DNA from: Candidatus Diapherotrites archaeon | GTDB taxonomy: Archaea; Iainarchaeota; Iainarchaeia; Iainarchaeales; 1-14-0-10-31-34 | DNA: 64,000 nucleotides | Assembly: GCA_040755695.1 (NCBI GenBank) | Contig: JBFMAK010000002.1 | Location: forward strand, 1-64,000 | Reading direction: 5' to 3' | Shown here: piece by piece, positions 1 through 64,000 of the stretch | How positions within the stretch are numbered: position 1 is the first letter of the stretch | Layout of the letters: each line of letters begins with the position of its first letter | Notes under the pieces: generated by a model | The model's input: the letters and a program-made list of their open reading frames with translations, nothing else | What the model was told of the DNA's origin: nothing | Databases searched by the model: none | Program-made: the position numbers and the translations under genes

Positions 1-70
1 GGGGCGTGCAAAAGCTTAAATGCAGATGAACCCTTTATAATAATAAAAACAGCAATTCAACGGTGCTTTA

Positions 71-901
71 ATGAATAACCCGACAAAAGCATTAATTTTA
101 ATTACTGTAATAACAATTCAACTAAGTTTTGCTGCGGCTGCAATAGATTTCAGTTGCAGTTTAGACAAAACACAAGGAAATGCAAATTTTGACTGGTTTA
201 CAGCAACCATGACCATGAACTCGCCAGGCACTTACAGATACTGCTTTCAATGGACTGACTCTGATTTGTGCAGTAATCCAAACAACCCCAATAACTGGGA
301 TAAAAAGAAGTATGCCATTGAAGGCTCTTTTGATGTAAATGGTTTTGCAAGAAACACAAGTACAGGGGAAATAGACAAAAGGGGGTGCGGCAAAGTTTAT
401 GTTGGACCAGGCCCTTCAATATCACAAAATATAATTAACATAATTGAAATGGATGCGGTTCCAAGAAAACTTAAAATGGATGAAAACATTCTCTTCACTT
501 CGACAGTGAAGAATTTGTATGAAGGGGAAGTGGAAGTAGACCTGAATTTTTATATTTCGGATGAATCAGGAAACAGTATTGCCGGGCCTTCTGTTTATTT
601 AGGCCCAACAAAGATTGCTGCAGGGCAAAGCTATAGGTTTGACTGGAATTACACTGTGAAGGCACCGCTCCAGGCAGGAAAAAACTACTTCATTAACTCC
701 AAAGCAGACGCAAATTATACTGAACTGCCAGAATACAAGAGAGACAATGAAAGGAGAACAATATTCTCTGTGGTCCTAGAAGAAAGGACAACAAAAGGAA
801 TGCCTGAAACAAACTTAATTACATTAATCCTAACAATTGCAGCAATAACGGCAATTCTCTCGCTCAAACACCAGCACAAAAAAGAAAAGTATATAAATTA
901 G
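71..901 (+). CDS. Secreted, membrane-anchored surface protein (CARDB-like)
   Basis: This 276-residue protein begins with a hydrophobic signal segment ending near residue 24. It ends with a hydrophobic stretch at about residues 247-265 followed by a lysine/histidine-rich tail, so it is probably exported and held by a C-terminal anchor. The middle resembles a PKD-type strand region (YRYCFQW) followed by a CARDB-like beta-sandwich. Both parts match the C-terminal half of the protein at 1994-3547, including NYFIN and DNERR. The two are therefore paralogous surface modules. Cysteines could form disulfides outside the cell. No enzymatic motif was seen; the ligand is unknown. Confidence 0.75.
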   Translation: MNNPTKALILITVITIQLSFAAAAIDFSCSLDKTQGNANFDWFTATMTMNSPGTYRYCFQWTDSDLCSNPNNPNNWDKKKYAIEGSFDVNGFARNTSTGEIDKRGCGKVYVGPGPSISQNIINIIEMDAVPRKLKMDENILFTSTVKNLYEGEVEVDLNFYISDESGNSIAGPSVYLGPTKIAAGQSYRFDWNYTVKAPLQAGKNYFINSKADANYTELPEYKRDNERRTIFSVVLEERTTKGMPETNLITLILTIAAITAILSLKHQHKKEKYIN

Positions 902-930
902 GACTTCATATTAATTAAAAGGAATCAAAA

Positions 931-1974
931 ATGAAAAAAATTTTGTTAATAATTGCCTTTTCCTTGATTTTTGCTGCAACAGCAAGCGCAGCACAAGCAA
1001 CCCTGCTCTCAGTGCACGGCTTCGTGAAAGATTCAACTACTGGAACTCCAATTGCTTCAGGAAATATCATGATTGATGTATGCACTGATTCAGGGGGCAC
1101 AACCTGCCTGCTTACAGGAGGAGAAACATTCAATAACACAATAAATCAAGGGGCGTTCGATGTTCTTGTAGGCTCAACAAAGACATTAAGCCTCAACTTT
1201 AATGACGACTATTACATGAAAGTCTTAGTGAATGGAACACAGGTAGGCAATACATTCAAGTTCAGGGGAGGGCAAGGCCAAATAGGCCCCAATGATATTG
1301 ACACAACAGCAACTTATACAGTAGGAGGCCTTAATGCTGGAAGCATTTCAACATCATTAGTGGGAATAGCCAGCGGAATAATAGCAGGAATGAGAGGCAT
1401 GGCAAGGGTTTACACCTTAGACAACGACGGAAACATTTGGGCGCGAAGTTCAATGACAACACCAGAAATTATTTCAACAGGGGGAATCACTCTCGGAGGG
1501 GTAAGGAAAACAACATGGCCTGATCCAGGCACAGGAAATATAGTAGACACCTTGCTTGAAACTTTAACGGCAGGCTCTAATGCAGCTTCTTTCACTGGAA
1601 CAACCACAATAGGAGGCCCATTCATAAGCAATACCTCTGTAACCTCACCAGAATTAATTTCAACTGGAGGAATAACATTGGGTGGAACAAGAAGGACGAA
1701 TTGGCAGGCATTGGACTGTGTTCAAAGCACAAAAGATGAACTTTGTAATGTTGGAAGTTCAACTCCGTATTGCTATGCAATGGCAGAATGCCCTGGCAAT
1801 TATGTTGTAACAGGCGGCGGCTGCTCACTGGTAGCCTATGGCGGGGGAGACCAATACAGCGTGCCATTAAACAGGCTTGCTCCACTTGGAAACACTGCTT
1901 GGACCTGTACTTATGTAAAACAAGCTTTTGACATACGCGTATATGCATATGCAAGATGTTGCAGGCTGACATAA
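931..1974 (+). CDS. Secreted protein with repeated STGGITLGG motif
   Basis: The 347-residue product has a clear signal peptide (residues 1-20, ending around ASA) and no obvious C-terminal membrane anchor. An N-terminal beta-rich part (about 25-120) is followed by a glycine/threonine-rich region with two copies of a motif near TPE-ISTGGITLGG. The C-terminal 90 residues hold eight or so cysteines and probably form a disulfide-bonded domain. An AAAGGA-like ribosome site precedes the ATG. It lies between two anchored surface proteins on the same strand and is likely part of one cell-envelope operon. I do not recognise the family; the repeat style recalls large extracellular proteins of DPANN archaea. 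Confidence 0.7.
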   Translation: MKKILLIIAFSLIFAATASAAQATLLSVHGFVKDSTTGTPIASGNIMIDVCTDSGGTTCLLTGGETFNNTINQGAFDVLVGSTKTLSLNFNDDYYMKVLVNGTQVGNTFKFRGGQGQIGPNDIDTTATYTVGGLNAGSISTSLVGIASGIIAGMRGMARVYTLDNDGNIWARSSMTTPEIISTGGITLGGVRKTTWPDPGTGNIVDTLLETLTAGSNAASFTGTTTIGGPFISNTSVTSPELISTGGITLGGTRRTNWQALDCVQSTKDELCNVGSSTPYCYAMAECPGNYVVTGGGCSLVAYGGGDQYSVPLNRLAPLGNTAWTCTYVKQAFDIRVYAYARCCRLT

Positions 1975-1993
1975 TTTTTTGGAGGAAATATAA

Positions 1994-3547
1994 TTGAACA
2001 AAAAATTTTTTTTTTCTTTCCTGTTTCTGATTTTAATTATTTCCTCAGTTAATGCCTTTTATGCATCAAACGCGCAATACGAAATCAGGGGAAATATAGC
2101 GCAAGGCGGGAACAGCACAACAACAGGAAATTACAATTTAAGGTTTTTTGTTCCTGAACAGCCCTGCGGCAGAGCAGCAGGGGGAGGCTACGAATTATAC
2201 TTGTGCTATTACCTGGAAGCAGCTGTTCCCCCAACACAGCCCTTAAATGTTTCACTAACAGCAAACCCTAATACAGGAAACGACCCATTAACAACACAAT
2301 TGACTGCAAGCGTGACAGGAGGCACAAGCCCTTACACTTATGAATGGGATTATACTTCGGATGGAACAATAGATGACACTACACCTCCCACCAATTCGGT
2401 TACTGACATAAAAACAAGGCAGTACACGCCTGCAAACACTTATACTGCAACAGTGAGGGCAAGGGATTCAAGTGTTCCTCAACAGAACGCCCAAGCGCAA
2501 GCAACAATTGTGGTTAATGCAGTAATTCCAGTAAACAGGCCTCCAATAGTGGAAGCTGATGGCCCATATTCAGGGCAAGTGAACCAAGATATTGTAGTGA
2601 ACAATGCAACAGCCTCAGACCCTGATGGCGACCCTCTGACTTACATGTGGTTTTTGAATCCGTCAAGCAACTGCACTGCAAGCAATTCAAACACCTTAAA
2701 CAATTTCACAGTAAACTGCTCCACCCCAGGAAACAGGGACGCAACAATTGTAGTGCAGGACGGAAAAGGAGGAGTAGCAGATGACACTGCAACAGTAAAT
2801 GTCTTGCCAATAGGCCCTATTCCTTTAAGCGTTCAATGCACTGTAAGCCCTACATCAGGAAATTTGAATCAAGAATTCAAGGCAGAAGTAACCCAAACCA
2901 CTGGAGGCACTGCACCTTACAGGTACTGCTTTGACTGGACAGGAGACAACATCTGTGAAGGGCCTTTTAGGAATGACACTGAAGACGAATATGAATACTC
3001 TTTCCCTGGATACTACACTGTTTCAGTCCAAGTGCGGGACAGGGACGGCATAACAGCTTCAAGCGTGTGTGGTTCAATTGATGTAGGGTCAACTTCACAA
3101 AACCTTTTATGGCTGCAGAAGCTGACAGCAGTTCCAATGAAAGCAAAATTAGGGGAAAAAATAACCTTCACTGCAACAGTAAGGAATTTGAGCAAAACTG
3201 AAGAAGTCAAAGCAAAAGTGAGATTCTATTTTACAACAGAAGGAAGCCTTCCAGTTCAAGGAACCCCAGAAGAAATTGTCGGCGGGCCAAAAATTGAACC
3301 AGGAGAAACAGGGGAATTTAAGTATGAATACACGGTTAATTCTCCCCTGCAAATAAAAACCAATTACTTCATTAATGCAGTAGTAAAAGACGAAGACGAT
3401 AAAGAAACAGCAGACCAATTGTTCGACAACGAGAGAAGAAAAATATTTGAGGTAATAGAAATAAGGCCGGTTTATGCTGCCGAATTAAATGAAGCAATAA
3501 TTCCAGCAATTCTCTTAATTATAACAATAATACTGCTTAGAAAATAA
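1994..3547 (+). CDS. Surface protein with PKD and CARDB-like domains
   Basis: Translation probably starts at a TTG preceded by GGAGG 8 nt upstream. The 517-residue product has a signal peptide (1-21), a first PKD domain (about 85-175), a second Ig/cadherin-like PKD domain (about 183-272, with PPIVEADGPYSGQ and ASDPDGDPLTY), a third PKD-like segment with YRYCFDW (about 290-370) and a CARDB-like domain (about 375-490). A hydrophobic C-terminus (about 496-514) followed by RK would anchor it. Such proteins usually serve adhesion or the cell coat. Many asparagine sequons (NST, NCT) suggest N-glycosylation. The last two domains are homologous to the protein at 71-901. Confidence 0.8.
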   Translation: MNKKFFFSFLFLILIISSVNAFYASNAQYEIRGNIAQGGNSTTTGNYNLRFFVPEQPCGRAAGGGYELYLCYYLEAAVPPTQPLNVSLTANPNTGNDPLTTQLTASVTGGTSPYTYEWDYTSDGTIDDTTPPTNSVTDIKTRQYTPANTYTATVRARDSSVPQQNAQAQATIVVNAVIPVNRPPIVEADGPYSGQVNQDIVVNNATASDPDGDPLTYMWFLNPSSNCTASNSNTLNNFTVNCSTPGNRDATIVVQDGKGGVADDTATVNVLPIGPIPLSVQCTVSPTSGNLNQEFKAEVTQTTGGTAPYRYCFDWTGDNICEGPFRNDTEDEYEYSFPGYYTVSVQVRDRDGITASSVCGSIDVGSTSQNLLWLQKLTAVPMKAKLGEKITFTATVRNLSKTEEVKAKVRFYFTTEGSLPVQGTPEEIVGGPKIEPGETGEFKYEYTVNSPLQIKTNYFINAVVKDEDDKETADQLFDNERRKIFEVIEIRPVYAAELNEAIIPAILLIITIILLRK

Positions 3548-3620
3548 AGCATTAAAAGCGATCAATTAAAAACAATTAATTTAAACTAATTTTTCTATTA
3601 CAAAATCTAATTGAAGAAAA

Positions 3621-3704
3621 GCAGGGGTCGGATAGTGGCAATTCCACCGGCTTCAGAGGCCGGCGCCTTAGTGGCTTTCGAGAGTTCGAATCTCTCCCCC
3701 TGCA
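3621..3704 (+). tRNA. tRNA-Leu (CAG)
   Basis: A full class II cloverleaf is visible. The acceptor GCAGGGG pairs with CCCCTGC, the anticodon stem CCGGC/GCCGG closes a loop with anticodon CAG, a long variable arm follows, and the T-arm is GAGAG-TTCGAAT-CTCTC. The discriminator is A at 3704. No intron is present and CCA is not encoded. The next start codon is at 3706, one nucleotide after the mature 3' end. Confidence 0.95.
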
Positions 3705-3705
3705 T

Positions 3706-4227
3706 ATGACTGAATTAGAGCTTGAAAGGACTTTCTTGGCAAAAAAAATTCCTGAAGATTTGCGGAAATGCGAAAGCATTGAATTAATTGACATTTATAT
3801 ACCAAGAGAAGCCGAACACCCTACATTAAGAATCAGAAAAAAAGGTGAAAAGAGAGAAATAACAAAAAAAGAGCCAACCCATAAAGAAGACAGCTCAAAA
3901 CAGGCAGAACACACTATTCATTTAACTGAAAAAGAATATGATGCTCTAACAAAAATAAAAGGAAAAAAGTTATGGAAGAAAAGATACAAATACCCTTACA
4001 ATGGAAGAACAGCAGAAATAGACGTATTCCAAGGGCCACTCAAAGGGCTTGTACTCATAGACTTCGAATTCAATACAGAGGGAGAAAAAAAGGATTTTAG
4101 AATGCCTGAATTCTGCCTTGCTGACGTAACGCAAGAGAAGTTTGCTGCAGGAGGCATGCTCTGCGGGAAAAAATATTCTGACATAAAAAAAGAACTTGAA
4201 AAATACGGATACAAAAAAATAAAATAG
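3706..4227 (+). CDS. CYTH-domain (triphosphate tunnel) protein
   Basis: The 173-residue protein starts with ELELER, the ExExK-like signature of the CYTH/TTM superfamily (class IV adenylate cyclases, thiamine triphosphatases and inorganic triphosphatases). Further basic and acidic strands typical of the tunnel fold follow: LRIRKKG, KKRYKY and AEIDVF near 110-116, and a late LIDFEF. The family hydrolyses or cyclises triphosphates with divalent metal. Which substrate applies here cannot be told. Because the signature lies at residues 3-8, the start at 3706 is firm even though it is one base past the tRNA-Leu 3' end and has no Shine-Dalgarno site. Confidence 0.8.
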   Translation: MTELELERTFLAKKIPEDLRKCESIELIDIYIPREAEHPTLRIRKKGEKREITKKEPTHKEDSSKQAEHTIHLTEKEYDALTKIKGKKLWKKRYKYPYNGRTAEIDVFQGPLKGLVLIDFEFNTEGEKKDFRMPEFCLADVTQEKFAAGGMLCGKKYSDIKKELEKYGYKKIK

Positions 4228-4306
4228 AATTCAAAAAAAATAATAATTGGACTGTGCGAAATAAAGAAACAATATACTTATATTAACTTCAATTAATTGA
4301 TTTTTT

Positions 4307-4687
4307 ATGAGAGAAGAAACCAGGAATTGGTTGAAGCAGGCTGAAATGGATTTAGGGGCAGCACAAGGAAACTTACAGATAAAAAACTATTTTGTTTCAG
4401 CGTTTTATTCACAGCAGTGCGCAGAAAAAGCATTAAAAGCATTCGGAATTGAAAGAACACGCGAAACAATTAAAACCCACAACCTGCTTGAAATAGCAAA
4501 AAAATTAAGGCTGCCAAAAGAAATACTTGAAGGATTAATTGAATTAAACCCAGACTTTATTGTAAGCAGATATCCTGATGCAGCAAACGGGGTGCCAGGA
4601 GAAATGTACGACTTAAAGAAAGCCAAAATAAAGGTATTGTATGCAGAAAAGGTGTTAGAATGGGCGAAGTCAAGGATAAAAAAATAA
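4307..4687 (+). CDS. HEPN-domain protein
   Basis: This 126-residue helical protein fits the HEPN family: an N-terminal WLKQAEMDL helix, QQCAEKALKAF and a late SRYPDA motif. HEPN proteins are commonly RNase toxins paired with minimal nucleotidyltransferase (MNT) antitoxins. The MNT gene follows and overlaps it by 28 bp, so the pair is probably translated together. The catalytic Rx4-6H motif is not clear at its usual C-terminal place, so toxicity is uncertain. A TATA-like stretch (4271-4285) would place transcription start close to the ATG. Confidence 0.8.
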   Translation: MREETRNWLKQAEMDLGAAQGNLQIKNYFVSAFYSQQCAEKALKAFGIERTRETIKTHNLLEIAKKLRLPKEILEGLIELNPDFIVSRYPDAANGVPGEMYDLKKAKIKVLYAEKVLEWAKSRIKK

Positions 4688-4974
4688 GAGAATTTCTGGC
4701 AAAGTTAAAGAAACACTTTAAGCCTGAAAAAGTGATATTGTTCGGTTCAAGGGCAGGAAAAGACTACTTAAAAGACAGTGATTATGATTTTATAATTGTT
4801 TCAGAAGAATTCAAAAAATATGACTTCCTTGAAAGGATAAGCCAAGTAATAAAGAAATGCAGGGCGTACTTTAGCGCAGACCTTCTGTGTTATACACCAA
4901 AAGAATTCAATAAAAAAAGAAAACAGATAGGAATAGTTTCAACAGCAGTAAAAGAAGGAAAAAATCTGATTTAA
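4660..4974 (+). CDS. MNT-type nucleotidyltransferase (HEPN partner)
   Basis: The 104-residue protein has the nucleotidyltransferase signature FGSRAG...DSDYDF near residues 27-42, a GS motif followed by two metal-binding aspartates. This is the compact MNT fold known to act as the antitoxin of HEPN toxins, in characterised cases by AMP-ylating the toxin. Its start lies inside the HEPN gene (4660), giving translational coupling. Together they form a HEPN/MNT module. A second module with reversed gene order and an added winged helix occurs at 46011-46960. Confidence 0.82.
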   Translation: MGEVKDKKIREFLAKLKKHFKPEKVILFGSRAGKDYLKDSDYDFIIVSEEFKKYDFLERISQVIKKCRAYFSADLLCYTPKEFNKKRKQIGIVSTAVKEGKNLI

Positions 4975-5198
4975 AGTAAAACCTATTTAAAAAGCTGAAG
5001 GTTTTTAAATTCTCTTGTACATAAATTATTGTTGATTCTCATGAAAAGTGAGTGCCTTCATACCAAACTTTTTAGAAAAAAGTTTGATCAAAAATGTTAC
5101 AGAAAATGAATTTACTCTAATTTTGTATAGCGAACTGAAGGCATTCGGAAAACAATTAAATTCTAATTCAGCCATAAAACTAAATGACAGTGAAAGAT

Positions 5199-5272
5199 GG
5201 CTGCGGTCGTCTAGTGGTTTAAGATTCAGGCCTGTGGAGCCTGGGACCCGGGTTCGAATCCCGGCCGCGGCC
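5199..5272 (+). tRNA. tRNA-His (GTG)
   Basis: The acceptor GCTGCGG pairs with CCGCGGC. The anticodon arm CAGGC-CTGTGGA-GCCTG gives anticodon GTG, and the T-arm is CCGGG-TTCGAAT-CCCGG. A G at 5199 lies opposite discriminator C at 5272, the G-1:C73 identity pair of histidine tRNA. The histidyl-tRNA synthetase gene starts 70 bp downstream on the same strand. Confidence 0.95.
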
Positions 5273-5274
5273 TG

Positions 5275-5334
5275 CCCTTTTTTTTTCTTTCCCAAAGAAA
5301 GAAAAAGTGTAAGTTGCCCAAAAAGAAAGAAAGG
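5275..5334 (+). repeat. Purine/pyrimidine double-hairpin repeat, copy A
   Basis: Directly after tRNA-His is a pyrimidine run, a complementary AAAGAAAG run, the core GTGTAAGTTGCCCA (5307-5320) and a final AAAAAGAAAGAAAGG. The same arrangement recurs inside the introns of tRNA-Glu (12132-12187), tRNA-Tyr (14182-14238) and tRNA-Asp (28337-28385, and inverted at 28417-28475). Here the 3' end supplies the ribosome-binding AAAGGAG of hisS. Confidence 0.75.
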
Positions 5335-5342
5335 AGATATTT

Positions 5343-6644
5343 ATGGAATTAATGCTGCCTAAGGGGACAAGGGATTTCCTGCCTGAAGAGAAAATTTTAA
5401 GGGAGAAAATAATAAGGCAATTAAAAGAGGTCTTTGAATTGTACGGCTTCAGCCCAATTGAGACTCCGGCAATAGAAAGATTTGAGGTTTTAGCCTCAAA
5501 GTATGCAGGAGGGGAAGAAATACTCAAAGAAACCTTTAAGTTAAAGGATCAAGGCCAAAGGGAATTGGGATTGAAGTACGACCTCACAGTGCCTTTAGCA
5601 AGGGTGATTGGAATGAATCCAAACCTGAAAATGCCCTTCAAGCGCTACCAGATAGAAAAGGTGTGGAGGGACGGCCCAATTACAACCTCAAGGTACAGGG
5701 AATTCTACCAGTGCGATGTAGACGTAGTTGGAAGCAGTTCAATGATGGCTGACGCAGAAATACTCAAAATTACGTCTACCTCATTAGAGAAACTGGGTTT
5801 AGAGTACGAAATTAAAGTGAACAACAGAAAGATACTGGACGGATTAATGCAGGACTTGGGAATAAGGGAAGAGTACTGGAATTCAATCCTTCTTTCTTTG
5901 GATAAAATAGAAAAAATTGAGAAAAAGGAAGTGGAAAGAGAATTAGAAGAGAAAGGGCTGGAAGAAAAAAAGATAAAGGCACTCTTTGAGTTCTGTTCAA
6001 TAAAAGGAAGCAATGGAGAAATAATTGCGCGCGCAAAGAAAACAGTCAAATCAAAAGAAGGAATTGAAGGGATAAAAGAATTAGAGGAATTGCTGGATTA
6101 CTGCAAGGAATTCAAAGTGAATAACTTATACATAACTTATTCTTTGGTTAGAGGCCTTTCGTACTACACTTCAACAGTGTTTGAGGCAGTGCTTTCTAAA
6201 AGCAAGGTTAAGAGCAGTATTGCAGGCGGGGGAAGATACGACAATATGATTGGTGCTTTTCTGGAGGGAAGCAAGGAGTTTCCTGCTGTGGGAATTGCCT
6301 TCGGCTTGGACAGGATTTATGACGCATTAATGGAGAAAGGCTTGAAGGCAGAAAAAACAAACACAAAAATTTATGTAATCCCGATTGGCACAGAAGCAGA
6401 AAAAAAGGCAATTGAATTGGCTGAAAGGATGAGGGAAAAGGGAATTAATTCTGACATTGATTTATTGAAGAGGGGCATAAGCAAGAACTTAGATTATGCT
6501 TCAAGGCAGGGCATTCCTTTTGTTGCATTGCTTGGAGAAAACGAATTAAAGGAGGAATGCCTCAAGTTGCGCGACATGAAGACTGGAAAGGAAGAGAAAA
6601 TAAAATTGAATGAATTAGAGAAATTAAAAAAGATTATTGTATAA
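5343..6644 (+). CDS. hisS: Histidyl-tRNA synthetase
   Basis: This class II synthetase charges tRNA-His with histidine. The 433-residue length is normal. Motif 1 is in the N-terminal part (LPKGTRDFLPEE start), motif 2 is around WRDGPITTSRYREF, the histidine-binding segment LVRGLSYYTSTVFE is present, and motif 3 is AVGIAFGLDR. A C-terminal anticodon-binding domain starts near residue 345 (YVIPIG). The ATG follows AAAGGAG by a few bases. tRNA-His lies immediately upstream, so enzyme and substrate genes are adjacent and may share a transcript. Confidence 0.97.
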   Translation: MELMLPKGTRDFLPEEKILREKIIRQLKEVFELYGFSPIETPAIERFEVLASKYAGGEEILKETFKLKDQGQRELGLKYDLTVPLARVIGMNPNLKMPFKRYQIEKVWRDGPITTSRYREFYQCDVDVVGSSSMMADAEILKITSTSLEKLGLEYEIKVNNRKILDGLMQDLGIREEYWNSILLSLDKIEKIEKKEVERELEEKGLEEKKIKALFEFCSIKGSNGEIIARAKKTVKSKEGIEGIKELEELLDYCKEFKVNNLYITYSLVRGLSYYTSTVFEAVLSKSKVKSSIAGGGRYDNMIGAFLEGSKEFPAVGIAFGLDRIYDALMEKGLKAEKTNTKIYVIPIGTEAEKKAIELAERMREKGINSDIDLLKRGISKNLDYASRQGIPFVALLGENELKEECLKLRDMKTGKEEKIKLNELEKLKKIIV

Positions 6645-6686
6645 AAAATAAAATGAATTGAATGAATTGAAAAGAGGGGGAAATTA

Positions 6687-8222
6687 ATGGAAGAAAAAGT
6701 AATTGAATTGAAGGGGAAAGGCCTTTCAATTGAAGATGTAGTAAAAGTCGCCAGAGAGAACAAAAAAATTGAACTGACAGAGGAAGCCATAGAAAAAATT
6801 AAAAAATCTAGAGAGATAGTGGAAAAACTTATTGCAAGAAGAGAGAAGCTTTACGGCGTATCCACTGGAATTGGAGAATTATCAAATGTTTTTTTGACTC
6901 CTGAGCAGGTAAAAGAATTCCAGAAATACTTGATTTACAGCCACGCTGCAGGATGGGGTGAGCCAGTGTCAATAGATGACGCAAGGGCTGCCTGGCTTAC
7001 AAGAATTAATATTCTATCAAAAGGACACTCTGGATTAAGGCTTGTTATAGTTGAAACCTTGATTGAAATGCTGAATAAAGGCGTTACTCCAGTAATGTGC
7101 CAGAAAGGCTCTGTAGGAGCAAGCGGGGATTTATCTCCTTTAGGCCAGGGAGCATTAGTCTTAATGGGGGAAGGAGAAGCATTCTATAAAGGAAAAAGAA
7201 TGAAAGGCAAAGAAGCAATGGAAAAAGCAGGAATTCAAACCATAACCTTTGAAGCAAGAGACGGCCTAGCAACAATAAACGGGTCGAACATGGTTGCAGG
7301 GATGGGCTGCATGCAGGTATTTGACGCTGATAAACTAATAAAAACATCGGAGATAGCAGCAGCAATGACTCTTGAAGCCTTGCTTCCAAACATGCTGGCA
7401 TACGATGAAAGAATCCATAAAGCAAGAGGATATGAAGGAGCAGTAGAATGCGCTGCCAACATAAGAAAGATAGTTGAAGGAAGCGAAATACTAAAACAAA
7501 AGCCACAGAAAGTCCAGGAATCCTATAGTTTAAGGAGTACGCCCCAAGTTGTAGGCGCAGCAAAAGACACACTGAAATTTTCAAGGAAAATGTTTGAAAC
7601 AGAAATAAACGGGGTAGGAGACAACCCTTTATTCTTCCAGGATGAAGGAGGAATCTGCCTTACAGGAGCAAACTTTCAGGGCACGCCATTAGCTTTCGCC
7701 CTAGAATATTTAGGCATAGGCCTTACAACAGTGGGGGCATTATCTGAAAGGAGAATGAACAGGCTTGTAAACCCGAATCTTAATATGGGCTTGCCTGCAT
7801 TCCTGACAAAAGGCGCAGGAATGTTTTCAGGCATGATGTTAGCCCAGTATACTGCAGCTTCTCTTGTCTGTGAGAACAGGGTTCTATCAACTCCTGCTGC
7901 AACAGGCTCTATTCCAACCGCAGCAGACCAAGAAGACTTCGTGAGCATGGCAGCAACAACTGCAATAAAAACAAAAGAGATACTGAAGAATTCAAGCGCA
8001 ATATTCGCAATAGAATTAATGGCTGGAGCGCAGGCCTTGGATTTCAGGAAACCCTTGAAGCCAGGGAAAGGAACCCAAGCAGCCTATGAAGTCATAAGAA
8101 AGTATGTGAAGCCACTTGAAGAAGACAGACCGTTATACAACGACATCAACAAATTGTCTGAGGTCGTAAGGTCAGGGGAGATAGTGGAAGCAGTTGAAAA
8201 AGTAGTAGGAAAATTAAAGTAA
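6687..8222 (+). CDS. hutH: Histidine/aromatic amino acid ammonia-lyase
   Basis: The 511-residue protein belongs to the MIO-dependent ammonia-lyase family. The cofactor-forming Ala-Ser-Gly lies at 145-147 within GSVGASGDLSPLGQG. The catalytic tyrosine loop is YGVSTGIG (56-63). SHAAG at 85-89 resembles the histidine ammonia-lyase selectivity loop. Late sequences include TPAATGSIPTAADQEDFVSM. It would deaminate histidine to urocanate, though a tyrosine or phenylalanine substrate is not excluded. No other hut genes are nearby. It sits 42 bp after hisS, and its start follows GAGGGGG. Why a lyase without a visible degradation pathway sits beside hisS is unclear. Confidence 0.88.
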   Translation: MEEKVIELKGKGLSIEDVVKVARENKKIELTEEAIEKIKKSREIVEKLIARREKLYGVSTGIGELSNVFLTPEQVKEFQKYLIYSHAAGWGEPVSIDDARAAWLTRINILSKGHSGLRLVIVETLIEMLNKGVTPVMCQKGSVGASGDLSPLGQGALVLMGEGEAFYKGKRMKGKEAMEKAGIQTITFEARDGLATINGSNMVAGMGCMQVFDADKLIKTSEIAAAMTLEALLPNMLAYDERIHKARGYEGAVECAANIRKIVEGSEILKQKPQKVQESYSLRSTPQVVGAAKDTLKFSRKMFETEINGVGDNPLFFQDEGGICLTGANFQGTPLAFALEYLGIGLTTVGALSERRMNRLVNPNLNMGLPAFLTKGAGMFSGMMLAQYTAASLVCENRVLSTPAATGSIPTAADQEDFVSMAATTAIKTKEILKNSSAIFAIELMAGAQALDFRKPLKPGKGTQAAYEVIRKYVKPLEEDRPLYNDINKLSEVVRSGEIVEAVEKVVGKLK

Positions 8223-8241
8223 TTGTCTGAGCCAAAAAAAT

Positions 8242-8314
8242 GCCTCAGTAGCACAGTGGTTGGTGCAATCGCTTGGTAAGCGATAGGTCGCGAGTTCAAA
8301 TCTCGCCTGAGGCT
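8242..8314 (+). tRNA. tRNA-Thr (GGT)
   Basis: The acceptor GCCTCAG pairs with CTGAGGC. The anticodon stem ATCGC/GCGAT closes loop TTGGTAA, giving anticodon GGT. The T-arm is GCGAG-TTCAAAT-CTCGC and the discriminator is T. No intron or encoded CCA. Confidence 0.94.
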
Positions 8315-8381
8315 CCTAATTTTATTCAGCAAAAAAACGATAAAATTTTAATCTGCTATTGCGTTAATTGTTAGGGTTCAA

Positions 8382-9050
8382 ATGCTTTCAGAGGAGAGAA
8401 TTGAAGAGTTTGTGGCAAGGTATGTGAAAGACGGCCAGGTAATCGGGGTCGGATCAAACAAAATGGGAGAGCACTTCCTGAGAAAGATTGCCTTAAAGAA
8501 AGAGCAAGAGAAACTGGAACTGAAAATAATTCCTACAAGCGCTTCAATGGCTGCAACTCTTTCGCAGCTGCACTTGCCTTCTGCTTCACTTGACGAAAAA
8601 GAGGTTGACTTGGCAATTGAATTCGTTGACCTGGTGGACAAGCAGTACAATTTCGTTAAAAGGGACTCAATGTCTTTTGTGAGAGACAAGATGATAGCCC
8701 AAAGCGCAGAAGAATTGATTGTAATAACAGAAGAGAAAAATCTTGCCAAAGTAATTTATGGAGGCATCCCATTTGAGGTTGTTCCCTTCTGGTGGAAGAG
8801 AACCTTAATTCAGTTGGAGAGCCTTGGAACAGCAAAGATCAGGATGAAAGAAGGCTCTTACTTCAAGACAGAATCAGGAAACTATCTTATTGACGTCCTT
8901 GTAACGCACGTGCAGGACCCAGATGACTTTGAATTAGAGGCAAAAAACATTCCTGGCGTAATAGAAACAGGCCTCTTCATTGGATACGCTGACAGAATCA
9001 TCCTGCACAACGGAAAAATTGAAGTCAAGAGCAGAATCAGAAAGAATTAA
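8382..9050 (+). CDS. Ribose-5-phosphate isomerase A-like protein
   Basis: The 222-residue protein follows RpiA in length and order of elements: VIGVGSNKMGEHF in place of GxGST, a TSA..A.L segment, VEVVPF-like FEVVPFWW, and the late GNYLIDV and IPGVIETGLF. RpiA interconverts ribose 5-phosphate and ribulose 5-phosphate. The usual catalytic stretch DGADE...KGGGG...EK reads EFVDLVDKQYNFVKRDSMSFVRDK here. The glycine run is lost, and the acidic and lysine residues are only partly matched. It may be a diverged isomerase or a sugar-phosphate-binding relative. It stands alone between two tRNA genes. Confidence 0.72.
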   Translation: MLSEERIEEFVARYVKDGQVIGVGSNKMGEHFLRKIALKKEQEKLELKIIPTSASMAATLSQLHLPSASLDEKEVDLAIEFVDLVDKQYNFVKRDSMSFVRDKMIAQSAEELIVITEEKNLAKVIYGGIPFEVVPFWWKRTLIQLESLGTAKIRMKEGSYFKTESGNYLIDVLVTHVQDPDDFELEAKNIPGVIETGLFIGYADRIILHNGKIEVKSRIRKN

Positions 9051-9111
9051 AACAATTTCACATGACTAAATCTTAAACGGTGCGAGGCTATTGGAACTTA
9101 AGGTTCTGATT

Positions 9112-9217
9112 GCCGAGGTAGCTCAGCCTGGTTAGAGCACCAGTTCTTCAATTTAAGTTAATTGAAGGGGTGAAACTCATAATCTGGGTGTCGAGGGTTC
9201 AAATCCCTCCCTCGGCA
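9112..9217 (+). tRNA. tRNA-Met (CAT), intron at 30/31
   Basis: The acceptor GCCGAGG pairs with CCTCGGC, discriminator A, T-arm GAGGG-TTCAAAT-CCCTC. The 3' half of the anticodon arm reads ACTCATAATCTGG as in archaeal elongator tRNA-Met, but the 5' strand CCAG (9140-9143) is separated from it by 31 nt (9144-9174). Removing these restores CCAGA-CTCATAA-TCTGG. The intron thus lies in the anticodon stem between positions 30 and 31, not at the canonical 37/38. It contains the hairpin CTTCAATT/AATTGAAG. tRNA-Ile2 with a modified CAT anticodon is the less likely alternative. Confidence 0.88.
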
Positions 9218-9315
9218 TTCCATTTCTTTGATTTTAGTTAGCTTTCTGCCTGAGCATTCCGTAAAATTAAACTATGATTCCTCCCACTAATTCTATCAAA
9301 ACTCAAGGGGAAAAA

Positions 9316-9387
9316 ATGAATTATTGGGAAATTGCTGTAATTCTGTTCTGGCTTTCCTTTCTTTTTGCTTTAACGCAAACGTTTTAA
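9316..9387 (+). CDS. Possible 23-residue membrane peptide
   Basis: A short frame, MNYWEIAVILFWLSFLFALTQTF, has one hydrophobic helix and is preceded by AAGGGG six bases before the ATG. It lies between tRNA-Met and the ECF-type transporter gene on the same strand. Size and composition fit a small membrane peptide, but chance cannot be excluded. Confidence 0.35.
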   Translation: MNYWEIAVILFWLSFLFALTQTF

Positions 9388-9416
9388 ATTCTTTTTTGCT
9401 TTAATTATCTTTCACA

Positions 9417-10112
9417 ATGCAATCAGAAAAGCAGATTCAAGCCCAAGAACAAAAAGAAGAGCTTACAGAAGAGCAGCTAGGGTTAATGGAAAAAATAAAG
9501 AAAGAGAAAACAAAAGGAAAAATGAGGGAAGAATTAAGGTCCCTTGCAATCTTTTTGGGCTTGATGGCTGCAGCAACAGCAGGAAGGGTTGCACTCCAAT
9601 GGGTGCCTTCAGTTGAACCAATAATTCCTTTGGCTGTAATGGCAGGAATGCTTTTCGGGGCAAGGGAAGGATTTGCTTTAGGTGCAGGGGCTTACACTGC
9701 ATCAAATTTTTTTGTTTGGGGCCTTCAAGGGCCCTGGACTATCTTTCAGGCATTAGGGGCGGGCATTGCAGGGGCCTTAGGAGGTTTGGTTGGAAAAACA
9801 AAAAAGCCTTCAAGCAAGGACTTAATAATAATTTCAGTTATGGGAACAGCAGTATTTGAGGTAATCATGAACCTTTCAGGGTCTTTCATGGGCATTGGAC
9901 TGGCTTTTGGACTGCTTGGAATTCCACTGTATTTCCTGACTTCAATGCCTTTCACTTTTACGCATATCGGCTCAAACATTGTTTTCGCGAAATTGTTTTC
10001 GCCATTACTTAAATTAAGGAGGCAGAAAGATGAATTCAAGATTATTAGTGTCACTAAGCTTGATCCTAATGGCAAGCGTACTACTATTAGGATGTACAAG
10101 TCAGAGCAATAG
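9417..10112 (+). CDS. ECF-type transporter substrate-binding (S) component-like membrane protein
   Basis: The 231-residue protein has a charged N-terminus of about 40 residues, then five or six hydrophobic segments rich in glycine and alanine (MAGMLFGAREGFALGAGAYTA, near 85-105), as in S components of energy-coupling-factor vitamin transporters. S components bind a vitamin or cofactor and use a shared ATPase module, which is not in this window. The following gene overlaps by 83 bp and encodes a DUF4430 lipoprotein, a domain related to the cobalamin-binding fold. The pair may therefore import a cobalamin-like or other cofactor (inference). Confidence 0.7.
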   Translation: MQSEKQIQAQEQKEELTEEQLGLMEKIKKEKTKGKMREELRSLAIFLGLMAAATAGRVALQWVPSVEPIIPLAVMAGMLFGAREGFALGAGAYTASNFFVWGLQGPWTIFQALGAGIAGALGGLVGKTKKPSSKDLIIISVMGTAVFEVIMNLSGSFMGIGLAFGLLGIPLYFLTSMPFTFTHIGSNIVFAKLFSPLLKLRRQKDEFKIISVTKLDPNGKRTTIRMYKSEQ

Positions 10113-10434
10113 TGCGCCAGCAACAGCAAAGGAATTAGTGAAAGCTACATTCATATTGGAGAAGGCAGACGGGAGCACTGAAACAAAAACAATTGAAGTA
10201 GAGAAAGGAAGCAATGCCTTTGACGCAATGAAAAAGGTTTTCTCTGTTCAAGCAAAGAAAAGCTCTTTCGGTGAATTCATTGAATCAATTGAAGGAATAA
10301 AGCCTGACGCAGAGCATTTCTGGGCCCTCTACGTTGACGGGAAATTTGCAACAAAAGCAATTGACGCTTACACTTTAGACAAGGACACAGAAATAAAATG
10401 GTCTTACAAGAATGTATCGGAATACGAGCAGTAA
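10030..10434 (+). CDS. DUF4430-domain lipoprotein
   Basis: The 134-residue protein starts with a lipoprotein-type signal sequence (LLGC at about 19-22), which fixes the start at 10030. An AGGAGG site lies just upstream at 10018-10023, inside the preceding gene. The mature part matches DUF4430: a strand-rich region with EVEKGSNAFDAMKK, then FWALYVDGKFA and IKWSYKN at the end. Related domains occur in transcobalamin-like proteins. The 83-bp overlap with the S-component gene implies coupled expression and a shared role at the membrane. Confidence 0.75.
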   Translation: MNSRLLVSLSLILMASVLLLGCTSQSNSAPATAKELVKATFILEKADGSTETKTIEVEKGSNAFDAMKKVFSVQAKKSSFGEFIESIEGIKPDAEHFWALYVDGKFATKAIDAYTLDKDTEIKWSYKNVSEYEQ

Positions 10435-10475
10435 AACAAAAAGAAAAAATCAGTTAAATTAAAAGGAGGAATAAA

Positions 10476-10814
10476 ATGAATTCATTGAAATTAATTGGAA
10501 TTGCATTGATTTTGATTGGATTAGTAATGGCAGCGGAAGGGATTGCAGCCTTCTTGGCTGGATCTGCAGTAAACTCAATCACAAAAGACTTTCTAGATTC
10601 ACTGAACAGCCCTGATGCAGTAGCACTAGGCACAGAAACAGACATAACAGGAATTGCAGCCTCAATGCAGTCAATCCAGATAATAGCAGGAATTGCAGTA
10701 ATGTACTCAATAATCAAAACAATAATTGCATTAATTGCAGTAATAGTAGGCGCAACACTAGTGTTCAAGAAATACGACAAAGAAGAAAAGAAACACAAGG
10801 AAAAAGAAAAATAA
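10476..10814 (+). CDS. Small membrane protein, two helices
   Basis: The 112-residue product has a hydrophobic segment at about residues 5-28 and another at about 68-95, and ends in a lysine/glutamate-rich tail. GGAGG precedes the start. No family is recognised. It follows the ECF/DUF4430 pair by 41 bp and may belong to that transcript. Confidence 0.65.
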   Translation: MNSLKLIGIALILIGLVMAAEGIAAFLAGSAVNSITKDFLDSLNSPDAVALGTETDITGIAASMQSIQIIAGIAVMYSIIKTIIALIAVIVGATLVFKKYDKEEKKHKEKEK

Positions 10815-10833
10815 GGCCAAAAACAATATGTTT

Positions 10834-10856
10834 AAATTCTGTAATTTACAGAATTT
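10834..10856 (+). promoter_or_regulatory. Perfect palindromic operator before the Doc-type toxin
   Basis: A 23-bp palindrome with 11-bp arms (core TTCTGTAATTTACAGAA, 10837-10853) begins in the TTTAAAT promoter box and ends 4 bp before the ATG at 10861. Such sites are typical of autoregulated toxin-antitoxin operons; the binding protein is not identified. Confidence 0.7.
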
Positions 10857-10860
10857 GTGC

Positions 10861-11244
10861 ATGGCAAGGATTTATGCAAAAACTCTTTCAAAGGAAGTTA
10901 TTATCAATATTAACAAGCAATTCACAGACGGAACAACAAGAAGTGAAGCTGAAATTGACCACACAGTATTTAAAGTGGCAAGCACGCGCGGCATTGACAG
11001 AAAGGCAGCAACATTGCTTGTAGAAATTGCAAGAAGGCATCCATTTATGGACGGCAATAAAAGAACTGCATTTGAATCAATGATGGCCTTTCTTGAGCTG
11101 AACGGAAAAAAACTGGAAGTGGGCGAAACATCAAGATTTAATGTTGTTGTATGGTCGATCAAACCGAAAACAAAACTTGATGAAATCGTGACATGGATAG
11201 CAAACCACACAAGAGGGGATCGAAATGAAGGAAATAAAAATTAA
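10861..11244 (+). CDS. Doc-type Fic-fold toxin
   Basis: Starting at the ATG right after the palindrome, the product is about 127 residues. It carries HPFMDGNKRTA, the Doc variant of the Fic motif in which the last arginine of HxFxDGNxRxxR is lacking. Doc proteins phosphorylate EF-Tu-like factors, whereas canonical Fic enzymes AMP-ylate. The N-terminal part contains the helix ASTRGIDRKAATLLVEIAR. A small overlapping gene at 11225 probably encodes the antitoxin. An ATG at 10828 upstream would lie in the operator and is rejected. Confidence 0.8.
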   Translation: MARIYAKTLSKEVIININKQFTDGTTRSEAEIDHTVFKVASTRGIDRKAATLLVEIARRHPFMDGNKRTAFESMMAFLELNGKKLEVGETSRFNVVVWSIKPKTKLDEIVTWIANHTRGDRNEGNKN

Positions 11245-11353
11245 AGGGAAAAGAGCGCCCATAACAATGGCAGAATGGAAAGATGTAAAGCACATTGTTA
11301 AAGCACACTTGAAGGAGTACAAAGAATTTTATAAAGAACTCGCAGAATTATGA
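11225..11353 (+). CDS. Probable 42-residue antitoxin of the Doc pair
   Basis: A 42-residue frame overlaps the end of the Doc gene by 20 bp. Its product starts MKEIKIKGKRAPITMAEW and ends with a charged helix (EYKEFYKELAEL). Position, overlap and charge fit a small antitoxin that neutralises Doc with a C-terminal helix. The family is not recognised. Confidence 0.6.
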   Translation: MKEIKIKGKRAPITMAEWKDVKHIVKAHLKEYKEFYKELAEL

Positions 11354-11382
11354 AACAAGATAAAAATAGAACAAACAAAAAA

Positions 11383-12033
11383 TCAAGTGAACTTCCTTAA
11401 TTCAACCAAATCATTAATTATAATTCTTGCGCCTTTTTCCATCAATTCCTTTCTTGAAGAAACCCCTGTGACAACACCAATTCTTTCTTTTACTCCAGCC
11501 TTCCTTGAAGCAGTCATGTCATAAACGCTGTCCCCAGCCATCAAAGCCTCTCCTGCTTTCACGTGCAATTTCTTTAGCGCCAAGAGAACCGGCTTAGGGT
11601 CAGGCTTTCCCTTTTTCACATCATCATAGGCCACAACAACATCAAACAAGCCCAAAGCCTTTTTCGGGGTGGACTTTACTGTTGTAATCCTGCTCGAATT
11701 CGTCACCAAAGCAAGCAAGAATTTTTTCTTCTTTAATTCCTTAAGCAGTTCAAAGGCATGAGGAAAAAGCAGGCTCCGCCCTCTTATGAGAGAATAATAA
11801 AAATGCCTTCTCTCAAAAATGAATTCATTCAAGCTCAAGCCAAGAATTTTCTTTGCATGCAGTTTAACATAGATGTCATCTGAAGGCAGCCTTACAACTG
11901 AACGAATTTTTCTGCGAGAAATCTTTTTTTTATGGAATTCAAACAATTCATGAAATGATTCAATGTGCAGGGGAATGCTGTCAATAAGCGTTCCATCCAA
12001 ATCCAACAAGATTGCCTTCAGTTTTTGCTGCAT
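11383..12033 (-). CDS. HAD-superfamily phosphatase (phosphoglucomutase/phosphatase-like)
   Basis: The 216-residue protein has HAD motif I DLDGTLIDS near its N-terminus, a helical cap (about 20-85), motif II LVTNSS, a motif III lysine in KKGKPDPKPV, and motif IV MAGDSVYDM. It would dephosphorylate or isomerise a small phosphorylated metabolite; the substrate is unknown. The ATG at 12033 precedes MQQKLKAILLDLDG. A longer frame running back through tRNA-Glu is rejected. It is convergent with the Doc operon. Confidence 0.85.
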   Translation of the reverse strand: MQQKLKAILLDLDGTLIDSIPLHIESFHELFEFHKKKISRRKIRSVVRLPSDDIYVKLHAKKILGLSLNEFIFERRHFYYSLIRGRSLLFPHAFELLKELKKKKFLLALVTNSSRITTVKSTPKKALGLFDVVVAYDDVKKGKPDPKPVLLALKKLHVKAGEALMAGDSVYDMTASRKAGVKERIGVVTGVSSRKELMEKGARIIINDLVELRKFT

Positions 12034-12089
12034 TAATAATAAAAAGAAAGAAAACAATAAAAAAGCATTCAAACCCAAAATTAATTCAA

Positions 12090-12231
12090 GCCCCGATAGT
12101 GTAGAGGCCAAGCACACGGCCCTCTCACCAAGCCTTTCTTTCTTTAGAAAAGAAAGAAAGTCTACGGTCTGTCCAAAGAAAGAAAGACTGAGGGTGAGGC
12201 CGCGACCCGGGTTCGAATCCCGGTCGGGGCA
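12090..12231 (+). tRNA. tRNA-Glu (CTC) with 69-nt intron
   Basis: The acceptor GCCCCGA pairs with TCGGGGC, discriminator A. The anticodon stem CGGCC/GGCCG, loop CTCTCA plus A, gives anticodon CTC (12124-12126). The T-arm is CCGGG-TTCGAAT-CCCGG. Positions 37 and 38 are separated by an intron at 12128-12196, which consists almost entirely of repeat copy C. Confidence 0.9.
12132..12187 (+). repeat. Purine/pyrimidine double-hairpin repeat, copy C (in tRNA-Glu intron)
   Basis: CCTTTCTTTCTTT, a TAGA turn, AAAGAAAGAAAG, a diverged core (TCTACGGTCTGTCC) and AAAGAAAGAAAG. It has the same layout as copy A (5275-5334) with the most diverged core of the family. Confidence 0.65.
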
Positions 12232-12308
12232 CATTTTTTTATTCTCCAAAAACAAAGATATTGAATTAAAATTGTTGGGATAAAAAAATTATTAGCTCAA
12301 CGGAATGC

Positions 12309-12383
12309 GCCCCTGTAGCTCAGTGGCAGAGCAACTGACTTGTAATCAGTAGGTCGAGGGTTCAAGTCCCTCCAGGGGCTCCA
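12309..12383 (+). tRNA. tRNA-Thr (TGT)
   Basis: The acceptor GCCCCTG pairs with CAGGGGC, discriminator T. The anticodon arm ACTGA-CTTGTAA-TCAGT gives TGT. The T-arm is GAGGG-TTCAAGT-CCCTC. CCA is encoded at 12381-12383, unlike the other tRNAs here. No intron. Confidence 0.94.
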
Positions 12384-12419
12384 CAAAAATTTAGTTGAAA
12401 GGAAGAAGAATTAGTTGAA

Positions 12420-12518
12420 TTAGTTTTCTTTGGTTTCTTCTTTTTCTGTTTCATTAAAGTCTATTTTGATATTTCCTTTCTTTAACTGGAGTATTAGGTC
12501 GTCAACCCATGTCTGCAT
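12420..12518 (-). CDS. Possible 32-residue protein
   Basis: A minus-strand frame encodes MQTWVDDLILQLKKGNIKID followed by an acidic/lysine tail. The palindromic TATTTAAATG box near 12558-12568 could serve as promoter both for it and for the plus-strand gene at 12625. Composition looks protein-like, but no ribosome site is seen. Confidence 0.35.
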   Translation of the reverse strand: MQTWVDDLILQLKKGNIKIDFNETEKEETKEN

Positions 12519-12624
12519 TGGATTCAAAAAGGCATCACTGGTTTAATAACGGTGAAGGCATTTAAATACTTTACTGATGAAGAAAATTAAGTTAAAAGAC
12601 CAAAAAAAGCAAAGGTGGTATCAA

Positions 12625-13062
12625 ATGGAAGAATCAATTCAATTCATTGCAAACTGCCAGGGCTGGCAGGCAGTAAAAAAATTAAAGGTAATAGAGACAA
12701 CAGACCCAAAAACAGTAATGGAATTCCTTGCATCCCTTGGAACAGGCATTGACAGGAAGGTGCAAGAAAACTTGGGCAAGATAATTGAATTAAGCAAACT
12801 GGACTCAACAATAAACGAGGTCTTAGGCGAAGGAAAAAAAAGCATTGCAGAAATGCTTGAAGAAATAAACAGCCGAAAAATAAATTCAATGATAAATTCC
12901 TTGAGCGAGAAACCCGAGCTCCAGAAGAACGAGCAAAAAGAGATAGCAGAATTCATGAAAGTCTACGCAATGAAGAAAGCCCTCAAAGAATTAAAGCTCA
13001 AAATAGACTACAGCGAAATAGAAATTCCTGGAATGAGAAAACTCCAGAAGGCAAAGTCCTGA
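12625..13062 (+). CDS. Helical protein of unknown function
   Basis: From the ATG at 12625 (after AAAGGTGG) the product is 145 residues and mostly helical: WQAVKKLKVIETTD, then MEFLASLGTGIDRKVQENLGKI and charged helices with no membrane segment. The upstream ATG at 12577 lies only about 13 bp after the TATTTAAAT promoter box and is unlikely. I recognise no family. Confidence 0.6.
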   Translation: MEESIQFIANCQGWQAVKKLKVIETTDPKTVMEFLASLGTGIDRKVQENLGKIIELSKLDSTINEVLGEGKKSIAEMLEEINSRKINSMINSLSEKPELQKNEQKEIAEFMKVYAMKKALKELKLKIDYSEIEIPGMRKLQKAKS

Positions 13063-13177
13063 AATAAGGAAAAAAAAGCAAGGATTAAATAGAAAAAAGC
13101 CTATTCTTTTGATGTGATGCAAAAATGATTTCAATTTTGTTAAAATTGAAATATGTAAAAAAACAGGAGTTTTTTAC

Positions 13178-14068
13178 ATGACTCTAATTCCATTGGATTA
13201 CACTTTACTTCACTTAATCCAATTATTCTACAACCAGATTCTTGATTACCTAATGATTGCCATAACAGAGCTCGGAAGTCCTTTATTCTGGTTCCTTGTG
13301 GCTTCAATGCTTTACTGGAAAGGAAAGGAAAAAGACTCTTTCTATCTTACAACCCTGCTTGTATTCACAGGAATAATTATCATTGGATTAAAAGACTTCT
13401 TCATGAGGGCAAGGCCCTCAAGCAACGAATTTAGGGTTCTAGTCAAAAGCAGTGAATACTCCTTTCCAAGCGGCCACGCAACAACCATTTCTTCAGTTGC
13501 AGCATTCTATGAAAGGAAAGTGAAATCAAAACTAACAATAATGTTAATCCTTGCAGTGCTAATAGTGTCATACAGCAGGCTTTACGTGGGAGCGCACTTC
13601 CCTTCAGACGTAATAGTTGGGATAGCCTTAGGCCTCCTGATAGGCAAGGCGTGCAAGAACTTATTCAAAAGATTTGATAAAGCCCAATTCAAGCTCACAA
13701 GCCTTGAAGAAGAAATAATAGTAATAATACTTATAGCAATAGCATTAATCCTGCTGTTGCTTGCAAGCCCCATACCTGAAGCAGCCTTATTCATAGGGTA
13801 CTACGCAGGATTCTTTGTACTAAAAGAAACAAGGCATACAACAACACAATTAACAACACAAAACATGTTTATAAAACAATTCATTGGATTCATGGTGATG
13901 GCAGCAATAGGAATTCCAGCCCTCCTCATCCCGGCCATAGACATACCAATAAAATTCATATTATTATTCATGATAGGGCTGTGGGTCACACTCTTAATGC
14001 CCTTGCTCTACGAAAAAATACTCAAGACAGAACTATTGCAATCACTCCAAAAAGAAGGCAACCTTTAA
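13178..14068 (+). CDS. PAP2-family membrane phosphatase
   Basis: The 296-residue protein has the three-part phosphatidate phosphatase signature: KDFFMRARPSS (K..RP) near 71-81, FPSGHAT near 95-101, and SRLYVGAHFPSD near 131-142. The active-site histidines lie in the second and third parts. About eight hydrophobic segments surround them, with extra C-terminal helices beyond the core. It likely removes phosphate from lipid phosphates such as polyprenyl pyrophosphate. That fits a cell that also carries cis-prenyltransferase (42690), though the genes are far apart. Confidence 0.88.
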   Translation: MTLIPLDYTLLHLIQLFYNQILDYLMIAITELGSPLFWFLVASMLYWKGKEKDSFYLTTLLVFTGIIIIGLKDFFMRARPSSNEFRVLVKSSEYSFPSGHATTISSVAAFYERKVKSKLTIMLILAVLIVSYSRLYVGAHFPSDVIVGIALGLLIGKACKNLFKRFDKAQFKLTSLEEEIIVIILIAIALILLLLASPIPEAALFIGYYAGFFVLKETRHTTTQLTTQNMFIKQFIGFMVMAAIGIPALLIPAIDIPIKFILLFMIGLWVTLLMPLLYEKILKTELLQSLQKEGNL

Positions 14069-14140
14069 AACAATTTCACACCAAAATTAATTCTAACAGC
14101 CTTTTAGGAAAAGGCTGGCGAAAACTGACAGTGGCAGTTT

Positions 14141-14336
14141 CCCGCCTTTGCATAGTAGTAGTGCGTCCGGCTGTAGTTCTGCCCTTTTTTCTTTTAGGAA
14201 AAGAAAAAAGTGTAAGTTGCCCAAAAAAGAAAAAAGGGTTTGTCAACACCTTTGAAGCGGTGTTACGACGCAATTATTATTGGTGCTGAAGCAAGCAGTT
14301 ACCGGAAGGTCCCCGGTGCAAATCCGGGAGGCGGGA
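14141..14336 (+). tRNA. tRNA-Tyr (GTA) with 124-nt intron, atypical D- and T-loops
   Basis: The acceptor CCCGCCT pairs with AGGCGGG, discriminator A; C1:G72 is the archaeal tyrosine identity pair. The anticodon stem TCCGG/CCGGA has anticodon GTA at 14173-14175, and the intron spans 14177-14300. The T-stem is CCCGG/CCGGG. Two things are odd. The T-loop is TGCAAAT, so the near-invariant T55 is G. The D-loop (TAGTAGTAG) lacks the GG that normally contacts it. It may be a functional but unusual tRNA or a degenerating copy. Its 3' end is the parent of the repeats R1-R7 downstream. Confidence 0.8.
14182..14238 (+). repeat. Purine/pyrimidine double-hairpin repeat, copy B (in tRNA-Tyr intron)
   Basis: CCCTTTTTTCTTTT, a loop, AAAAGAAAAAAG, then the core GTGTAAGTTGCCCA (14210-14223, identical to copy A) and AAAAAGAAAAAAGGG, which can also pair with the 5' pyrimidine run. 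Confidence 0.75.
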
Positions 14337-14415
14337 TTACTACATAACTTTTGTTATCAAAAGATTAAAAAAACATAAAAACACAAAATAAGAAAGAAAA
14401 TCAAAAACTGTAATG

Positions 14416-15294
14416 TCAAGTGTTTAACTTCCCATTAAAGAATAATTGTGCAGGATAGTTTTTAATGCCTCTGTGGTAGCATTTGTTGTTGTACCATTTT
14501 ACCCATTCTTTGATTTTTCCTGCCAGCCAGTGAGGAAATTTCAGTAAGAGGTTAACAAACTCTTCTGCAAGATTTCTGATGGCTCGCTCTACTTTACCTT
14601 TGTCTTGCGGATAGTAAGGGTGAGCAAACAAAGCGTTTATTTTTTGTTGTGCGAGCAAGTCAACCCACTCTTGCTTGAAGGGATTGTTGTCAGTAAGAAC
14701 ATTTCTGGGGTGATACTCTTGCATGAATGGTTTTATGGCTGCGAATATCTCTTGTATGTTTGGGCAGTGATCAAACTGTTCTGCTGTAATAATATATCTG
14801 CTGTAGTCATCAACGCAAAGCAGAAAATACCATTTCTTTCCTTGTACAGTAAAAGGCCCTTTCAAGTCTAACTGCCAGAGTTCATTAGGCTCTTTAGCTC
14901 TAAAAAACTTCCATGCCTTCTGCTCTCTATTAAATCCGTTAACGTGATGCTTGCATAAAACCTTGTTAATGGATTGTCTTGAAAGATTTACTCCTTGAGG
15001 ACATTCTTTCATTTCTTTCTGCATGAATGCTGGTAAGGCTACAAGGCCTTGCTGTATTCTGGCTGTGCCCCACTTAAACATTACACGCATGAATAATATG
15101 GCTAGCTCTACTTCAAAGGCTATCTTTCTTTTTTTGTTTCTTGGCTTATCCTTCAAGCTTGTTCTGGCATCCCGTTTACCCCAGTAACGAATAGTCTTTC
15201 TGTTAACACCAAAAACCTTTGCTACAAGGCAAACAGGATTACCTCGCCGTAAGCATTTTATTATGGAATGTCGTTCTTCTTGTGTTAACCGCAT
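14416..15294 (-). CDS. Transposase with HTH and rve integrase core (IS481-like)
   Basis: The 292-residue protein has an N-terminal helix-turn-helix (about 1-40, VAKVFGVNRKTIRYWGKRD), a second helical region, and an rve core from about 130. Catalytic residues are visible as DLKGPF (first D), LTDNN (second D) and KGKVERAI (E), followed by the usual WYNN...HRG tail. It catalyses cut-and-paste or copy-type transposition of its own element. The frame is intact, so the element may be active. It differs from the tyrosine recombinases that would be expected to use tRNA sites. Confidence 0.88.
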   Translation of the reverse strand: MRLTQEERHSIIKCLRRGNPVCLVAKVFGVNRKTIRYWGKRDARTSLKDKPRNKKRKIAFEVELAILFMRVMFKWGTARIQQGLVALPAFMQKEMKECPQGVNLSRQSINKVLCKHHVNGFNREQKAWKFFRAKEPNELWQLDLKGPFTVQGKKWYFLLCVDDYSRYIITAEQFDHCPNIQEIFAAIKPFMQEYHPRNVLTDNNPFKQEWVDLLAQQKINALFAHPYYPQDKGKVERAIRNLAEEFVNLLLKFPHWLAGKIKEWVKWYNNKCYHRGIKNYPAQLFFNGKLNT

Positions 15295-15305
15295 ATATAA
15301 TCCAA

Positions 15306-15350
15306 AGTAGTGGGGGACTCCAATCCCCCACCTTCTGGATGCCCACTACT
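15306..15350 (+). promoter_or_regulatory. Nested hairpin upstream of the transposase
   Basis: An outer 9-bp inverted repeat AGTAGTGGG/CCCACTACT encloses an inner GGGGA/TCCCC hairpin. It lies just 5' of the transposase start on the minus strand and could act in the leader RNA or as an internal transposase binding site. Confidence 0.55.
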
Positions 15351-15471
15351 CCCTCCTTTGAATATACAAACAATATCCAACAAAAAGAAGCTTTCGGTCA
15401 GTGGGAAGTTAAAAGGTTTACTTTACAGCAACAAAACATTTAAAAAGAACAATATTCTATTATAGTATGAC

Positions 15472-17466
15472 ATGAAATTTAAAACAGCTTTAATTTTTTT
15501 TGGAGTCCTTTTAATATTAGGATTTATTAGCGCTACAGCGCCAACAGTGCTTGTCATCCAGCCAAACGGAAGCCAATACATTAAAGGAAGCTATACAATT
15601 GATTTTAATGTAACAGATAATGATTCAAATTCTATTGCTGACTCAAACCTGATGGCACGCATTTATTACAGTTCTACGCAGGGGGCTTTTACAACTTTAA
15701 TCACAGACTTAAACCTAATGAATACAAGCGTTTGCGGAGACCAAAATTTTGTAACAACAAATAATTGCACTTACAGCTGGAACACAGCAGTGGTCACAGA
15801 CGGAAACTATTTTATTGATATAAATGTTGTGGACAGCCTGCCAAACGGTACTTTCAGGGATTCAGGCTCAGATTCAAGCAATACAAGCTTTATGATAGAT
15901 AATACTGCTCCGACAACTTCATGGGATGGCAATACTACTTGGCAGAAAATTGATGCCAACATTCACTTGACCTGCGTTGACGCTTCAAACAACTGCCCTA
16001 CAACAAAATACAGGGTTGACACTGACTCATCAAGCACAGTTTCCTATGGCTCTTGGACTACATATGACACAAACATTTTCATTAATTCTGACGGAAACTG
16101 GGCTTTAGACTTCAATTCCACTGACGCAGCGCTAAATATTGGAGACGTAAACACTTTTTATGTGTTAATTGACCAGACTGCGCCAGTAGTAACAATATCC
16201 AATCCAGCAGACGGTTCAAGCCAGACATCAACTGGAGTAACATTAGTTTACAGCGCAACAAACACAGGAGACATAAACAAATATTACGTTCAAGTAGATT
16301 CAAATGGATGGGTAGACAACAGTACAAATCTTTCTTATGACTTTAATAATTTAACGACCGCAAGCCATACATTTTATGTTATTGCACAAACAAAATCAGA
16401 CGTAAACAGTTCAACTGCTTCAGTAACAATATCTGTAACCTCCCCGCCAGCGCCTAATACAGGAGGCCTAAATTACTGTCGTGCCCAATACATTGACGGC
16501 CATTATGGAGACATTTGCAATGATGATGAAGAATGTACAGGACAATGGCTCACTGCACTGGACTCTGATAGATGCTGTTCAGTTGAATGCACTCCTGCAG
16601 TTCAGGAAGTTTGCGGCAATGGAATTTGCACTGGAGACGAAAATGCAAGCAATTGCCCAGCAGACTGCCAAACAGAAACAAAAGAAACTGTATTAGAAAA
16701 AGTAATTTCATACAAACCCACTTCAGAGGAAATAAGGAATAAATTAACTGAAGTTGGAGCTTCAGAGAATGCAATAGAAAAAGCTTCTCAGGCAGTAGGA
16801 AAAACAACAGTAAGCAGAACAATTACAGTGGAAAAAATAACAGACACTATTACAGGAGAAATAAGTTATCAAACTACAATGACAATCAACATAAACAATC
16901 CAGGAAAAAAGAAAACAAACATAAAAATAATTGAATTCATTCCAAAATCAGTGGCATTAAACGCTTCACAAATAAAAAGCGATTTTGAATTCACTATATT
17001 AAAAGAAGACCCAGTAATTGAATTTTCAATTGACGAAGTTAACCCAAACCAGACAAAAAACATAACCTATACTATAGACGACGAGGTAAGCAATCAGGCA
17101 ATAAATGAAATGACTGCCCCAATAGTAGCAGAATTCGCAGAAGAAGAACCTCTAATAGACTTGTGCAAAGGAAAAAATTGTGATGACAATAATCCTTGCA
17201 CCCAAGATTCCTGTGATTCTACAACAGGAGAATGCTCTAACACAAACTTAACTGAAGGAACAAGCTGCGGAACAACCAAAGAATGCAAAAATGGGAAATG
17301 TATCACAAAAACAGTTACAGATGATGATGGCAAAGAACCACAAAAACCAGAAGAAACAGACTTTACTCCGTTCATTATTCTAATTATTTTAATAATTATA
17401 GCAGGAGCAGCATACTATTATTTTAAAATACAAAAACCAAAAAACGACTTAACCTACAAAAAATAA
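15472..17466 (+). CDS. Large surface protein with Ig-like and cysteine-rich domains
   Basis: The 664-residue protein has a signal peptide (1-22), Ig-like strand regions (about 25-330), a cysteine-rich repeat with CGNGICTGDENASNC (about 383-400), a CARDB-like or helical middle (about 410-560), a second cysteine cluster CKGKNCDDNNPCTQDSC (about 565-610), and a C-terminal helix (about 631-651) with a lysine tail. It should be anchored and exposed on the cell surface. It lies inside the tRNA-Tyr repeat array, so it may be exchanged between strains like adhesins in other mobile loci (inference). Confidence 0.8.
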   Translation: MKFKTALIFFGVLLILGFISATAPTVLVIQPNGSQYIKGSYTIDFNVTDNDSNSIADSNLMARIYYSSTQGAFTTLITDLNLMNTSVCGDQNFVTTNNCTYSWNTAVVTDGNYFIDINVVDSLPNGTFRDSGSDSSNTSFMIDNTAPTTSWDGNTTWQKIDANIHLTCVDASNNCPTTKYRVDTDSSSTVSYGSWTTYDTNIFINSDGNWALDFNSTDAALNIGDVNTFYVLIDQTAPVVTISNPADGSSQTSTGVTLVYSATNTGDINKYYVQVDSNGWVDNSTNLSYDFNNLTTASHTFYVIAQTKSDVNSSTASVTISVTSPPAPNTGGLNYCRAQYIDGHYGDICNDDEECTGQWLTALDSDRCCSVECTPAVQEVCGNGICTGDENASNCPADCQTETKETVLEKVISYKPTSEEIRNKLTEVGASENAIEKASQAVGKTTVSRTITVEKITDTITGEISYQTTMTININNPGKKKTNIKIIEFIPKSVALNASQIKSDFEFTILKEDPVIEFSIDEVNPNQTKNITYTIDDEVSNQAINEMTAPIVAEFAEEEPLIDLCKGKNCDDNNPCTQDSCDSTTGECSNTNLTEGTSCGTTKECKNGKCITKTVTDDDGKEPQKPEETDFTPFIILIILIIIAGAAYYYFKIQKPKNDLTYKK

Positions 17467-17482
17467 TTCTAATTTTGTAAAT

Positions 17483-17530
17483 TCCGGCAGGACTTGCACC
17501 GGTAGAGCAGTGTTGGGAGGCGGGATTTAT
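17483..17530 (+). repeat. tRNA-Tyr-derived site R1
   Basis: Long-form repeat: CCGGCAGGACTTGCACC, a short loop, then GTGTTGGGAGGCGGGATTT. The last part copies the tRNA-Tyr 3' acceptor strand (14326-14338). CAC/GTG can pair as a small hairpin. It lies 17 bp after the surface protein gene and before Fic. Confidence 0.8.
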
Positions 17531-17581
17531 TACTCAATTGTTGTTATTACTCATGCCTTTTTAAACATTTCTGAGTAATAA
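17527..17581 (+). promoter_or_regulatory. Direct and inverted repeats around the Fic promoter
   Basis: TTATTACTCA occurs at 17527-17536 and 17544-17553, 17 bp apart, and inverted (TGAGTAATAA) at 17572-17581. They flank the TTTTTAAAC promoter box. R3 is followed by a similar pair, TTATTACACA/CTATTACACA at 20599 and 20616, also 17 bp apart, before the second Fic gene. Confidence 0.6.
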
Positions 17582-17587
17582 CTAATT

Positions 17588-18520
17588 ATGGCTTATTTGG
17601 CAAAACAAAAGAAAGGCAAACAAGAATACTATTACCTGGTTGAAAACATTCAAATAGCCACTGGCAAGAGAAAGCAGCTTAGAAAATATCTGGGGAATGA
17701 AAAACCTTCTGAAACAAAGCTTCAAATACAGGTGGCAAAATTTGAAGAAGAAGTTGAAAAAGAAAAAATTAAATTGCATGGCTTTCACTATTTAACCAAA
17801 GATGAAATAACAGAGATCGACGAAATCAACAAAGAATTTTGGAAAAGATACAACAAACAAAATAAGACAGTGCAGGAACAATTTGACCAGAACTTTGTAA
17901 TGGCTTTTGTTTTCAACTCAAATTCAATTGAAGGCAGCACTTTAACACCAAAAGAAGTTGAACTGCTGTTAAGAGAAAATATTGCGCCGAATAAGCCGCT
18001 TGAGGATGTGCTTGAGGCAAAGAATGCAGAAAAAACGCTAAACTTTGTGAAAGAACACAAAGAAGAATTAACAGAAGAATTTTTGCTGAACGTACATGAA
18101 ATATATTTTAAAGAAACCAAACCTTACGTTGCAGGCAAATACAAAACAGCACAAAATAGGATAACTGGCTCTGCATTTGAGACCACCCCACCAAAACTTG
18201 TGCAAACAGACATAAAACTGTATTTCAAAGAATATGAAAAACTCAAAAAAGAATTACACCCACTGGAGCTTGCCGCTTGGGCGCACTGGAAGCTTGTAAG
18301 AATTCACCCATTCCAAGATGGCAATGGAAGAACAGCAAGAATAATAATGAATTTTGTTTTACACAAAAATGGCTATGCAATGATTGACATAAAAACAAAA
18401 GAAAAACAACAATACTTCAAAGCATTAGAAAAATGCCATTACAACAACAATGCAAGGGCGTTGGCAATCAGGCTTGTGAGAAGATTCAAAAAACAATACC
18501 AAAATGCGTTGAAAGGATAG
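17588..18520 (+). CDS. Class II Fic-family protein
   Basis: The 310-residue protein has the complete Fic motif HPFQDGNGRTAR (near 240), which AMP-ylates or otherwise modifies target proteins with a nucleotide cofactor. An inhibitory-helix motif SNSIEG, matching (S/T)xxxE(G/N), lies near residue 113. It therefore carries its own alpha-inh and needs no separate antitoxin. The N-terminal 60 residues are basic and strand-rich (YYYLVENIQ, KQLRKYLG) and are shared with the Fic protein at 20695. The promoter box near 17558 suggests a leaderless mRNA. The next gene starts 7 bp after it. Confidence 0.9.
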   Translation: MAYLAKQKKGKQEYYYLVENIQIATGKRKQLRKYLGNEKPSETKLQIQVAKFEEEVEKEKIKLHGFHYLTKDEITEIDEINKEFWKRYNKQNKTVQEQFDQNFVMAFVFNSNSIEGSTLTPKEVELLLRENIAPNKPLEDVLEAKNAEKTLNFVKEHKEELTEEFLLNVHEIYFKETKPYVAGKYKTAQNRITGSAFETTPPKLVQTDIKLYFKEYEKLKKELHPLELAAWAHWKLVRIHPFQDGNGRTARIIMNFVLHKNGYAMIDIKTKEKQQYFKALEKCHYNNNARALAIRLVRRFKKQYQNALKG

Positions 18521-18527
18521 GGATTGT

Positions 18528-19574
18528 ATGAAGCAAATTATTTCAACATTGGAATTAAAGGAAATTGATATTAAAAAATTAGAACCATTTATTGAGCGCT
18601 GGAAACAGATTAAAGACCTGCCTTGTGACAATATTGAATTTCATGAAACTGACAAAAACACTATTTTAGTTAAATTATATTACCCTTTAGATATTTTTGA
18701 CCGTTCAGTTTCACAGTTTGTAACAGTGCTGTTTGGGGAATTGTCATTTGTTAAGAACTTTGGAAAAGTAAAATTCTTAGAACTACAATTGCCAAATGAA
18801 GTTTACAAATGGTTTACAGGCCCAAAATTTGGAACTGAAGAAATAAAGAAGCGATTTGACGTTTCCAATTACCCGCTTTTAATGGCTATAATTAAACCTT
18901 CACTGGGAAAAACTCTAACCACAGAAATATTGGAAACAAAAATAAAATCTGTTTTATCAGGCGGATTCAATGCAGTAAAAGATGACGAAATGCAAGGGAA
19001 CTTAAACTATGCGCCATTGAAACACAGAATTAAACTTGCAAAGAAATATCAAAAATACATTCCAGCCATAAACTTGGATAAGGCAGAAGATTTTAGGAAA
19101 GTAGTATCTGATGAAAAAATAGGGGCGGTTCTAATCAATGCTTCTACTCTTGGATTTCCCTTGCTTCATGAAATCAAGAAAATTTCAAAAGTTCCCATAA
19201 TCTCACATCCTGCATTGCAGGGAGTTTATGGATATAGTTTTTCTCACAAAGTTTTTGCAATGCTGCACAGGCTGTTTGGCTGCGATGGTTACATATGCCC
19301 TATCGCAGACGTTGATTATTTTAATGTAAGCAAACAAGAAGAAAAAGAAATAATCATGGAATTTACAAAAGACTTGCCTATCAAAAAAACCATGCCATTA
19401 CTTGCTGGTGGGGCAAGAATCAATAGCTTGAAGAATATTATGGCGCCATATGAAAAAATGAGAATTCCTTATGGTTTGGTATTTGGCTATCAAATCTTTG
19501 CAGACGATAAGAAGTCTTCACAAATGTGTAAAAATGTGGTTGAAAAAGTAAGAAGAATTAAGCAAAATCTATAG
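18528..19574 (+). CDS. RuBisCO-like protein (form IV type)
   Basis: The 348-residue protein aligns with RuBisCO large subunits but is about 80 residues shorter. Seen in order: an N-terminal domain remnant, GPKFG (98-102), KPSLG (123-127, for KPKLG), GGFNAVKDDE with the carbamylation lysine at 151 followed by DDE, SHPALQG (near 226) at the place of HRAMH, and LLAGGARI. The lysines equivalent to K177 and the loop-6 K334 are missing, so carboxylation is unlikely. Relatives enolise other sugar-phosphate-like compounds. It shares an operon with Fic between R1 and R2. No pathway partners are seen. Confidence 0.8.
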   Translation: MKQIISTLELKEIDIKKLEPFIERWKQIKDLPCDNIEFHETDKNTILVKLYYPLDIFDRSVSQFVTVLFGELSFVKNFGKVKFLELQLPNEVYKWFTGPKFGTEEIKKRFDVSNYPLLMAIIKPSLGKTLTTEILETKIKSVLSGGFNAVKDDEMQGNLNYAPLKHRIKLAKKYQKYIPAINLDKAEDFRKVVSDEKIGAVLINASTLGFPLLHEIKKISKVPIISHPALQGVYGYSFSHKVFAMLHRLFGCDGYICPIADVDYFNVSKQEEKEIIMEFTKDLPIKKTMPLLAGGARINSLKNIMAPYEKMRIPYGLVFGYQIFADDKKSSQMCKNVVEKVRRIKQNL

Positions 19575-19610
19575 CTGCCAGCGTGGGAAAACAATAAAAG
19601 AATCGCTGAA

Positions 19611-19657
19611 TCCGGCGGGAGTTGCACCAGTAGATCGGTGTTGGGAGGCGGGACTTA
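19611..19657 (+). repeat. tRNA-Tyr-derived site R2
   Basis: Best example of the long form: TCCGGCGGGAG, TTGCACCAGTAGATCGGTG, then TTGGGAGGCGGGACTT. CACC/GGTG forms a clean 4-bp stem with loop AGTAGATC. GGCGGGA occurs twice in direct orientation 33 bp apart. Confidence 0.82.
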
Positions 19658-19724
19658 CCTATTAGAGCAACTCTCGCCTTTGAAACGCAAGGTTTATAAA
19701 AAGCACCAGGTATTACTTAATGAT

Positions 19725-20024
19725 ATGGAGCACGTGAGCATTAAATTGGATGCTGCCTTTGCAAAGCAGATTGAGAGAGACATGCGAGAATTCAATTACA
19801 CTACCAAAACAGAATTCATTAGAGAGTCCATTAGAGATAAATTAAAACAGCTGGCAGCAGAAAGAGAGAAAAAGAAAGCGTGGGAAGCACTATTTGCTGT
19901 AAGAGGAATACTCAAGGGAAAGGTGCCGATGCGAACCAGAGAGGAAGAGCAACAATTTGAGAAAAAGATTGACAGAGAAATAAGAGAACACTATGAAAAA
20001 AAATTTGGAATCAATCTAAAGTAA
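19725..20024 (+). CDS. Ribbon-helix-helix antitoxin-like protein
   Basis: From the ATG at 19725 the protein has 99 residues: MEHVSIKLDAAFAKQIERDM, then a helix pair (TKTEFIRESIRDKLKQL) typical of CopG/ParD-like RHH DNA-binding proteins, and a charged C-terminal tail. The AAGGTTTATAAAAAG promoter (19689-19703) gives a nearly leaderless mRNA. The gene converges on a PIN toxin with 14 bp of overlap at the 3' ends. Earlier in-frame starts fall in R2 and are rejected. Confidence 0.8.
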   Translation: MEHVSIKLDAAFAKQIERDMREFNYTTKTEFIRESIRDKLKQLAAEREKKKAWEALFAVRGILKGKVPMRTREEEQQFEKKIDREIREHYEKKFGINLK

Positions 20025-20439
20025 TGTCCTCTGGCATTGTCACCTCAACAATTGAAGCCAGCAAATCAAAGAAATGCTTGTCCCGCGCAACCAGTACAGC
20101 CTTATTGTCCCTCGCTATAATTGTATGAAGAACATCCTTGAAAGGAAGTTGCCTGTTTCTCTTTTGCCATTCTCTTCTTGCTTCAGAAACCTGCTCAGCG
20201 CTAGCGGAAACTTTCCTGATAATGCCACTAAAAGAGGAAAAAATCTCTTTTACTCGCTCCTTTGAAAGCCTACGCTCCAACTCAAGAACAACAGTATCGG
20301 AAACAAGAATCTCAATGTCTTTTTCCCTGCACTGTCGCAGGAACTGAAAAGCGAATTCGCCAAGAGGCTTAATGCCGTCTTTTCTGTCTTCAAAGTAATC
20401 ACGCCAGATTGCAGTGTCAAGATAAAATTTTTGCTGCAT
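20011..20439 (-). CDS. PIN-domain toxin
   Basis: The 142-residue protein begins with YLDTAIWRDYFEDR (first metal-binding aspartate), has VSDTVVLELERR (acidic residues of helix 2), LPFKDVLHTIIARD and a late LVARDKHFF. This is the VapC-like acidic quartet for Mg-dependent RNA cleavage. It is convergent with the RHH gene, an unusual layout since VapB/VapC pairs are normally tandem. Its ATG is about 25 bp from an ATTTAAAT box on the minus strand. Confidence 0.85.
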   Translation of the reverse strand: MQQKFYLDTAIWRDYFEDRKDGIKPLGEFAFQFLRQCREKDIEILVSDTVVLELERRLSKERVKEIFSSFSGIIRKVSASAEQVSEARREWQKRNRQLPFKDVLHTIIARDNKAVLVARDKHFFDLLASIVEVTMPEDITLD

Positions 20440-20464
20440 AGTAACAACTATTGCTTAACATTAT

Positions 20465-20511
20465 TTAAATTTGCCACAGCAAATTTAAGTATTTAAAGCA
20501 GAGCTTTAAAT
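20465..20511 (+). repeat. Two adjacent AT-rich hairpins
   Basis: TTAAATTTGC-CACA-GCAAATTTAA (20465-20488) and ATTTAAAGC-AGA-GCTTTAAAT (20491-20511) are perfect inverted repeats upstream of the PIN promoter. Both are built around GC-A-rich loop-GC centres, like those at 37769-37809 and in the tRNA-Asp intron. Confidence 0.65.
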
Positions 20512-20556
20512 TATTTAAAACAAATTAACCAGCAGCAGGTAAGCAATGGCTGAAAT

Positions 20557-20608
20557 TGTCGGGACTCGCACTCACAGCTGGGGGTTGAGAGGCGGGATTT
20601 ATTACACA
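20557..20608 (+). repeat. tRNA-Tyr-derived site R3
   Basis: Long form: GTCGGGACTCGCACTCACAG, then GGGGGTTGAGAGGCGGGATT. ACTC can pair with GGGT where R2 has CACC/GGTG, so pairing is kept with different bases. It precedes the second Fic gene. Confidence 0.78.
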
Positions 20609-20694
20609 TTTTAGTCTATTACACATAGCTTTTTTTGCCAATGTAGCCAAAATTTTAGATATATTTAAAAAATGTAGCCGTCTATTATATCAAT

Positions 20695-21648
20695 ATGTTT
20701 ATCGAAATAAAAAAAGTCGGAAACAAGAAGAAATATTATCTAGTTCATTCATTTAGAGATGGAAAGAAAGTTAGAAAAATTCGAAGATATCTGGGGAGCA
20801 ATCTAAGCAAAGAAAAACTTGTACAAATGAGGGAAGTTGCAGAAAAACAAATTTTACAAAGAGTAAAAATATTTAAGAAAATAAATGACCCGCTGCTTGA
20901 AGTTTTAACAGAAGAAGAAATAAAAAAAATAAAGGAACTTGAAACAAAAAAGGCCTTTAAAATATTTCATTTATCTGAAGAACAATGGCAAAGATTCTCA
21001 GAAATATTCACCTACAATACTAACGCAATTGAAGGAAGCGAACTAACCCAAAAAGAGGTAAACCAAATATTAGAAAAAGACAAATGGCCTGAAGATAAAA
21101 CTAAAGAAGACATTTCAGAAGCATATGGCGTTACAGAAGCAATCAAATTTATAAGAAAAACAAAAGAACACATTTCGATTGAACTAATCAAACAAATCCA
21201 CGAAATTGTTTTCAGAAATAGTAAGCCATTTGCCGGCAAAATAAGACAAAAAGGAATAGAAGTTGTTGTAAGAGACGGTCTTGGGAATATTGTTCATCAA
21301 GGAGCGCCATCAGAAAAAACTGCTGAATTACTAAAAGAACTATCACAATGGTACAACAAATACAAAAACAAATACCCCCCCATTTTACTCGCAACAGTTG
21401 TACACAACCAGTTTGAAAACATTCACCCTTTTCAGGACGGAAATGGGAGAGTTGGAAGAATACTAATGAACAATATACTAATAAAGCACGGATTGCCTCC
21501 AGTAAACATTGATTTCAAAAACAGGAAAAAATACTATGAATCATTGCAAGAATATGAAAACAACCATGACATCAGACCAACAATCGAATTACTGCTTGAT
21601 GAGTACAAAAAGCTAAGAAAGCAATTAAAGGCGACTACAAATAAATAA
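20695..21648 (+). CDS. Class II Fic-family protein (second copy)
   Basis: The 317-residue protein has HPFQDGNGRVGR near 243 and the inhibitory motif TNAIEG near 107, so it is a self-inhibited Fic enzyme. Its N-terminus (KKYYLVHSFRDGKKVRKIRRYLG) resembles that of the Fic protein at 17588, and both follow a long-form repeat with 17-bp-spaced direct repeats. They are diverged paralogs within the same array. The TATATTTAAAA box near 20658 suggests a leaderless mRNA. Confidence 0.9.
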   Translation: MFIEIKKVGNKKKYYLVHSFRDGKKVRKIRRYLGSNLSKEKLVQMREVAEKQILQRVKIFKKINDPLLEVLTEEEIKKIKELETKKAFKIFHLSEEQWQRFSEIFTYNTNAIEGSELTQKEVNQILEKDKWPEDKTKEDISEAYGVTEAIKFIRKTKEHISIELIKQIHEIVFRNSKPFAGKIRQKGIEVVVRDGLGNIVHQGAPSEKTAELLKELSQWYNKYKNKYPPILLATVVHNQFENIHPFQDGNGRVGRILMNNILIKHGLPPVNIDFKNRKKYYESLQEYENNHDIRPTIELLLDEYKKLRKQLKATTNK

Positions 21649-21663
21649 AATGTAGCCGCCCAA

Positions 21664-21712
21664 ATTCGGCGGGATTTGCACCAGCAGATCGGTGTTGGGA
21701 GGGGGGATATTT
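21664..21712 (+). repeat. tRNA-Tyr-derived site R4
   Basis: TTCGGCGGGATTTGCACC, loop AGCAGATC, GGTGTTGGGAGGGGGGAT. Only one base of the acceptor copy differs (GGCGGGA to GGGGGGA). It begins 15 bp after the Fic stop. Confidence 0.8.
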
Positions 21713-21746
21713 TACCTTTTTTTATGAGCAAGAAATAGCAACGTCT

Positions 21747-22466
21747 TTATCTTTTTCCTCTTTTTGGTTTTCCTGCAATTCTTTCATCAAAAGGCACTTC
21801 AGTAATAGCATGCCTTTTTTCTGCGGAAAAATAAACAATCAAACTATAGTTTATCTGGTCTTTAATCAGTTGAGGCAAATCAGCTTTTCTATCCCACTTA
21901 GTCAAAGCAACAAAAAAAGCAAGGTCAGCAGTTCCCTGAATATCCCCAAAATCAGGCCTGTTCCTAAACCTTCTTACCGCTGCATCAATTATCCCAACAT
22001 GCTCTTCATACAATTTATTTCTTTCGGCTTCACCTAAAAGATTCAGCACAGGCAAATCTTCAACATACTTCGATTCTCCAAAAACTTTCCCCAGCCTGGA
22101 TGCTGCAGCCTTCAAAGCCCTCTCACGCCTCTGCTCAGGAGTCAAAGAAGCTATAGCCTTCAAACCTTTCAAAGCCCTCTCACGCCTCTGCTCAGGAGTC
22201 AAAGAAGCTTCTCTCTTCAAAGCCCTCTCACTTCTATCATAAGATGATAAAACAGCCCTTCTTTTTTCCCACAACAACGCTTTTATTCTTGCAGGAGTTA
22301 CAGCTTCTTTTTTTGGAAAAACCTGGCTTAAATAAACACTAACCGTTGATCGCGGAATGCCATACTTTTCGCTAATTTCTGTAACAATCTGCTGTCTTGG
22401 AGTTCCCTGCTTTAGCCCCTCAGCCATCCTCAAGAAATAAACAGGCAAAAACCTCTTTCTCGCCAA
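21747..22466 (-). CDS. HTH protein with a sigma-region-2-like segment
   Basis: The 239-residue protein starts at a TTG 8 nt after GGGAG. An N-terminal HTH is visible (QIVTEISEKYGIPRSTVSVYLSQVF, about 27-51). Then comes a basic linker with a duplicated SLTPEQRRERALK repeat (about 88-125). The C-terminal part (about 150-215) reads YEEHVGIIDAAVRRF...DFGDIQGTADLAFFVALTKWD, which resembles sigma-70 region 2. Archaea do not use sigma factors, so a DNA- or RNA-polymerase-binding role is speculative. It is the only gene between R4 and R5 and lies on the opposite strand to most array genes. Confidence 0.6.
   Translation of the reverse strand: MARKRFLPVYFLRMAEGLKQGTPRQQIVTEISEKYGIPRSTVSVYLSQVFPKKEAVTPARIKALLWEKRRAVLSSYDRSERALKREASLTPEQRRERALKGLKAIASLTPEQRRERALKAAASRLGKVFGESKYVEDLPVLNLLGEAERNKLYEEHVGIIDAAVRRFRNRPDFGDIQGTADLAFFVALTKWDRKADLPQLIKDQINYSLIVYFSAEKRHAITEVPFDERIAGKPKRGKR
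22111..22230 (-). repeat. Internal coding repeat in the sigma-like gene
   Basis: A 42-bp unit occurs at 22111-22152 and 22168-22209 without change, with a 15-bp third start at 22216-22230. Unit starts are 57 and 48 bp apart, multiples of three, so the repeat stays in frame and encodes SLTPEQRRERALK twice. Confidence 0.85.
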
Positions 22467-22548
22467 AAAACATCTCCCAAATAAACTAATTCTAATAAAT
22501 AATGAACATTAACACCTATAAAATAATAACCATAAACACAGCCATTTT

Positions 22549-22594
22549 CGTCGGGGAGTTGCACTCACAGATGGAGGTTGGGAGGCGGGATTGA
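22549..22594 (+). repeat. tRNA-Tyr-derived site R5
   Basis: CGTCGGGGAGTTGCACTC, ACAGATG, GAGGTTGGGAGGCGGGATT. CTC/GAG replaces the CACC/GGTG stem of R2. It lies upstream of an antitoxin/RelE operon. Confidence 0.8.
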
Positions 22595-22627
22595 CCTCTG
22601 GAAAGACCGCCGACTAGAAAGGTTTAT

Positions 22628-22646
22628 AAATTAGTTTAACTAATTT
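22628..22646 (+). promoter_or_regulatory. Palindromic operator at antitoxin/RelE promoter
   Basis: A perfect 19-bp palindrome (AAATTAGTT-T-AACTAATTT) directly follows and overlaps the GGTTTATAAA promoter box, 18 bp before the ATG. Autoregulation by the antitoxin is the likely use. Confidence 0.68.
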
Positions 22647-22664
22647 TATATTAGGTGAAATTAT

Positions 22665-22928
22665 ATGCAGAAAACTGTGACCATGAATGTTAAAGTAAAA
22701 GATTATACAAACAGAGTAATTGGTGTTGTTAAAGAGAAGTATGGCTTGAAAGACAAGGGCGAGGCCCTTGACAAGTTTGCCGAGCTTTGCGGGGAGGAAT
22801 TTGTCGAGCCTGAAGTAAAGGAAGACGTCATTAGAGAAGTCATTGAATCTTGTGACAGGCACATCAAAAAATACGGCTTCAGAAGCAGAAGTGTTAAAGA
22901 TTTGCGGAAGATTATTGAGGCGAAGTAA
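22665..22928 (+). CDS. Antitoxin-like protein of a RelE pair
   Basis: The 87-residue protein begins with a strand VTMNVKVKDYTNRVIGVVKEKYG resembling a short RHH or DUF2683-like DNA-binding part, followed by charged helices. It ends one base before the GTG start of a RelE-type toxin. Promoter and palindrome lie just upstream. Confidence 0.72.
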   Translation: MQKTVTMNVKVKDYTNRVIGVVKEKYGLKDKGEALDKFAELCGEEFVEPEVKEDVIREVIESCDRHIKKYGFRSRSVKDLRKIIEAK

Positions 22929-23210
22929 GTGCCATTCGAATACGACTTCAGCGATGGGTTAGAGGAAACTCTTGAAAAGCTGTTCAAGAAAGACAAAAAC
23001 CTCTACGACTCTTTGATGAAAAAAATTGAAGAAGTTGTCTCAAGAGATGAAACCACAATAGGATTCTACAAAAATCTGCGATACGATTTGAAGGAATTCA
23101 AAAGAGTTCACGTTGCGAAAAGCTTTGTGCTCTTCTTCAAAGTATTCAAAGAAAAAAATTTCATTATTTTTGATAAATTTGGGCACCACGATGATATGTA
23201 TAGGCGATAA
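22929..23210 (+). CDS. RelE/YafQ-like toxin
   Basis: The 93-residue protein starts at a GTG that directly abuts the antitoxin stop. It has the compact RelE/ParE layout: an N-terminal helix pair (EETLEKLFKKD...LMKKIEEVV), central strands with LRYDLKEFKRVHVAKSFVLFF, and a final FDKFGHHDDMYR, where the HHDD-Y tail matches RelE/YafQ RNases. It probably cleaves mRNA on the ribosome and is neutralised by the product of 22665. Confidence 0.82.
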   Translation: MPFEYDFSDGLEETLEKLFKKDKNLYDSLMKKIEEVVSRDETTIGFYKNLRYDLKEFKRVHVAKSFVLFFKVFKEKNFIIFDKFGHHDDMYRR

Positions 23211-23248
23211 AATGAACCACAAACCACACACCAAAAACTACTTTCTGG

Positions 23249-23274
23249 ACAGCACATCCGGGAGGCGGGACTTT
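23249..23274 (+). repeat. tRNA-Tyr-derived site R6
   Basis: This short form is closest to the tRNA itself. GCACATCCGGGAGGCGGGA (23252-23270) matches tRNA-Tyr 14318-14336 at 18 of 19 positions, covering part of the T-loop, the T-stem 3' strand and the acceptor. Confidence 0.85.
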
Positions 23275-23339
23275 TTCTCAATAAAAAGGCACGCCGGACG
23301 GCAATAGGTTTATAATCTGTTTACATTATAATATATTGT

Positions 23340-23876
23340 ATGACAAAGTTGCTTGTGATTAGTGACAGCAGCTCTTTGATCATTGGAACAAAGGCCGGAT
23401 TATTGACTGCACTATGTGAAGAATTTGAGGTTGAAATTCCTGAGAAAGTGTTTGAAGAAACCGTTGCAGCAGGAAAAGAGTTGCAAAAAATAGATGCATT
23501 GAAAATAGAGGAAGCAATCGAAGAAAACAAAATAATGGTTAAAAAAGCAACGCCTATTAAAGACAGCAAGGTAATGAAATGGTTCAAGGAACTTAATCTG
23601 GATGAAGGAGAAAGTCAGGCAATACATCTTTACATTCAAACAAATGCAAAACTTTTGCTGGTCGACGACAAGCAAGCAATAAATGCAGCAAAATTGCTTG
23701 AAATAAACTGGGCAACTATTCCAGACATTATTGTAGGGTTTGCTGAAAGGGCAAAAATCCCCAAAGAAAATGCTTTAGAAGCACTAAAAATAGCACAGCA
23801 GGAAGGGAGATATAAGATTGATTTTATTCTTAAAGCATTTAATAAAATCGAAAAAATTAAAGGAGGAAAAAAATGA
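23340..23876 (+). CDS. DUF3368 PIN-like toxin
   Basis: The 178-residue protein has VISDSSSLI (first aspartate) near residue 7, a central LNLDEGESQAIHLY (acidic pair) and LLLVDDKQAINAA, the pattern of DUF3368 PIN-like RNases. The C-terminus is a helical tail. The AGGTTTATAAT promoter lies 27 bp upstream. The next gene, a UPF0175 protein, overlaps by 4 bp, the usual partner arrangement. Confidence 0.85.
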   Translation: MTKLLVISDSSSLIIGTKAGLLTALCEEFEVEIPEKVFEETVAAGKELQKIDALKIEEAIEENKIMVKKATPIKDSKVMKWFKELNLDEGESQAIHLYIQTNAKLLLVDDKQAINAAKLLEINWATIPDIIVGFAERAKIPKENALEALKIAQQEGRYKIDFILKAFNKIEKIKGGKK

Positions 23877-24187
23877 AAACTGAGTTAGTTTCCGCAAGAT
23901 TTGAAAAGACAGACACTGCACTAATAGAAGAAGTTGCCAAAGAAGAAAAAACAGACAAAACTACGGCCTTGAAAAGGATATTTTCACTGGGGGCAAAACA
24001 GTACAAGCTAGAAAAAGCCATAGAGCAATACCAAAAAGGACAAATAAGCATAGGCAAAGCAGCAGAAAAAGCAGGAGTCAGCTTGTGGGAAATAATGGAC
24101 GAACTAAAAGAAAGAAACATAGTTAACCCGTTAGGCGAAGAGGAATTCAAAGAAGGCCTCAAAAACCTTGAAAAGGTTTGGAAATGA
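23873..24187 (+). CDS. UPF0175-type antitoxin
   Basis: The 104-residue protein has an N-terminal segment that looks RHH-like (LVSARFEKTDTALIEEVAKE) and a C-terminal UPF0175 HTH (GQISIGKAAEKAGVSLWEIM). These proteins neutralise DUF3368 toxins. An AGGAGG-type site just before the ATG (23864-23869) lies inside the toxin gene, and a 4-bp ATGA overlap follows with the next gene. Confidence 0.85.
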   Translation: MKTELVSARFEKTDTALIEEVAKEEKTDKTTALKRIFSLGAKQYKLEKAIEQYQKGQISIGKAAEKAGVSLWEIMDELKERNIVNPLGEEEFKEGLKNLEKVWK

Positions 24188-24486
24188 GCAAAAATGCAAT
24201 TGGTTGGACTCACATAATATTGGAAGCATACTGCGCTAGGAAATGGAGCGACAAAAAAGACAAATACTGGTATGAAGTTGTCGATTGGAAAAAATTCAAA
24301 ACCAAAAAAGTTCCAAATCCCCGCTATGACCCAAAATACAAACTGCCAAAAAAGCCGTATTACTGTATAGGAATCCCCCAATATATTTGTCTGGAAAAGA
24401 ACTGCCCACATCTTGCATACACAGATGCCTTAAAGAGAGATTACCTGTTCTTAAATAAAAAATACAAAAAGAAGGAAAAGAAATGA
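24184..24486 (+). CDS. Small cysteine/lysine-rich protein
   Basis: The 100-residue product is basic, with MSKNAIGWTHIILEAYCARK at the start and cysteines in YYCIGIPQYICLEKNCPH that might bind metal. The ATG at 24184 overlaps the UPF0175 stop, making it the third gene of the operon. I do not recognise it. Confidence 0.6.
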   Translation: MSKNAIGWTHIILEAYCARKWSDKKDKYWYEVVDWKKFKTKKVPNPRYDPKYKLPKKPYYCIGIPQYICLEKNCPHLAYTDALKRDYLFLNKKYKKKEKK

Positions 24487-24602
24487 GAAACCGCAAACCT
24501 CTTACTCCCAACAACATGCCTCCAATTGACAAATCCAGAAGACGGGATATTACTATTTCTGTGGTAGAAGAAGTATTCTGCGCTTACAGAGTGAAAAGAT
24601 GA
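24483..24602 (+). CDS. Possible 39-residue protein spanning repeat R7
   Basis: ATGA overlap with the preceding stop begins a frame encoding a basic N-terminal half (MRNRKPLTPNNMPPIDKSRR) and a hydrophobic end. The R7 site forms its middle, so the frame may be a chance extension of the operon through an attachment site. Confidence 0.35.
   Translation: MRNRKPLTPNNMPPIDKSRRRDITISVVEEVFCAYRVKR
24529..24553 (+). repeat. tRNA-Tyr-derived site R7
   Basis: AAATCCAGAAGACGGGAT (24531-24548) matches tRNA-Tyr 14320-14337 at 15 of 18 positions. It is the last and most worn copy seen, and the likely far boundary of the array. Confidence 0.6.
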
Positions 24603-24646
24603 GGGCTAGCTAAATGATTATATATGACTATTCTTATAGTTTTATA

Positions 24647-24959
24647 ATGAAACGCACTATTGTTCAGCGTATTAAAGCAGCCTGGTTTAGTACTCCTTTA
24701 GAAGTTGCTAAAGGAGCTATTAGAGGTCAAGTGATAAGAGTTACAAACCATCATAGATATGTTGCACTAAAAAAAAAATAGACCAAATCGTAAACTGCTT
24801 GTAAAACAAAAAAATGAATTAGTTAAAAAAGTAAAAGAGACCCTTAAAGGCAAGGGGATTGGGGTAGTAAAAGTTTTTGGAAGAGTTAAAACGTCTACAA
24901 ACGGCAAACAATCTAACCTCCCTGTGCAAATCATTAAGGCAGAATTTTTTTATCTTTAG
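24647..24959 (+). pseudogene. Small gene split by a frameshift at an A10 run
   Basis: The first frame encodes 44 residues (MKRTIVQRIKAAWFSTPLEV..HHRYVALKKK) and stops at 24779-24781, right after ten A residues (24769-24778). Removing one A continues the frame as NRPNRKLLVKQKN...KGIGVVKVFGRVKT...IIKAEFFYL to 24959, giving about 103 basic residues. The join looks natural, so this is a recent frameshift, a sequencing error in the homopolymer, or slippage-dependent expression. A TATATGAC-like promoter precedes it. Family unknown. Confidence 0.55.
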
Positions 24960-26047
24960 CGCTTTGTTTTTGAGGGAGGCTCTGGCTCGAAAGATTTTTC
25001 AGCTTTCAGGTCTATTGCCAGTTCTACAAGAGAAATAGTAAGCCTTGCAATCTTCTTCAGGTGATGCAGTAATTCTTTTTCTTCGTCAGAGCATTTCTCG
25101 TAAAGCTTTCTTGCATTCTTCTCAATTTCATCTTCTCTCTCAAAAATCTTTACTGCCTTTTTAAGCTCGAAATTGCAAAACAGGCTATAATAGGATTCAA
25201 AGTGGGAGTTGATTTCACTTAACAATTTAAGGCAGTTCTTCTTGTACTTGTGCTTGTCCTGGGTTACATGCTGTGCAATTATCTTGTATTCGTCTCCTAC
25301 AAGCTCAAGCAGAAAAATAGTGGAATAAATTGTGGGCGTCTTCTTGTATTCCTCATAGCCTTTAACGTTGAACACCCTGAAGCAGTAGTCTTGAAACCTG
25401 TCAATGTTTGTGTCAATCATGTGAATTGTTCTAAGAGTTGAAAAATCGTTTTTTTCTATTGCTTCTAATACATCCTTCCCCATTGAAATCAAGAGCATGA
25501 AAATCCTCTTCAATGCATTGTCGAATTCCTTGTAGGAAATTTCCCCCAACTGTTTTACTACCACATAACCCTGTTTTTGCTCAATTATTTCCACCCCAAT
25601 GAACCTATTCACTAAAGCCTGAATTGAATCAAGCGCAGTAATATTAGGCACTCTCTTAGGCACAAGGCCCCTATAAAACCAGTCGGTTGTATCATAAAGG
25701 TTAAGGCTTTCATTAGAGGGGCTTGGGAAAAGCCTTTCATAGTACAATTCATTCAATTTCTCGTTATTGTTTTCAGTGCTGTCAAAATTGATTTTTATTT
25801 CATCATAGCCTGCCCTGTACACAGCTGAAATATAACGCCATAAAAGCTTGTTGGGAAGGCCTGTAATGTCAATTTCAGCCCTGGTGTTGCCGTTGTTATT
25901 GACCTTGTCAGTGTTTATTACAAGAGAATTTCCTTTTTCAACTAAATCAATTTCAGAGCCAGGGCTCAGGCCCTGCTGCCTGGCCCACCTAATAGGAATA
26001 GTAACAGTAAAAGTGTTGTGGCCCTGTCTTATGACCTTTCTCTTCAT
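24956..26047 (-). CDS. AbrB/SpoVT-PhoU-type regulator
   Basis: Starting at MKRKVIRQGHNT the product is 363 residues. The first 45 form a SpoVT/AbrB DNA-binding swapped hairpin (TFTVTIPIRWARQQGLSPGSEIDL). The rest is helical with PhoU-like repeats (about 150-345, including ALKRIFMLLISMGKDVLEAI). Archaeal AbrB-PhoU proteins are linked to phosphate uptake control, though no pst genes are here. An upstream ATG at 26068 gives a poorer N-terminus. It marks the return to normal gene order after the array. Confidence 0.82.
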   Translation of the reverse strand: MKRKVIRQGHNTFTVTIPIRWARQQGLSPGSEIDLVEKGNSLVINTDKVNNNGNTRAEIDITGLPNKLLWRYISAVYRAGYDEIKINFDSTENNNEKLNELYYERLFPSPSNESLNLYDTTDWFYRGLVPKRVPNITALDSIQALVNRFIGVEIIEQKQGYVVVKQLGEISYKEFDNALKRIFMLLISMGKDVLEAIEKNDFSTLRTIHMIDTNIDRFQDYCFRVFNVKGYEEYKKTPTIYSTIFLLELVGDEYKIIAQHVTQDKHKYKKNCLKLLSEINSHFESYYSLFCNFELKKAVKIFEREDEIEKNARKLYEKCSDEEKELLHHLKKIARLTISLVELAIDLKAEKSFEPEPPSKTKR

Positions 26048-26213
26048 ACATATAATAATTAAAGGCAAAAAAAATATAATACTATTTTTTTAATATAAAA
26101 AATATAGAAAATATATTCTGTATATTTAATATATTAAAATATATTTAACGAGGAAAACCGTTTTATAATTGGGCTGAGCTTCTTTTACTGGGGAAATTGC
26201 TTGGAGGCTTGTT

Positions 26214-26360
26214 ATGAAAATGAAATTTAATGGAGCTAAGAAAAAATTAATTTCATCAAATATCAACAACAGGCTTTTCTTTGAATGCATTGTTCATTCG
26301 CTCATGTTTTTGTCCATGGAGTTATTCATTAAAATCTTCTTGCTTAAAATTCCATTATAA
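26214..26360 (+). CDS. Possible 48-residue small protein
   Basis: A frame with GGAGG 7 bases before the ATG and a TTTTATAATT box about 50 bp upstream encodes a basic N-terminus and a hydrophobic C-terminal helix (LMFLSMELFIKIFLLKI). It fills most of the 334-bp gap between 26048 and 26381; the rest is very AT-rich promoter DNA. Confidence 0.5.
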   Translation: MKMKFNGAKKKLISSNINNRLFFECIVHSLMFLSMELFIKIFLLKIPL

Positions 26361-26381
26361 GCACAAAAAAGGCATCGCTCA

Positions 26382-27236
26382 ATGGACAAAAGAATTATTT
26401 TAAGCGCTTCAGGCCTGTTGCTTGCCTTGTTTGGCATAATTCAGGCAGTAAGGTTCCATTCAGGCTTTTGGTACACTTACTTTATTGTTGGGGCATGGCT
26501 TTTCTTTGACTGCTATGACTTCAGATTAAGGGGCACTTCAATTCTCTCCCTTCTCCTAGAAAAAAAATTCAAGGAATTCTTCAAGCTTTTCTTTTTCTTT
26601 TTTGCTTTCGGCCTTCTTCTGGACCTGATTTACGGGAGATTTTTAGGGAAATTCTGGCTCTACCCAAATTTCAGTTATCCATTGAATTACATTTATCCTG
26701 CCTTCATTTTCTATACCTTCGGGGCATTTGCAATATATGAATTGTATTATTTCCTTGAATTCTTTTTAAGGAAAAAATTAAGTGAAAACAGAAAAAAGAA
26801 GAAATTAAAGGAAGAAACAAAAAAAAGAATTTCAGACTCCCTCATTGCAATACTTTTTATTTCAATTATTGCCCCAATAATTTCTTTTGCCTTCTTTTCT
26901 AGCGCCTTCATAAGGGAAATAATTTTTGCTGGAATGGTCGCAGACATTTTCGCTTTCGATGCAGTCGTATTCAAAAGGCACGGGCAGTCATTGCTGTTCG
27001 AAATGCTTGAAGGAAACAAGAAAATTCTTTTATTAATCATCATGACGTGGATTATAAATTTTTTGCTGCATGAAATCCCTAACACTTTTGCCCGTGAATG
27101 GGTTTACAGGAACATTCCCCTTTCAGGAGCGCAGTTCGCAGGCCTTCCGTTGCTAATTTTTTGGGGGTGGCTTTTCCTGACAGTGAACATTGTTGCAGTA
27201 GTGAATATTTTTACTGGAACAAAAAAGCAGCATTGA
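26382..27236 (+). CDS. Multi-pass membrane protein
   Basis: The 284-residue protein has about eight hydrophobic segments, broken by a lysine-rich loop near residues 130-150 (FLRKKLSENRKKKKLKEETKKR). Several aromatic-rich helices (FWLYPNFSYPLNYIYPAFIFY, near 88-108) recall carotenoid-cyclase-like membrane enzymes, but no diagnostic motif was identified. It sits alone between a regulator and small redox genes. Confidence 0.7.
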   Translation: MDKRIILSASGLLLALFGIIQAVRFHSGFWYTYFIVGAWLFFDCYDFRLRGTSILSLLLEKKFKEFFKLFFFFFAFGLLLDLIYGRFLGKFWLYPNFSYPLNYIYPAFIFYTFGAFAIYELYYFLEFFLRKKLSENRKKKKLKEETKKRISDSLIAILFISIIAPIISFAFFSSAFIREIIFAGMVADIFAFDAVVFKRHGQSLLFEMLEGNKKILLLIIMTWIINFLLHEIPNTFAREWVYRNIPLSGAQFAGLPLLIFWGWLFLTVNIVAVVNIFTGTKKQH

Positions 27237-27292
27237 TTTATAATATTTTTCTATGATTAATAATGAAATAAAACGGGAATTCGGGGAATTTA

Positions 27293-27517
27293 ATGAAGAA
27301 AATAACAAAAGAAATGACAATGCAAGAAATACTTGAATTAAAGCCAGAGGCAGCGCAAACCATGATGAAAAACGGGCTTCACTGCCTGGGCTGCCATGTC
27401 TCAATGTATGAAACATTAGAGCAAGGCTGCCTGGCCCACGGAATGGATGGAAAGAAGATTAACGAGATAGTGAAAGAAATCAACAAGAATAATTCAAAAA
27501 ATTCAAAGAAAGGGTGA
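27293..27517 (+). CDS. DUF1858-domain small redox protein
   Basis: The 74-residue protein matches DUF1858: an N-terminal ITKEMTMQEILELKPEAAQ, then GLHCLGCHVSMYETLEQGC with the CxxC pair characteristic of the family. These proteins are thought to act in thiol or iron-sulfur redox chemistry. A ferredoxin gene starts 4 bp later, so the two are probably an operon. Confidence 0.85.
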   Translation: MKKITKEMTMQEILELKPEAAQTMMKNGLHCLGCHVSMYETLEQGCLAHGMDGKKINEIVKEINKNNSKNSKKG

Positions 27518-27521
27518 TTGA

Positions 27522-27737
27522 ATGGCAAAATACAAGATAGAGCATGACAGGCCAAACTGCATTGGCTGCGGGGCCTGCGCTGCAGTATGCCCCGGCAACT
27601 GGGAGATGACTGGAGACAAAGCAAAGCCAAAGAAAACAGACTTGAACGAACTAGGATGCAACATGAATGCAGCGCAAAGCTGCCCAGTGAATGTAATACA
27701 CATCACAGACACTCAAGCAAAAAAGAAGCTTATCTGA
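27522..27737 (+). CDS. [4Fe-4S] ferredoxin, single cluster
   Basis: The 71-residue protein has CIGCGACAAVCPGNW (CxxCxxCxxxCP layout) near residue 13. A late SCPVNVI supplies the fourth-cysteine region as in monocluster ferredoxins. The second classical cluster motif is absent. It would carry electrons, possibly for the DUF1858 protein or, by inference, for the hydrogenase 5 kb downstream, which lacks its own electron-transfer subunits. Confidence 0.85.
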   Translation: MAKYKIEHDRPNCIGCGACAAVCPGNWEMTGDKAKPKKTDLNELGCNMNAAQSCPVNVIHITDTQAKKKLI

Positions 27738-27755
27738 AAAAAAAGGAATTATTAA

Positions 27756-28256
27756 ATGGACACTTTCTCTCACCCTTTCTGGACTTACTTTCTTGCAAGA
27801 AAAAAATACTGGGTGAAACAGGCAGTAATTGCATCAATTATTCCTGACATTCCATTCATTGCAACCCTAATTATTACAACACTCTTAGGGTTAAGCTTCA
27901 CCCAATTCCTTTCTTTTTATAAGGGCTCAATTGCTTTCCAAGTGTCAAATTTACTGCATTCGTTCATAGTTTTTGCAATAATTTCAATTGTAATACTAAT
28001 AAAATTCCAGCAATTTAAAGGAGTGGTTTTCGGGCTGGGATTTCATAATGTTCTGGACCTTTTCACTCACGCAAATTACGGGCACCAAATCTTCTGGCCC
28101 CTATCAAAATTTACTTTTGTTTCCCCCATAGGCTACGCTGAACCTCAATATTATGCAATAGAACTCAATATAATAAATTTCTCTTTAATAATAACCGCAA
28201 TAATTTATTTATGGAGAGAAAAGAACCCAAAAACAAAAGCCCTGCGAAACAAATAA
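27756..28256 (+). CDS. Membrane-bound metal-dependent hydrolase-like protein
   Basis: The 166-residue protein has four hydrophobic segments and conserved-looking histidines and aspartates at membrane edges: FSHPFWTYF near the start, IIPDIPF, LLHSFIVF and FHNVLDLFTH. This matches the pattern of the YdjM-like inner-membrane hydrolase family. Substrate unknown. It begins 18 bp after the ferredoxin stop. Confidence 0.7.
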   Translation: MDTFSHPFWTYFLARKKYWVKQAVIASIIPDIPFIATLIITTLLGLSFTQFLSFYKGSIAFQVSNLLHSFIVFAIISIVILIKFQQFKGVVFGLGFHNVLDLFTHANYGHQIFWPLSKFTFVSPIGYAEPQYYAIELNIINFSLIITAIIYLWREKNPKTKALRNK

Positions 28257-28294
28257 AAAAACTCCCCACTAATTCTTTTTTAAAGAAAAAAGGT

Positions 28295-28516
28295 GCCTCG
28301 GTAGTCTAGCGGTTAGGATGCGGCCCTGTCGCCCCGCCCTTTCTTTTTAGAAAAAAGAAAGTGTAGGTTACCCAAAGAAAAAGGGAATTTTGCCAAAGCA
28401 AAATTCAATTATTATGATTTTTCTTTCTTTGGGATAACTTACCACTTTCTTTCTTTTCCTAAAAGAAAGAAAGGGGGAGAAAGGCTGCGACTCGGGTTCG
28501 ATTCCCGGCCGAGGCG
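28295..28516 (+). tRNA. tRNA-Asp (GTC) with 150-nt intron
   Basis: The acceptor GCCTCGG pairs with CCGAGGC, discriminator G. The anticodon stem CGGCC/GGCTG carries anticodon GTC at 28328-28330, and the intron runs 28332-28481 between positions 37 and 38. The T-arm is TCGGG-TTCGATT-CCCGG. The intron holds two copies of the purine/pyrimidine repeat in opposite orientation with a small hairpin between, so it can fold into one long arm. Confidence 0.9.
28337..28475 (+). repeat. Inverted pair of double-hairpin repeats, copies D1 and D2
   Basis: D1 (28337-28385) runs forward with core GTGTAGGTTACCCA. D2 (28417-28475) is reverse-complemented, with TGGGATAACTTACCAC-like core sequence. The spacer carries AATTTTGC-CAAA-GCAAAATT (28387-28406). 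The head-to-head pair is the only double copy of this family in the window. Confidence 0.75.
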
Positions 28517-28619
28517 AACTTTTTTATTCAGCCGAATCAAGGCAATAAATTTAAATTGGATTAAACCTAATTTTAAGCAGAATATTATTATTGTATGTGT
28601 TTAATGGCTGAGGGAGAAA

Positions 28620-29771
28620 ATGAGGCTTGCTGTATTCACTGATACTTTCTGGCCGCAGATAAATGGGGTTGTGACCTCAATTGCCAATTCGTGCAATGCC
28701 CTGGCAGAAAAAGGCCATGAAATAATAATTTTTGCTCCTCAACCAAAAGAAAAAAAAGCCGGATTAAAATTAAATAAAAAAATCAAGGTGCAATGGATTG
28801 CTGCAATCAACCTGCCCACATACAAGGAGTACAGGATTTCGCCTCCACTATCAATAAAAGCAGAAGAAGAAGTAAGAAAATTCAATCCGGGCATAATTCA
28901 CGTGCACACACCTTTCTCTCTTGGATGGATTGGAGTCAGCCTAGCAAAAATAATGAGGAAGCCCTTGATTGGAACTTATCATACACTCCTCCCTGAATTT
29001 TTGGTTTACCTTCCTCTGCCCCTAATAAAAAAAACAGACATTGCAAAAAAGATCAGCTGGGCTTACACCAAATTATTCTACAAAAACTGCAATGTAATTA
29101 CAACGCCCTCAGAGGCAATGAAAAAAGAACTGGAAGCACACGGCCTGAAGAATGTGTTCGTGCTTTCCAATGCAATAGACTTTGAGTTATTCAATGAATC
29201 TAGGAAAAAAGAATTTGACTTAAAAAAAATAAGGCTGGTTTACTTTGGAAGGATAAGCTACGAGAAAAACATTGAAGTAATAATCAAGGCAGTGAAAATA
29301 CTTAAACAGAAAAAATTTCCTGTGGAATTCAGGGTAATAGGTAATGGTCCTGCAATTGAATCCCTGAAAGAAGAATCAAAAAAAGCCGGGCTGGAGAAAG
29401 AAGTGCAATTCTTGGGTGCATTCAGGGGAAAGAAATTGGCAGAAAAAGTAAGTGAAAGCAACATCTTTGTTACGGCAAGCACGATTGAAACCCAAGGCCT
29501 TACAGTGTTCGAGGCAATGGCCATAGGGCTTCCGTGCATCGGGGCAGACTACCTTGCAATACCCGAAGCAATCAAGGAAGGAGTAAATGGATTCTTGTTC
29601 AAGGCATTCAATGAAAAGCAGTTAGCAGAAAAAATAATTAAACTTCATTCATCACAAGAATTAATGCAGGGGCTATCAGAAAACGCAGTGAATACAGCTA
29701 AAGAGAAATCAATTAAAAACATTGAAAGAGAGTTGGAGAAATTATACGAAAAAACAAAGAAATCAAAGTAA
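28620..29771 (+). CDS. GT4-family glycosyltransferase
   Basis: The 383-residue protein starts MRLAVFTDTFWPQINGVVTS, typical of GT-B glycosyltransferases of family 4 (mannosyl- or glucosyl-lipid type). It has the donor-site pattern VYFGRISYEKNIEVIIKA (about 205-222) and the E(x7)E-type segment ETQGLTVFEAMAIGLPCIG near 290-308. It likely moves a sugar from a nucleotide sugar to a lipid or polymer at the membrane. GGAGA lies before the ATG. Genes for a membrane protein and geranylgeranyl reductase follow closely. Confidence 0.87.
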   Translation: MRLAVFTDTFWPQINGVVTSIANSCNALAEKGHEIIIFAPQPKEKKAGLKLNKKIKVQWIAAINLPTYKEYRISPPLSIKAEEEVRKFNPGIIHVHTPFSLGWIGVSLAKIMRKPLIGTYHTLLPEFLVYLPLPLIKKTDIAKKISWAYTKLFYKNCNVITTPSEAMKKELEAHGLKNVFVLSNAIDFELFNESRKKEFDLKKIRLVYFGRISYEKNIEVIIKAVKILKQKKFPVEFRVIGNGPAIESLKEESKKAGLEKEVQFLGAFRGKKLAEKVSESNIFVTASTIETQGLTVFEAMAIGLPCIGADYLAIPEAIKEGVNGFLFKAFNEKQLAEKIIKLHSSQELMQGLSENAVNTAKEKSIKNIERELEKLYEKTKKSK

Positions 29772-29788
29772 AAAAGGGGGAGAAAAAA

Positions 29789-30223
29789 ATGGATTACAAA
29801 CAAATAATAATTGCGGCAATAATATTCACAGTAATAGGATACATAATTCATATATTGGGGGCAATGGCTTCAATGAGCTACTACCTTGACCCAAACTACT
29901 TTGCAGTGTGGAGCAAGATAATGATGCCCGCAGCAGGGCCTCCGCCAGCGGAATTCACTTACTATTCAATTGCATTTGGATTCATCGCAGCATTACTCTA
30001 TGCAATAGTATACAGTGAAATAAAGAAGGCGGTGCCAGGAAAAGATGCTACAGAAAAAGGACTCAATTACGGGCTAATACTATTCCTTGTAGCAGCAATT
30101 CCCTCAAGCCTTTCAATGATACTGCTCATAAACCTTCCTGCAATGCTTGTAGTGGAATGGGCAATAGAAAGCCTCATAATTTTCCTGTTAGGCGGAATGA
30201 CAATAGCAAAAATAGTGAAATGA
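29789..30223 (+). CDS. Four-helix membrane protein
   Basis: The 144-residue protein has four predicted membrane helices (about 5-30, 60-80, 97-117 and 120-140). No family is recognised. It starts 17 bp after the glycosyltransferase with GGGGGAG upstream and is followed 18 bp later by the geranylgeranyl reductase, so the three may be co-transcribed. Confidence 0.65.
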   Translation: MDYKQIIIAAIIFTVIGYIIHILGAMASMSYYLDPNYFAVWSKIMMPAAGPPPAEFTYYSIAFGFIAALLYAIVYSEIKKAVPGKDATEKGLNYGLILFLVAAIPSSLSMILLINLPAMLVVEWAIESLIIFLLGGMTIAKIVK

Positions 30224-30241
30224 AAATTAAGGGGAAAAACA

Positions 30242-31474
30242 ATGAAGCAGGAATTTGACGCAATAATTGTAGGCGCAGGGCCTGCTGGCTCGAGCTGCGC
30301 GTGCTTTCTTGGAATGCAGGGAATTCACACTTTGCTTTTGGAGAAAGAAAGAATGCCGAAAGAAAAGGCATGCGGTGACGGATTGAGCTGGAAGACTCTT
30401 GCCCTCCTTAGGGAACTCAAAATAGAAAAAGAAATTGAGAGAAGGCCTCACAAGAAAATTTACGGGATAACAGTTTCTTCCCCGGAAGGAATTACAGCAG
30501 AAATCCCAATAGAAATAATAAAAGGAAAGCCTTCAGGCTACGTGTTCAAAAGAAAAGACTTTGACGGAATCCTGTTCGAAAAAGCAAAGGCATTCAGTTC
30601 AGTGAAAGCAATTGAAGGGTTTGAAGTGAAAGGCCTTACTGAAAAAAAAGGAAAAATAACTGGAGTAAAAGGAATTGACCCAAAAGGAAAAGAAAAAGAA
30701 TTCCATGCAAAAGTTATTGCGGGGGCAGACGGGGTGAACTCGCTTATAGCAGAAAAAATAAGAGGAAGAGAACATGATTCAAAGCATAACTGCATTGCGC
30801 TCAGGGCTTATTACAGGAATGTCAAAGGCTGCAAAGACAAAATAGAAATTCACTTCATTAAAGATTTGATTCCAGGATATTTCTGGGTTTTCCCTGAAGC
30901 AGAAGGCCTGTACAATGTAGGCCTTGGAATAATTGAATGTGACATGAAGAAAATGGGAAAGAACTTGAGGGAAGAACTCCAACGAATAATAAAAAAGGAA
31001 CCATTATTCAAGGAAAGATTCAGGAATGCGAGAAGGATTACACCATTAAAGGGATGGCAGCTGCCTTTTGGCTCAAAGAAAAGGAAGGTACAGGAAAAGA
31101 ACTGCATTTTATTGGGAGACGCAGCAGGGCTTGTAGACCCTTTTTCAGGTGAGGGCATATCAAATTCTGTTGCAAGCGGGATAATTGCAGCAAAAGTGAT
31201 AGGTGAGGCACTGAAAGAGAAAAACGAAAAAAAATTTGAAAGAAAACTGTGCGAGTATGAAAAAGAATTATGGAATGAATTATGGCCTGAATTGAAGAGG
31301 AGTTACAGGCTACAGAAAGCAGGCAAAATGAAGTTCTTGCTTAACTGGATTATAAGGAAAGCAAACAAAAGCAAAAAAGCAAATGAATTGATTGCAGAAA
31401 GCCTTGCAAAAGTGCAAATGAGGGAAAAACCGGAATTCAACTTAATATTTTTACTGAAAGTGCTTTTCAGCTGA
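30242..31474 (+). CDS. Geranylgeranyl reductase family protein
   Basis: The 410-residue flavoprotein has the FAD Rossmann motif DAIIVGAGPAGSSCA at residues 6-20, the conserved CGDGLSW region near 41-47, and the late FAD contact LLGDAAGLVDPFSGEGI near 296-312. Enzymes of this family saturate geranylgeranyl chains of archaeal membrane lipids. A small basic C-terminal region follows. Tetraether synthase and cis-prenyltransferase genes lie 11-13 kb downstream, consistent with archaeal lipid production. Confidence 0.9.
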   Translation: MKQEFDAIIVGAGPAGSSCACFLGMQGIHTLLLEKERMPKEKACGDGLSWKTLALLRELKIEKEIERRPHKKIYGITVSSPEGITAEIPIEIIKGKPSGYVFKRKDFDGILFEKAKAFSSVKAIEGFEVKGLTEKKGKITGVKGIDPKGKEKEFHAKVIAGADGVNSLIAEKIRGREHDSKHNCIALRAYYRNVKGCKDKIEIHFIKDLIPGYFWVFPEAEGLYNVGLGIIECDMKKMGKNLREELQRIIKKEPLFKERFRNARRITPLKGWQLPFGSKKRKVQEKNCILLGDAAGLVDPFSGEGISNSVASGIIAAKVIGEALKEKNEKKFERKLCEYEKELWNELWPELKRSYRLQKAGKMKFLLNWIIRKANKSKKANELIAESLAKVQMREKPEFNLIFLLKVLFS

Positions 31475-31486
31475 AGAGGAAAAAAA

Positions 31487-31813
31487 ATGCACGAGCACGC
31501 AATAGTGGAAGAAATTGTAATGCAAGCGCGAAAGAAATTGAATGGAAAAGAGCCTAAAAGAATAGTGCTTGAATTAGGAGAAATAGCTGAGCTCACAGAA
31601 GAAGAATTAAGGCAGGCATTGAAAAGGGAAGTGAGATGGGAGATTGAAATAGACAAAAAAAATTCTTCGGTGGAATGCCCTTGTGGCTACAAAGGAAGAG
31701 CAATGGTTGCAGAGAGGGGGCATGGCTTTATTTTAATCAATTGTTCCAAGTGCGGGAAATTCAATCCAAAAATCCTGGAAGGAAAAGACCTCCTGTTAAA
31801 AAAGGTTGAATGA
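31487..31813 (+). CDS. hypA: HypA, hydrogenase nickel insertion protein
   Basis: The 108-residue protein begins MHEHAIVEEIV with the nickel-binding MHE start. Its C-terminal half has the zinc site VECPCGYKG...NCSKCGK. HypA hands nickel to the [NiFe] hydrogenase large subunit. The next gene overlaps by 4 bp, and hydrogenase genes follow on the other strand. HypB-F are not in the window. Confidence 0.92.
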   Translation: MHEHAIVEEIVMQARKKLNGKEPKRIVLELGEIAELTEEELRQALKREVRWEIEIDKKNSSVECPCGYKGRAMVAERGHGFILINCSKCGKFNPKILEGKDLLLKKVE

Positions 31814-32208
31814 AAATGAAAGAAAAAAAGAAGATTCTTGTTTTCGGGAGCCCTGAAGTGGAAGAAGACAGCCTTGCATTAAGGGTTGCACTCCTCTTAG
31901 GCCCTGAATTCCCTGAAATTGAATTCGTTTTCATTGATTCAACTGAAGAGATAAAGAATTTTGGGGGGAAGATCATTGCAATGGATGCAGTGCAGGGAAT
32001 AAAGAAGGTGGAATTAATTGAAGACTTGGAGAAAGTGAAATTACCCCCAAGGATTACAGGCCATGACTTTGATGCAGCATTCAATTTAAAGCTCCTGAAA
32101 AAAACAGGGCAGATAAAAGAAATAAAAATTATTGGAATTCCAATGGATTACCCTGAAGAAAAGGCTGCAAGAGAAGCAGGAAAGAAGATCAAAGCCATTC
32201 TACTTTAA
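31810..32208 (+). CDS. Hydrogenase maturation protease-like protein
   Basis: The 132-residue protein has the HyaD/HycI fold pattern: KILVFGSPEVEEDSLALRVA near the start, FVFIDSTEE with an acidic nickel-sensing position, and GHDFDAAFNLKLL. Such proteases cut the C-terminal tail of the hydrogenase large subunit after nickel insertion. The large subunit here ends with a 7-residue extension after its DPCxxCxxH motif, a matching substrate. The gene ends 20 bp inside the convergent large-subunit gene. Confidence 0.82.
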   Translation: MKMKEKKKILVFGSPEVEEDSLALRVALLLGPEFPEIEFVFIDSTEEIKNFGGKIIAMDAVQGIKKVELIEDLEKVKLPPRITGHDFDAAFNLKLLKKTGQIKEIKIIGIPMDYPEEKAAREAGKKIKAILL

Positions 32209-33463
32209 GGAAATGAGTAGCACAGCTCATGCAGGGGTCATAAGCCCTCACAACTTTTTCGCATTCCAAAGAAAGAGCTTCTTTTTGAAGGGAAAGCTTT
32301 GGCTCAATGAAATCCTTTATGTCGTGCTCAATGTTTTTTGCATTCTGTGCAGTGGGGATTATTATATTGCAGTGCGTTGCCTTTCCTTCTTCATTAAAAT
32401 GATATTCATGATATAAAGTGCCTCTTGGAGCTTCCACTACCCCAATGCCCTCAGATTCTATTGGCTCGATTGCAGGAACTTCCTCTTTAACAAAATCATT
32501 CAATTCAATTAATTCAATTGAATAATCAATGCAGTGCAGCATTTCAACTGCCTGCGCGAGATTATTGTCAAAGCAAGAATTAGAGGGAAACTTTTCCACT
32601 GCCCTCATTACATCATTCTTTGTTTCATTGTGCAAGTGATACTTGTTCAAATTAAGCCTTGAAAGAGCGCCAACCATGTAAGCCTTGTCGTCAAATTCAA
32701 ACTGGCTTGCGCTAGAATAAGGGATGACAAATTCTTCCACGTACTTGAGCATCTGGTCTTCAGGAATGCAGATGCCCCTTGAATTGATTATTTCGCCTTC
32801 AAGGAAATTATATGGTTCCCCTGCAAGGCAGACATAATCTGTCTTTCTCTCAAAATTTATTTTATGGTTATAAAACAGGTCAATCAAGTCAATTACCTGC
32901 AGCCTTATCCTTTTCAGGGACTTAACGCATTCATTCAATTTCTCTTTTTCAGGAGTTTTAGAAAAACCTCCAATTAAGGGGGTAAGGGGGTGGATTGACC
33001 TTCCTCCTACAGCTTCAGCCAATTGCACTCCAGCATTCCTTACACTCATTGAATCCCTAACCCACTTCTCAAGCTTTCCATTGAAGTCCAAAATGCTTTC
33101 TTTTTCGAAGAGATCTGGAAGCACAAAATAATACAAGTGCATTCCATGATCCCTCAGCATTGTGGCATTTATTAAAAGAGTCCTTAAAGCCAAGGTCTGA
33201 GGGCTCTGCCTTACATCAAAGGCGTTCTCTATTGCCTTGACTGAAGCAAGGAGGTGGGAAGAACTACAAGTGCCACAAATTCTTGAGACAAGGAAAGGAA
33301 TTTCATTGAAATTCTTTCTGATTACTGCTTCCTCAAAGAAGCGCTTGTTCTCTGAAACCCTCAATTCAACTTTTTCCACTTTATTCCCTGAAATCTTTAC
33401 TTTAAGGCCTGTGTGGCCTTCAATCTTTGTCATTGACTCAATTTCCAATTCCATTCCATTCAT
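32189..33463 (-). CDS. [NiFe] hydrogenase large subunit
   Basis: The 424-residue protein holds both nickel-binding motifs: SRICGTCSSSH (about 61-71) and the C-terminal DPCMSCATH, followed by FLKVEWL, which maturation would remove. It resembles cytoplasmic group 3 (F420-nonreducing/sulfhydrogenase-type) large subunits by length and sequence style; the exact group needs a tree. It catalyses H2 oxidation or proton reduction. The small-subunit gene lies 8 bp upstream. Confidence 0.92.
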   Translation of the reverse strand: MNGMELEIESMTKIEGHTGLKVKISGNKVEKVELRVSENKRFFEEAVIRKNFNEIPFLVSRICGTCSSSHLLASVKAIENAFDVRQSPQTLALRTLLINATMLRDHGMHLYYFVLPDLFEKESILDFNGKLEKWVRDSMSVRNAGVQLAEAVGGRSIHPLTPLIGGFSKTPEKEKLNECVKSLKRIRLQVIDLIDLFYNHKINFERKTDYVCLAGEPYNFLEGEIINSRGICIPEDQMLKYVEEFVIPYSSASQFEFDDKAYMVGALSRLNLNKYHLHNETKNDVMRAVEKFPSNSCFDNNLAQAVEMLHCIDYSIELIELNDFVKEEVPAIEPIESEGIGVVEAPRGTLYHEYHFNEEGKATHCNIIIPTAQNAKNIEHDIKDFIEPKLSLQKEALSLECEKVVRAYDPCMSCATHFLKVEWL

Positions 33464-33471
33464 TCAATAAA

Positions 33472-33951
33472 TCACTTTATTTGAAATTCTTTCAATAATT
33501 TTTCCATTAAATCCTCAAAAGCCTTTAATTCTATTGGGCAGCCGTTCAGGGCTTCATCAACTTTAACGAAATCCTTTGCAAGAGAAATCTTCTCTAACTG
33601 GCCTAATCTTTTCACTGTGCCTGAAATCTCCTTTTTCGTTTCTTCGGAGAAAAAGTTTCTTTGCGTTGAAGGCCAGCCTGTAGCAGCACAGCCGCCTAGC
33701 ACAATAAGCTTCTTTGCGTTCTCCCTGATCTTCTTCAGTTTCTCCAAGTCAGAGGGCCTTGCGATTGCCCCTTCAATGAATGCAGCATCCATTTCCTGTA
33801 TTACGTTCTTTTCCAGCAATGGAATGCAGTACTTCAATTCAATGAATTCACTCAATTCATTGAATTTTGAGTTAAATGAGTTTAATACAACCATCACGCA
33901 GCCTTCGCATGAAGTGAAAGAAAAAAAGCCGAGCTTCAGTTTTTTCTTCAT
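33472..33951 (-). CDS. [NiFe] hydrogenase small subunit
   Basis: The 159-residue protein carries ligands of one proximal [4Fe-4S] cluster: TSCEGC (14-19), VLGGCAATG (about 95-103) and LNGCPI (about 140). No extra clusters or ferredoxin domains are present, so it is of the short cytoplasmic type. No diaphorase, F420 or FeS-chain subunits are adjacent; electrons must pass to a separate partner, perhaps the ferredoxin at 27522 (inference). Confidence 0.9.
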   Translation of the reverse strand: MKKKLKLGFFSFTSCEGCVMVVLNSFNSKFNELSEFIELKYCIPLLEKNVIQEMDAAFIEGAIARPSDLEKLKKIRENAKKLIVLGGCAATGWPSTQRNFFSEETKKEISGTVKRLGQLEKISLAKDFVKVDEALNGCPIELKAFEDLMEKLLKEFQIK

Positions 33952-34045
33952 AAATGAAAAAAGAAGGCATTAAAAGAATTTAAAACCTATGCTGAATTAT
34001 TGCTTCCCAAAATCTATCTTGAGCTTTTTTTCCCGTTCTTTGCGA

Positions 34046-35368
34046 TTATGGTATTAGAAGCCATTTCCACAAAGGAAGAAATCTTATTTTCTTGCCTTTA
34101 AATCTTTTGGTGTCTTCATAATCCTTTGTAATTAAAAGCAAATTTTTACACTTTAATTCTTTAGAGGCTGCAAGCAAAGAATTTAGCTCTCTTTTATTAA
34201 CTTCATCAAAGTTTGAAGCACTTGTCACCTGAATTAATTGAGCAACCTTCAAGCCTTTCTTTACTACAAAATCAACCTCTGCTTGCTGATGATTCTTCCA
34301 ATAAAAAAATTCCATTTTAGGATTAAAAGAACATTTTCTTGACAACTCAATTGCAACTATGTTTTCCATTACCCTACCATAATTTTCAGAAAACTTAAAT
34401 CCTCTCATCTCATAAAAGCCAATGTCCGCCACATAGACTTTTCTAATAGACTTAAACTGCTTTGCAACAGAATACTCAAATTTTTTAAGAAACAAAAAAA
34501 TCCTTGTTATTTCCAAATACTTGGAAAATCTTTCTATTGTATCAAGGCTTGCGTTTACTTTATCTTTCAACTTGTTGAATGACTGCAAGGTAGAAATACT
34601 GGATATATAAATATTAACCAAATTTTCAAGTTTTTCTATTTCTTTTACTCCAAATCTTCTAACTATATCTTTCATAATTATGTCATCAAAGTAGCGGAGT
34701 AAAAGTTCATTTTTTCTTTGGGCAGAATCTGAAAGGACCACTTCAGGAAAACCCCCCCATTCAAAGTATTCCTCAAGCAGTCTAGCTATTTTAATTCTAT
34801 TCTTAACAAGATCAAGTCTGTCTTTTACGTGCAAGTCTTTAAATTCCAAGAATTCTTTAAAGCTGAACGGAAAAATTTCAATGTCTGTGTGTCTGCCGGC
34901 AAGGGTTGTGGAAATTTCTTTTCCTAAAAGCTTAGAAGAAGAGCCAGTAACTATAACCCTTGTTTTTTTTGATTCAATCAAATACCTAATAAATTTCTCC
35001 CAGTTTTTAATGTTCTGTATTTCATCAAAAACAAGTATTGGATTTATTGGTTCAAGATTTTTTAGGTAAGTCTCGTATATTTTAAATAAATTATCTGTGT
35101 TGAGTGTTGGAGGAAACCTTGGGTCCTCAAAGTTTACTATAAGTATATTTTTAGCAGCAATTTTATCTTCTTCCATGCGTTTTTTTATAAACAAGTAAGC
35201 TAAAGAAGACTTGCCGGCTCTTCTTATGCCGAATAATACCATTGCTGTTTTATGAGAAAACAAATCTTCCATCCTTGAAAAATAAATGGGCCTTTCTTTT
35301 AAGTCTACTTTAAAATTACCCCAAAAATTCCAGTCAGCAAGTATATTCATTATTTCTGTTTCATTCAT
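34046..35368 (-). CDS. AAA ATPase with DUF4143
   Basis: From MNETEIMNIL the protein has 440 residues. Walker A is FGIRRAGKSSLAY (about 41-53), Walker B is ILVFDEIQN (about 105-113), and the VIVTGSSSKLLG sensor follows. The second half matches DUF4143 (EYFEWGGFPEVV) and ends in a nuclease-like strand segment FYWKNHQQAEVDFVV. Such ATPases are common accessory proteins in archaea with unclear function. A TATTTAAATA box sits about 25 bp before the start. Inverted repeats (ATCGGT/ACCGAT, 35403-35433) lie just upstream. Confidence 0.85.
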   Translation of the reverse strand: MNETEIMNILADWNFWGNFKVDLKERPIYFSRMEDLFSHKTAMVLFGIRRAGKSSLAYLFIKKRMEEDKIAAKNILIVNFEDPRFPPTLNTDNLFKIYETYLKNLEPINPILVFDEIQNIKNWEKFIRYLIESKKTRVIVTGSSSKLLGKEISTTLAGRHTDIEIFPFSFKEFLEFKDLHVKDRLDLVKNRIKIARLLEEYFEWGGFPEVVLSDSAQRKNELLLRYFDDIIMKDIVRRFGVKEIEKLENLVNIYISSISTLQSFNKLKDKVNASLDTIERFSKYLEITRIFLFLKKFEYSVAKQFKSIRKVYVADIGFYEMRGFKFSENYGRVMENIVAIELSRKCSFNPKMEFFYWKNHQQAEVDFVVKKGLKVAQLIQVTSASNFDEVNKRELNSLLAASKELKCKNLLLITKDYEDTKRFKGKKIRFLPLWKWLLIP

Positions 35369-35459
35369 GTAATAAATATTATAAGCAATAATATTTAAAT
35401 ACATCGGTAACTTTTTACCAAATTTAACCGATACACTTTATAACATTCAAAGATGTTTT

Positions 35460-36425
35460 TTACTGCCCCCAAAAATCTATCTTCAGCTTTTCTCCTTTCT
35501 TTGTGTTGTGGAGCAGGACAACCCTTGCGTCCAGGTTTCTGCCTGAAGGCTTGTATTCCAGGAATTCATTCAGTTTTTTTGTGAAAGCAAGCACGTCTTT
35601 CATTTCAGGGACATTCTCTTTTTTTAGCCTTTTCCTGGAGAAGCCAAGCCAGCTGTAGCCTTTCACTTCAACAAAGTCCGGGCTGGCTTTCAAAATCAAT
35701 TTTGCGTACTCTTCCTTACAGCAGTCATTCAAACCTTTCACCAAGGTAATTCTAACTACAGTCCTGCTCTTGTGCTTTTTCAGGGTGGAAAGAGAATTCA
35801 GCAAATTCTTCCATGCATTCCTTTCTTTGGGTCTGTCAATTTTATTGAACAATTCCTTGTTTGGAGCGTCAAGGGAAAGATATAATTGGGTAGGATTGCA
35901 TTTCTTGAGCATTGAAGGTCTTGAGCCATTGCTTACAAGAAAAGTGCTGAATCCTTTTTCTCTGAATGCTTCAATTAATTCAGGGAGTTCAGGATAAAGA
36001 GAAGGCTCGCCGCTCAAAGAGATTGCAATGTGCTTAGGCTTCTTTGACTCTAAAAGCAGTTTCCTGTTTATTTTCTTTGGGTCCTGTATGCCTCCAAAGC
36101 CTGAAAGCAATTGAATTTGAGCCTTAATTGCTCCTTCAACTATTTCTTTCGGCTCATCATACTTCTTGAATGAATTTTTTGTCCATCCTAAAGTCCTCCA
36201 GCAGAAAACGCACTCCTGGTTGCAGAAATTGGAGGCAGGAGTAAATTGAATGCACTGATGGCTTTTAATCCCATAAAACTGGCGCTTGTAGCAGAACTTC
36301 TTCTTCCTCAAGGCAGTTTTAGTGTAATGGCATAGCTTTACTGCACTGTGCCCGAAGAGGCCATAATGCTGCCTCTGCAGGACATTAATCTTTTGCGCTG
36401 GAATGAATTCTTTCACTGAATGCAT
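35460..36425 (-). CDS. taw1: tRNA 4-demethylwyosine synthase (Taw1/TYW1)
   Basis: From MHSVKEFIPAQ the protein has 321 residues. It contains the radical SAM motif CNQECVFC preceded by HQCIQFTPASNF, and an upstream cysteine pair for the second cluster (LCHYTK...FCYKR), as in archaeal TYW1 homologs. It adds a two-carbon unit from pyruvate to m1G37 of tRNA-Phe to form the tricyclic base. LAISLSGEPSLYPELPELI-like sequence (near 133) is the GEP loop of the barrel. The extra 13 residues of a longer frame are not needed. Confidence 0.93.
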   Translation of the reverse strand: MHSVKEFIPAQKINVLQRQHYGLFGHSAVKLCHYTKTALRKKKFCYKRQFYGIKSHQCIQFTPASNFCNQECVFCWRTLGWTKNSFKKYDEPKEIVEGAIKAQIQLLSGFGGIQDPKKINRKLLLESKKPKHIAISLSGEPSLYPELPELIEAFREKGFSTFLVSNGSRPSMLKKCNPTQLYLSLDAPNKELFNKIDRPKERNAWKNLLNSLSTLKKHKSRTVVRITLVKGLNDCCKEEYAKLILKASPDFVEVKGYSWLGFSRKRLKKENVPEMKDVLAFTKKLNEFLEYKPSGRNLDARVVLLHNTKKGEKLKIDFWGQ

Positions 36426-36541
36426 AAAAAGAATTGGAGCGGAAAGAAATAAAAAACAAATCAAAAAATTTCGTTGTTCGTCAAAGGACGTTTCGATAGT
36501 TATTTAAAGGGGTTTGGGGAATTATTTTTGGATTGGTTGAA

Positions 36542-37738
36542 ATGCAGTTGTATGAGTTCGAGTCAAAGGAGCTTTTCGCAAAACATGGAATTAATGTGCC
36601 TGAAGGCCAGATAGTAAGCGATGCAAGAGAGATTACAAGAATTGGAGTCCTTAAAGCGCAAGTTTTGGTTACTAAAAGCAGGGCAAGGGGAATACAGGTA
36701 ACTGATTCTTTGAGTGCAGCAAAAGAGGTTGCAGACGAAATGCTTGAGAGAGGCCTTGCAGGATACAAGGTGAACAAGGTCTTGGTTGAAGACAAACTGG
36801 ACGTAAAAAAAGAGTATTATTTTGCCATAAGCTTTGATTTCTGTGAAGGCAAGCCTGTTGTTCTGGCGTGCTCTCACGGGGGAAAGGAATTGGAAAAGAA
36901 TTTGGATAAAGTCCAGAAAATTTATGTTGAGCCTTTAATTGGATTGCAGGAATGGGCTTCAAGGAATCTGCTTTTGAAGGCAGGATTCGACCAGAAGCTT
37001 TCTCTCAAGGCTGCGCCAATCCTCTCGAAATTGTATTCTGTATTCAAGGGATTGGACGCAAAATTGGTTGAAATGAATCCATTGGTTGAAACAATGCAGG
37101 GCGACCTTATAGCAGAGAACGCAAGAATTGAATTGGATGACAATGCAATGTTCAGGCACCCTCAAATGGCTTTCGCTGAAAGAGAGCCTTTAAGGCAGTT
37201 GAATGAAAGGGAATTAGCAGCAAAAAAAATTGAGTCATACGAGCAGAACGGCTCAAAATCAAAGTACATTGAATTCAACGAAGGCGAAGGAATTGCAGTA
37301 ATAACAACAGCAGGAGGCACAGCATTGGCAAACCTTGATTCCCTAATAGAATTCGGGGGAAAGCCTGCATGCTATCTTGAACTGGAAGGAAGCCCTCCAG
37401 CAGAAAAAGTATACCAGTTAACCAAGATTGCGCTCTCAAAGCCTGAGCTTGAAGCATGCCTGCACTTAGGCCACAGCGTGAGCGACGTGAACATTGAAAC
37501 AACAATGAAAGGATTCTGCGATGCCTTAAAAGAATTAAAGCCTTCCTTTCCGGTAATTGTGAGAAGGGCAGGCCAGAACGAGGAGGAAGCATTAAAACTG
37601 CTTGAAGAAACAAAAGAGAAAGAGAAAGCATTGGATTTGATTGTGTTGGACAGGAATACTTCAATGAGGGAGAGCACAAAAATTGCAGTGCAGAAAGCAA
37701 AAGAGCACAGGAAAAAGAAAGGAGAAAAGGAAAAATGA
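36542..37738 (+). CDS. Succinyl-CoA synthetase beta-like (SucC-like) protein
   Basis: From MQLYEFESKELF the protein has 398 residues, normal for SucC. The ATP-grasp part has KAQVLVTKSRARGIQV where SucC has a glycine-rich loop, and KKEYYFAISFD. The CoA-ligase part keeps GGTALANLDSLIEFGGKPACYLEL. The conserved NIFGGI of SucC reads LHLGHSV here. It therefore belongs to the NDP-forming acyl-CoA ligase superfamily but is well diverged; the acyl substrate is uncertain. The alpha-like gene follows after a hairpin-rich 99-bp gap. Confidence 0.78.
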   Translation: MQLYEFESKELFAKHGINVPEGQIVSDAREITRIGVLKAQVLVTKSRARGIQVTDSLSAAKEVADEMLERGLAGYKVNKVLVEDKLDVKKEYYFAISFDFCEGKPVVLACSHGGKELEKNLDKVQKIYVEPLIGLQEWASRNLLLKAGFDQKLSLKAAPILSKLYSVFKGLDAKLVEMNPLVETMQGDLIAENARIELDDNAMFRHPQMAFAEREPLRQLNERELAAKKIESYEQNGSKSKYIEFNEGEGIAVITTAGGTALANLDSLIEFGGKPACYLELEGSPPAEKVYQLTKIALSKPELEACLHLGHSVSDVNIETTMKGFCDALKELKPSFPVIVRRAGQNEEEALKLLEETKEKEKALDLIVLDRNTSMRESTKIAVQKAKEHRKKKGEKEK

Positions 37739-37838
37739 TTTCAAATTCAAAAAGGAATTTGAAAGAGTTTCAAAGCAAAGCTTTGAAAATTTTCAAGCAA
37801 AGCTTGAAACATATTTAAATTTTAGGGGAAAATTTAAA
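37739..37838 (+). promoter_or_regulatory. Hairpin series and start-site hairpin between SucC-like and SucD-like genes
   Basis: Three inverted repeats follow one another: TTTCAAATTC/GAATTTGAAA (37739-37764), TTTCAAAGC/GCTTTGAAA (37769-37789) and TTCAAGC/GCTTGAA (37791-37808). Then TTTAAATTTT-AGGGG-AAAATTTAAA (37814-37838) puts the ribosome-binding AGGGG in the loop and the A of the ATG in the stem. TATTTAAAT could also act as a promoter box. Confidence 0.7.
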
Positions 37839-38716
37839 TGATTGCAGGCGAGAACACAAGGGTTGTAGTACAGGGCGCCAACGAAAGGCAGGCAATGAAA
37901 ACAATAGAATTAATGAAAGATTACGGTACAAAGATTTCTGCCTTTGTGTGCCAGGAAAAAATCGAGGAACCAAACGGTTTTGTATGCTTTAATTCTCTGA
38001 CGCAGGTAATAGAAGAAGAAACAAAAGCAGACTGCTCTGTCGTGTGCGCCCAGAAGTCAAGAGTGAAAGACGCAGTATTCGAGGCAGTAAGCAATGAAAT
38101 AAAACTGATTGTAATCCTCACAGAAGACATTCCACTGCACGACAGCACTGAAATACTTGCACTGGCAAGAGAGAAGGAAGCAAGAATAATAGGCCCTTCA
38201 AGCGCAGGAATAATTGTCCCTGAAAAAACATTGGTTGGATACATTGGAAGCCCTAAGCCTAAAGAATTGTACAGCAAAGGAGGCATTGGAATAATGTCCA
38301 AAAGCGAGAGTTTAGCGAATGAAACTGCATGGCTGATGAAAAAAGAAGGAATAGGCCAAAGTATGGTGATAGAGACTGGCTCTGAAATGCTTTCAGGAAC
38401 AAGCTTTGCTGACTTGCTGCAGGAATTCGAGGAAGACAAGCAGACAAAAGCCTTAGTGCTGCTTGGAGCCTCTTCAGGCAGCCAGGAAGAAAAAGTTGCT
38501 GAACTACTGAAAGAAAAAAAGTTCTCAAAACCATTAATTGCATTTATTGCAGGAAAGAATTCAGAACTCCTTCAACCCAAAAACATGACTGAAACAGAAA
38601 AAATTCTATGCAGGGGCACAGGCAACGCAAAAGGAAAGATTGAAGCCCTCAAAAAAGCCGGCGCAATAATCGCAGAGAATTTAGATGAAATACCAGAAAT
38701 AATTGAAAAGCTTTAA
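37838..38716 (+). CDS. Succinyl-CoA synthetase alpha-like (SucD-like) protein
   Basis: The 292-residue protein has the CoA-binding Rossmann part (NTRVVVQGANERQAM), GPSSAGIIVPEKTLVGYIG (for GPNxPGxxxP) and FADLLQEFEEDKQTKALVLLG. The segment that normally carries the phosphohistidine, GHAGA, reads GNAKG (near residue 262), so the histidine is replaced by asparagine. SRSGTLTYE reads SKSESLANE. It cannot use the normal phospho-His route unless another residue substitutes. With the SucC-like gene it forms a diverged pair of unknown reaction. Confidence 0.75.
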   Translation: MIAGENTRVVVQGANERQAMKTIELMKDYGTKISAFVCQEKIEEPNGFVCFNSLTQVIEEETKADCSVVCAQKSRVKDAVFEAVSNEIKLIVILTEDIPLHDSTEILALAREKEARIIGPSSAGIIVPEKTLVGYIGSPKPKELYSKGGIGIMSKSESLANETAWLMKKEGIGQSMVIETGSEMLSGTSFADLLQEFEEDKQTKALVLLGASSGSQEEKVAELLKEKKFSKPLIAFIAGKNSELLQPKNMTETEKILCRGTGNAKGKIEALKKAGAIIAENLDEIPEIIEKL

Positions 38717-39840
38717 GTCTTAATTCTTTCTAAAACTTCTCTGTACAATCGTAGGGGAATGGTTTTTCCATCTTTTGGCGGGCATCTGCAATTAAAGGTT
38801 CCTCTTCTTTTGAAGTTTTCGCTTTTTTCCCAGATCTCTTTTATTGATTCTTTTCTTACATTTCCTATTACTCTATTATCACCAGGGCAACTAGTAACAT
38901 TTCCGTTAAGCGTAAGATAAAGGCCTGCAGCAACTTGATTGCAAGGATGAATTCCAGCCATGCAGGGAATACCTTCATTTTCTATTTGCTCTACTGTTTG
39001 CAAGCCCTGTTCAATATTCCATTTGTATATTTTGCTGTGAAGCTCTATCTTTTCTTTACTTGTTAAATCATAATTCCTCAAAAATTTTTTTGTTAATTGC
39101 TTTCCACTGACCATCAAATATGCAGGCACTGGATATATGTTTCTTTTTCTTGCAAAAATATAAATGTTAAGAACTTCATCTTTTATCTGTTTGATTATAG
39201 GAGCACAAATCATTGCAAGGCGTGTAGGCGAAGTTTTGTTAAATCCTACTTGAGCAAGATTTTCCAATGCCTTATTTCTTTTTTTTGTATGACCTTTTCT
39301 TCCAACAAGCTTATCTTGAATTTCACTATAAAATGATTGATAACTTAATAGAATACTTGTCTTAAATGAGTATATCTTCCCGCAGAGATCTAATGCATTC
39401 TTTACTCCTTCTCCAGCAAAAATCTTTCTTGCAAGCTTGTTATCGCCCAAAACATGACCTTTTGTGAATATAGCAGACCCAACACCTAATTTTTTTAAAT
39501 CTCTGAGAAATTGAAGCAATAAAGGGTTCTCAAAAGGTTCTCCTGCACCGCAATACTTTATAGTTTTCAATCCAAGTTTTTTGGCATTTTTCAAAACAGT
39601 AAGCAACTCATTATATGACATGTCAGGAATGCCGCCATTGTCCACAACATTTTTTCTTCTAAAGCATGTTGGACAGCGCAGAGAGCATGCCCTACCAAAA
39701 TCAATATCAAGCATCAACAATTTGCCTTTATTTGCTTCCAATTCTTTTTTTGAAAAAAATCCCCAATATTGAACTGGGCCTTCTTTGACCATTTCTTTCC
39801 AATTTTCAATTGGCTCAATATTTGGCTTAAGCTTTTTCAT
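38713..39840 (-). CDS. Radical SAM protein with SPASM-like C-terminus
   Basis: The 375-residue protein has the radical SAM cluster motif CSLRCPTCF near residue 54 and a GAGEPFENP loop near 101. It ends with a cysteine-rich SPASM-like region: GIPCMAGIHPCNQVAAGLYLTLNGN, SCPGDN and FNCRCPP. SPASM enzymes often modify peptides or cofactors. It overlaps the next radical SAM gene by 14 bp and lies divergent from a double-Lrp regulator. No precursor peptide was seen between them. Confidence 0.82.
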   Translation of the reverse strand: MKKLKPNIEPIENWKEMVKEGPVQYWGFFSKKELEANKGKLLMLDIDFGRACSLRCPTCFRRKNVVDNGGIPDMSYNELLTVLKNAKKLGLKTIKYCGAGEPFENPLLLQFLRDLKKLGVGSAIFTKGHVLGDNKLARKIFAGEGVKNALDLCGKIYSFKTSILLSYQSFYSEIQDKLVGRKGHTKKRNKALENLAQVGFNKTSPTRLAMICAPIIKQIKDEVLNIYIFARKRNIYPVPAYLMVSGKQLTKKFLRNYDLTSKEKIELHSKIYKWNIEQGLQTVEQIENEGIPCMAGIHPCNQVAAGLYLTLNGNVTSCPGDNRVIGNVRKESIKEIWEKSENFKRRGTFNCRCPPKDGKTIPLRLYREVLERIKT

Positions 39841-40909
39841 CTTTAAACACCTCTAAATAAGAAGGCAAAGATGAAAGCTTTGCTACATTATTAGTGTAAA
39901 ACACAGAACATGCACACAAACTAAAATTTAATAGCGCATCTTTGAACACTTGAGAATAAATAATTCCTCTAATTCCATTTGGATTTTTGTAAATGTTACC
40001 ATAATTTACACTATGACTGGGACAATCCATTACATCGCCATTCGGATAAACTGCAAAAGAATAAAGAGGCCTTTTACACATTGGCTGCGCAATCACTCTC
40101 TGCCCGAATTGGTTTTTCCATTCAAATCCAAGAGACCTATCAAGTTTGCGTGCTTTCTCAAAAAATTCTCTTGATTGTTTGAAGTTATGACAAATTTTTT
40201 GTTCTTTTTTATTGGTTGTTATTTGAATAAATTCTTCAACAAAAGGAATAACTCCTAAAGAACGCATTTGCGGAATGAATTCATCAAGAACCCTGTTTTG
40301 GTTTAAGTTTGTAACAGGAATTTCAACAGCAAGCCTATTATCTTTTTGCATTCCATACTTAATTGCCAAATTTAGTGTATGCATTGTTTTCTTGTATCCT
40401 TTTATTCCAACAAGACGGTTATGTTCTCTTTCATTTATGTCTCTAATTGAAATAATAAGAGATACATCAAGTTCACTTAACCATTTCACTGTTTTTTCGT
40501 CAAGCAATGTGCCGTTTGTGAAAATTACTATTCCAAGTCCTGACTCAATTATATGCTGTATATATTTTTTTGCACCATTCCAAGTGAAAAGTTCGCCTCC
40601 CCCGCCATAAACAATTGTTTCTGCAGAGTGCTCTTTCAAGAAAGATATAATGCTATCCAATGTTTCTTTTGAATAGAAAGGACCATTTAATTCCTTTGGC
40701 AGCTTGCCTTTATCTTTACCTGTAAAGCAACCCAAGCATTTTTGATTGCAAGAGGTTGGCAGCATTAGATAAGCAAATTTGAATATTGGCTGTTTTTCTT
40801 TTCCTTTTGCCCAGTTTACATTGTGCTGTATAGTTTTTTCTATTTCTGGGCCAACCATATAATGTTTAAGAAGAGGGGGTTTTCCTGAACCACCTGTAAT
40901 ATTATACAT
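39827..40909 (-). CDS. Radical SAM protein (second of pair)
   Basis: The 360-residue protein has CNQKCLGCF near residue 54, VYGGGGELF near 101 and a C-terminal SPASM-like set (CKRPLYSFAVYPNGDVMDCPS and FSLCACSVFY). It is first in the two-gene operon and 99 bp from the divergent Lrp-type gene. It is similar in layout to its partner, so the pair may act as two steps or as a heterodimer. Substrate unknown. Confidence 0.82.
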   Translation of the reverse strand: MYNITGGSGKPPLLKHYMVGPEIEKTIQHNVNWAKGKEKQPIFKFAYLMLPTSCNQKCLGCFTGKDKGKLPKELNGPFYSKETLDSIISFLKEHSAETIVYGGGGELFTWNGAKKYIQHIIESGLGIVIFTNGTLLDEKTVKWLSELDVSLIISIRDINEREHNRLVGIKGYKKTMHTLNLAIKYGMQKDNRLAVEIPVTNLNQNRVLDEFIPQMRSLGVIPFVEEFIQITTNKKEQKICHNFKQSREFFEKARKLDRSLGFEWKNQFGQRVIAQPMCKRPLYSFAVYPNGDVMDCPSHSVNYGNIYKNPNGIRGIIYSQVFKDALLNFSLCACSVFYTNNVAKLSSLPSYLEVFKDEKA

Positions 40910-41008
40910 AATATATTTAATAGTAATCTATCATTAATATAATATTTTATATAAATTTTTTTATCAAATTACCAAATATTTTTATATTTTTAGTAAATAA
41001 TTATATTT

Positions 41009-41989
41009 ATGGTCAAAGATATTCTTGATTCTCTGGACAGAAAAATTCTTTTTAATTTGGATTTTAATGCGCGCGCCTCAAATTCTGAAATAGCAAAAAA
41101 GTCAAGAACTAGTAAGGAGGTTGTGGGTTACAGAATTAAAAGGCTCATAGATGTTGGTGTAATAAAAGGGTTCTATACTATAATTGATGCGGCCAGATTG
41201 GGTTTTATGAGTTGCAGGTTCTTCATAAAACTAAAGAATGTCTCTTTCGAAAAAGAAAAAGAGATAATATCACATTTTGCTGAAGACAAAAAATATTGGT
41301 GGGTTGATTCAATAGAAGGGCCATTTGATTTGGGGGTTGCTTGCTGGCTGTCTGACCTTAATGATTTTCATTTGGAAGAAATAAAATTTATGGAAGAATT
41401 CGGAGAATATATAAAAACAATTAATCAATCCATATATGTAAATTTTTACATTTTTAAGAGAGCATATTTTTCAAATCAACCAATTAATGATGTACCGCCT
41501 ATAAAGATTTCAAATTTAGGCAAAGAGCATTTAGACAAAAAAGACAGTGAATTACTTAGGTTTATTTCTTCTAATGCGCGTGTGCCTATTACAGATATAG
41601 CAGAAAAATTGAATTGGTCTGTTGGGAGCATTGTACACAGACTTAAAAATCTTGAAAAGAAAAAAATAATATTAACTTATAGACCTTTAATTGACTTATC
41701 AAAAATAGGACGTTATTGGTATAAAGTTAATTTTACACTGAAAGATCATTCAAAAATAGACAAGATAATTACTTTTTTTAATGCGCATCCTGACATAGTG
41801 TATGCATATGAAACAATAGGAGGCCCTAATCTTGAAATGGAAGCCGAAGTAAAAAGCTGTGAACATTTCATGGAAATTCTACATTATATTCGTTCCAAGT
41901 TTGGAGATTCCATAGAATGCTATGACCACTTTCTGTGGTATAAAGAGTATAAGCTTACATTTTTTCCAGAAATTTCTTTACGTACTTAA
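41009..41989 (+). CDS. Double Lrp/AsnC-type transcription regulator
   Basis: The 326-residue protein has two tandem Lrp/AsnC units. The first has an HTH with SNSEIAKKSRTSKEVVGYRIKRL (about 24-46) and a ligand-binding half. The second begins near 178 (DKKDSELLRFISSNARVPITDIAEKL) with its own sensor half. It likely controls the divergent radical SAM operon across the 99-bp AT-rich gap. The heme decarboxylases AhbA/AhbB have the same fold and radical SAM partners but conserve motifs (HNYxR, NLWFT) not seen here. Confidence 0.8.
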   Translation: MVKDILDSLDRKILFNLDFNARASNSEIAKKSRTSKEVVGYRIKRLIDVGVIKGFYTIIDAARLGFMSCRFFIKLKNVSFEKEKEIISHFAEDKKYWWVDSIEGPFDLGVACWLSDLNDFHLEEIKFMEEFGEYIKTINQSIYVNFYIFKRAYFSNQPINDVPPIKISNLGKEHLDKKDSELLRFISSNARVPITDIAEKLNWSVGSIVHRLKNLEKKKIILTYRPLIDLSKIGRYWYKVNFTLKDHSKIDKIITFFNAHPDIVYAYETIGGPNLEMEAEVKSCEHFMEILHYIRSKFGDSIECYDHFLWYKEYKLTFFPEISLRT

Positions 41990-42613
41990 ATCTAATATTC
42001 TTTCCCTTGCGCTCTCGCTTAACCCTTCCACTATTCCTTTCAAGTTCACTTTCTTTTCTTCTTCGAGAATGAATTTCTGCTCTGATTTGGTTGCAGGATG
42101 CTTTGGGCCCAAGGTATCGCATAATTCCCTTCCAACAGAAACATCATAAAGCTCGTTCTCCCGGGCAATATCAATTATTTCCTCTTTGTCAAAGCCAATC
42201 AAAGGCCTCAGGACAGGAATCCTTACAGCAGAATCAATTACAGCCAGATTGCTTAAAGTCTGGGAGGAAACCTGACCCAGACTCTCTCCAGTAATTAATG
42301 CACTGCACGAATTCTTTAAGGCCAACTGCTCTGAAACCTTTAGCATAAGCCGCTTCATCAAAATGAAGTAGTATTTGTAATCGCATTTCTTGGATAATTC
42401 AGCGAAGGCGTTTCCTGCCTCCACAACAAAAAACTTTTTTGCCTTAATCAGTTTGGCTAATTTGAATGCTTTCTCTTCTGCTGTATTGTCAGCAAAAGGC
42501 ACCTGAGAGAAATGAACGCAATAAATCTCCAAACCTTTCTTTGCAGCAAGAAGACCTGCAACAGGGCTGTCAAAGCCGCCTGAAATCAAGAGAAGGGCGC
42601 GCAATTTCTCCAT
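41978..42613 (-). CDS. ThiI-like PP-loop protein
   Basis: The 211-residue protein has the PP-loop LLISGGFDSPVAG at 8-20 and LITGESLGQVSSQTL, typical of the AANH domain of ThiI (4-thiouridine synthesis in tRNA). N-terminal ferredoxin-like and THUMP domains are absent, as is a rhodanese domain, so it is a stand-alone catalytic domain. It would need a separate tRNA-binding partner. A cysteine-containing RELCDTLGP follows in the usual position. It converges on the Lrp gene with 12 bp of overlap. Confidence 0.85.
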   Translation of the reverse strand: MEKLRALLLISGGFDSPVAGLLAAKKGLEIYCVHFSQVPFADNTAEEKAFKLAKLIKAKKFFVVEAGNAFAELSKKCDYKYYFILMKRLMLKVSEQLALKNSCSALITGESLGQVSSQTLSNLAVIDSAVRIPVLRPLIGFDKEEIIDIARENELYDVSVGRELCDTLGPKHPATKSEQKFILEEEKKVNLKGIVEGLSESARERILDLST

Positions 42614-42689
42614 AAAAAAGCACTAAAACAAATTATGAGTAAAACAATTAAAAATTATTCTTCCATAATAGGTATGGGCTGATTATTAA

Positions 42690-43397
42690 ATGACAGAAAG
42701 AAGATACCATATAGGAATGATCCCTGACGGAAACAGGCGCTGGGCCGCACTCCACGAAATGCACCCCAGCTTAGGCCACGCAAAAGGCGCAGAGAAAATG
42801 GAATTATTCCTGAAATGGGCCTTAAAGAAGCAAGATATAGGAGAAATAAGCATTTACGGATTAAGCGAAGAAAACTTCAAGAGAACAAAAGAGGAATTGA
42901 ACTGGCTTTACGGAATTTACTACAAGAGATTGAATCAATTGCTTGAAGAAGACATAATACACCAAGAAAAAGTGAGAGTGAATTTTGTTTCAACAAAAGA
43001 AGACAAGGTGCCAACAAAAATAACAGATGTATTCAATGAAATAAAAAGCGAAACAAAATTTTATGGAAACAAGATTCTGAACATTCTGATTGGGTATACA
43101 GGCCAGAGCGAGATACTCAGGGCAGTAAGCAGCCCAATGAACAGGGTGAAGAACTTGTTTTTCGGCTTGAATGAAAAGGATTTAGAGAAGCATTTGGCAA
43201 TACAGCACTCCTGCGATTTTGTCATAAGGACTGGAGAAGAAGAAAAAGCGCGGGAAGCAAAATCCGGCTTCCTCTTATGGCAGGCGGCCTACGCAGAATA
43301 CTACCACATAAACAAATTTTTTCCAGATCTAGAAATCAATGACCTGGAAGAAGCCTGGAGCTACTTCAAAAACACCCGAAGAAGAAAAGGCACTTGA
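42690..43397 (+). CDS. uppS: cis-Prenyltransferase (UppS-like)
   Basis: The 235-residue protein has the signature HIGMIPDGNRRWA at 7-19 with the catalytic aspartate, LGHAKGAEKM near 28, ISIYGLSEENFKR near 54-66, and a late ADLVIRTGE-type segment CDFVIRTGEE. It extends isoprenoid chains in cis to make dolichol-type lipid carriers for glycosylation. That fits the many N-glycosylation sequons in the surface proteins at the start of the window. Confidence 0.93.
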   Translation: MTERRYHIGMIPDGNRRWAALHEMHPSLGHAKGAEKMELFLKWALKKQDIGEISIYGLSEENFKRTKEELNWLYGIYYKRLNQLLEEDIIHQEKVRVNFVSTKEDKVPTKITDVFNEIKSETKFYGNKILNILIGYTGQSEILRAVSSPMNRVKNLFFGLNEKDLEKHLAIQHSCDFVIRTGEEEKAREAKSGFLLWQAAYAEYYHINKFFPDLEINDLEEAWSYFKNTRRRKGT

Positions 43398-43516
43398 AAA
43401 CAAGTGGAATTGAAAAGGTTTAAAAACTCTTTTTCTCTAAGTTATTATAAATTTTACAAGTTTTAGAAAATATTAAAAGTTGTTATTATTGCGATGTTGG
43501 TGGGGGGATAGTATTA

Positions 43517-45214
43517 ATGAGGCCTAAAAGCCATAAGTCTGCTGTTACTTCAACTTATGCTTCAGGGCTGCCTCTGAAGACAAGGTCTCTGTGCCCTGAC
43601 TGCAAAAGAGTATTAGACGCAGAAGTCTATGAAAGGGACGGGGCAGTATTCATAAAGAAGGATTGCCCTGAACACGGAAGCTTTGATGAAGTTTATTACG
43701 AGGACGCTGAATACTATAATTTCGCCAGAAAGTTTGCAACAGGAAGCAGAAGCATAGAGAACCCAAATGTCGGGAAAGCAATAGAAAACAATGGAAGCAA
43801 CTGCCCTAACGACTGCGGCCTATGCAAGAACCATCATACTCACACAGGACTGGCCAATATTGCTGTAACCAACAGGTGCGATTTAAGCTGCTGGTACTGC
43901 TTTTTCTTTGCAAAAGAAGGCAGCGCAATCTACGAGCCTTCAATAAAACAGATAGTGAACATGGTGAAGAACTTAAGGAATGAAAGGCCTGTGGGCACAA
44001 ATGCATGCCAGGTAACTGGCGGAGAACCCACATTAAGAAAAGACATAGTGGAAATTGTCAGTGCAATAAAAAAAGAAGGCTATGATCACATTCAATTAAA
44101 TACTCATGGAATAAATTTTGCTTTCAACCCTGAATTAGCAAAGAAATTGAGCGGGGCGGGAGCCACAACAGTCTATCTTTCCTTTGATGGCACAACACCT
44201 GAAACAAACCCGAAAAACCATTACGAAATTCCGTTAATTCTGGATGCATGCAGGAAAGGAGGATTAAGCATAGTATTAGTGCCTACCCTCATAAGGAGCG
44301 TTAACGACCATAATTTGGGCCCAATAATCAATTTTGCATTGAATAATTTGGATATTGTGCGAGGCGTTAACTTCCAGCCTGTTTCATTGGTTGGAAGAAT
44401 GCCTAAAACTTTGAGGGACAAGCAGAGGATTACAATTCCGGGGGCAATAAAAAAAATTGAAGAGCAGACCAACGGCATGATTTCAATGAAAGATTTCTTC
44501 CCTGTACCATGCATTACCCCGGTATCAGATTTCATTGAAGCATTAACCAACCAGCCTCAATACAAATTAAGCATTCATTTCGCTTGCGGTGCAGCAACCT
44601 ATCTTTTCTTGGATGGAGACAGGGTAGTTCCAATAACAAGGTTTGTTGATGTGGAGGGCTTCTTTGAGTTCCTCAAAGAAAAGACCGGAGAAATAGAGCA
44701 AGGGAAAAACAAGGCTTTAGTTACAGCAAAGGTTTTAATGAAGTTAGGCAGTTTTATTGACAAGAAGAAACAGCCAAAGGACTTGAACCTCACAAAACTT
44801 TTATTCAATGCATTGGTGAAGCACGATTACGATGCATTGGGCGCAATACACAACAAGACTTTATTCATTGGATTAATGCATTTCATGGACCCTTATCTTT
44901 ACGACCAGCAGAGGGTGGAAAGGTGCGACATACATTACGCAATGCCTGACGGAAGAATAATTCCATTCTGCTCTTTTAATGTCATACCTGAAATTTACAG
45001 GGACAAAGTGCAGGCGCAGTACAGTGTTCCGGCAGAGGAATGGCAGAAAAAGAACCCAAAAGAAAGCATCAGCTACAAGTATGCAAGGGACATAGAAAAA
45101 TTGACTCAGGACGAAAGATACGGAAAGACTTATTCTGAAGCAAAGAATTTTTTTGAGAAAGAAAAGGTTTTGGCTTATGAAAAAGGAATGGCAAGAAGAT
45201 TCAAGCTATGGTGA
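43517..45214 (+). CDS. tes: Tetraether lipid synthase-like radical SAM protein (Tes)
   Basis: The 565-residue protein matches the MJ0619/Tes family, which joins two diether lipids at their phytanyl ends into tetraethers. It starts with a two-cysteine module SLCPDCKRVLDAEVYE and KDCPEHGSFDEV, then CPNDCGLCKNHHTHT, then the radical SAM motif CDLSCWYCFFF (about 120). Next come GGEPTLRKDIVEI, TIRSVNDHNLGPII-like and VNFQPVSLVGR. A late CGAATYLF and RCDIHYAMPDGRIIPFC offer another cluster site. GGTGGGGGG lies upstream of the ATG. Confidence 0.88.
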   Translation: MRPKSHKSAVTSTYASGLPLKTRSLCPDCKRVLDAEVYERDGAVFIKKDCPEHGSFDEVYYEDAEYYNFARKFATGSRSIENPNVGKAIENNGSNCPNDCGLCKNHHTHTGLANIAVTNRCDLSCWYCFFFAKEGSAIYEPSIKQIVNMVKNLRNERPVGTNACQVTGGEPTLRKDIVEIVSAIKKEGYDHIQLNTHGINFAFNPELAKKLSGAGATTVYLSFDGTTPETNPKNHYEIPLILDACRKGGLSIVLVPTLIRSVNDHNLGPIINFALNNLDIVRGVNFQPVSLVGRMPKTLRDKQRITIPGAIKKIEEQTNGMISMKDFFPVPCITPVSDFIEALTNQPQYKLSIHFACGAATYLFLDGDRVVPITRFVDVEGFFEFLKEKTGEIEQGKNKALVTAKVLMKLGSFIDKKKQPKDLNLTKLLFNALVKHDYDALGAIHNKTLFIGLMHFMDPYLYDQQRVERCDIHYAMPDGRIIPFCSFNVIPEIYRDKVQAQYSVPAEEWQKKNPKESISYKYARDIEKLTQDERYGKTYSEAKNFFEKEKVLAYEKGMARRFKLW

Positions 45215-45491
45215 AAGTCCGTTCAAGAAATTAGTGAAGCTGGAATTCGAGGTCAAAGGAATGAATGAAAGGAATGACGCTGCATTCATCCAGTTCGAGT
45301 TACTCAAGCAGGAGCCAATAATCAGGGCGCATATTGAATTCAATTCAAGGAAAGGGGAAGTATTATTCAATCCCTTGGATTTGGATTCAAAGAAAGCATT
45401 AGAGTTAATCCCAAAGCCCTTCAAGGGAATTAAACTGCAGGAAAAAGAAATTGAATACAAAGAATTACTCCAAGAAGGATTTCATCTATGA
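45177..45491 (+). CDS. Small protein of unknown function
   Basis: The likely start at 45177 (MKKEWQEDSSYGESPFKK) gives 104 residues with alternating strands: LVKLEFEVKGMNERND, FIQFELLKQEPIIRAHIEFN and VLFNPLD. It overlaps Tes by 38 bp and a MarR-type gene by 4 bp, so it is expressed with both. No family recognised. Confidence 0.6.
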   Translation: MKKEWQEDSSYGESPFKKLVKLEFEVKGMNERNDAAFIQFELLKQEPIIRAHIEFNSRKGEVLFNPLDLDSKKALELIPKPFKGIKLQEKEIEYKELLQEGFHL

Positions 45492-45982
45492 ACGATGACG
45501 GAATTGAAGAGAAAGTAATTGACGCCTTTGCGGGAGTAGCCAGTTCTTTAGGATACAGCGACTTGCACGGAAGAATTTTAGGCTATCTTTTCCTGTCAGA
45601 AAAGCCTGTGCCATTGCAGGAAATCGCAGGGAAATTGAATTATTCCCTTTCAACTATTTCCTTGAGCATTGACTTCCTTGAAGCATTAGGCACAATAAAA
45701 AAATCAAAGAAAGGCGCAGACAGGAAGGTTTACGTCCTGCTTCAATCTGATTTGCTTGACTGCCTGAGAAAGGCTGTATTGCTCAAAGCGGAGAAAGCAA
45801 TAAATGTCTCACTGAATGATTTAATGCAGGAGAGCGCAAAAATCAAGGGCGCAAAAACAGAAAAGGCAAAGAAGGCCTTGCACACAATCAAAGTCCTCGA
45901 AACAGAAATCAAAAGGCTGCAATCCTTTTTGAGCCTCGTGAAAGAATTCAAGCTGCCAAAAGCAAATCAGCGAAAGGTTTAA
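45488..45982 (+). CDS. GbsR/MarR-type transcriptional regulator
   Basis: The 164-residue protein has a winged-helix region (RILGYLFLSEKPVPLQEIAG, then KLNYSLSTISLSIDFLEALG, about 29-70) in the GbsR arrangement, followed by helices for dimerisation. It overlaps the preceding gene by 4 bp and may regulate the Tes operon it belongs to (inference). Its DNA sites are not identified. Confidence 0.8.
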   Translation: MNDDGIEEKVIDAFAGVASSLGYSDLHGRILGYLFLSEKPVPLQEIAGKLNYSLSTISLSIDFLEALGTIKKSKKGADRKVYVLLQSDLLDCLRKAVLLKAEKAINVSLNDLMQESAKIKGAKTEKAKKALHTIKVLETEIKRLQSFLSLVKEFKLPKANQRKV

Positions 45983-45984
45983 TA

Positions 45985-46016
45985 GAACAATTGTTCTATA
46001 AATAGAACATATGTTC
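45985..46016 (+). promoter_or_regulatory. Twin palindromic operators over the MNT/HEPN start
   Basis: GAACAATTGTTC (45985-45996) and GAACATATGTTC (46005-46016) are perfect 12-bp palindromes with centres exactly 20 bp apart, about two helix turns. The ATG of the next gene is inside the second. A GTTTAAT box (45977-45983) fits a leaderless start. The winged helix of the following protein is the likely binder. Confidence 0.75.
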
Positions 46017-46547
46017 GATAAAATTAATGGAAGCACAGCAAAAGTGCTTAACCTTTTTCTTGATGACCCTCAAAGAGAGTTTTATTTAAGGGAGATTGCA
46101 CGCATTGCAAAAATAAGTTCAAGCACTTCAAAAAGAGCATTAGATGAATTGAAGAAAACTGAGTTGATTAAAGAAGAAAGGAAAGCAAATCTGCGGATTT
46201 TTTCTGCAGAACAGGAAAGCCAAACTTTCAAGGAACTAAAAAAGATAAAGAACCTCGAATGGATAAAGAAAAAAAAACTTGTGGAAAACATTGTTGATGA
46301 AAGCACTATTTCTGTTGTTTTATTTGGTTCTTTTGCTTTGGGAACAAACACAAAAGAAAGCGATTTAGATGTACTTGTAATAACAAGCAAAAGAAAACCA
46401 GTTAAAATAAAGGAATTGGATGGAGTGGAAGTACAATTAATACAAAAGACATTAAAAGAGTTCAGGGAACTGGAAAAAAAAGATAATCCTTTCTACACAG
46501 AAATAATTTCAACTGGAATAGCTTTGTATGGGGGGATGCCTGCATGA
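46011..46547 (+). CDS. Winged-helix MNT nucleotidyltransferase (antitoxin)
   Basis: The 178-residue protein fuses an N-terminal winged helix (YLREIARIAKISSSTSKRAL, about 24-43) to a nucleotidyltransferase core with VVLFGSFALGTNTKESDLDVLV (about 102-123). It would both repress its own promoter through the twin palindromes and act as an MNT antitoxin on the HEPN protein, whose gene overlaps its stop by 4 bp. The gene order is opposite to that of the HEPN/MNT pair at 4307-4974. Confidence 0.85.
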   Translation: MFDKINGSTAKVLNLFLDDPQREFYLREIARIAKISSSTSKRALDELKKTELIKEERKANLRIFSAEQESQTFKELKKIKNLEWIKKKKLVENIVDESTISVVLFGSFALGTNTKESDLDVLVITSKRKPVKIKELDGVEVQLIQKTLKEFRELEKKDNPFYTEIISTGIALYGGMPA

Positions 46548-46960
46548 AGATTCAAGATTGTATCAGGAAAGGCTGGCTTAAGAGGGAAGAGCCTAATAGT
46601 AAGAAAGCGGAGCAGTCAATTAAGATAAGCGAGGCAAAACTTGAAGAAGCGGAAAAAGCGTTGAAAGCAGACTTGATTGAAACAACAATTGTTTTCTCTT
46701 ATATGTCAATGTTTCATGCTGCCAGAGCCCTGCTCTTTAAAGAAGGATTCAGAGAAAAAGGCCATGTTCCTATATTAGTATTCCTTGAAGAAAAATACGA
46801 GAAAATAATAGGAAAACAGCTTTTATATGAATTTAATTCAATGAGGCTTGAAAGGCACGAAAGCCTTTACGGACTGCAGCCAGAATACTTCAAAGACGAC
46901 GCAGAACACGCGCTAAAAACAGCACGGCAATTCCTAAGCAAAATAAAAGAACTGATTTAA
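46544..46960 (+). CDS. HEPN-domain toxin-like protein
   Basis: The 138-residue helical protein matches HEPN proteins: KAEQSIKISEAKLEEAEKAL, FSYMSMFHAARALLF and a late RLERHESLYG that carries an R..H pair, although its spacing is shorter than the standard Rx4-6H. Toxic RNase activity is possible. It forms the second gene of an autoregulated module. Confidence 0.82.
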   Translation: MKIQDCIRKGWLKREEPNSKKAEQSIKISEAKLEEAEKALKADLIETTIVFSYMSMFHAARALLFKEGFREKGHVPILVFLEEKYEKIIGKQLLYEFNSMRLERHESLYGLQPEYFKDDAEHALKTARQFLSKIKELI

Positions 46961-47039
46961 AGCAAATACTATGGCAAGAAAATTAGGCTACAAGAAAAGG
47001 GAAGGAGAGTTTCTGGTGAAGGAACTGGGGCAGGATTGA

Positions 47040-47239
47040 TTTTATTTTCTTAAAAGCATTCATTTAAATTTTTTTCTGTGGACAATTCATTAAATAACTG
47101 GGTTTGAGCCGTAAGCACAGCGATTTTTTGTCTGGAAGAAATGGTGTTTGTTTGGATTTATGCCTGCCTTTACAGCATTGAATTGAATCAAAAGCTTAGC
47201 TTAGGCTTTGCCTGAAAGAATTCCTCCGGAGGAAAGAAT
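47040..47239 (+). promoter_or_regulatory. Long leader of the RNA polymerase operon with palindromic ribosome site
   Basis: A CATTTAAATTTTTTT promoter box (47060-47074) implies a leader of roughly 150 nt before rpoH, long for this genome. It contains repeated AAGCTTAGCTTAGGCTT-like sequence and ends with the perfect palindrome TTCCTCCGGAGGAA (47221-47234), whose 3' half is the ribosome-binding site. Pairing would hide it. A 22-codon frame at 46971-47039 precedes and looks fortuitous. Confidence 0.6.
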
Positions 47240-47482
47240 TTGGCCTCAAAAGACAATAAATCTATTTTGAACCATTATCTTGTTCCAATGCACGAAATTG
47301 TTCCAGAAAATGAAGCAAAAGAGATAATAAAGAAGTACGGGAACTTAAAAGAAAAGTTCCCTTTAATTCTGAGAACTGACCCTGTCATAGAAGAAATCCA
47401 GGCAAAGAAAGGCGACCTAATCAGGATTACGAGAAACAGTCTTACAGCAGGAAAGAGCGTGAGCTACAGGATTGTGGGATAA
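47240..47482 (+). CDS. rpoH: RNA polymerase subunit H
   Basis: The 80-residue protein matches archaeal RpoH (RPB5 C-terminal domain): ILNHYLVPMHEIV, LILRTDPVIEEIQAKKGDLI and RITRNSLTAGKSVSYRIV. It starts at TTG after a strong GGAGGA and ends exactly before the rpoB'' ATG. It is the first gene of the polymerase operon. Confidence 0.95.
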   Translation: MASKDNKSILNHYLVPMHEIVPENEAKEIIKKYGNLKEKFPLILRTDPVIEEIQAKKGDLIRITRNSLTAGKSVSYRIVG

Positions 47483-48952
47483 ATGAAGTACTGGCCTTTA
47501 ATTAATTCTTATTACAGGGACAGGAACATTGCCCAGCAGGAGATAGATTCATTCAACCAATTCATAGACGAGAAATTGAACCAGATAGTGGAAGAAAACA
47601 AGCTGATAGTTCCAAAAATAGAGGAAGTGAGAATTGAGTTGGCTGACATTGAAGTGGAAAAGCCAAAAATAATTGAGGCTGATGGCAGTCCAAGAACTAA
47701 TTTTTATCCAATGGAAGCAAGAATAAGGAACAGGACATACTCTGGACCAATTTTTCTCTCAATGAAATTACTGAGAAGGGATGTAGAGCAGGACATGAAG
47801 CGGGCATATATTGGGGAAATGCCTATCATGCTGAAAAGCAATATGTGCTGGCTTTCAGGGAAATCAGATGAAGAATTAATTGAAATGGGCGAAGACCCAA
47901 AAGACTTTGGGGGATACTTCATAATAAACGGCTCAGAGAAAGCATTAATGACACAGGAAGTATTGGCTTCAGACAGGGTTCTTGTAAGCAAGCAGCCTCA
48001 AGACAAAGTAATTGCTGAAGTTATTTCAACAAAAGGAGCATTCAAGGGAAGAGTAAGGATTTCAAGAAATATTGACGGCATACTTTCAGTAACATTCCCT
48101 TCTTCGCCGAGAAAATTAAGGTTATTCGTATTATTGAGGGCATTAGGACTTATAGCAGACAAGGAAATCGTTGGGGCATTCTCAGAAGAAAAAGAAATAC
48201 AGAATGACGTTCAATTGAATTTGGAGCTCCTTGAAATAAAGAACCAGGAAGAAGCATTAGACAAAATAGGAAAATATGTTGCTCCAGGGCAGGTCATAGA
48301 GTACAGGCTGAGGAGAGCACAGGAGGTAATAGATGCATTCCTGCTTCCGCACATAGGCCAGAGGGCAGAGGACAGGCTTGCGAAAGCATACTATCTTGCA
48401 ATGATGGCAACAAAAGCAATAGAATTAGCGCAAGGCCTGAGAGGGGAAGATGACAAAGACCATTACAAGAACAAGAGACTTGAGTTAAGCGGAAAATTAA
48501 TGGAACACTTGTTCAGGTATTCATTCAAATACTTCATAAAAGACTTGAAGTTTCAGATTGACAGGACTATTACAAGGAGAAGGAAACTGAATATAAGTAC
48601 TGTAGTAAGGCCTGGCGCAATAAGCGAGAGAATAAGGTTTGCCATGAGCACAGGAAACTGGATTGGAAGAGCAACAGGCGTAAGCAAATTCATGGAGAGA
48701 GTGAATTATTTGGCTCCACTAACAGACTTAAGAAAAGTAAAAAGCCCTCTGGACAAGAACAGGGAATTATATGAGGCAAGGGATGTTCATGGAACGCACT
48801 GGGGAAGGCTTGATCCTGTCGAAACACCTGATGGCCCGATGTGTGGGCTCGTAAAAAATTTGTCTTTGCTTGCAGAGGTAACAGTAGACCAAGAGGGGGC
48901 GCCAGTAGAAAAAATCTTGTATGACATGGGAGTGAAATTAAAGAAATTATAA
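47483..48952 (+). CDS. rpoB2: RNA polymerase subunit B''
   Basis: The 489-residue protein is the N-terminal half of the split second-largest subunit: protrusion and lobe (PMEARIRNRTYSGPIFL, FGGYFIINGSEKALMTQE) and the fork region GRATGVSKFMERVNYLAPLTDLRKVKS, ending at HGTHWGRLDPVETPDGPMCGLVKNL. The B''/B' split occurs in many euryarchaea and DPANN. It follows rpoH directly; rpoB' begins 11 bp after its stop. Confidence 0.97.
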   Translation: MKYWPLINSYYRDRNIAQQEIDSFNQFIDEKLNQIVEENKLIVPKIEEVRIELADIEVEKPKIIEADGSPRTNFYPMEARIRNRTYSGPIFLSMKLLRRDVEQDMKRAYIGEMPIMLKSNMCWLSGKSDEELIEMGEDPKDFGGYFIINGSEKALMTQEVLASDRVLVSKQPQDKVIAEVISTKGAFKGRVRISRNIDGILSVTFPSSPRKLRLFVLLRALGLIADKEIVGAFSEEKEIQNDVQLNLELLEIKNQEEALDKIGKYVAPGQVIEYRLRRAQEVIDAFLLPHIGQRAEDRLAKAYYLAMMATKAIELAQGLRGEDDKDHYKNKRLELSGKLMEHLFRYSFKYFIKDLKFQIDRTITRRRKLNISTVVRPGAISERIRFAMSTGNWIGRATGVSKFMERVNYLAPLTDLRKVKSPLDKNRELYEARDVHGTHWGRLDPVETPDGPMCGLVKNLSLLAEVTVDQEGAPVEKILYDMGVKLKKL

Positions 48953-48963
48953 AAGGGGACTTT

Positions 48964-50775
48964 ATGGCTGTAACAAGGGCGTACATTAACGGAAGGCTCA
49001 TAGGATTCCACAAGGACGGGGCAGAGCTCACAAAGCAGTTGATTACCCTGAGAAGGAAAGGAAAAATCAACCCTCAAGTGAATATTGCTCATCATATTGA
49101 TACTGCTGAAGTTTACATTAACACTGATGCAGGAAGGGTGCAGAGGCCATTGCTTATAGTTGAAGAAGGTAAACTGAAATTAAAGGAAGATCACTTGAAG
49201 GCAGTGAGAGAAGGAAAAATGCACTGGCATGACTTAGTGAAGGAAGGGGTAATAGAATACTTGGATGCAGAAGAGGAAGAGAACGCCTTAATTGCAACAA
49301 AAGAAGAAGAAATAACAAAAGAGCATACTCACATGGAGATAGACCCTGCCGGCGTGCTGAGCATAGTAACTTCAATGATCCCTTACCTTGAACACAACAT
49401 GGCTGGAAAGGCATTGCACGGAGCAAAAATGTTCAAGCAGGCTTTAGGCATAAATGCAATAAATTATAATTTGAGGACTGACACTGAAGGCCATTTATTG
49501 TATTACCCGCAGAGAGCCTTGGTTGAAACAAAGACAATGAATTTAATTGACATAAAGGAAAGGCCCCAGGAACAGAATTTTGTTGTGGCAATAATGCCTT
49601 TCTATGGATTCAATATACTTGATGCTATTGTGCTGAACAAAGGTGCAGCGGACAGGGGCCTTGGAAGGAGTTCTTATTTCAGGATGTATGAAAGCAGCGA
49701 GAACAGGTATCCAGGAGGCCAGATAGACAAATTCGAGATTCCAACAGAAGAAACTGTAGGATTTTTAGGAGAAGAGTATTACAAGAAGCTGGGTTCTGAT
49801 GGATTGATTGAAGTAGAGGAATTTGCTTTAGAGAAGGACATAATTATTGGAAAGACAAGCCCGCCAAGGTTTCTGGAGGAAGTAAGCGAGTTCGGTGTAG
49901 TGCAGGAAAAAAGAAGAGAGGCTTCAATGAGCGTAAGGAAAGGAAAGCCAGGGTTTGTTGATAAATTAATAATTTCAGAGGACGGAGATGGTAATAGGCT
50001 TGCTAAAGTGAAGATAAGGAGCGAGATGATTCCTGAAATAGGAGACAAGTTTTCTTCAAAGCACGGCCAGAAAGGAGTAATAGGGGCAATTATTCCAGAA
50101 GAAGACATGCCTTTCACTGCATCAGGAATAAAGCCTGATTTAATTCTTAACCCTCACTCAATTCCAAGCAGAATGACTATTGGCCATTTAATTGAAATGC
50201 TTGCAGGAAAAGCTGCTTCAATTACAGGAACATTCATTGACGGAACCCCATTCAGTTCAGTTACAATGGGGGAACTCCAGAAGATGCTGAAGGAAGGAAA
50301 ATTCAGGGGTGATGGAAAGGAAACATTATTTGACGGAATTACAGGAGAAAGAATTGAAAGCGAAATCTTTATGGGAATAGTTTCTTACAGAAGGCTGTTC
50401 CACATGGTTGCACACAAGATGCAGGCAAGAAGCCGAGGCCCAGTGCAAATTCTTACAAGGCAGCCGACAGAAGGAAAAGAGAAAGAGGGGGGATTAAGGT
50501 TCGGTGAAATGGAAGGGGAAACCTTGGTTGGCCACGGAGCAGCAATGCTTTTGCAGGAGAAATTCATTGAAGACTCAGATAAGGTAATTGAATTAGTGTG
50601 CGAGAAATGCGGTATAATTGCAATAAATGATCAGATAAGGAACAGGAGATACTGTGCTTTATGCGGGGGTTCAGCCGTATATCCAGTTGAAATGAGCTAT
50701 GGCTTCAAGTTATTGTTAGACGAATTAAAGGCATTAGGAATAATGCCTCAATTAATAATCAAGGACAGGGTGTAA
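48964..50775 (+). CDS. rpoB1: RNA polymerase subunit B'
   Basis: The 603-residue protein is the C-terminal half of the second-largest subunit, including the hybrid-binding domain (KVKIRSEMIPEIGDKFSSKHGQKG), the catalytic-site wall region, and a zinc site CEKCG...CALCGG in the clamp part near the end. It completes the polymerase core with B''. A GGGGAC lies before the ATG. Confidence 0.97.
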   Translation: MAVTRAYINGRLIGFHKDGAELTKQLITLRRKGKINPQVNIAHHIDTAEVYINTDAGRVQRPLLIVEEGKLKLKEDHLKAVREGKMHWHDLVKEGVIEYLDAEEEENALIATKEEEITKEHTHMEIDPAGVLSIVTSMIPYLEHNMAGKALHGAKMFKQALGINAINYNLRTDTEGHLLYYPQRALVETKTMNLIDIKERPQEQNFVVAIMPFYGFNILDAIVLNKGAADRGLGRSSYFRMYESSENRYPGGQIDKFEIPTEETVGFLGEEYYKKLGSDGLIEVEEFALEKDIIIGKTSPPRFLEEVSEFGVVQEKRREASMSVRKGKPGFVDKLIISEDGDGNRLAKVKIRSEMIPEIGDKFSSKHGQKGVIGAIIPEEDMPFTASGIKPDLILNPHSIPSRMTIGHLIEMLAGKAASITGTFIDGTPFSSVTMGELQKMLKEGKFRGDGKETLFDGITGERIESEIFMGIVSYRRLFHMVAHKMQARSRGPVQILTRQPTEGKEKEGGLRFGEMEGETLVGHGAAMLLQEKFIEDSDKVIELVCEKCGIIAINDQIRNRRYCALCGGSAVYPVEMSYGFKLLLDELKALGIMPQLIIKDRV

Positions 50776-50810
50776 GAGAAAAAAATTAAAAAAAAAGAAA
50801 GTGAAATAAA

Positions 50811-53423
<2,613 letters not shown>

Positions 53424-53438
53424 CCAGAGGCAAAAAAA

Positions 53439-54644
53439 ATGGCAAAAGGAAAACAAAAAAGAAAAAAAATGAAAAAGAAAAAGATAGAGAAGCCCATAGC
53501 CCAAATAATGAAGGAAGAAGAAAATATTTCAAAGCACGAATTCCTGCCTTACGGCATAATGAAAGAAATAGACGAAAAAACAGTAAAGTATGGCTTGAGC
53601 ACAGAAGAAAAAGCAAGGCTTGTGGCAAACATTGAAAAAAAATACTTGAGTTCACTGGTTGAGCCGGGGGAGGCAGTAGGAATAGTTGCAGCCCAGTCAA
53701 TGGGAGAACCAGGAACACAATTGACATTAAGAACAAAACACTACGCTGGGGCAGCAGAGGTTTCAGTTGGTTCGGGGATACAGAGGGTGGAAGAAATAGT
53801 GGACGCTAGAAGCAAAGCCAAGTATCCTTCAATGACAATATACTTGACAGAGGAATTAAAGCATAACAGGGAGAAGGCAGACATCTTTGCGAAATCCCTT
53901 ATTGATGTGAGAATAGGTGATGTAGTAAAGTTCGAGGAAGATTTTGATGGAAGAATGCTTAAAGTGCATTTCCTTGAAGAAGAAATAAAGGAAAGGAACA
54001 TTGACAAGGAAGAATTAACAAAAAAGATTGAAAGGTATTTGAAAAGCAAGGCAAAAGGAAAAGAGCATAATGAATTCGCTCTTGGGAGAGAGCCCTTAAT
54101 TAAAATAAGAAAGAATCTGAACAAGGTAATAAACATGAGGATACAAGGCGTGAGAGGAATAGAGAAAACAATTGTGTTCGAAGAAAAAGGCGAATTCCTT
54201 ATTAGGACAAGAGGAACAAACCTCAAAACCTTAATGAGAATGAAGGAAGTGGATGAAACAAGGACAATAACAAATGACATAAAAGAGATAAGCAGGGTCC
54301 TTGGAATTGAAGCAGGGAGAATTTCAATTGTAAACGAATTATTCAAGACATTCAAAGAAAACGGAATAATGGTGGACATAAGGCACCTCATACTGTTGGC
54401 AGACTTGATGTGCTTTGAAGGCGACATAAAAGGGATTGTAAGGACAGGGATTACAAGACAGAAGAGTTCTCCATTGGCGAGGGCTGCATTCGAGGAAACA
54501 ATAAAACACCTGCTTGACGCTGCATTCAAAGGGGAAACAGAAGAACTGCAGGGGGTAGTGGAAAACATAATTGTAGGCCAGCCAATAAAGGTGGGCACAG
54601 GGACTGTTGAGCTGTTGATGGGCCAAGGAAAAAACAAAAATTAA
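53439..54644 (+). CDS. rpoA2: RNA polymerase subunit A''
   Basis: The 401-residue C-terminal part of the largest subunit includes [20 protein letters not shown] (about 83-102) and the late [19 protein letters not shown] and [17 protein letters not shown] segments of the jaw and clamp. The first 25 residues are an unusual lysine-rich leader ([17 protein letters not shown]). The ATG is 15 bp after rpoA'. Confidence 0.97.
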
Positions 54645-54656
54645 TTGTGATGAAAT

Positions 54657-54998
54657 ATGGTTGAAATAGATGTAAACAAGGAAATAAGAAGGGCTGTGGA
54701 CACGGGAAAAGTAATTTTTGGCTCAAGGCAGTCAAATAAAAATATTTTAAAAGGAAATGGGGAACTAATTATATTAAGCCAAAACATAAGCAGGTTGCTT
54801 AAAGAAAAATTAACTGGCTTGGCCAAAATATCCGAAATTCCTTTTTATGAATTCAAGGGAACATCACTCGAGCTGGGCGCAGTCTGCGGAAAACCGTACC
54901 CTGTATCAGTGATGACAATAACAAATGCAGGAAAATCAAAAATTCTTTCAGTAACAGGAAAGACAAAAGCAAAAAAGAAAGACAGCGAAAAAGAATGA
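54657..54998 (+). CDS. rpl30e: Ribosomal protein L30e
   Basis: The 113-residue protein matches L30e: VNKEIRRAVDTGKVIFGSRQ at the start, ELIILSQNIS, a fold like other kink-turn binders, and GAVCGKPYPVSVMTITNAG. It sits in the conserved place between rpoA'' and nusA and ends in a lysine-rich tail somewhat longer than usual. Confidence 0.93.
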   Translation: MVEIDVNKEIRRAVDTGKVIFGSRQSNKNILKGNGELIILSQNISRLLKEKLTGLAKISEIPFYEFKGTSLELGAVCGKPYPVSVMTITNAGKSKILSVTGKTKAKKKDSEKE

Positions 54999-55020
54999 CA
55001 GGAAAAGCAAGGGAAAAAAA

Positions 55021-55434
55021 ATGAAAATATCAAACCAAGAAATTCTGCTTATGAACGCACTGCAGGCATTTTCAGGAGTCACAGCAAAAGACTGCATAGT
55101 GCACGGCAATTCAATTACATTCCTTGTGAAAGACATTGAATTAGGAACAGTGATCGGGAGGAAAGGGGAAACAATAAACAAATTAAGAGAAAAATTAAAG
55201 AAAAACATTGAGGTTTACGGCTACACAAAAGACCCAAGGAACTTCGTGCAGAACTCGCTTAACAAAATCAAAATAAATTCAGCTGAAGTAAAGCAATTAG
55301 ACGGAAAAAAAATAATACAGATAAACCTTGACTCAGAAAACAAGAGAAAAATATTCTCAGAAACAAACAAACTCAAAAAAATAAAGGAATTAATGGAGAG
55401 AAATTACGGCATAAGCGAAATAAAAATCAAGTAA
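55021..55434 (+). CDS. nusA: NusA-like KH protein
   Basis: The 137-residue protein has tandem KH-type domains without the S1 and N-terminal domains of bacterial NusA: VKDIELGTVIGRKGETINKLREKL (about 37-60) with the GxxG loop, and KKIIQINLDSEN later. Archaeal NusA proteins bind RNA during transcription elongation or termination. The ATG overlaps no neighbour; spacing is 22 bp from L30e. Confidence 0.93.
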   Translation: MKISNQEILLMNALQAFSGVTAKDCIVHGNSITFLVKDIELGTVIGRKGETINKLREKLKKNIEVYGYTKDPRNFVQNSLNKIKINSAEVKQLDGKKIIQINLDSENKRKIFSETNKLKKIKELMERNYGISEIKIK

Positions 55435-55446
55435 AAGTGAAGAAAA

Positions 55447-55878
55447 ATGGCTACAGGAGAATTCGCAGCAAAACAGCTGGAAAAAAAAAGAAAGAAATGG
55501 AGAAAGAAAAAAAGAAAGGAAAAGGAAAGATTGCTCGAAAAAATGAGAGGAGACAAAAGCATAATGGAGGGTTCACCACAGGCCAGAGGAATAGTACTGG
55601 AAAAAAGGGGGGTAGAAGCAAGACAGCCAAACTCAGGAATTAGGAAATGCGTTAGAGTCCAGCTTATTAAAAACGGGAAACAGGTTACAGCCCTCGCGCC
55701 ATATGACGGGGCAATAAAATACATTGACGAGCACGATGAAGTAATAATTGAAGGCCTGGGCGGAAGAAAGCACGGAGCAAAAGGAGACTTATGGGGAGTG
55801 AAATTCAAGGTAATAAAGGTAAACAACCAGTCCCTCGAAATGCTCAGGACAGGAAGGAAGGAAAAAGTAAAGAGATAA
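55447..55878 (+). CDS. rps12: Ribosomal protein S12
   Basis: The 143-residue protein carries the conserved decoding-site sequence [29 protein letters not shown] and [17 protein letters not shown]. The N-terminus is highly basic. It is followed within 2 bp by rps7, as in the ancestral str operon. Confidence 0.97.
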
Positions 55879-55880
55879 AG

Positions 55881-56498
55881 ATGTTTATGACAGAAAAAGT
55901 TTTGTTTTTCGGTAAATGGGGGAGTGAAGACGTAAAAATAAGGGACATAAGCCTGCAGAAATACTTGGATTTAAAGCCAAAGCATGTGCCCCACACTTTC
56001 GGGAGAAGCACAAGGAAAAGGTTCTCAAAAGGAAAAATGAATCTGGTTGAAAGGCTCGTGAACAAGGTAATGCGCTCAGGCCAAGGAAAAAGGAAACTGA
56101 GCGGGAAATACATTAGGGGGAGGGGGGTATGCGGCAAAAAAATCCTTGCACTCAAAATAGTTGAAGAAGCATTTGACATAGTGGAACAAGAAACAAAAGA
56201 AAACCCTATTCAAGTACTTATAAGAGCAATAGAAAATGCAGCCCCAAGGGAAGACATTACAAGAATACAGAAAGGGGGGGTTGCCTACACCCTCTCAGTG
56301 GATGTATCCCCTTTAAAAAGAATTGATGAAAGCCTGAAAAACATTGCACTGGCAGCATTTGCTTTATCCTTCAGCAAAAAGATAAGCGCACGGGAAGCCC
56401 TCGCAAAAGAACTAATTCTCACAGCAAAAAACGATCCTGCGAGCTATTCACTGAAAAGAAAAGACGAAATAGAGAGAATTGCAGTTAGTTCAAGGTGA
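55881..56498 (+). CDS. rps7: Ribosomal protein S7
   Basis: From MFMTEKVLFFGKWG the protein has 205 residues and includes the S7 core KMNLVERLVNKVMRSG, GKKILALKIVEEAFDIVEQ, NPIQVLIRAIENAAPREDITRI and the SSR tail. It initiates 30S head assembly. A longer frame into rps12 is rejected. Confidence 0.95.
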   Translation: MFMTEKVLFFGKWGSEDVKIRDISLQKYLDLKPKHVPHTFGRSTRKRFSKGKMNLVERLVNKVMRSGQGKRKLSGKYIRGRGVCGKKILALKIVEEAFDIVEQETKENPIQVLIRAIENAAPREDITRIQKGGVAYTLSVDVSPLKRIDESLKNIALAAFALSFSKKISAREALAKELILTAKNDPASYSLKRKDEIERIAVSSR

Positions 56499-56503
56499 AA
56501 GGA

Positions 56504-58696
56504 ATGACAAAAAGAGAGGAAGTAGCAAAGAAAGCAGAGCACTACATGAAGAACCGAGAGAACATAAGAAACATTGGGGTAGTTGCCCACATAGATCACG
56601 GCAAGACAACAATGACGGACAACCTTATTGCTGCTTCAGGAATGATAAGCCAGGAATTAGCAGGAAAACAATTGTTCATGGACTTCTATGAATTAGAGCA
56701 GGCAAGAGGAATAACAATAAATGCAGCTAACGTTTCAATTGTGCACGAATACAAAGAAAAAGAATTCTTGATCAACATAATTGACACCCCGGGTCACATT
56801 GACTTTGGGGGAGAAGTAATAAGGGCAATGAGGGCAGTGGACGGGGTGATCCTGGTTGTGGACTCAGTTGAAGGCGTAATGCCCCAGACAGAAACAGTAA
56901 TAAGGCAGGCCCTCAAAGAAAACGTAAAGCCTGTCCTTTTCATAAACAAGGTTGACAGGCTGGTGAACGAATTACAGCTCACTGCAGAACAAATGCAGGA
57001 AAGATTCGTGAAAACAATAATTCAAGTCAACAAATTAATTGAAAAGAATGTCCCTGAAAAATTCAAGGAGGAATGGAAAGTAAAAGTGGACAATGGCTCA
57101 GTTGTATTCGGCTCAGCATACTATAATTGGGCTGTGTCTATCCCGCACATGAAGACAACAGGCGTTTCCTTCAAAGACGTATATGATTACTGCAAGAACC
57201 AGGATCAGAAAAGCCTTGCAAAAAAGTCTCCTTTATTCGAAGCAATACTTGAAATGGTTATAAACCATCTGCCAAACCCTCTTACAGCGCAGAAATACAG
57301 GATTCCAAAAATCTGGGGAGGAGAAATAGAAAGCGAAGAAGCAAAGGCAATGCTTTCCTGTGACCCTGAAGGGCCTCTTGCAATGATGATTACAGATGTA
57401 ACAGTAGACCCTCACGCTGGAGACGTTGCAACAGGAAGGATTTATTCAGGAAAAATAAGAAGGGGTGTAACAGTAAGGCTTATTGGGTCACAAAAGGAAG
57501 TGCCAATACAACAAGTCTGCCTGTACATGGGCCCTGAAAGAGTGCCTGTAGCAGAAGTGCCTGCAGGAAATATTGCGGCAATAGTTGGATTAAAGGAAGT
57601 TTATGCAGGAGAAACAATTTCAACAAAAGAAATAAAGGAATTCGAGTCATTCATGAGCACTGCAGAACCAGTAATGACTGTTTCAGTCGAAGCAAAGCAG
57701 ACAAAGGATCTTCCAAAATTAATTGAAGTAATAAAACAGATCACAAAAGAAGACCCTAATGTTAGGGCAACAATAAACCAGGAGACCGGAGAGCATTTAT
57801 TGAGTGGGATGGGCGAACTTCACCTGGAAGTAACACAGTACAGGATTGAAGTAGACCATAAGCTTCCAATTACTGTAGGAAACCCTATTGTAGTATACCA
57901 TGAGGCAATAACAAAAGACTCTCCTACACTAGAAACAAAAACCCCAAACAAGCACAACAAATTCAAGCTGAGGGTAGAGCCAATCCCAGAAGAAGTGCTA
58001 ACAAATTTAATTGAATCAAAAATTGAAGGAAAAATAAGAGATAAAGACAAGGACATAGTGCCTAAACTGGTGAACATTGGCTTTGACAGGGAGGAAGCCA
58101 AAAGAATTTGGGCAGTGCACAACCATAGTATTCTAATTAATGCCACAAGAGGCATAGAGGCATTATTCGAAATAAAAGAATTGGTAATACAGGGCTTTAA
58201 TGACGCAATAGACGAAGGGCCTTTAGCAAAAGAAAAAGTGCAGGGAATAAAAGTAATAATGGAGGATGCTTCTCTTCACGAGGACGCAATCCACAGGGGC
58301 CCAGCGCAAGTGCTGCCTGCAATCACAAGAGGAATTTACGCGTGCATCCTCTCAGCTGATGCTTTACTGCTTGAGCCAAAACAGATTCTCTCAATTTTAG
58401 TCCCCCAAGACTACATAGGGGCAGTGTCAAAAGAATTGGGCTCAAGAAGAATTCAAATAACAGAAATGAGGCAGGAAGGAGACCAGACAATAATTGTAGG
58501 AAAAGCCCCAGTAAAAGAATTAATTGGATTCAGTGCTGCAATAAGGGGCGCAACGCAGGGCAGGGCAGTATGGACAGCAGAATACGCAGGATACGAGAGG
58601 CTGCCAAGAGAACTGCAGAGGACAACAACCTCAGAGATAAGGAAAAGAAAAGGCCTTGAGCCAGAACCAAAAAGCGCCCAATACTTTTTGGAATAA
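56504..58696 (+). CDS. fusA: Elongation factor 2
   Basis: From MTKREEVAKKAEHYM the protein has 730 residues. G1 is AHIDHGKTT, G3 is DTPGH, G4 is NKVD, and the diphthamide loop in domain IV reads LHEDAIHRGPAQVLP with the modifiable histidine. It moves tRNAs through the ribosome and uses GTP. It starts 5 bp after the S7 stop; the earlier GTG overlapping that stop is the weaker candidate. Confidence 0.97.
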   Translation: MTKREEVAKKAEHYMKNRENIRNIGVVAHIDHGKTTMTDNLIAASGMISQELAGKQLFMDFYELEQARGITINAANVSIVHEYKEKEFLINIIDTPGHIDFGGEVIRAMRAVDGVILVVDSVEGVMPQTETVIRQALKENVKPVLFINKVDRLVNELQLTAEQMQERFVKTIIQVNKLIEKNVPEKFKEEWKVKVDNGSVVFGSAYYNWAVSIPHMKTTGVSFKDVYDYCKNQDQKSLAKKSPLFEAILEMVINHLPNPLTAQKYRIPKIWGGEIESEEAKAMLSCDPEGPLAMMITDVTVDPHAGDVATGRIYSGKIRRGVTVRLIGSQKEVPIQQVCLYMGPERVPVAEVPAGNIAAIVGLKEVYAGETISTKEIKEFESFMSTAEPVMTVSVEAKQTKDLPKLIEVIKQITKEDPNVRATINQETGEHLLSGMGELHLEVTQYRIEVDHKLPITVGNPIVVYHEAITKDSPTLETKTPNKHNKFKLRVEPIPEEVLTNLIESKIEGKIRDKDKDIVPKLVNIGFDREEAKRIWAVHNHSILINATRGIEALFEIKELVIQGFNDAIDEGPLAKEKVQGIKVIMEDASLHEDAIHRGPAQVLPAITRGIYACILSADALLLEPKQILSILVPQDYIGAVSKELGSRRIQITEMRQEGDQTIIVGKAPVKELIGFSAAIRGATQGRAVWTAEYAGYERLPRELQRTTTSEIRKRKGLEPEPKSAQYFLE

Positions 58697-58789
58697 AGGC
58701 AAAATAAAAAGCATTTTTAATTGTTTTGGTTTAAAAGATATTGGTAGAATTATAATTATTCTAAATAGTTTTATTTGGAGGTATTAAAA

Positions 58790-60061
58790 ATGGCTGCAGT
58801 AAAGCCACACGTGAATTTGGTTTTCATTGGCCACGTTGATCACGGCAAATCAACCTTAGTTGGCAGACTGCTCTATGACACTGGGGCATTGAGCGAGCAA
58901 GACTACAGGAAATTAAAGCAGGAGGCAGAATCAAGGGGAAAAGGAACATTTGCCTTTGCTTACGTAATGGATAATTTAAAAGAGGAAAGGGAAAGAGGCC
59001 TTACAATTGATGTCTCATACAAGAAATTCCAAGGAAAAAAGAATGATTATACCATAATTGACGCGCCAGGCCACAAAGACTTCGTGAAGAACATGATTAC
59101 AGGCACAAGCCAGGCAGATGCAGCAGTACTCGTTGTAAGCGCAAAAGAAGGCATTCAGCCTCAAACAAAAGAGCACGCATTCCTTGCTCAAGTGATGGGA
59201 TTAAAGCAATTGATCGTGGCAGCAAACAAGATGGACGAAGTCAATTACGACGAAAAAATATTCAATAAATTAAAAGAAGACCTGACAAAGCTCCTTACAG
59301 GCGTAGGATTCAAGTTAGAGAACGTTAAATTCATTCCAGTCAGCGCCTGGCTCGGAGACAACGTAGCAAAAAAGTCAGACAAGCTTTCATGGTATAAAGG
59401 ACCAACAATAGTTGAAGCATTGGACGAATTGATTGCCCCAGAGCCTCCGACAGGAAAACCTTTAAGACTGCCAATACAGGACGTATACAACATTAAAGGT
59501 GTAGGAACAGTCCCAGTTGGAAGAATTGAGACAGGAATACTAAAACCAGGGGAAACAATAATAATTGAGCCTGTTGGAAAACAAGGAGAAGTAAAATCAA
59601 TTGAAATGCACCACGAGCAATTGCCCCAAGCAGTCCCAGGAGACAACATTGGATTCAATGTGAGAGGCATAGCAAAGACAGATGTAGCAAGAGGGGATGT
59701 TGCAGGGCACACCAAAGACCCTCCAACTGTAGTAAAAGACTTCATAGCGCAAATTGTTGTATTGAATCATCCTACAGCAATCCCTGTAAACTACACTCCA
59801 GTATTCCACTTGCATACAGCGCAAATGTCAATGCAGATAACAGAACTGCAAAAGAAATTAGACCCAAAGACAGGCGCAGTAAAAGAAGAGAACCCTAAAT
59901 TCCTTAAGACAGGGGACGCAGCAATAGTGAAGATAGTTCCAACAAAGCCTGTTTCAGCAGAAGAATACAAGAAGTTCCCTCAATTAGGAAGGTTCGCAAT
60001 CAGGGACATGGGACAAACTGTAGCGGCAGGAATGATAGTAAGCATTACGCCAAGGAAGTAA
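58790..60061 (+). CDS. tuf: Elongation factor 1-alpha
   Basis: From [20 protein letters not shown] the protein has 423 residues with G1 [10 protein letters not shown]2 in [12 protein letters not shown]3 DAPGH and G4 NKMD. It delivers aminoacyl-tRNA to the ribosome. GGAGGT precedes the ATG by 7 bases. The 93-bp gap after fusA is AT-rich (TTTAAAAG near 58731) and may hold its own promoter. A Doc-type toxin at 10861 would be expected to target this protein (family knowledge). Confidence 0.97.
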
Positions 60062-60073
60062 ATTAATCCCCTG

Positions 60074-60100
60074 ATTTTTTTATTTTTTTAAAATTTTTTT
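60074..60100 (+). terminator. T-rich terminator after EF-1alpha
   Basis: Runs of T (TTTTTTTATTTTTTT, then ATTTTTTT after AAAA) directly follow the tuf stop. Archaeal RNA polymerase ends transcription at such tracts. Confidence 0.55.
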
Positions 60101-60143
60101 ATTAAAAAAAAATTCTCTTTTGATTTTAAAAGAGGAGCACAGA

Positions 60144-60452
60144 ATGCAGAAAGCAAGAATCAAGCTGTCAAGCCCTGACTACAATACCTTGAATGACATC
60201 TGCGAGAAAATACTAGACATAGTCAAAAAGACAGGCGTAAAGCATTCTGGAGCAATCCCTCTGCCCACAAAAAAGCTTGTTGTGCCAACACGAAAAGGCA
60301 TGAGCGCAGGGGGCACAGAAAGCTACGAGAAATGGGAAATACGATTACACAAAAGAATGATAGACATAGAGGCAGACGAGAGAACATTAAGAAGGGTAAT
60401 GAGAGTAGAAATCCCAGAAAACGTCCACGTGGAAATCGAATTAAAAGAATAA
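60144..60452 (+). CDS. rps10: Ribosomal protein S10
   Basis: From MQKARIKLSSPDYNTL the protein has 102 residues with VKHSGAIPLPTKKLVVPTRKG and ESYEKWEIRLHKRMIDI, typical of archaeal S10. GAGGAG precedes the ATG. It closes the conserved gene run after EF-1alpha. Confidence 0.96.
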   Translation: MQKARIKLSSPDYNTLNDICEKILDIVKKTGVKHSGAIPLPTKKLVVPTRKGMSAGGTESYEKWEIRLHKRMIDIEADERTLRRVMRVEIPENVHVEIELKE

Positions 60453-60487
60453 ATTATTATAATAGGTAAAACTAATTCTTTATTGCA

Positions 60488-60721
60488 ATGCAAATTAAAA
60501 GAACAAGAAACCCTATTACAAGAGATCTTACCATAAACAGAATAATAGTTAACCCGCACATTCCAGGAGCGCGACAAATAAAAGAAAAATACGTTATGAG
60601 AAAAGGGGAATACGCTGAAATAGAATTGAATCAAAGATACAAATTTCCCGGTCTAGAAATGCCTATAGTTTCGCTAAGAAGTGCTGCTGCAAAGCTTGGG
60701 CTTTCAATTGGCTTTAAATAA
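60488..60721 (+). CDS. Small basic protein of unknown function
   Basis: The 77-residue protein (MQIKRTRNPITRDLTINRII start; later GEYAEIELNQRYKFPGLEMP) looks like a compact beta domain. It ends 6 bp before a dCTP-deaminase-like gene. The two probably form an operon and could be partners. Family not recognised. Confidence 0.6.
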   Translation: MQIKRTRNPITRDLTINRIIVNPHIPGARQIKEKYVMRKGEYAEIELNQRYKFPGLEMPIVSLRSAAAKLGLSIGFK

Positions 60722-60727
60722 AGCAAC

Positions 60728-61297
60728 ATGCCAGAAGTCATAAGAGAAAGTATTACCCCAGAAAAAGTTTCTTTGCTTCATTTGGGTGAAATTCCAATTA
60801 AATTGAAATCAGGCAGGCCATTACTAAGACTTTTTTTTCCGACAATGGTAGAACACATAAGAAAGAAAGAAATATTGGGGGAAATAAAAAGAGGAAGCAT
60901 AAAGCTCGGAAAAAATTTTATAATAAATGAAAACGGAATAATTGAAATAATGCCACCTAAAATCCAAAGGGTTTTTCCTTGGCCGGTAAAAAAAGTTTTA
61001 GGAAAAATGGATGTTTTAAAAGGCAGAAAAAGAAAATTTTTGGACATGGTTTCAAAAAGAATAAAAAGAAAGCCAATAAGCAAAGCCGGAAAAATATTGA
61101 TATTAGAAACAGAACCAATAAAATTGCCACAAAACATTGGAGGCTACATTCACTCAAGCACAAACGGAATTAGCTATCAGATTCCATCAATAATATTTGA
61201 TCCGGGCTTCAAAGGGCCTATGATACTGGAAATATTCTGCCTCCAAGAAGGAAAACCAATAGAACCAATCCAATTCAGCCTATTCAAAACAAAATGA
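60728..61297 (+). CDS. dCTP deaminase/dUTPase-fold protein
   Basis: The 189-residue protein has a C-terminal half reminiscent of dCTP deaminases and dUTPases: LPQNIGGYIHSSTNGISYQI and FDPGFKGPMILEIFCLQEG, then IQFSLF at the end. The usual catalytic arginine before SS is histidine here, and the N-terminal half is basic (KGRKRKFLDMVSKRIKRK). It may act on deoxynucleotides or be a non-catalytic relative. It follows the 77-residue gene. Confidence 0.65.
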   Translation: MPEVIRESITPEKVSLLHLGEIPIKLKSGRPLLRLFFPTMVEHIRKKEILGEIKRGSIKLGKNFIINENGIIEIMPPKIQRVFPWPVKKVLGKMDVLKGRKRKFLDMVSKRIKRKPISKAGKILILETEPIKLPQNIGGYIHSSTNGISYQIPSIIFDPGFKGPMILEIFCLQEGKPIEPIQFSLFKTK

Positions 61298-61360
61298 CAA
61301 GAAATAATACTAACTCTTCTTTTTACCCAAAAAATTTTTAGATACATTACCTCTAATTTT

Positions 61361-61789
61361 ATGATGAGCCCAAAATACTCTTACCTGGAGCATACTTCAG
61401 ACATACTGTTTGAGGCTTATGGGCAGACGCAGGAAGAATTGATTGCGAACAGCGCTGAAGCCTTATGCAATGCAATGTACTCATTGGAGAAGGTTGAACC
61501 CAGAGAGTCAATTGAATTAAAGGTAACAGCAAAAGACTTTGAGGAACTTCTCCATAAGTTTCTGGGAGAACTTCTTCTCACAATGGAAGTAAAATTGATG
61601 TTCTTCAAGAAGTTTTTGGTGAAGAAATTCAGCTTGGAGGAAGGCGTGCTTGAAGTTGAATTGAAAGGCGAGCCAATAAACCCAGAAAAGCACGAAATAA
61701 AAAGCGAAATAAAGGCTGTAACATGGCACGACTTCCAGGCCAGAAAAGAAGAAGGCAAATGGAAGGCGAGAGTGCTGTTAGACATATAA
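61361..61789 (+). CDS. Archease
   Basis: The 142-residue protein matches archease: YLEHTSDILFEAYGQTQEEL near the N-terminus, the metal-binding acidic positions, EELLHKFLGELL and a final WKARVLLDI. Archease activates the RNA ligase RtcB by supporting its guanylylation. rtcB lies 50 bp downstream on the same strand, confirming the pairing. Confidence 0.92.
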   Translation: MMSPKYSYLEHTSDILFEAYGQTQEELIANSAEALCNAMYSLEKVEPRESIELKVTAKDFEELLHKFLGELLLTMEVKLMFFKKFLVKKFSLEEGVLEVELKGEPINPEKHEIKSEIKAVTWHDFQARKEEGKWKARVLLDI

Positions 61790-61839
61790 AGAAAAAATCT
61801 TTGTTCTATAATTGTATTAAATTGTATTAAGTGATTTGA

Positions 61840-63675
61840 ATGGAATACAAGAAAATAGCTGAGGGAATATGGGAAATTCCAAAAGAAGGAGGAATGCTTG
61901 TTCCGGCCAGAATCTACGGGACAGAAAAAATAGTTAAAGCAATAGAAAGCGATGCAATAACTCAAATAAAAAATGTAGCTTATCTACCGGGCATACAAAA
62001 ATATTCTATTGCCCAGCCTGATGCCCACAAAGGATATGGATTTTGTATTGGAGGAGTAGCAGGAATTGATTATGAAACAGGCGTGGTGAGCCCTGGCGGT
62101 GTAGGCTACGACATCAACTGCATCAAAGGCAAAACAAAAATTTTAAGTGAAGATGGATTCAAAAAAATAAAAAAATTTGAAAAGCAAAATTACAGAATAA
62201 CAACAATAAATAATAAAAAAGCACTACTTGTTTTTCCTTCTTTTTTCATGAAATTTAAAAACAAAAAATTATTTAAGGTTACAACAGAATTAGGAAATTC
62301 CATTTGTGCTACAAGAGAACATCCTTTTTTAACGCTTAATAGAATGAAAGAAATTGAAAAAATAAAGATTGGAGAAAAAGTAATAATCTTTGAAGATAAT
62401 AAATTTATTGCAGATAAAATTGAAAGCATAAAACCAAAAAACCAAGAAACAGTTTTTGATTTCAATATTCAGGAAACACACAATTTCATTGCAAACAATT
62501 TTGTTGTATCAAATTGCGGTGTAAGGCTTATTAAAACTAATTTGGAGTTAAAGGATGTAAAGCCTAAAATGAATGAATTAGTGAACAGGTTGTTCGAGGA
62601 AGTGCCAAGCGGCCTTGGAAGCAAAGGGCAGTTCAAGGCAAACAGGAATCAATTGAATGAGGTAATGCAGGAGGGAGCAGAATGGGCTGTAAGGGAAGGC
62701 TTTGGCTGGAAGAAAGACTTGCAGGCAATGGAGGAAGAAGGGTGCATTGAATTGGCTGACTCAAGCAAGGTTTCAGAGAAAGCCATTTCAAGGGGCCTTC
62801 CACAATTAGGGTCTTTAGGCTCAGGAAATCATTTCCTTGAAATACAATTGGTACAAGAAATATTTGATGAGAAAACAGCAGAAAAATTCGGGCTCAAGAA
62901 AGGCCAGATAGTGTTAATGGCTCACTCTGGCAGCAGGGGCTTAGGCCATCAAATTGCCTCGGATTACTTGGATTTAATGGTTTCAGCAATGAACAAGTAC
63001 AATATTAAAGTGCCTGACAGGCAGTTGTGCTGCGCTCCAGTAACCTCAAAGGAAGGCCAGGATTACTTGGGCGCAATGTACTGCGCAGTAAATTATGCTT
63101 TCGCGAACAGGCAGATGATAATGCACTGGACAAGGCAGGGATTCAGCAAAATCATTGGAAGGAGCCCAGAAGAAATGGAAATGGAGCTGCTTTACGATGT
63201 AGCCCATAACATCGCAAAAATTGAAGAACATAAAATTGAGGGAATTGAGGGGAAAAAGAAAAAATTGCTGGTGCACAGGAAAGGAGCAACAAGGGCTTTC
63301 CCTACAGGAAGAAAAGAGAACCCTAAAATTTATTCCGAGACAGGGCACCCGGCAATAATTCCAGGCTCAATGGGCACAGCCTCCTGGGTTGTAATAGGGA
63401 CACAGAAAGGGCTAGAGGAAACATTCGGGAGCGTGGCCCACGGCGCAGGCAGGGTGATGAGCAGGAATGCAGCAATAGCAAAAAAGAAGGGAAGTGAAAT
63501 ACAAAAAGAATTACTGCAGCAAGGAAAAATAGTGAAAGCAGCCTCTTTAGGAACCTTAGCAGAAGAAGCACCTTACGCCTACAAGGACGTGGATGAAGTA
63601 GTTCTTTCACTTGAATTAAGCGGCATAGCAGAAAAAGTTGCAAGAATGACTCCATTAGGCGTAGTAAAAGGATAG
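61840..63675 (+). CDS. rtcB: RNA-splicing ligase RtcB with mini-intein
   Basis: The 611-residue precursor contains RtcB exteins: N-terminal GGVAGIDYETGVVSPGGVGY, DINC, then CGVRLIKTN after the intein, SLGSGNHFLEIQ, MAHSGSRGLGHQI and late HGAGRVMSRNAA with the guanylylated histidine region. RtcB seals tRNA exons using GTP and Mn, which this cell needs for its intron-bearing tRNAs. Spliced protein would be 479 residues. The intein is at residues 94-225. Confidence 0.93.
   Translation: MEYKKIAEGIWEIPKEGGMLVPARIYGTEKIVKAIESDAITQIKNVAYLPGIQKYSIAQPDAHKGYGFCIGGVAGIDYETGVVSPGGVGYDINCIKGKTKILSEDGFKKIKKFEKQNYRITTINNKKALLVFPSFFMKFKNKKLFKVTTELGNSICATREHPFLTLNRMKEIEKIKIGEKVIIFEDNKFIADKIESIKPKNQETVFDFNIQETHNFIANNFVVSNCGVRLIKTNLELKDVKPKMNELVNRLFEEVPSGLGSKGQFKANRNQLNEVMQEGAEWAVREGFGWKKDLQAMEEEGCIELADSSKVSEKAISRGLPQLGSLGSGNHFLEIQLVQEIFDEKTAEKFGLKKGQIVLMAHSGSRGLGHQIASDYLDLMVSAMNKYNIKVPDRQLCCAPVTSKEGQDYLGAMYCAVNYAFANRQMIMHWTRQGFSKIIGRSPEEMEMELLYDVAHNIAKIEEHKIEGIEGKKKKLLVHRKGATRAFPTGRKENPKIYSETGHPAIIPGSMGTASWVVIGTQKGLEETFGSVAHGAGRVMSRNAAIAKKKGSEIQKELLQQGKIVKAASLGTLAEEAPYAYKDVDEVVLSLELSGIAEKVARMTPLGVVKG
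62119..62514 (+). other. Mini-intein in RtcB, residues 94-225
   Basis: The 132-residue insert begins with Cys1 (CIKGKTKIL, block A), has a block B ATREHPFLT, and ends with block F FDFNIQETHNFIANNF and VVSN before extein Cys+1. The penultimate residue is serine, not the usual histidine. No homing endonuclease domain is present. It separates DIN from CGVRL, the metal-binding active-site position known for RtcB inteins. It is more AT-rich than its exteins. Confidence 0.93.
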
Positions 63676-63677
63676 TT

Positions 63678-64000
63678 TCATTCGAATTCTTTTATTTTTA
63701 TTTCTTCTTTTCCGTCAACGTATTTAGAGAAGAATTCATCAAAGCTTTTGCCTGAAAATTCCCCTAATTCTTTTTTTACATTGAAGGAGTTGCCTGTGCC
63801 GCCGTATTTTTTGTAAAGAAATTTCATGAATTCATCAAGGTTGATCTCTTTATTCAAGAGAAAGGCCACAATTGGGGCCTTCCTGTAATGCAGGAACTCC
63901 AATTCAGAGTAATGCTTATTGTAGTCCTCTGAAAGAATTGAACCCGAAAACAAAGACTGCTCTGCTTTAAATTGCTGGTACAATTCTTTCATGCCGGCAT
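63678..64000 (-). CDS. C-terminal part of a peptidase-like protein (runs off the window)
   Basis: The frame is open to the window end, so the true start lies beyond 64000. The visible tail reads SELEFLHYRKAPIVAFLLNK, LDEFMKFLYKKYGG and FDEFFSKYVDGKEEI, in the style of the C-terminal helical region of M1/M61-type metallopeptidases. No metal motif is in view. It converges on rtcB with 2 bp between stops. Confidence 0.6.
   Translation of the reverse strand, partial: AGMKELYQQFKAEQSLFSGSILSEDYNKHYSELEFLHYRKAPIVAFLLNKEINLDEFMKFLYKKYGGTGNSFNVKKELGEFSGKSFDEFFSKYVDGKEEIKIKEFE

Follow-up and report, generated by a model that had tools for sequence, protein, structure and literature searches.

Downstream of a tRNA-Tyr gene in a 64-kb stretch of archaeal DNA, hereafter the window, the 3' end of that gene is repeated several times, with small groups of genes between the repeats. 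The locus raises the question of how this row of genes was assembled, and by which enzyme. An earlier note, made from the sequence alone, had proposed that repeated insertion at the tRNA gene built an integron-like array. The window belongs to a genome of 1.30 Mb (42 contigs, 99.85% complete), and the locus was compared across genomes of the same order (n = 75, designated by G-numbers such as G001 or G046). These are fragmented MAGs of species and genera; the comparison includes no strains and no reads.

Sites and cassettes behind the tRNA-Tyr gene

The tRNA-Tyr(GTA) gene was not called by the default tRNA scan and was found when introns were allowed in ARAGORN (Table 1). An Rfam scan of the array region gave no match. 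ARAGORN and a word search confirmed that tRNA-Tyr is followed by seven tRNA-end repeats in the same orientation, as had been claimed. The core GGGAGGCGGGAYT, with at most two mismatches, was found in the 64-kb window at 14326 (the tRNA itself), 17515, 19643, 20587, 21697, 22580 and 23260, always on the + strand, and gave no match on the - strand. The seventh site, placed near 24529 by the earlier note, held as a decayed copy, the core of which (AGAAGACGGGATA, 24537-24549) is recognisable only with its context GACAAATCC.

The sites had been described as one kind, and here a correction was necessary, as they fall into two classes. The five long sites (s1-s5) have a fixed length of 47 nt and the consensus GGCGGGAGTTGCACCCGYAGAGCAGTGTT-GGGAGGCGGGATT; their identity to the tRNA end is limited to the last 13 nt, while the similarity among them extends far past it. 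The two short sites are plain displaced tRNA ends (ATCC followed by the core), with the sequences ACATCC-GGGAGGCGGGACT in s6 and CAAATCC-AGAAGACGGGATA in s7. In the long sites the left block GANTTGCAC lies at a constant distance of 15 nt from the core, and the same spacing was read from the listed sequences of more diverged long sites in four genomes of other families (G004, G015, G040 and G045). The conserved blocks GANTTGCAC and GTTGGGAGGCGGGATT are not mutually inverted copies, as judged only by eye in an alignment of 13 sites. The main gap in the model presented below concerns the long class, whose sites have a left half that is not tRNA-like and for which there is no linked integrase.

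Two further observations concern the sequence around the sites. The middle of the 47-nt site resembles a tRNA D-arm and its left half an inverted T-loop, possibly by chance, and this likeness was not counted. A cassette-head motif (CACGCCGACCGG-like) was better than shuffles, yet only some of the heads have it in clear form.

The earlier note had suggested a search of the whole genome for the site, and in the window's own genome the sites proved to be confined to the tRNA-Tyr locus. Zero-mismatch copies of TCCGGGAGGCGGGAYT occur only there, and all matches elsewhere in the 1.30 Mb have three mismatches, at a rate close to that of the reversed-word control. The 47-nt pattern gave five hits in this genome, all at the array and all forward. 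It was not found in 71 of the 75 genomes of the order, and among GTDB species genomes it was present on contigs of three genomes only, all from the window's family (the window's own genome was possibly left out of that set). No exact match to the pattern was obtained in IMG/VR. The architecture of the sites, their target and their orientation are shown by these data.

Table 1. Positions of the tRNA-Tyr gene, sites and cassettes in the window.
Feature	Position	Strand	Remarks
tRNA-Tyr(GTA) gene	14140..14337	+	124-nt intron; ARAGORN, introns allowed; array anchor, presumed attB
Shared core GGGAGGCGGGATT at tRNA-Tyr 3' end	14326..14338	+	joins fall here; junction comparison
Cassette 1: surface-type protein 15472-17466	14339..17527	+	gene also in G001 and G002, neighbours different
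IS481-like insertion inside cassette 1, transposase 14416-15294	14408..15428	-	27-nt imperfect inverted ends; rve domain
Long site s1	17483..17529	+	47 nt
Cassette 2: Fic 17588-18520, RuBisCO-like protein 18528-19574	17528..19655	+	
Long site s2	19611..19657	+	47 nt
Cassette 3: RHH 19728-20024 (+), PIN 20011-20439 (-)	19656..20599	+	homologues in G001 and G015 arrays
Long site s3	20555..20601	+	47 nt
Cassette 4: Fic 20695-21648	20600..21709	+	
Long site s4	21665..21711	+	47 nt
Cassette 5: uncharacterised protein 21747-22466 (-)	21710..22592	+	
Long site s5	22548..22594	+	47 nt
Cassette 6: antitoxin-like 22665-22928, YafQ/RelE-like toxin 22929-23210	22593..23272	+	
Short site s6 (displaced tRNA end)	23246..23272	+	
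Cassette 7: PDC-S70-like 23340-23876, UPF0175 23873-24187, small protein 24184-24486	23273..24549	+	
Left-arm tail motif 24490-24512 and decayed short site s7 (core 24537-24549)	24490..24549	+	

The intervals are small gene modules, as had been proposed, and the names given to their genes held in part. Both Fic proteins and UPF0175 are firm calls. The names RHH, PIN, RelE (here YafQ/RelE-like; TIGR00053, E 4e-15, below cut-off) and RuBisCO-like have weak or near-cut-off support, and 'sigma-like' and 'DUF3368' failed, having no Pfam or NCBIfam support. The protein of cassette 5 belongs to no Pfam, NCBIfam or PHROG family. Several of the gene names therefore depend on weak profile scores. The insertion sequence of cassette 1 is IS481-like, its transposase scoring below the cut-off of the IS481 model. 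The homologous upstream region of G001 runs on at both flanks of this element, which is a later insertion into the cassette. The homology of cassette 1 to G001 contig C128 includes the site and stops with it.

The tRNA-Tyr locus across the order

The order PAP2 phosphatase then tRNA-Tyr is kept in about 24 genomes. When the sequence downstream of tRNA-Tyr (201 kb, 21 genomes) was searched for each genome's own tRNA-Tyr acceptor 11-mer, 28 forward matches, 18 of them perfect, were found as compared to none in reverse. The reversed-word control gave 5 matches in the same sequence, and a few of the 28 may be due to chance. Displaced copies of the genome's own tRNA-Tyr end lie behind the gene in about eight families; G032 and G046 contain arrays of at least seven sites, and several further families contain one or two. 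The repeat tracks the host tRNA, being GGGAGGGGGG in G046 and G015 and GGGAGGCGGG in most others. Short contigs carry most of the sites of the sister genus, and some of these contigs terminate at a site or just past the tRNA. These results show that the sites recur at this locus across one order of Diapherotrites-related archaea; the specificity for the locus is shown as well.

A DEAD-box helicase forms the distal flank of the region in G001-G003, G014, G020, G031 and G040. As a universal fixed flank it was rejected, since no match was obtained in G000 and its position in G015 is remote from tRNA-Tyr. Sites away from the tRNA were found on contig C39 of G003 and at two positions in G015, 18 kb and 1.06 Mb; the second of these is separated by about 155 bp from the DEAD-box helicase with which the array region closes in other families. 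These distant sites suggest secondary insertion or a later rearrangement.

Cassettes are shared between genomes in which they have different neighbours. The Fic cassette 4 (20629-21682) has 86.3% DNA identity to its homologue in G002, a member of another genus (90% between the proteins), where it is preceded by a short site and a MazEF-type module, not by RHH/PIN and a long site. A Fic cassette of G003 is homologous to the gene that stands first behind tRNA-Tyr in G040, a member of a different family (84% identity in DNA, 88% in protein); in G003 the homologous block is enclosed by two sites. The first Fic of the window (cassette 2) and a Fic of the G015 array have 77% identity, and the antitoxin/toxin pair of cassette 6 has identities of 82% and about 70% to a pair in the G003 array. 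The surface-protein cassette, which comes first behind the tRNA in the window, is found in G001 after about 4 kb of other genes. Shared cassettes in different neighbourhoods thus have 77-90% protein and 84-86% DNA identity, as compared to 35-44% for the adjacent core gene PAP2 (only 44%, 35% and 37% in the genome pairs whose cassettes were compared). This clearly indicates that cassettes have been exchanged between genera and families. One and the same cassette start, AAACCTTTTCCAAAAGG, stands behind the tRNA itself in G003, behind a long site in G002 and behind a short site in G001, and therefore the join falls inside GGGAGGCGGGATT; that the boundaries lie within this 13-bp core is shown.

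A comparison for gain, loss or reordering of intervals had also been suggested. The relatives' arrays at the same tRNA vary in order and content, from which such changes are inferred between species and genera, not between strains. Intervals in a fixed order, or a repeat widespread without a link to tRNA-Tyr, would have refuted the earlier proposal, and neither was found. Repeated insertion with tRNA-Tyr as primary site is supported by this comparison across the order.

Tyrosine integrases and described systems

A tyrosine recombinase had been proposed as something to look for in related genomes, and in seven of them (G046, G074, G069, G060, G026, G073 and G034) the gene directly behind tRNA-Tyr encodes a tyrosine integrase. 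The tree places six of the seven in one group, and the clustering of the tRNA-Tyr label was beyond all 500 shuffles, with a contribution from near-copies. The order is rich in tyrosine integrases, and most of those checked begin directly behind a tRNA gene, the other flanking tRNAs being Asn, Cys, Ser, Asp, Arg, Ile, Leu, Met, Lys, Gly, Pro, Glu and Thr. In G046 the integrase stands at the head of an 8-kb first unit, which is followed by six small integrase-less units. A 20-nt left-arm motif, for which only short-site tails from the window's family were used in training, gave high scores upstream of six of the seven cores in G046, among them the one that closes the integrase-bearing unit (0 of 20000 permutations). 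In eight genomes the motif was found only beside such sites, apart from a simple CCCCTAA repeat on one contig. The head integrase in relatives and the common left arms are shown; recognition by a recombinase common to autonomous and non-autonomous units is the simplest reading of the latter.

No tRNA-Tyr integrase was found in the window's genome or in its three family members. The recombinases of this genome are XerA, a tRNA-Asn integrase, L004 and one integrase on a 5.4-kb contig, none of which adjoins tRNA-Tyr. For this reason the enzyme is inferred to have been lost or to be supplied in trans here, and the need for a trans-acting enzyme, stated in the earlier note, stands only as far as this inference. 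The tRNA-Asn element, an ordinary-looking 6-kb insertion with one displaced end, provides a non-array contrast. A family-specific integrase present in all four family genomes was not found, only XerA being common to them.

The term 'integron-like' held for the architecture only. The array has a single primary site (the tRNA-Tyr end) followed by cassettes in the same orientation, as in integrons or CALINs, but two defining features of an integron are missing. Hairpins similar to attC were rejected, as 14 sites analysed on both strands with DNA parameters gave z values between -1.4 and 1.5 and no common fold. None of the tested recombinases reached the cut-off of the IntI model TIGR02249 (265 bits): L001, which is above the own cut-off of the XerA model, scored 209.5, L002 44.9, L004 32.1, and the integrases of G046 and G026 47.4 and 36.7. 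By contrast, every feature of tandem accretion beside an RNA gene (arrays of the ssrA-GI or CIME type) that can be tested on sequence is present: displaced same-strand 3' ends of the gene lie downstream of it (28 forward vs. 0 reverse, 21 genomes), a site-specific integrase lies beside the gene in some units (in the seven relatives, not in the window's genome), and the units differ between genomes. Excision as circles is inferred.

The nearest described case is the array of ssrA genomic islands (ssrA-GIs) of Dehalococcoides (PMC3146451). In both arrays, tandem units stand behind the gene of a stable RNA, the repeats of the gene's 3' end all lie on one strand, each repeat is directly preceded by a motif absent from the RNA gene, and units both with and without an integration module occur. 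Those islands are large and bacterial, and they involve the tmRNA gene, a serine recombinase and reductive dehalogenase cargo (PMC3146451), whereas the present array is archaeal and order-wide, with an intron-bearing tRNA-Tyr, a tyrosine integrase and units of about 0.7-3 kb. Archaeal integrons and CALINs (PMC9668308) likewise have one-orientation arrays of small cassettes and toxin-antitoxin cargo, but also folded attC sites and IntI, neither of which was found here; that paper does not mention Diapherotrites. The cis-mobilizable elements and accretion at tRNA genes, for example in streptococci (PMC5704250), also include integrase-less units between att sites, moved with or by their neighbours, whereas the present units are many, each has the size of a single module, and they recur throughout an order at one locus. 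Tycheposons are likewise anchored at tRNA genes and combine a tyrosine recombinase with partial tRNA repeats, but they are bacterial and larger. A literature search limited to open-licence papers found none on such arrays in Diapherotrites. With respect to described cases, the cassette scale, the domain, the order-wide persistence and the two site classes are new.

Mechanism, alternatives and significance

The array probably arose by serial site-specific insertion at the tRNA-Tyr 3' end, with an integrase that acts in cis in relatives and is missing, or acts in trans, here. In this model the tRNA-Tyr 3' end would be the chromosomal attB of a lineage of archaeal tyrosine integrases, and small cassettes in circular form (about 0.7-3 kb, with one or two genes and usually without integrase) would recombine within GGGAGGCGGGATT; both the circular intermediates and the exact crossover are inferred. 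Every insertion would restore the tRNA end and shift the earlier copy of that end downstream together with the older cassettes, giving a same-strand array, and this growth at the tRNA end is again an inference. Each cassette would terminate in its own left arm and core, the arm being of one of two classes, either the 47-nt long site or the short one, a displaced tRNA end that follows an AACYACAAACCWCTTAC-type tail; use of the same enzyme by the long class is inferred. The array-head integrase of some relatives may act in trans on integrase-less cassettes, an action also only inferred, and in the window's genome the integrase may have been lost or may be brought by visiting elements. Present-day activity is not shown, as no strains or reads show movement.

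Among the alternatives, fossil accretion deserves most attention. According to this explanation, the intervals are remnants of separate, once-complete tRNA-Tyr elements whose integrases were deleted, so that the locus was a busy hot spot and never captured cassettes. The 8-kb first unit of G046 with its integrase, the decay of s7, and the ordinary single insertions given by integrases at other tRNAs speak for it. Against it, many units consist of one or two intact genes tightly bounded by sites, these small units are found again, with high identity, in other genera and families, and a phmmer search of the array regions for integrase remnants found none except two head copies. We consider this explanation unlikely. 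Still less probable is that homologous recombination (RadA), between the short sites or neighbouring shared genes, moved the modules and that the sites are merely shared ends. It would account for repeated, same-strand sites and for the rearranged copies elsewhere, but the joins fall inside the core, where unrelated cassettes meet, and relatives have an integrase at the array head. Moreover, sites of 13-47 nt are short for homologous exchange.

An equally poor candidate is chromosomal XerA acting on the 47-nt sites, as Xer does on plasmid dif modules. Of the tyrosine recombinases, only XerA was found throughout the four genomes of the family (60-76% identity), and the archaeal XerA model is passed by L001. 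However, the 47-nt site has no apparent pair of inverted 11-bp arms (inspection of the alignment, without a dedicated test), and XerA-type recombinases are also present in genomes of the order without any match to the 47-nt pattern. A true integron or CALIN with attC sites is all but ruled out: the cassette layout with a primary site and the known occurrence of integrons in archaea (PMC9668308) would favour it, but the sites have no fold beyond that of shuffled sequence on either strand, and no tested recombinase passes the IntI model.

Serial insertion at tRNA-Tyr may be taken further, to an archaeal cassette-capture platform separate from integrons. In this bolder reading, towards which we remain slightly on the side of doubt, the resident tRNA gene would be the permanent primary site, integrase-less cassettes of one or two genes with two classes of 3' site would be gained, lost and exchanged between families, and the integrase would be a dispensable unit visiting the array head. 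If true, this would be a functional integron built from a tRNA integrase.

Copies of the tRNA-Tyr end provide a simple rule for spotting accessory genes in fragmented archaeal assemblies, in which such regions may be under-reported because several contigs end at or near the repeats. The tRNA-Tyr locus is an inherited slot for repeated gene insertion, often of toxin-antitoxin pairs, and this makes it testable whether tRNA integrases serve as a general cassette-capture system outside integrons. Few routes of gene gain have been described for the reduced DPANN archaea; here a slot conserved across an order serves for the gain and exchange of small genes of defence, toxin and surface type, and both its site and a candidate enzyme can be identified.

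tRNA-Tyr loops and short-site tails

The T-loop of the window's tRNA-Tyr reads TGCAAAT, with a G replacing the second T of the usual TTC, and its D-loop has no GG pair. The other four tRNAs of the window differ from tRNA-Tyr in these features, and the TGC T-loop was found again in most of the tRNA-Tyr genes seen across the order (about 24 genomes). The elbow contact of this tRNA may be unusual.

In the left-arm tail, the motif lying upstream of the core in the short sites, we observed an in-frame small open reading frame (ORF) of the form M-N-x-K-P-L/H-T-x-N. This ORF starts at the stop of the upstream gene, or adjoining it, and frequently continues through the core; moreover, the tail variation appears codon-like, falling at third positions. 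It is possible that the tail is a translated leader, instead of or besides a DNA arm.

Coordinates of the features described
Feature	Location	Positions	Strand
tRNA-Tyr	window	14140-14337	
Short-site tail with ORF reading (example)	window	24486-24549	
Short-site tail with ORF reading (example)	window	23212-23307	
Short-site tails with ORF reading (further examples)	L050, L053, L101		
Solitary 1.4-kb unit	L144 (G015, 18 kb)	about 5525-6918	reverse complement
CCCCTAA tandem repeats	G000:C6	108-144	

A solitary unit and two odd contigs

G015, a genome from another family of the order, contains a solitary unit located apart from tRNA-Tyr, whose left end is of the short type and whose right end is of the long type. 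Its left core is GGGAGGCGGG, as compared to GGGAGGGGGG in the host tRNA; because of this mismatch, the unit looks as if it originated in another species.

In the window's own genome bin (G000), the repeats close to the start of contig C6 are telomere-like, and this contig might be a contaminant. The 5.4-kb contig C9, which carries a short tyrosine recombinase frame (L003), looks foreign to the AT-rich host genome and could likewise represent contamination.

Tyrosine integrases of the order

A broad set of related tyrosine integrases was observed in the order (L002, L066, L068-L072, L074-L075 and L119-L136). Most of them are adjoined by a different tRNA, and several have a CxxC-type C-terminal tail. 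This set is suitable material for studying the evolution of tRNA specificity.

Follow-up and report, generated by a model that had tools for sequence, protein, structure and literature searches.

In this study, we found that the gene at positions 18528..19574 on the + strand of the window, the 64,000-nucleotide stretch of a Candidatus Diapherotrites archaeon contig analysed here, encodes a RuBisCO-like protein (RLP) of 348 aa that is carried in a tandem array of gene units bounded by copies of a tRNA-Tyr 3' end. The protein is probably form-IV-like cassette cargo, namely a metal-dependent enzyme of the enolase/isomerase type that does not carboxylate RuBP and is not an antitoxin of the Fic protein encoded next to it.

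The RLP gene is an open reading frame whose ATG lies 7 nt behind the stop codon of the Fic gene on the same + strand. The RLP is a remote member of the RuBisCO superfamily. It matched the Pfam model RuBisCO_large (PF00016) with 30.3 bits (cut-off, 30.1) over residues 108-172 only, that is, over part of the domain, and in phmmer and hmmsearch comparisons the family match spanned both domains, to MtnW and other RLP structures. PDB matches support this membership: the best had E=1.5e-19, whereas 4nas and 3nwr matched only weakly. The earlier note had described a RuBisCO-like protein of 348 residues situated 7 nt behind a Fic gene, and the open reading frame and the family matches confirm this description. 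Among NCBIfam models the best was MtnW (NF007095), with 109 bits (cut-off, 409); a second MtnW model, TIGR03332, gave 82 bits (cut-off, 514), the form III model TIGR03326 gave 74 bits (cut-off, 497), and NF042437, which covers OiaX and the four-carbon-acid-linked RLPs, gave 64 bits (cut-off, 700) with the HRN and SGQ motifs absent. The RLP is thus not assigned to any of these families. For comparison, established RLPs reach 150-244 bits at best against the identical model set, and three of established type gave 196-244 bits with the NCBIfam model that fits each best. An AlphaFold model predicted from a two-sequence alignment had a pLDDT of 41 and was too poor to use. Truncation as a cause of the 348-aa length was rejected, because a relative found independently (L032) has 350 aa.

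Residue equivalences were taken from a MAFFT alignment with form I, form III, MtnW, OiaX and the four-carbon-acid-linked, YjbQ-linked and transketolase-linked RLPs; because the other groups share no more than about 30% identity with the RLP, this is a low-identity alignment, and the equivalences in the first 60 residues, in the T65/W66 region and after beta-5 are less secure. On the + strand, the KDDE motif K151-E154 (18978..18989) retains the equivalents of K201, D203 and E204, which we take to be the carbamate/metal triad with K201 as the carbamylation Lys. Also retained are K123 (18894..18896), equivalent to K175, and H227 (19206..19208), equivalent to H294. The RLP and its L032 relative, otherwise about 60-61% identical, have the same residues at KDDE and at the K175 and H294 equivalents; conservation within a clade known from two members is weak evidence. 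The residue set of catalytic RuBisCO (forms I-III) is changed at K177, R295, H327, K334, S379 and GG403-404. The K177 equivalent, two residues beyond K123, is Ser125; the R295 equivalent, next after H227, is Pro in the window RLP and Val in the relative; H327 is lost; there is no Lys at the loop-6 (K334) position; the S379 equivalent is Ala or Thr; and the GG403-404 pair is GY or GS in the clade. R295, H327 and S379 are presumably P2-phosphate ligands, and GG403-404 presumably part of the P1 site (GGG). At position 123, where RuBisCO has Asn and MtnW has Lys, the RLP has Glu (E71, 18738..18740), as do the YjbQ-linked RLPs. The GGAR stretch G294-R297 (19407..19418) keeps the beta-7 glycines and contains a new Arg, which both proteins of the clade have. 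Like the transketolase-linked RLPs, the RLP has a shortened C terminus. The alignment bears out the earlier observation that KDDE is kept while the K177 and loop-6 Lys equivalents are lost; the retained K175 equivalent had not been mentioned there. As a RuBisCO homologue without the residues needed for carboxylation, the RLP falls into form IV in the broad sense. Since the second KPK Lys, the P2 ligands, the loop-6 Lys and the P1 GG pair are gone, it should not carboxylate RuBP, and since phosphate ligands are lost at both ends, a bisphosphate substrate such as RuBP is disfavoured.

When 84,980 species genomes were scanned with exact 8-residue patterns, a search that detects close relatives only, one close relative came up, L032 (350 aa, about 60-61% identical over the full length). 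It is encoded on a 9-kb contig binned as a Patescibacteria MAG, so its bacterial assignment depends on that binning. More sensitive searching of 87 genomes of the archaeon's own phylum gave no further close relative, nor did two overlapping draws of 380 and 381 genomes (about 760 in all) from the phylum and class to which the Patescibacteria MAG belongs. The viral contigs and phages searched had none either; the plasmid search gave distant RLPs and no close relatives. Between the window gene and the L032 gene, dN was 0.28 and dS was saturated at 3.0, which indicates purifying selection on both genes. Maximum-likelihood trees put the two proteins in a clade of their own (100/100) with a stem of 3.0-4.2 changes per site; it fell outside all forms and RLP groups sampled, a sample that did not extend to several published form IV subgroups (DeepYkrW, GOS, AMC and others). 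Placement of the RLP inside form III alone was rejected (AU p=0.005); joining it to forms I and III as a whole, as their sister, was not firmly rejected (AU p=0.076). The earlier note had made its reading depend on the protein not belonging to catalytic form III with all active-site residues, and both the tree test and the residue losses speak against such a placement. Judged by its sequence, the RLP is a deeply divergent form-IV-like RuBisCO homologue, far from the groups sampled.

The mobile interval around the RLP gene is real. At its head is a tRNA-Tyr(GTA) gene (14140..14337, + strand) with a 124-nt intron in the anticodon loop, which was missed by ARAGORN in its default run and found once introns were allowed. 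Further copies of the 3' end of this tRNA, GGGAGGCGGGA, lie on that strand at 17515, 19643, 20587, 21697, 22580 and 23260, each identical to it or differing at one position. When up to two mismatches were allowed, the 13-mer TTGGGAGGCGGGA had 7 matches on one strand against 1.04 expected, a count reached in 0 of 100 shuffles. Five of the copies have a common 47-nt boundary, all on the + strand: 17483..17529, which ends in ...TTGGGAGGCGGGATT, 19611..19657, which forms the right end of the RLP unit, 20555..20601, 21665..21711 and 22548..22594. A sixth, short copy, CCGGGAGGCGGGA, lies at 23258..23270 (+ strand), and a degraded copy was recognised by eye near 24530-24554. Positions 14140-24554 therefore form a tandem array of about seven units behind the tRNA-Tyr gene, each bounded by a tRNA 3'-end copy.

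The first unit contains an IS element (14408-15428) with 27-nt terminal inverted repeats and an rve/IS630-HTH transposase gene (14416-15294, - strand), together with a surface protein gene. The second, of about 2.1 kb (17526..19653, + strand), contains the genes for Fic (310 aa, 17588..18520, + strand) and the RLP. In the third, a gene for a small protein that looks by eye like a ribbon-helix-helix (RHH) antitoxin and has no Pfam match (19725..20024, + strand) accompanies a PIN-domain gene (20011..20439, - strand) whose Pfam match is just below the cut-off; this gene pair recurs in the array of another genome. A second Fic gene (20695..21648, + strand) is alone in the fourth unit, and after it come an HTH-like gene, a two-gene unit encoding a small protein and a RelE/YhaV-like toxin (22665..23210, + strand; weak Pfam match) and another PIN-like gene. 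These contents and the tRNA-Tyr 3'-end repeats support the earlier view that the RLP gene sits in a mobile array rich in toxin and Fic genes. The array is not an integron cassette array by its sites, since positions 14000-25000 contain no attC-like site. Folded as plain DNA, the repeats did no better than shuffled sequences and showed no attC-type fold, an Rfam search of 14000-24700 gave no match, and no integrase was noticed in the array; four tyrosine recombinases are encoded elsewhere in the genome, none of them tied to the array. The RLP unit may have joined the array behind the tRNA-Tyr gene by site-specific recombination at the repeats.

Similar arrays are found in other genomes of the phylum. 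The 13-mer GGGAGGCGGGAYT occurred 57 times in 28 of 83 genomes, compared with 3 occurrences of the reversed pattern. Since a lone copy would be expected to belong to the tRNA itself, the case for arrays is built on clusters: contig C6 of G074 has eight copies within 18 kb, and several are present in G002, G003, G021, G022, G070, G072 and G073. In G072 and G074, ARAGORN calls a tRNA-Tyr at the array head. The cassette families of the window recur in these arrays, with names assigned partly by eye: Fic with a similar N-terminal region, the RHH-PIN pair, RelE-like and PIN. A search of the open-licence literature gave no recognised description of tRNA-anchored toxin cassette arrays in DPANN archaea. 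For the study of mobile gene capture in archaea with small genomes, the tRNA-Tyr arrays offer a well-defined starting point.

The L032 gene has a different setting. An attC-like site (1296-1387) follows the RLP gene and two more lie at 1845-1899 and 3973-4053; these three sites, against 0.58 expected, mark the contig as an integron-type cassette array. For two of them folding was much stronger than in shuffled sequences (z -3.8 and -3.0), and inverted repeats occur in pairs at the cassette ends. The contig, on which no integrase was noticed, stops short of the left end of the RLP cassette. The neighbouring genes are of NUDIX and AbiEii type, with no Fic gene. A TTTATATA box in 130-161, about 27 nt upstream of the RLP start, looks like an archaeal TATA box or promoter, which is suggestive only. 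Since the L032 gene lies next to attC-like sites and the window unit is bounded by tRNA 3'-end repeats, two unrelated cassette systems in two domains carry one rare RLP, which is more surprising than the divergence of the protein. Archaeal integrons and cassette exchange between the domains have been described (Ghaly et al. 2022, PMC9668308), so cross-domain cassette traffic is plausible, and this RLP family seems to travel between archaea and bacteria on mobile DNA. If so, its carriage as cassette cargo in two domains would show how RuBisCO-fold enzymes spread. A bolder idea, which we offer tentatively and consider somewhat doubtful, is that this archaeal phylum has its own integron-like system, in which small units accumulate in tandem behind tRNA-Tyr through site-specific recombination at 3'-end copies, and that it trades cargo, including a new class of RuBisCO-fold enzyme, with bacterial integrons.

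The 7-nt gap, the shared strand and the common array unit raise the question of whether the RLP and Fic form one module, in which the RLP restrains Fic or Fic AMPylates and thereby switches the RLP. The earlier note had described the protein as paired with Fic. Fic carries HPFQDGNGR at 240 and the N-terminal inhibitory motif SNSIEG at 111, in agreement with the class II pattern (HPFx[DN]GNGR and N-terminal [ST]xxxE[GN]), and class II Fic proteins are self-inhibited (PMC5651007). With this inhibitory motif of its own, Fic does not need the RLP as an antitoxin. Both Fic proteins of the window match the PADLOC candidate defence family PDC-S04. In other arrays the Fic genes are usually alone or with a different neighbour; in L097 (3101-4658, reverse-strand coordinates), an array Fic gene is followed at 4 nt by a gene for a histidine-phosphatase-like protein, a possible parallel to Fic and RLP. 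This enzyme-like partner speaks for a module, whereas most array Fic genes have no such partner and the L032 RLP has no Fic neighbour. The pairing is thus not conserved over the two RLP loci, a functional partnership is not supported, and we regard a Fic-RLP module as quite unlikely.

Other explanations concern the RLP itself. That it is a methionine- or isoprenoid-salvage RLP, either an MtnW-like enolase or a YjbQ-linked RLP, which diverged fast in a reduced genome, would explain why MtnW is its best model and why it shares Glu at position 123 with the YjbQ-linked RLPs, which are present in the phylum (L003 and L004). However, the scores of 109 and 92 bits fall far short of the cut-off (409) and are below the range of established RLPs, the tree places it outside the MtnW and YjbQ-linked groups, MtnW has Lys at position 123, and no salvage partner adjoins the RLP gene in the window or at the L032 locus. 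We consider this explanation unlikely, if a little less so than the Fic-RLP module. The absence of nucleotide-salvage partners, which the earlier note had pointed out, holds for the neighbourhood but not for the genome: a canonical form III RuBisCO is encoded separately on contig C1 (L042, 592 bits to TIGR03326) and one IF-2B-family isomerase on C4. The form III enzyme covers RuBisCO chemistry in the window genome. Both RLP-carrying genomes encode an ordinary form III RuBisCO, which the RLP therefore supplements rather than replaces. This coexistence and the loss of many substrate ligands would also suit a catalytically dead structural or regulatory relative which, for example, inhibits the host form III enzyme by mixed assembly. 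The metal/carbamate triad and the K175 and H294 equivalents are strictly kept, however, although a dead protein could do without them, and this makes such a role improbable. The small number of relatives found might suggest a decaying gene or a chance open reading frame without function. About 61% full-length identity across two domains, with dN of 0.28 and saturated dS, leaves this hardly any probability; the selection signal and the equal length of the L032 relative rule out a chance open reading frame or a pseudogene. Apart from these matters, two genomes of the phylum encode form III-like proteins (L015 and L018) in which the carbamylation Lys K201 is lost (Val or Gly in the alignment). 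L003 and L004 are full-length RLPs, and the L004 gene is adjoined by YjbQ-like and IspD/IspF-like genes (read by eye), which hints at an isoprenoid-linked archaeal RLP.

We therefore return to the RLP as metal-dependent cassette cargo. It would fold as a shortened two-domain RuBisCO in which carbamylated K151, with D153 and E154, may hold Mg2+. K123 or E71 may act as the acid/base, so that a small substrate would be enolised, isomerised or cleaved; metal-dependent proton abstraction, as in other RLPs, fits the kept triad and K123. The RLP gene would be an accessory metabolic gene, probably co-transcribed with that of the self-inhibited Fic. Since the RLP lies outside form III, has lost the catalytic residues and is encoded in a mobile array rich in toxin and Fic genes, a role other than CO2 fixation is the better reading. 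The role unrelated to carbon fixation suggested in the earlier note is supported by the residue losses, the tree and the array context. Few RLP reactions are known so far. A distant clade that keeps the metal triad and has lost most phosphate ligands points to a reaction not yet assigned. RuBisCO itself is believed to have arisen from RLPs (PMC12663927).

Features in common with integron arrays, including archaeal ones, are the attC-like sites next to the L032 gene, the tandem one- or two-gene units and the cross-domain traffic, whereas the window array has no attC-like site and is divided by tRNA-Tyr 3'-end copies. Among the enzymes, form III RuBisCO (L042 of the same genome and L045 of G087) belongs to the same superfamily and occurs in the same host genomes as the RLPs, but has K177, R295, the loop-6 Lys and GGG, all four of which the window RLP lacks. 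MtnW/YkrW, the form IV 2,3-diketo-5-methylthiopentyl-1-phosphate enolase (PDB 3fk4, 2oek and 2zvi), resembles the RLP in its RuBisCO fold family, in the kept KDDE and K175, in the change of R295 to Pro and in the missing K177, H327 and loop-6 Lys. The window RLP differs from it in an identity of about 30% or less over the aligned part, in being about 60 residues shorter, in Glu at position 123, in the loss of the P1 GGG and in having no methionine-salvage neighbours. The transketolase-linked short RLPs (L046, L055 and L056; 371-381 aa) share the short C terminus and gave the best full-length tblastn coverage among plasmid RLPs; however, they have KDDH or KEDD instead of KDDE and Asn at position 123, and form a separate supported clade. 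The YjbQ-linked RLPs of the Chlorobaculum tepidum type (PDB 1ykw; L003, L004 and L049) also have Glu at position 123 with KDDE and K175 kept, but are longer (432-437 aa), carry RG at 403-404 where the clade of the window RLP has GY or GS, and have isoprenoid or YjbQ neighbours.
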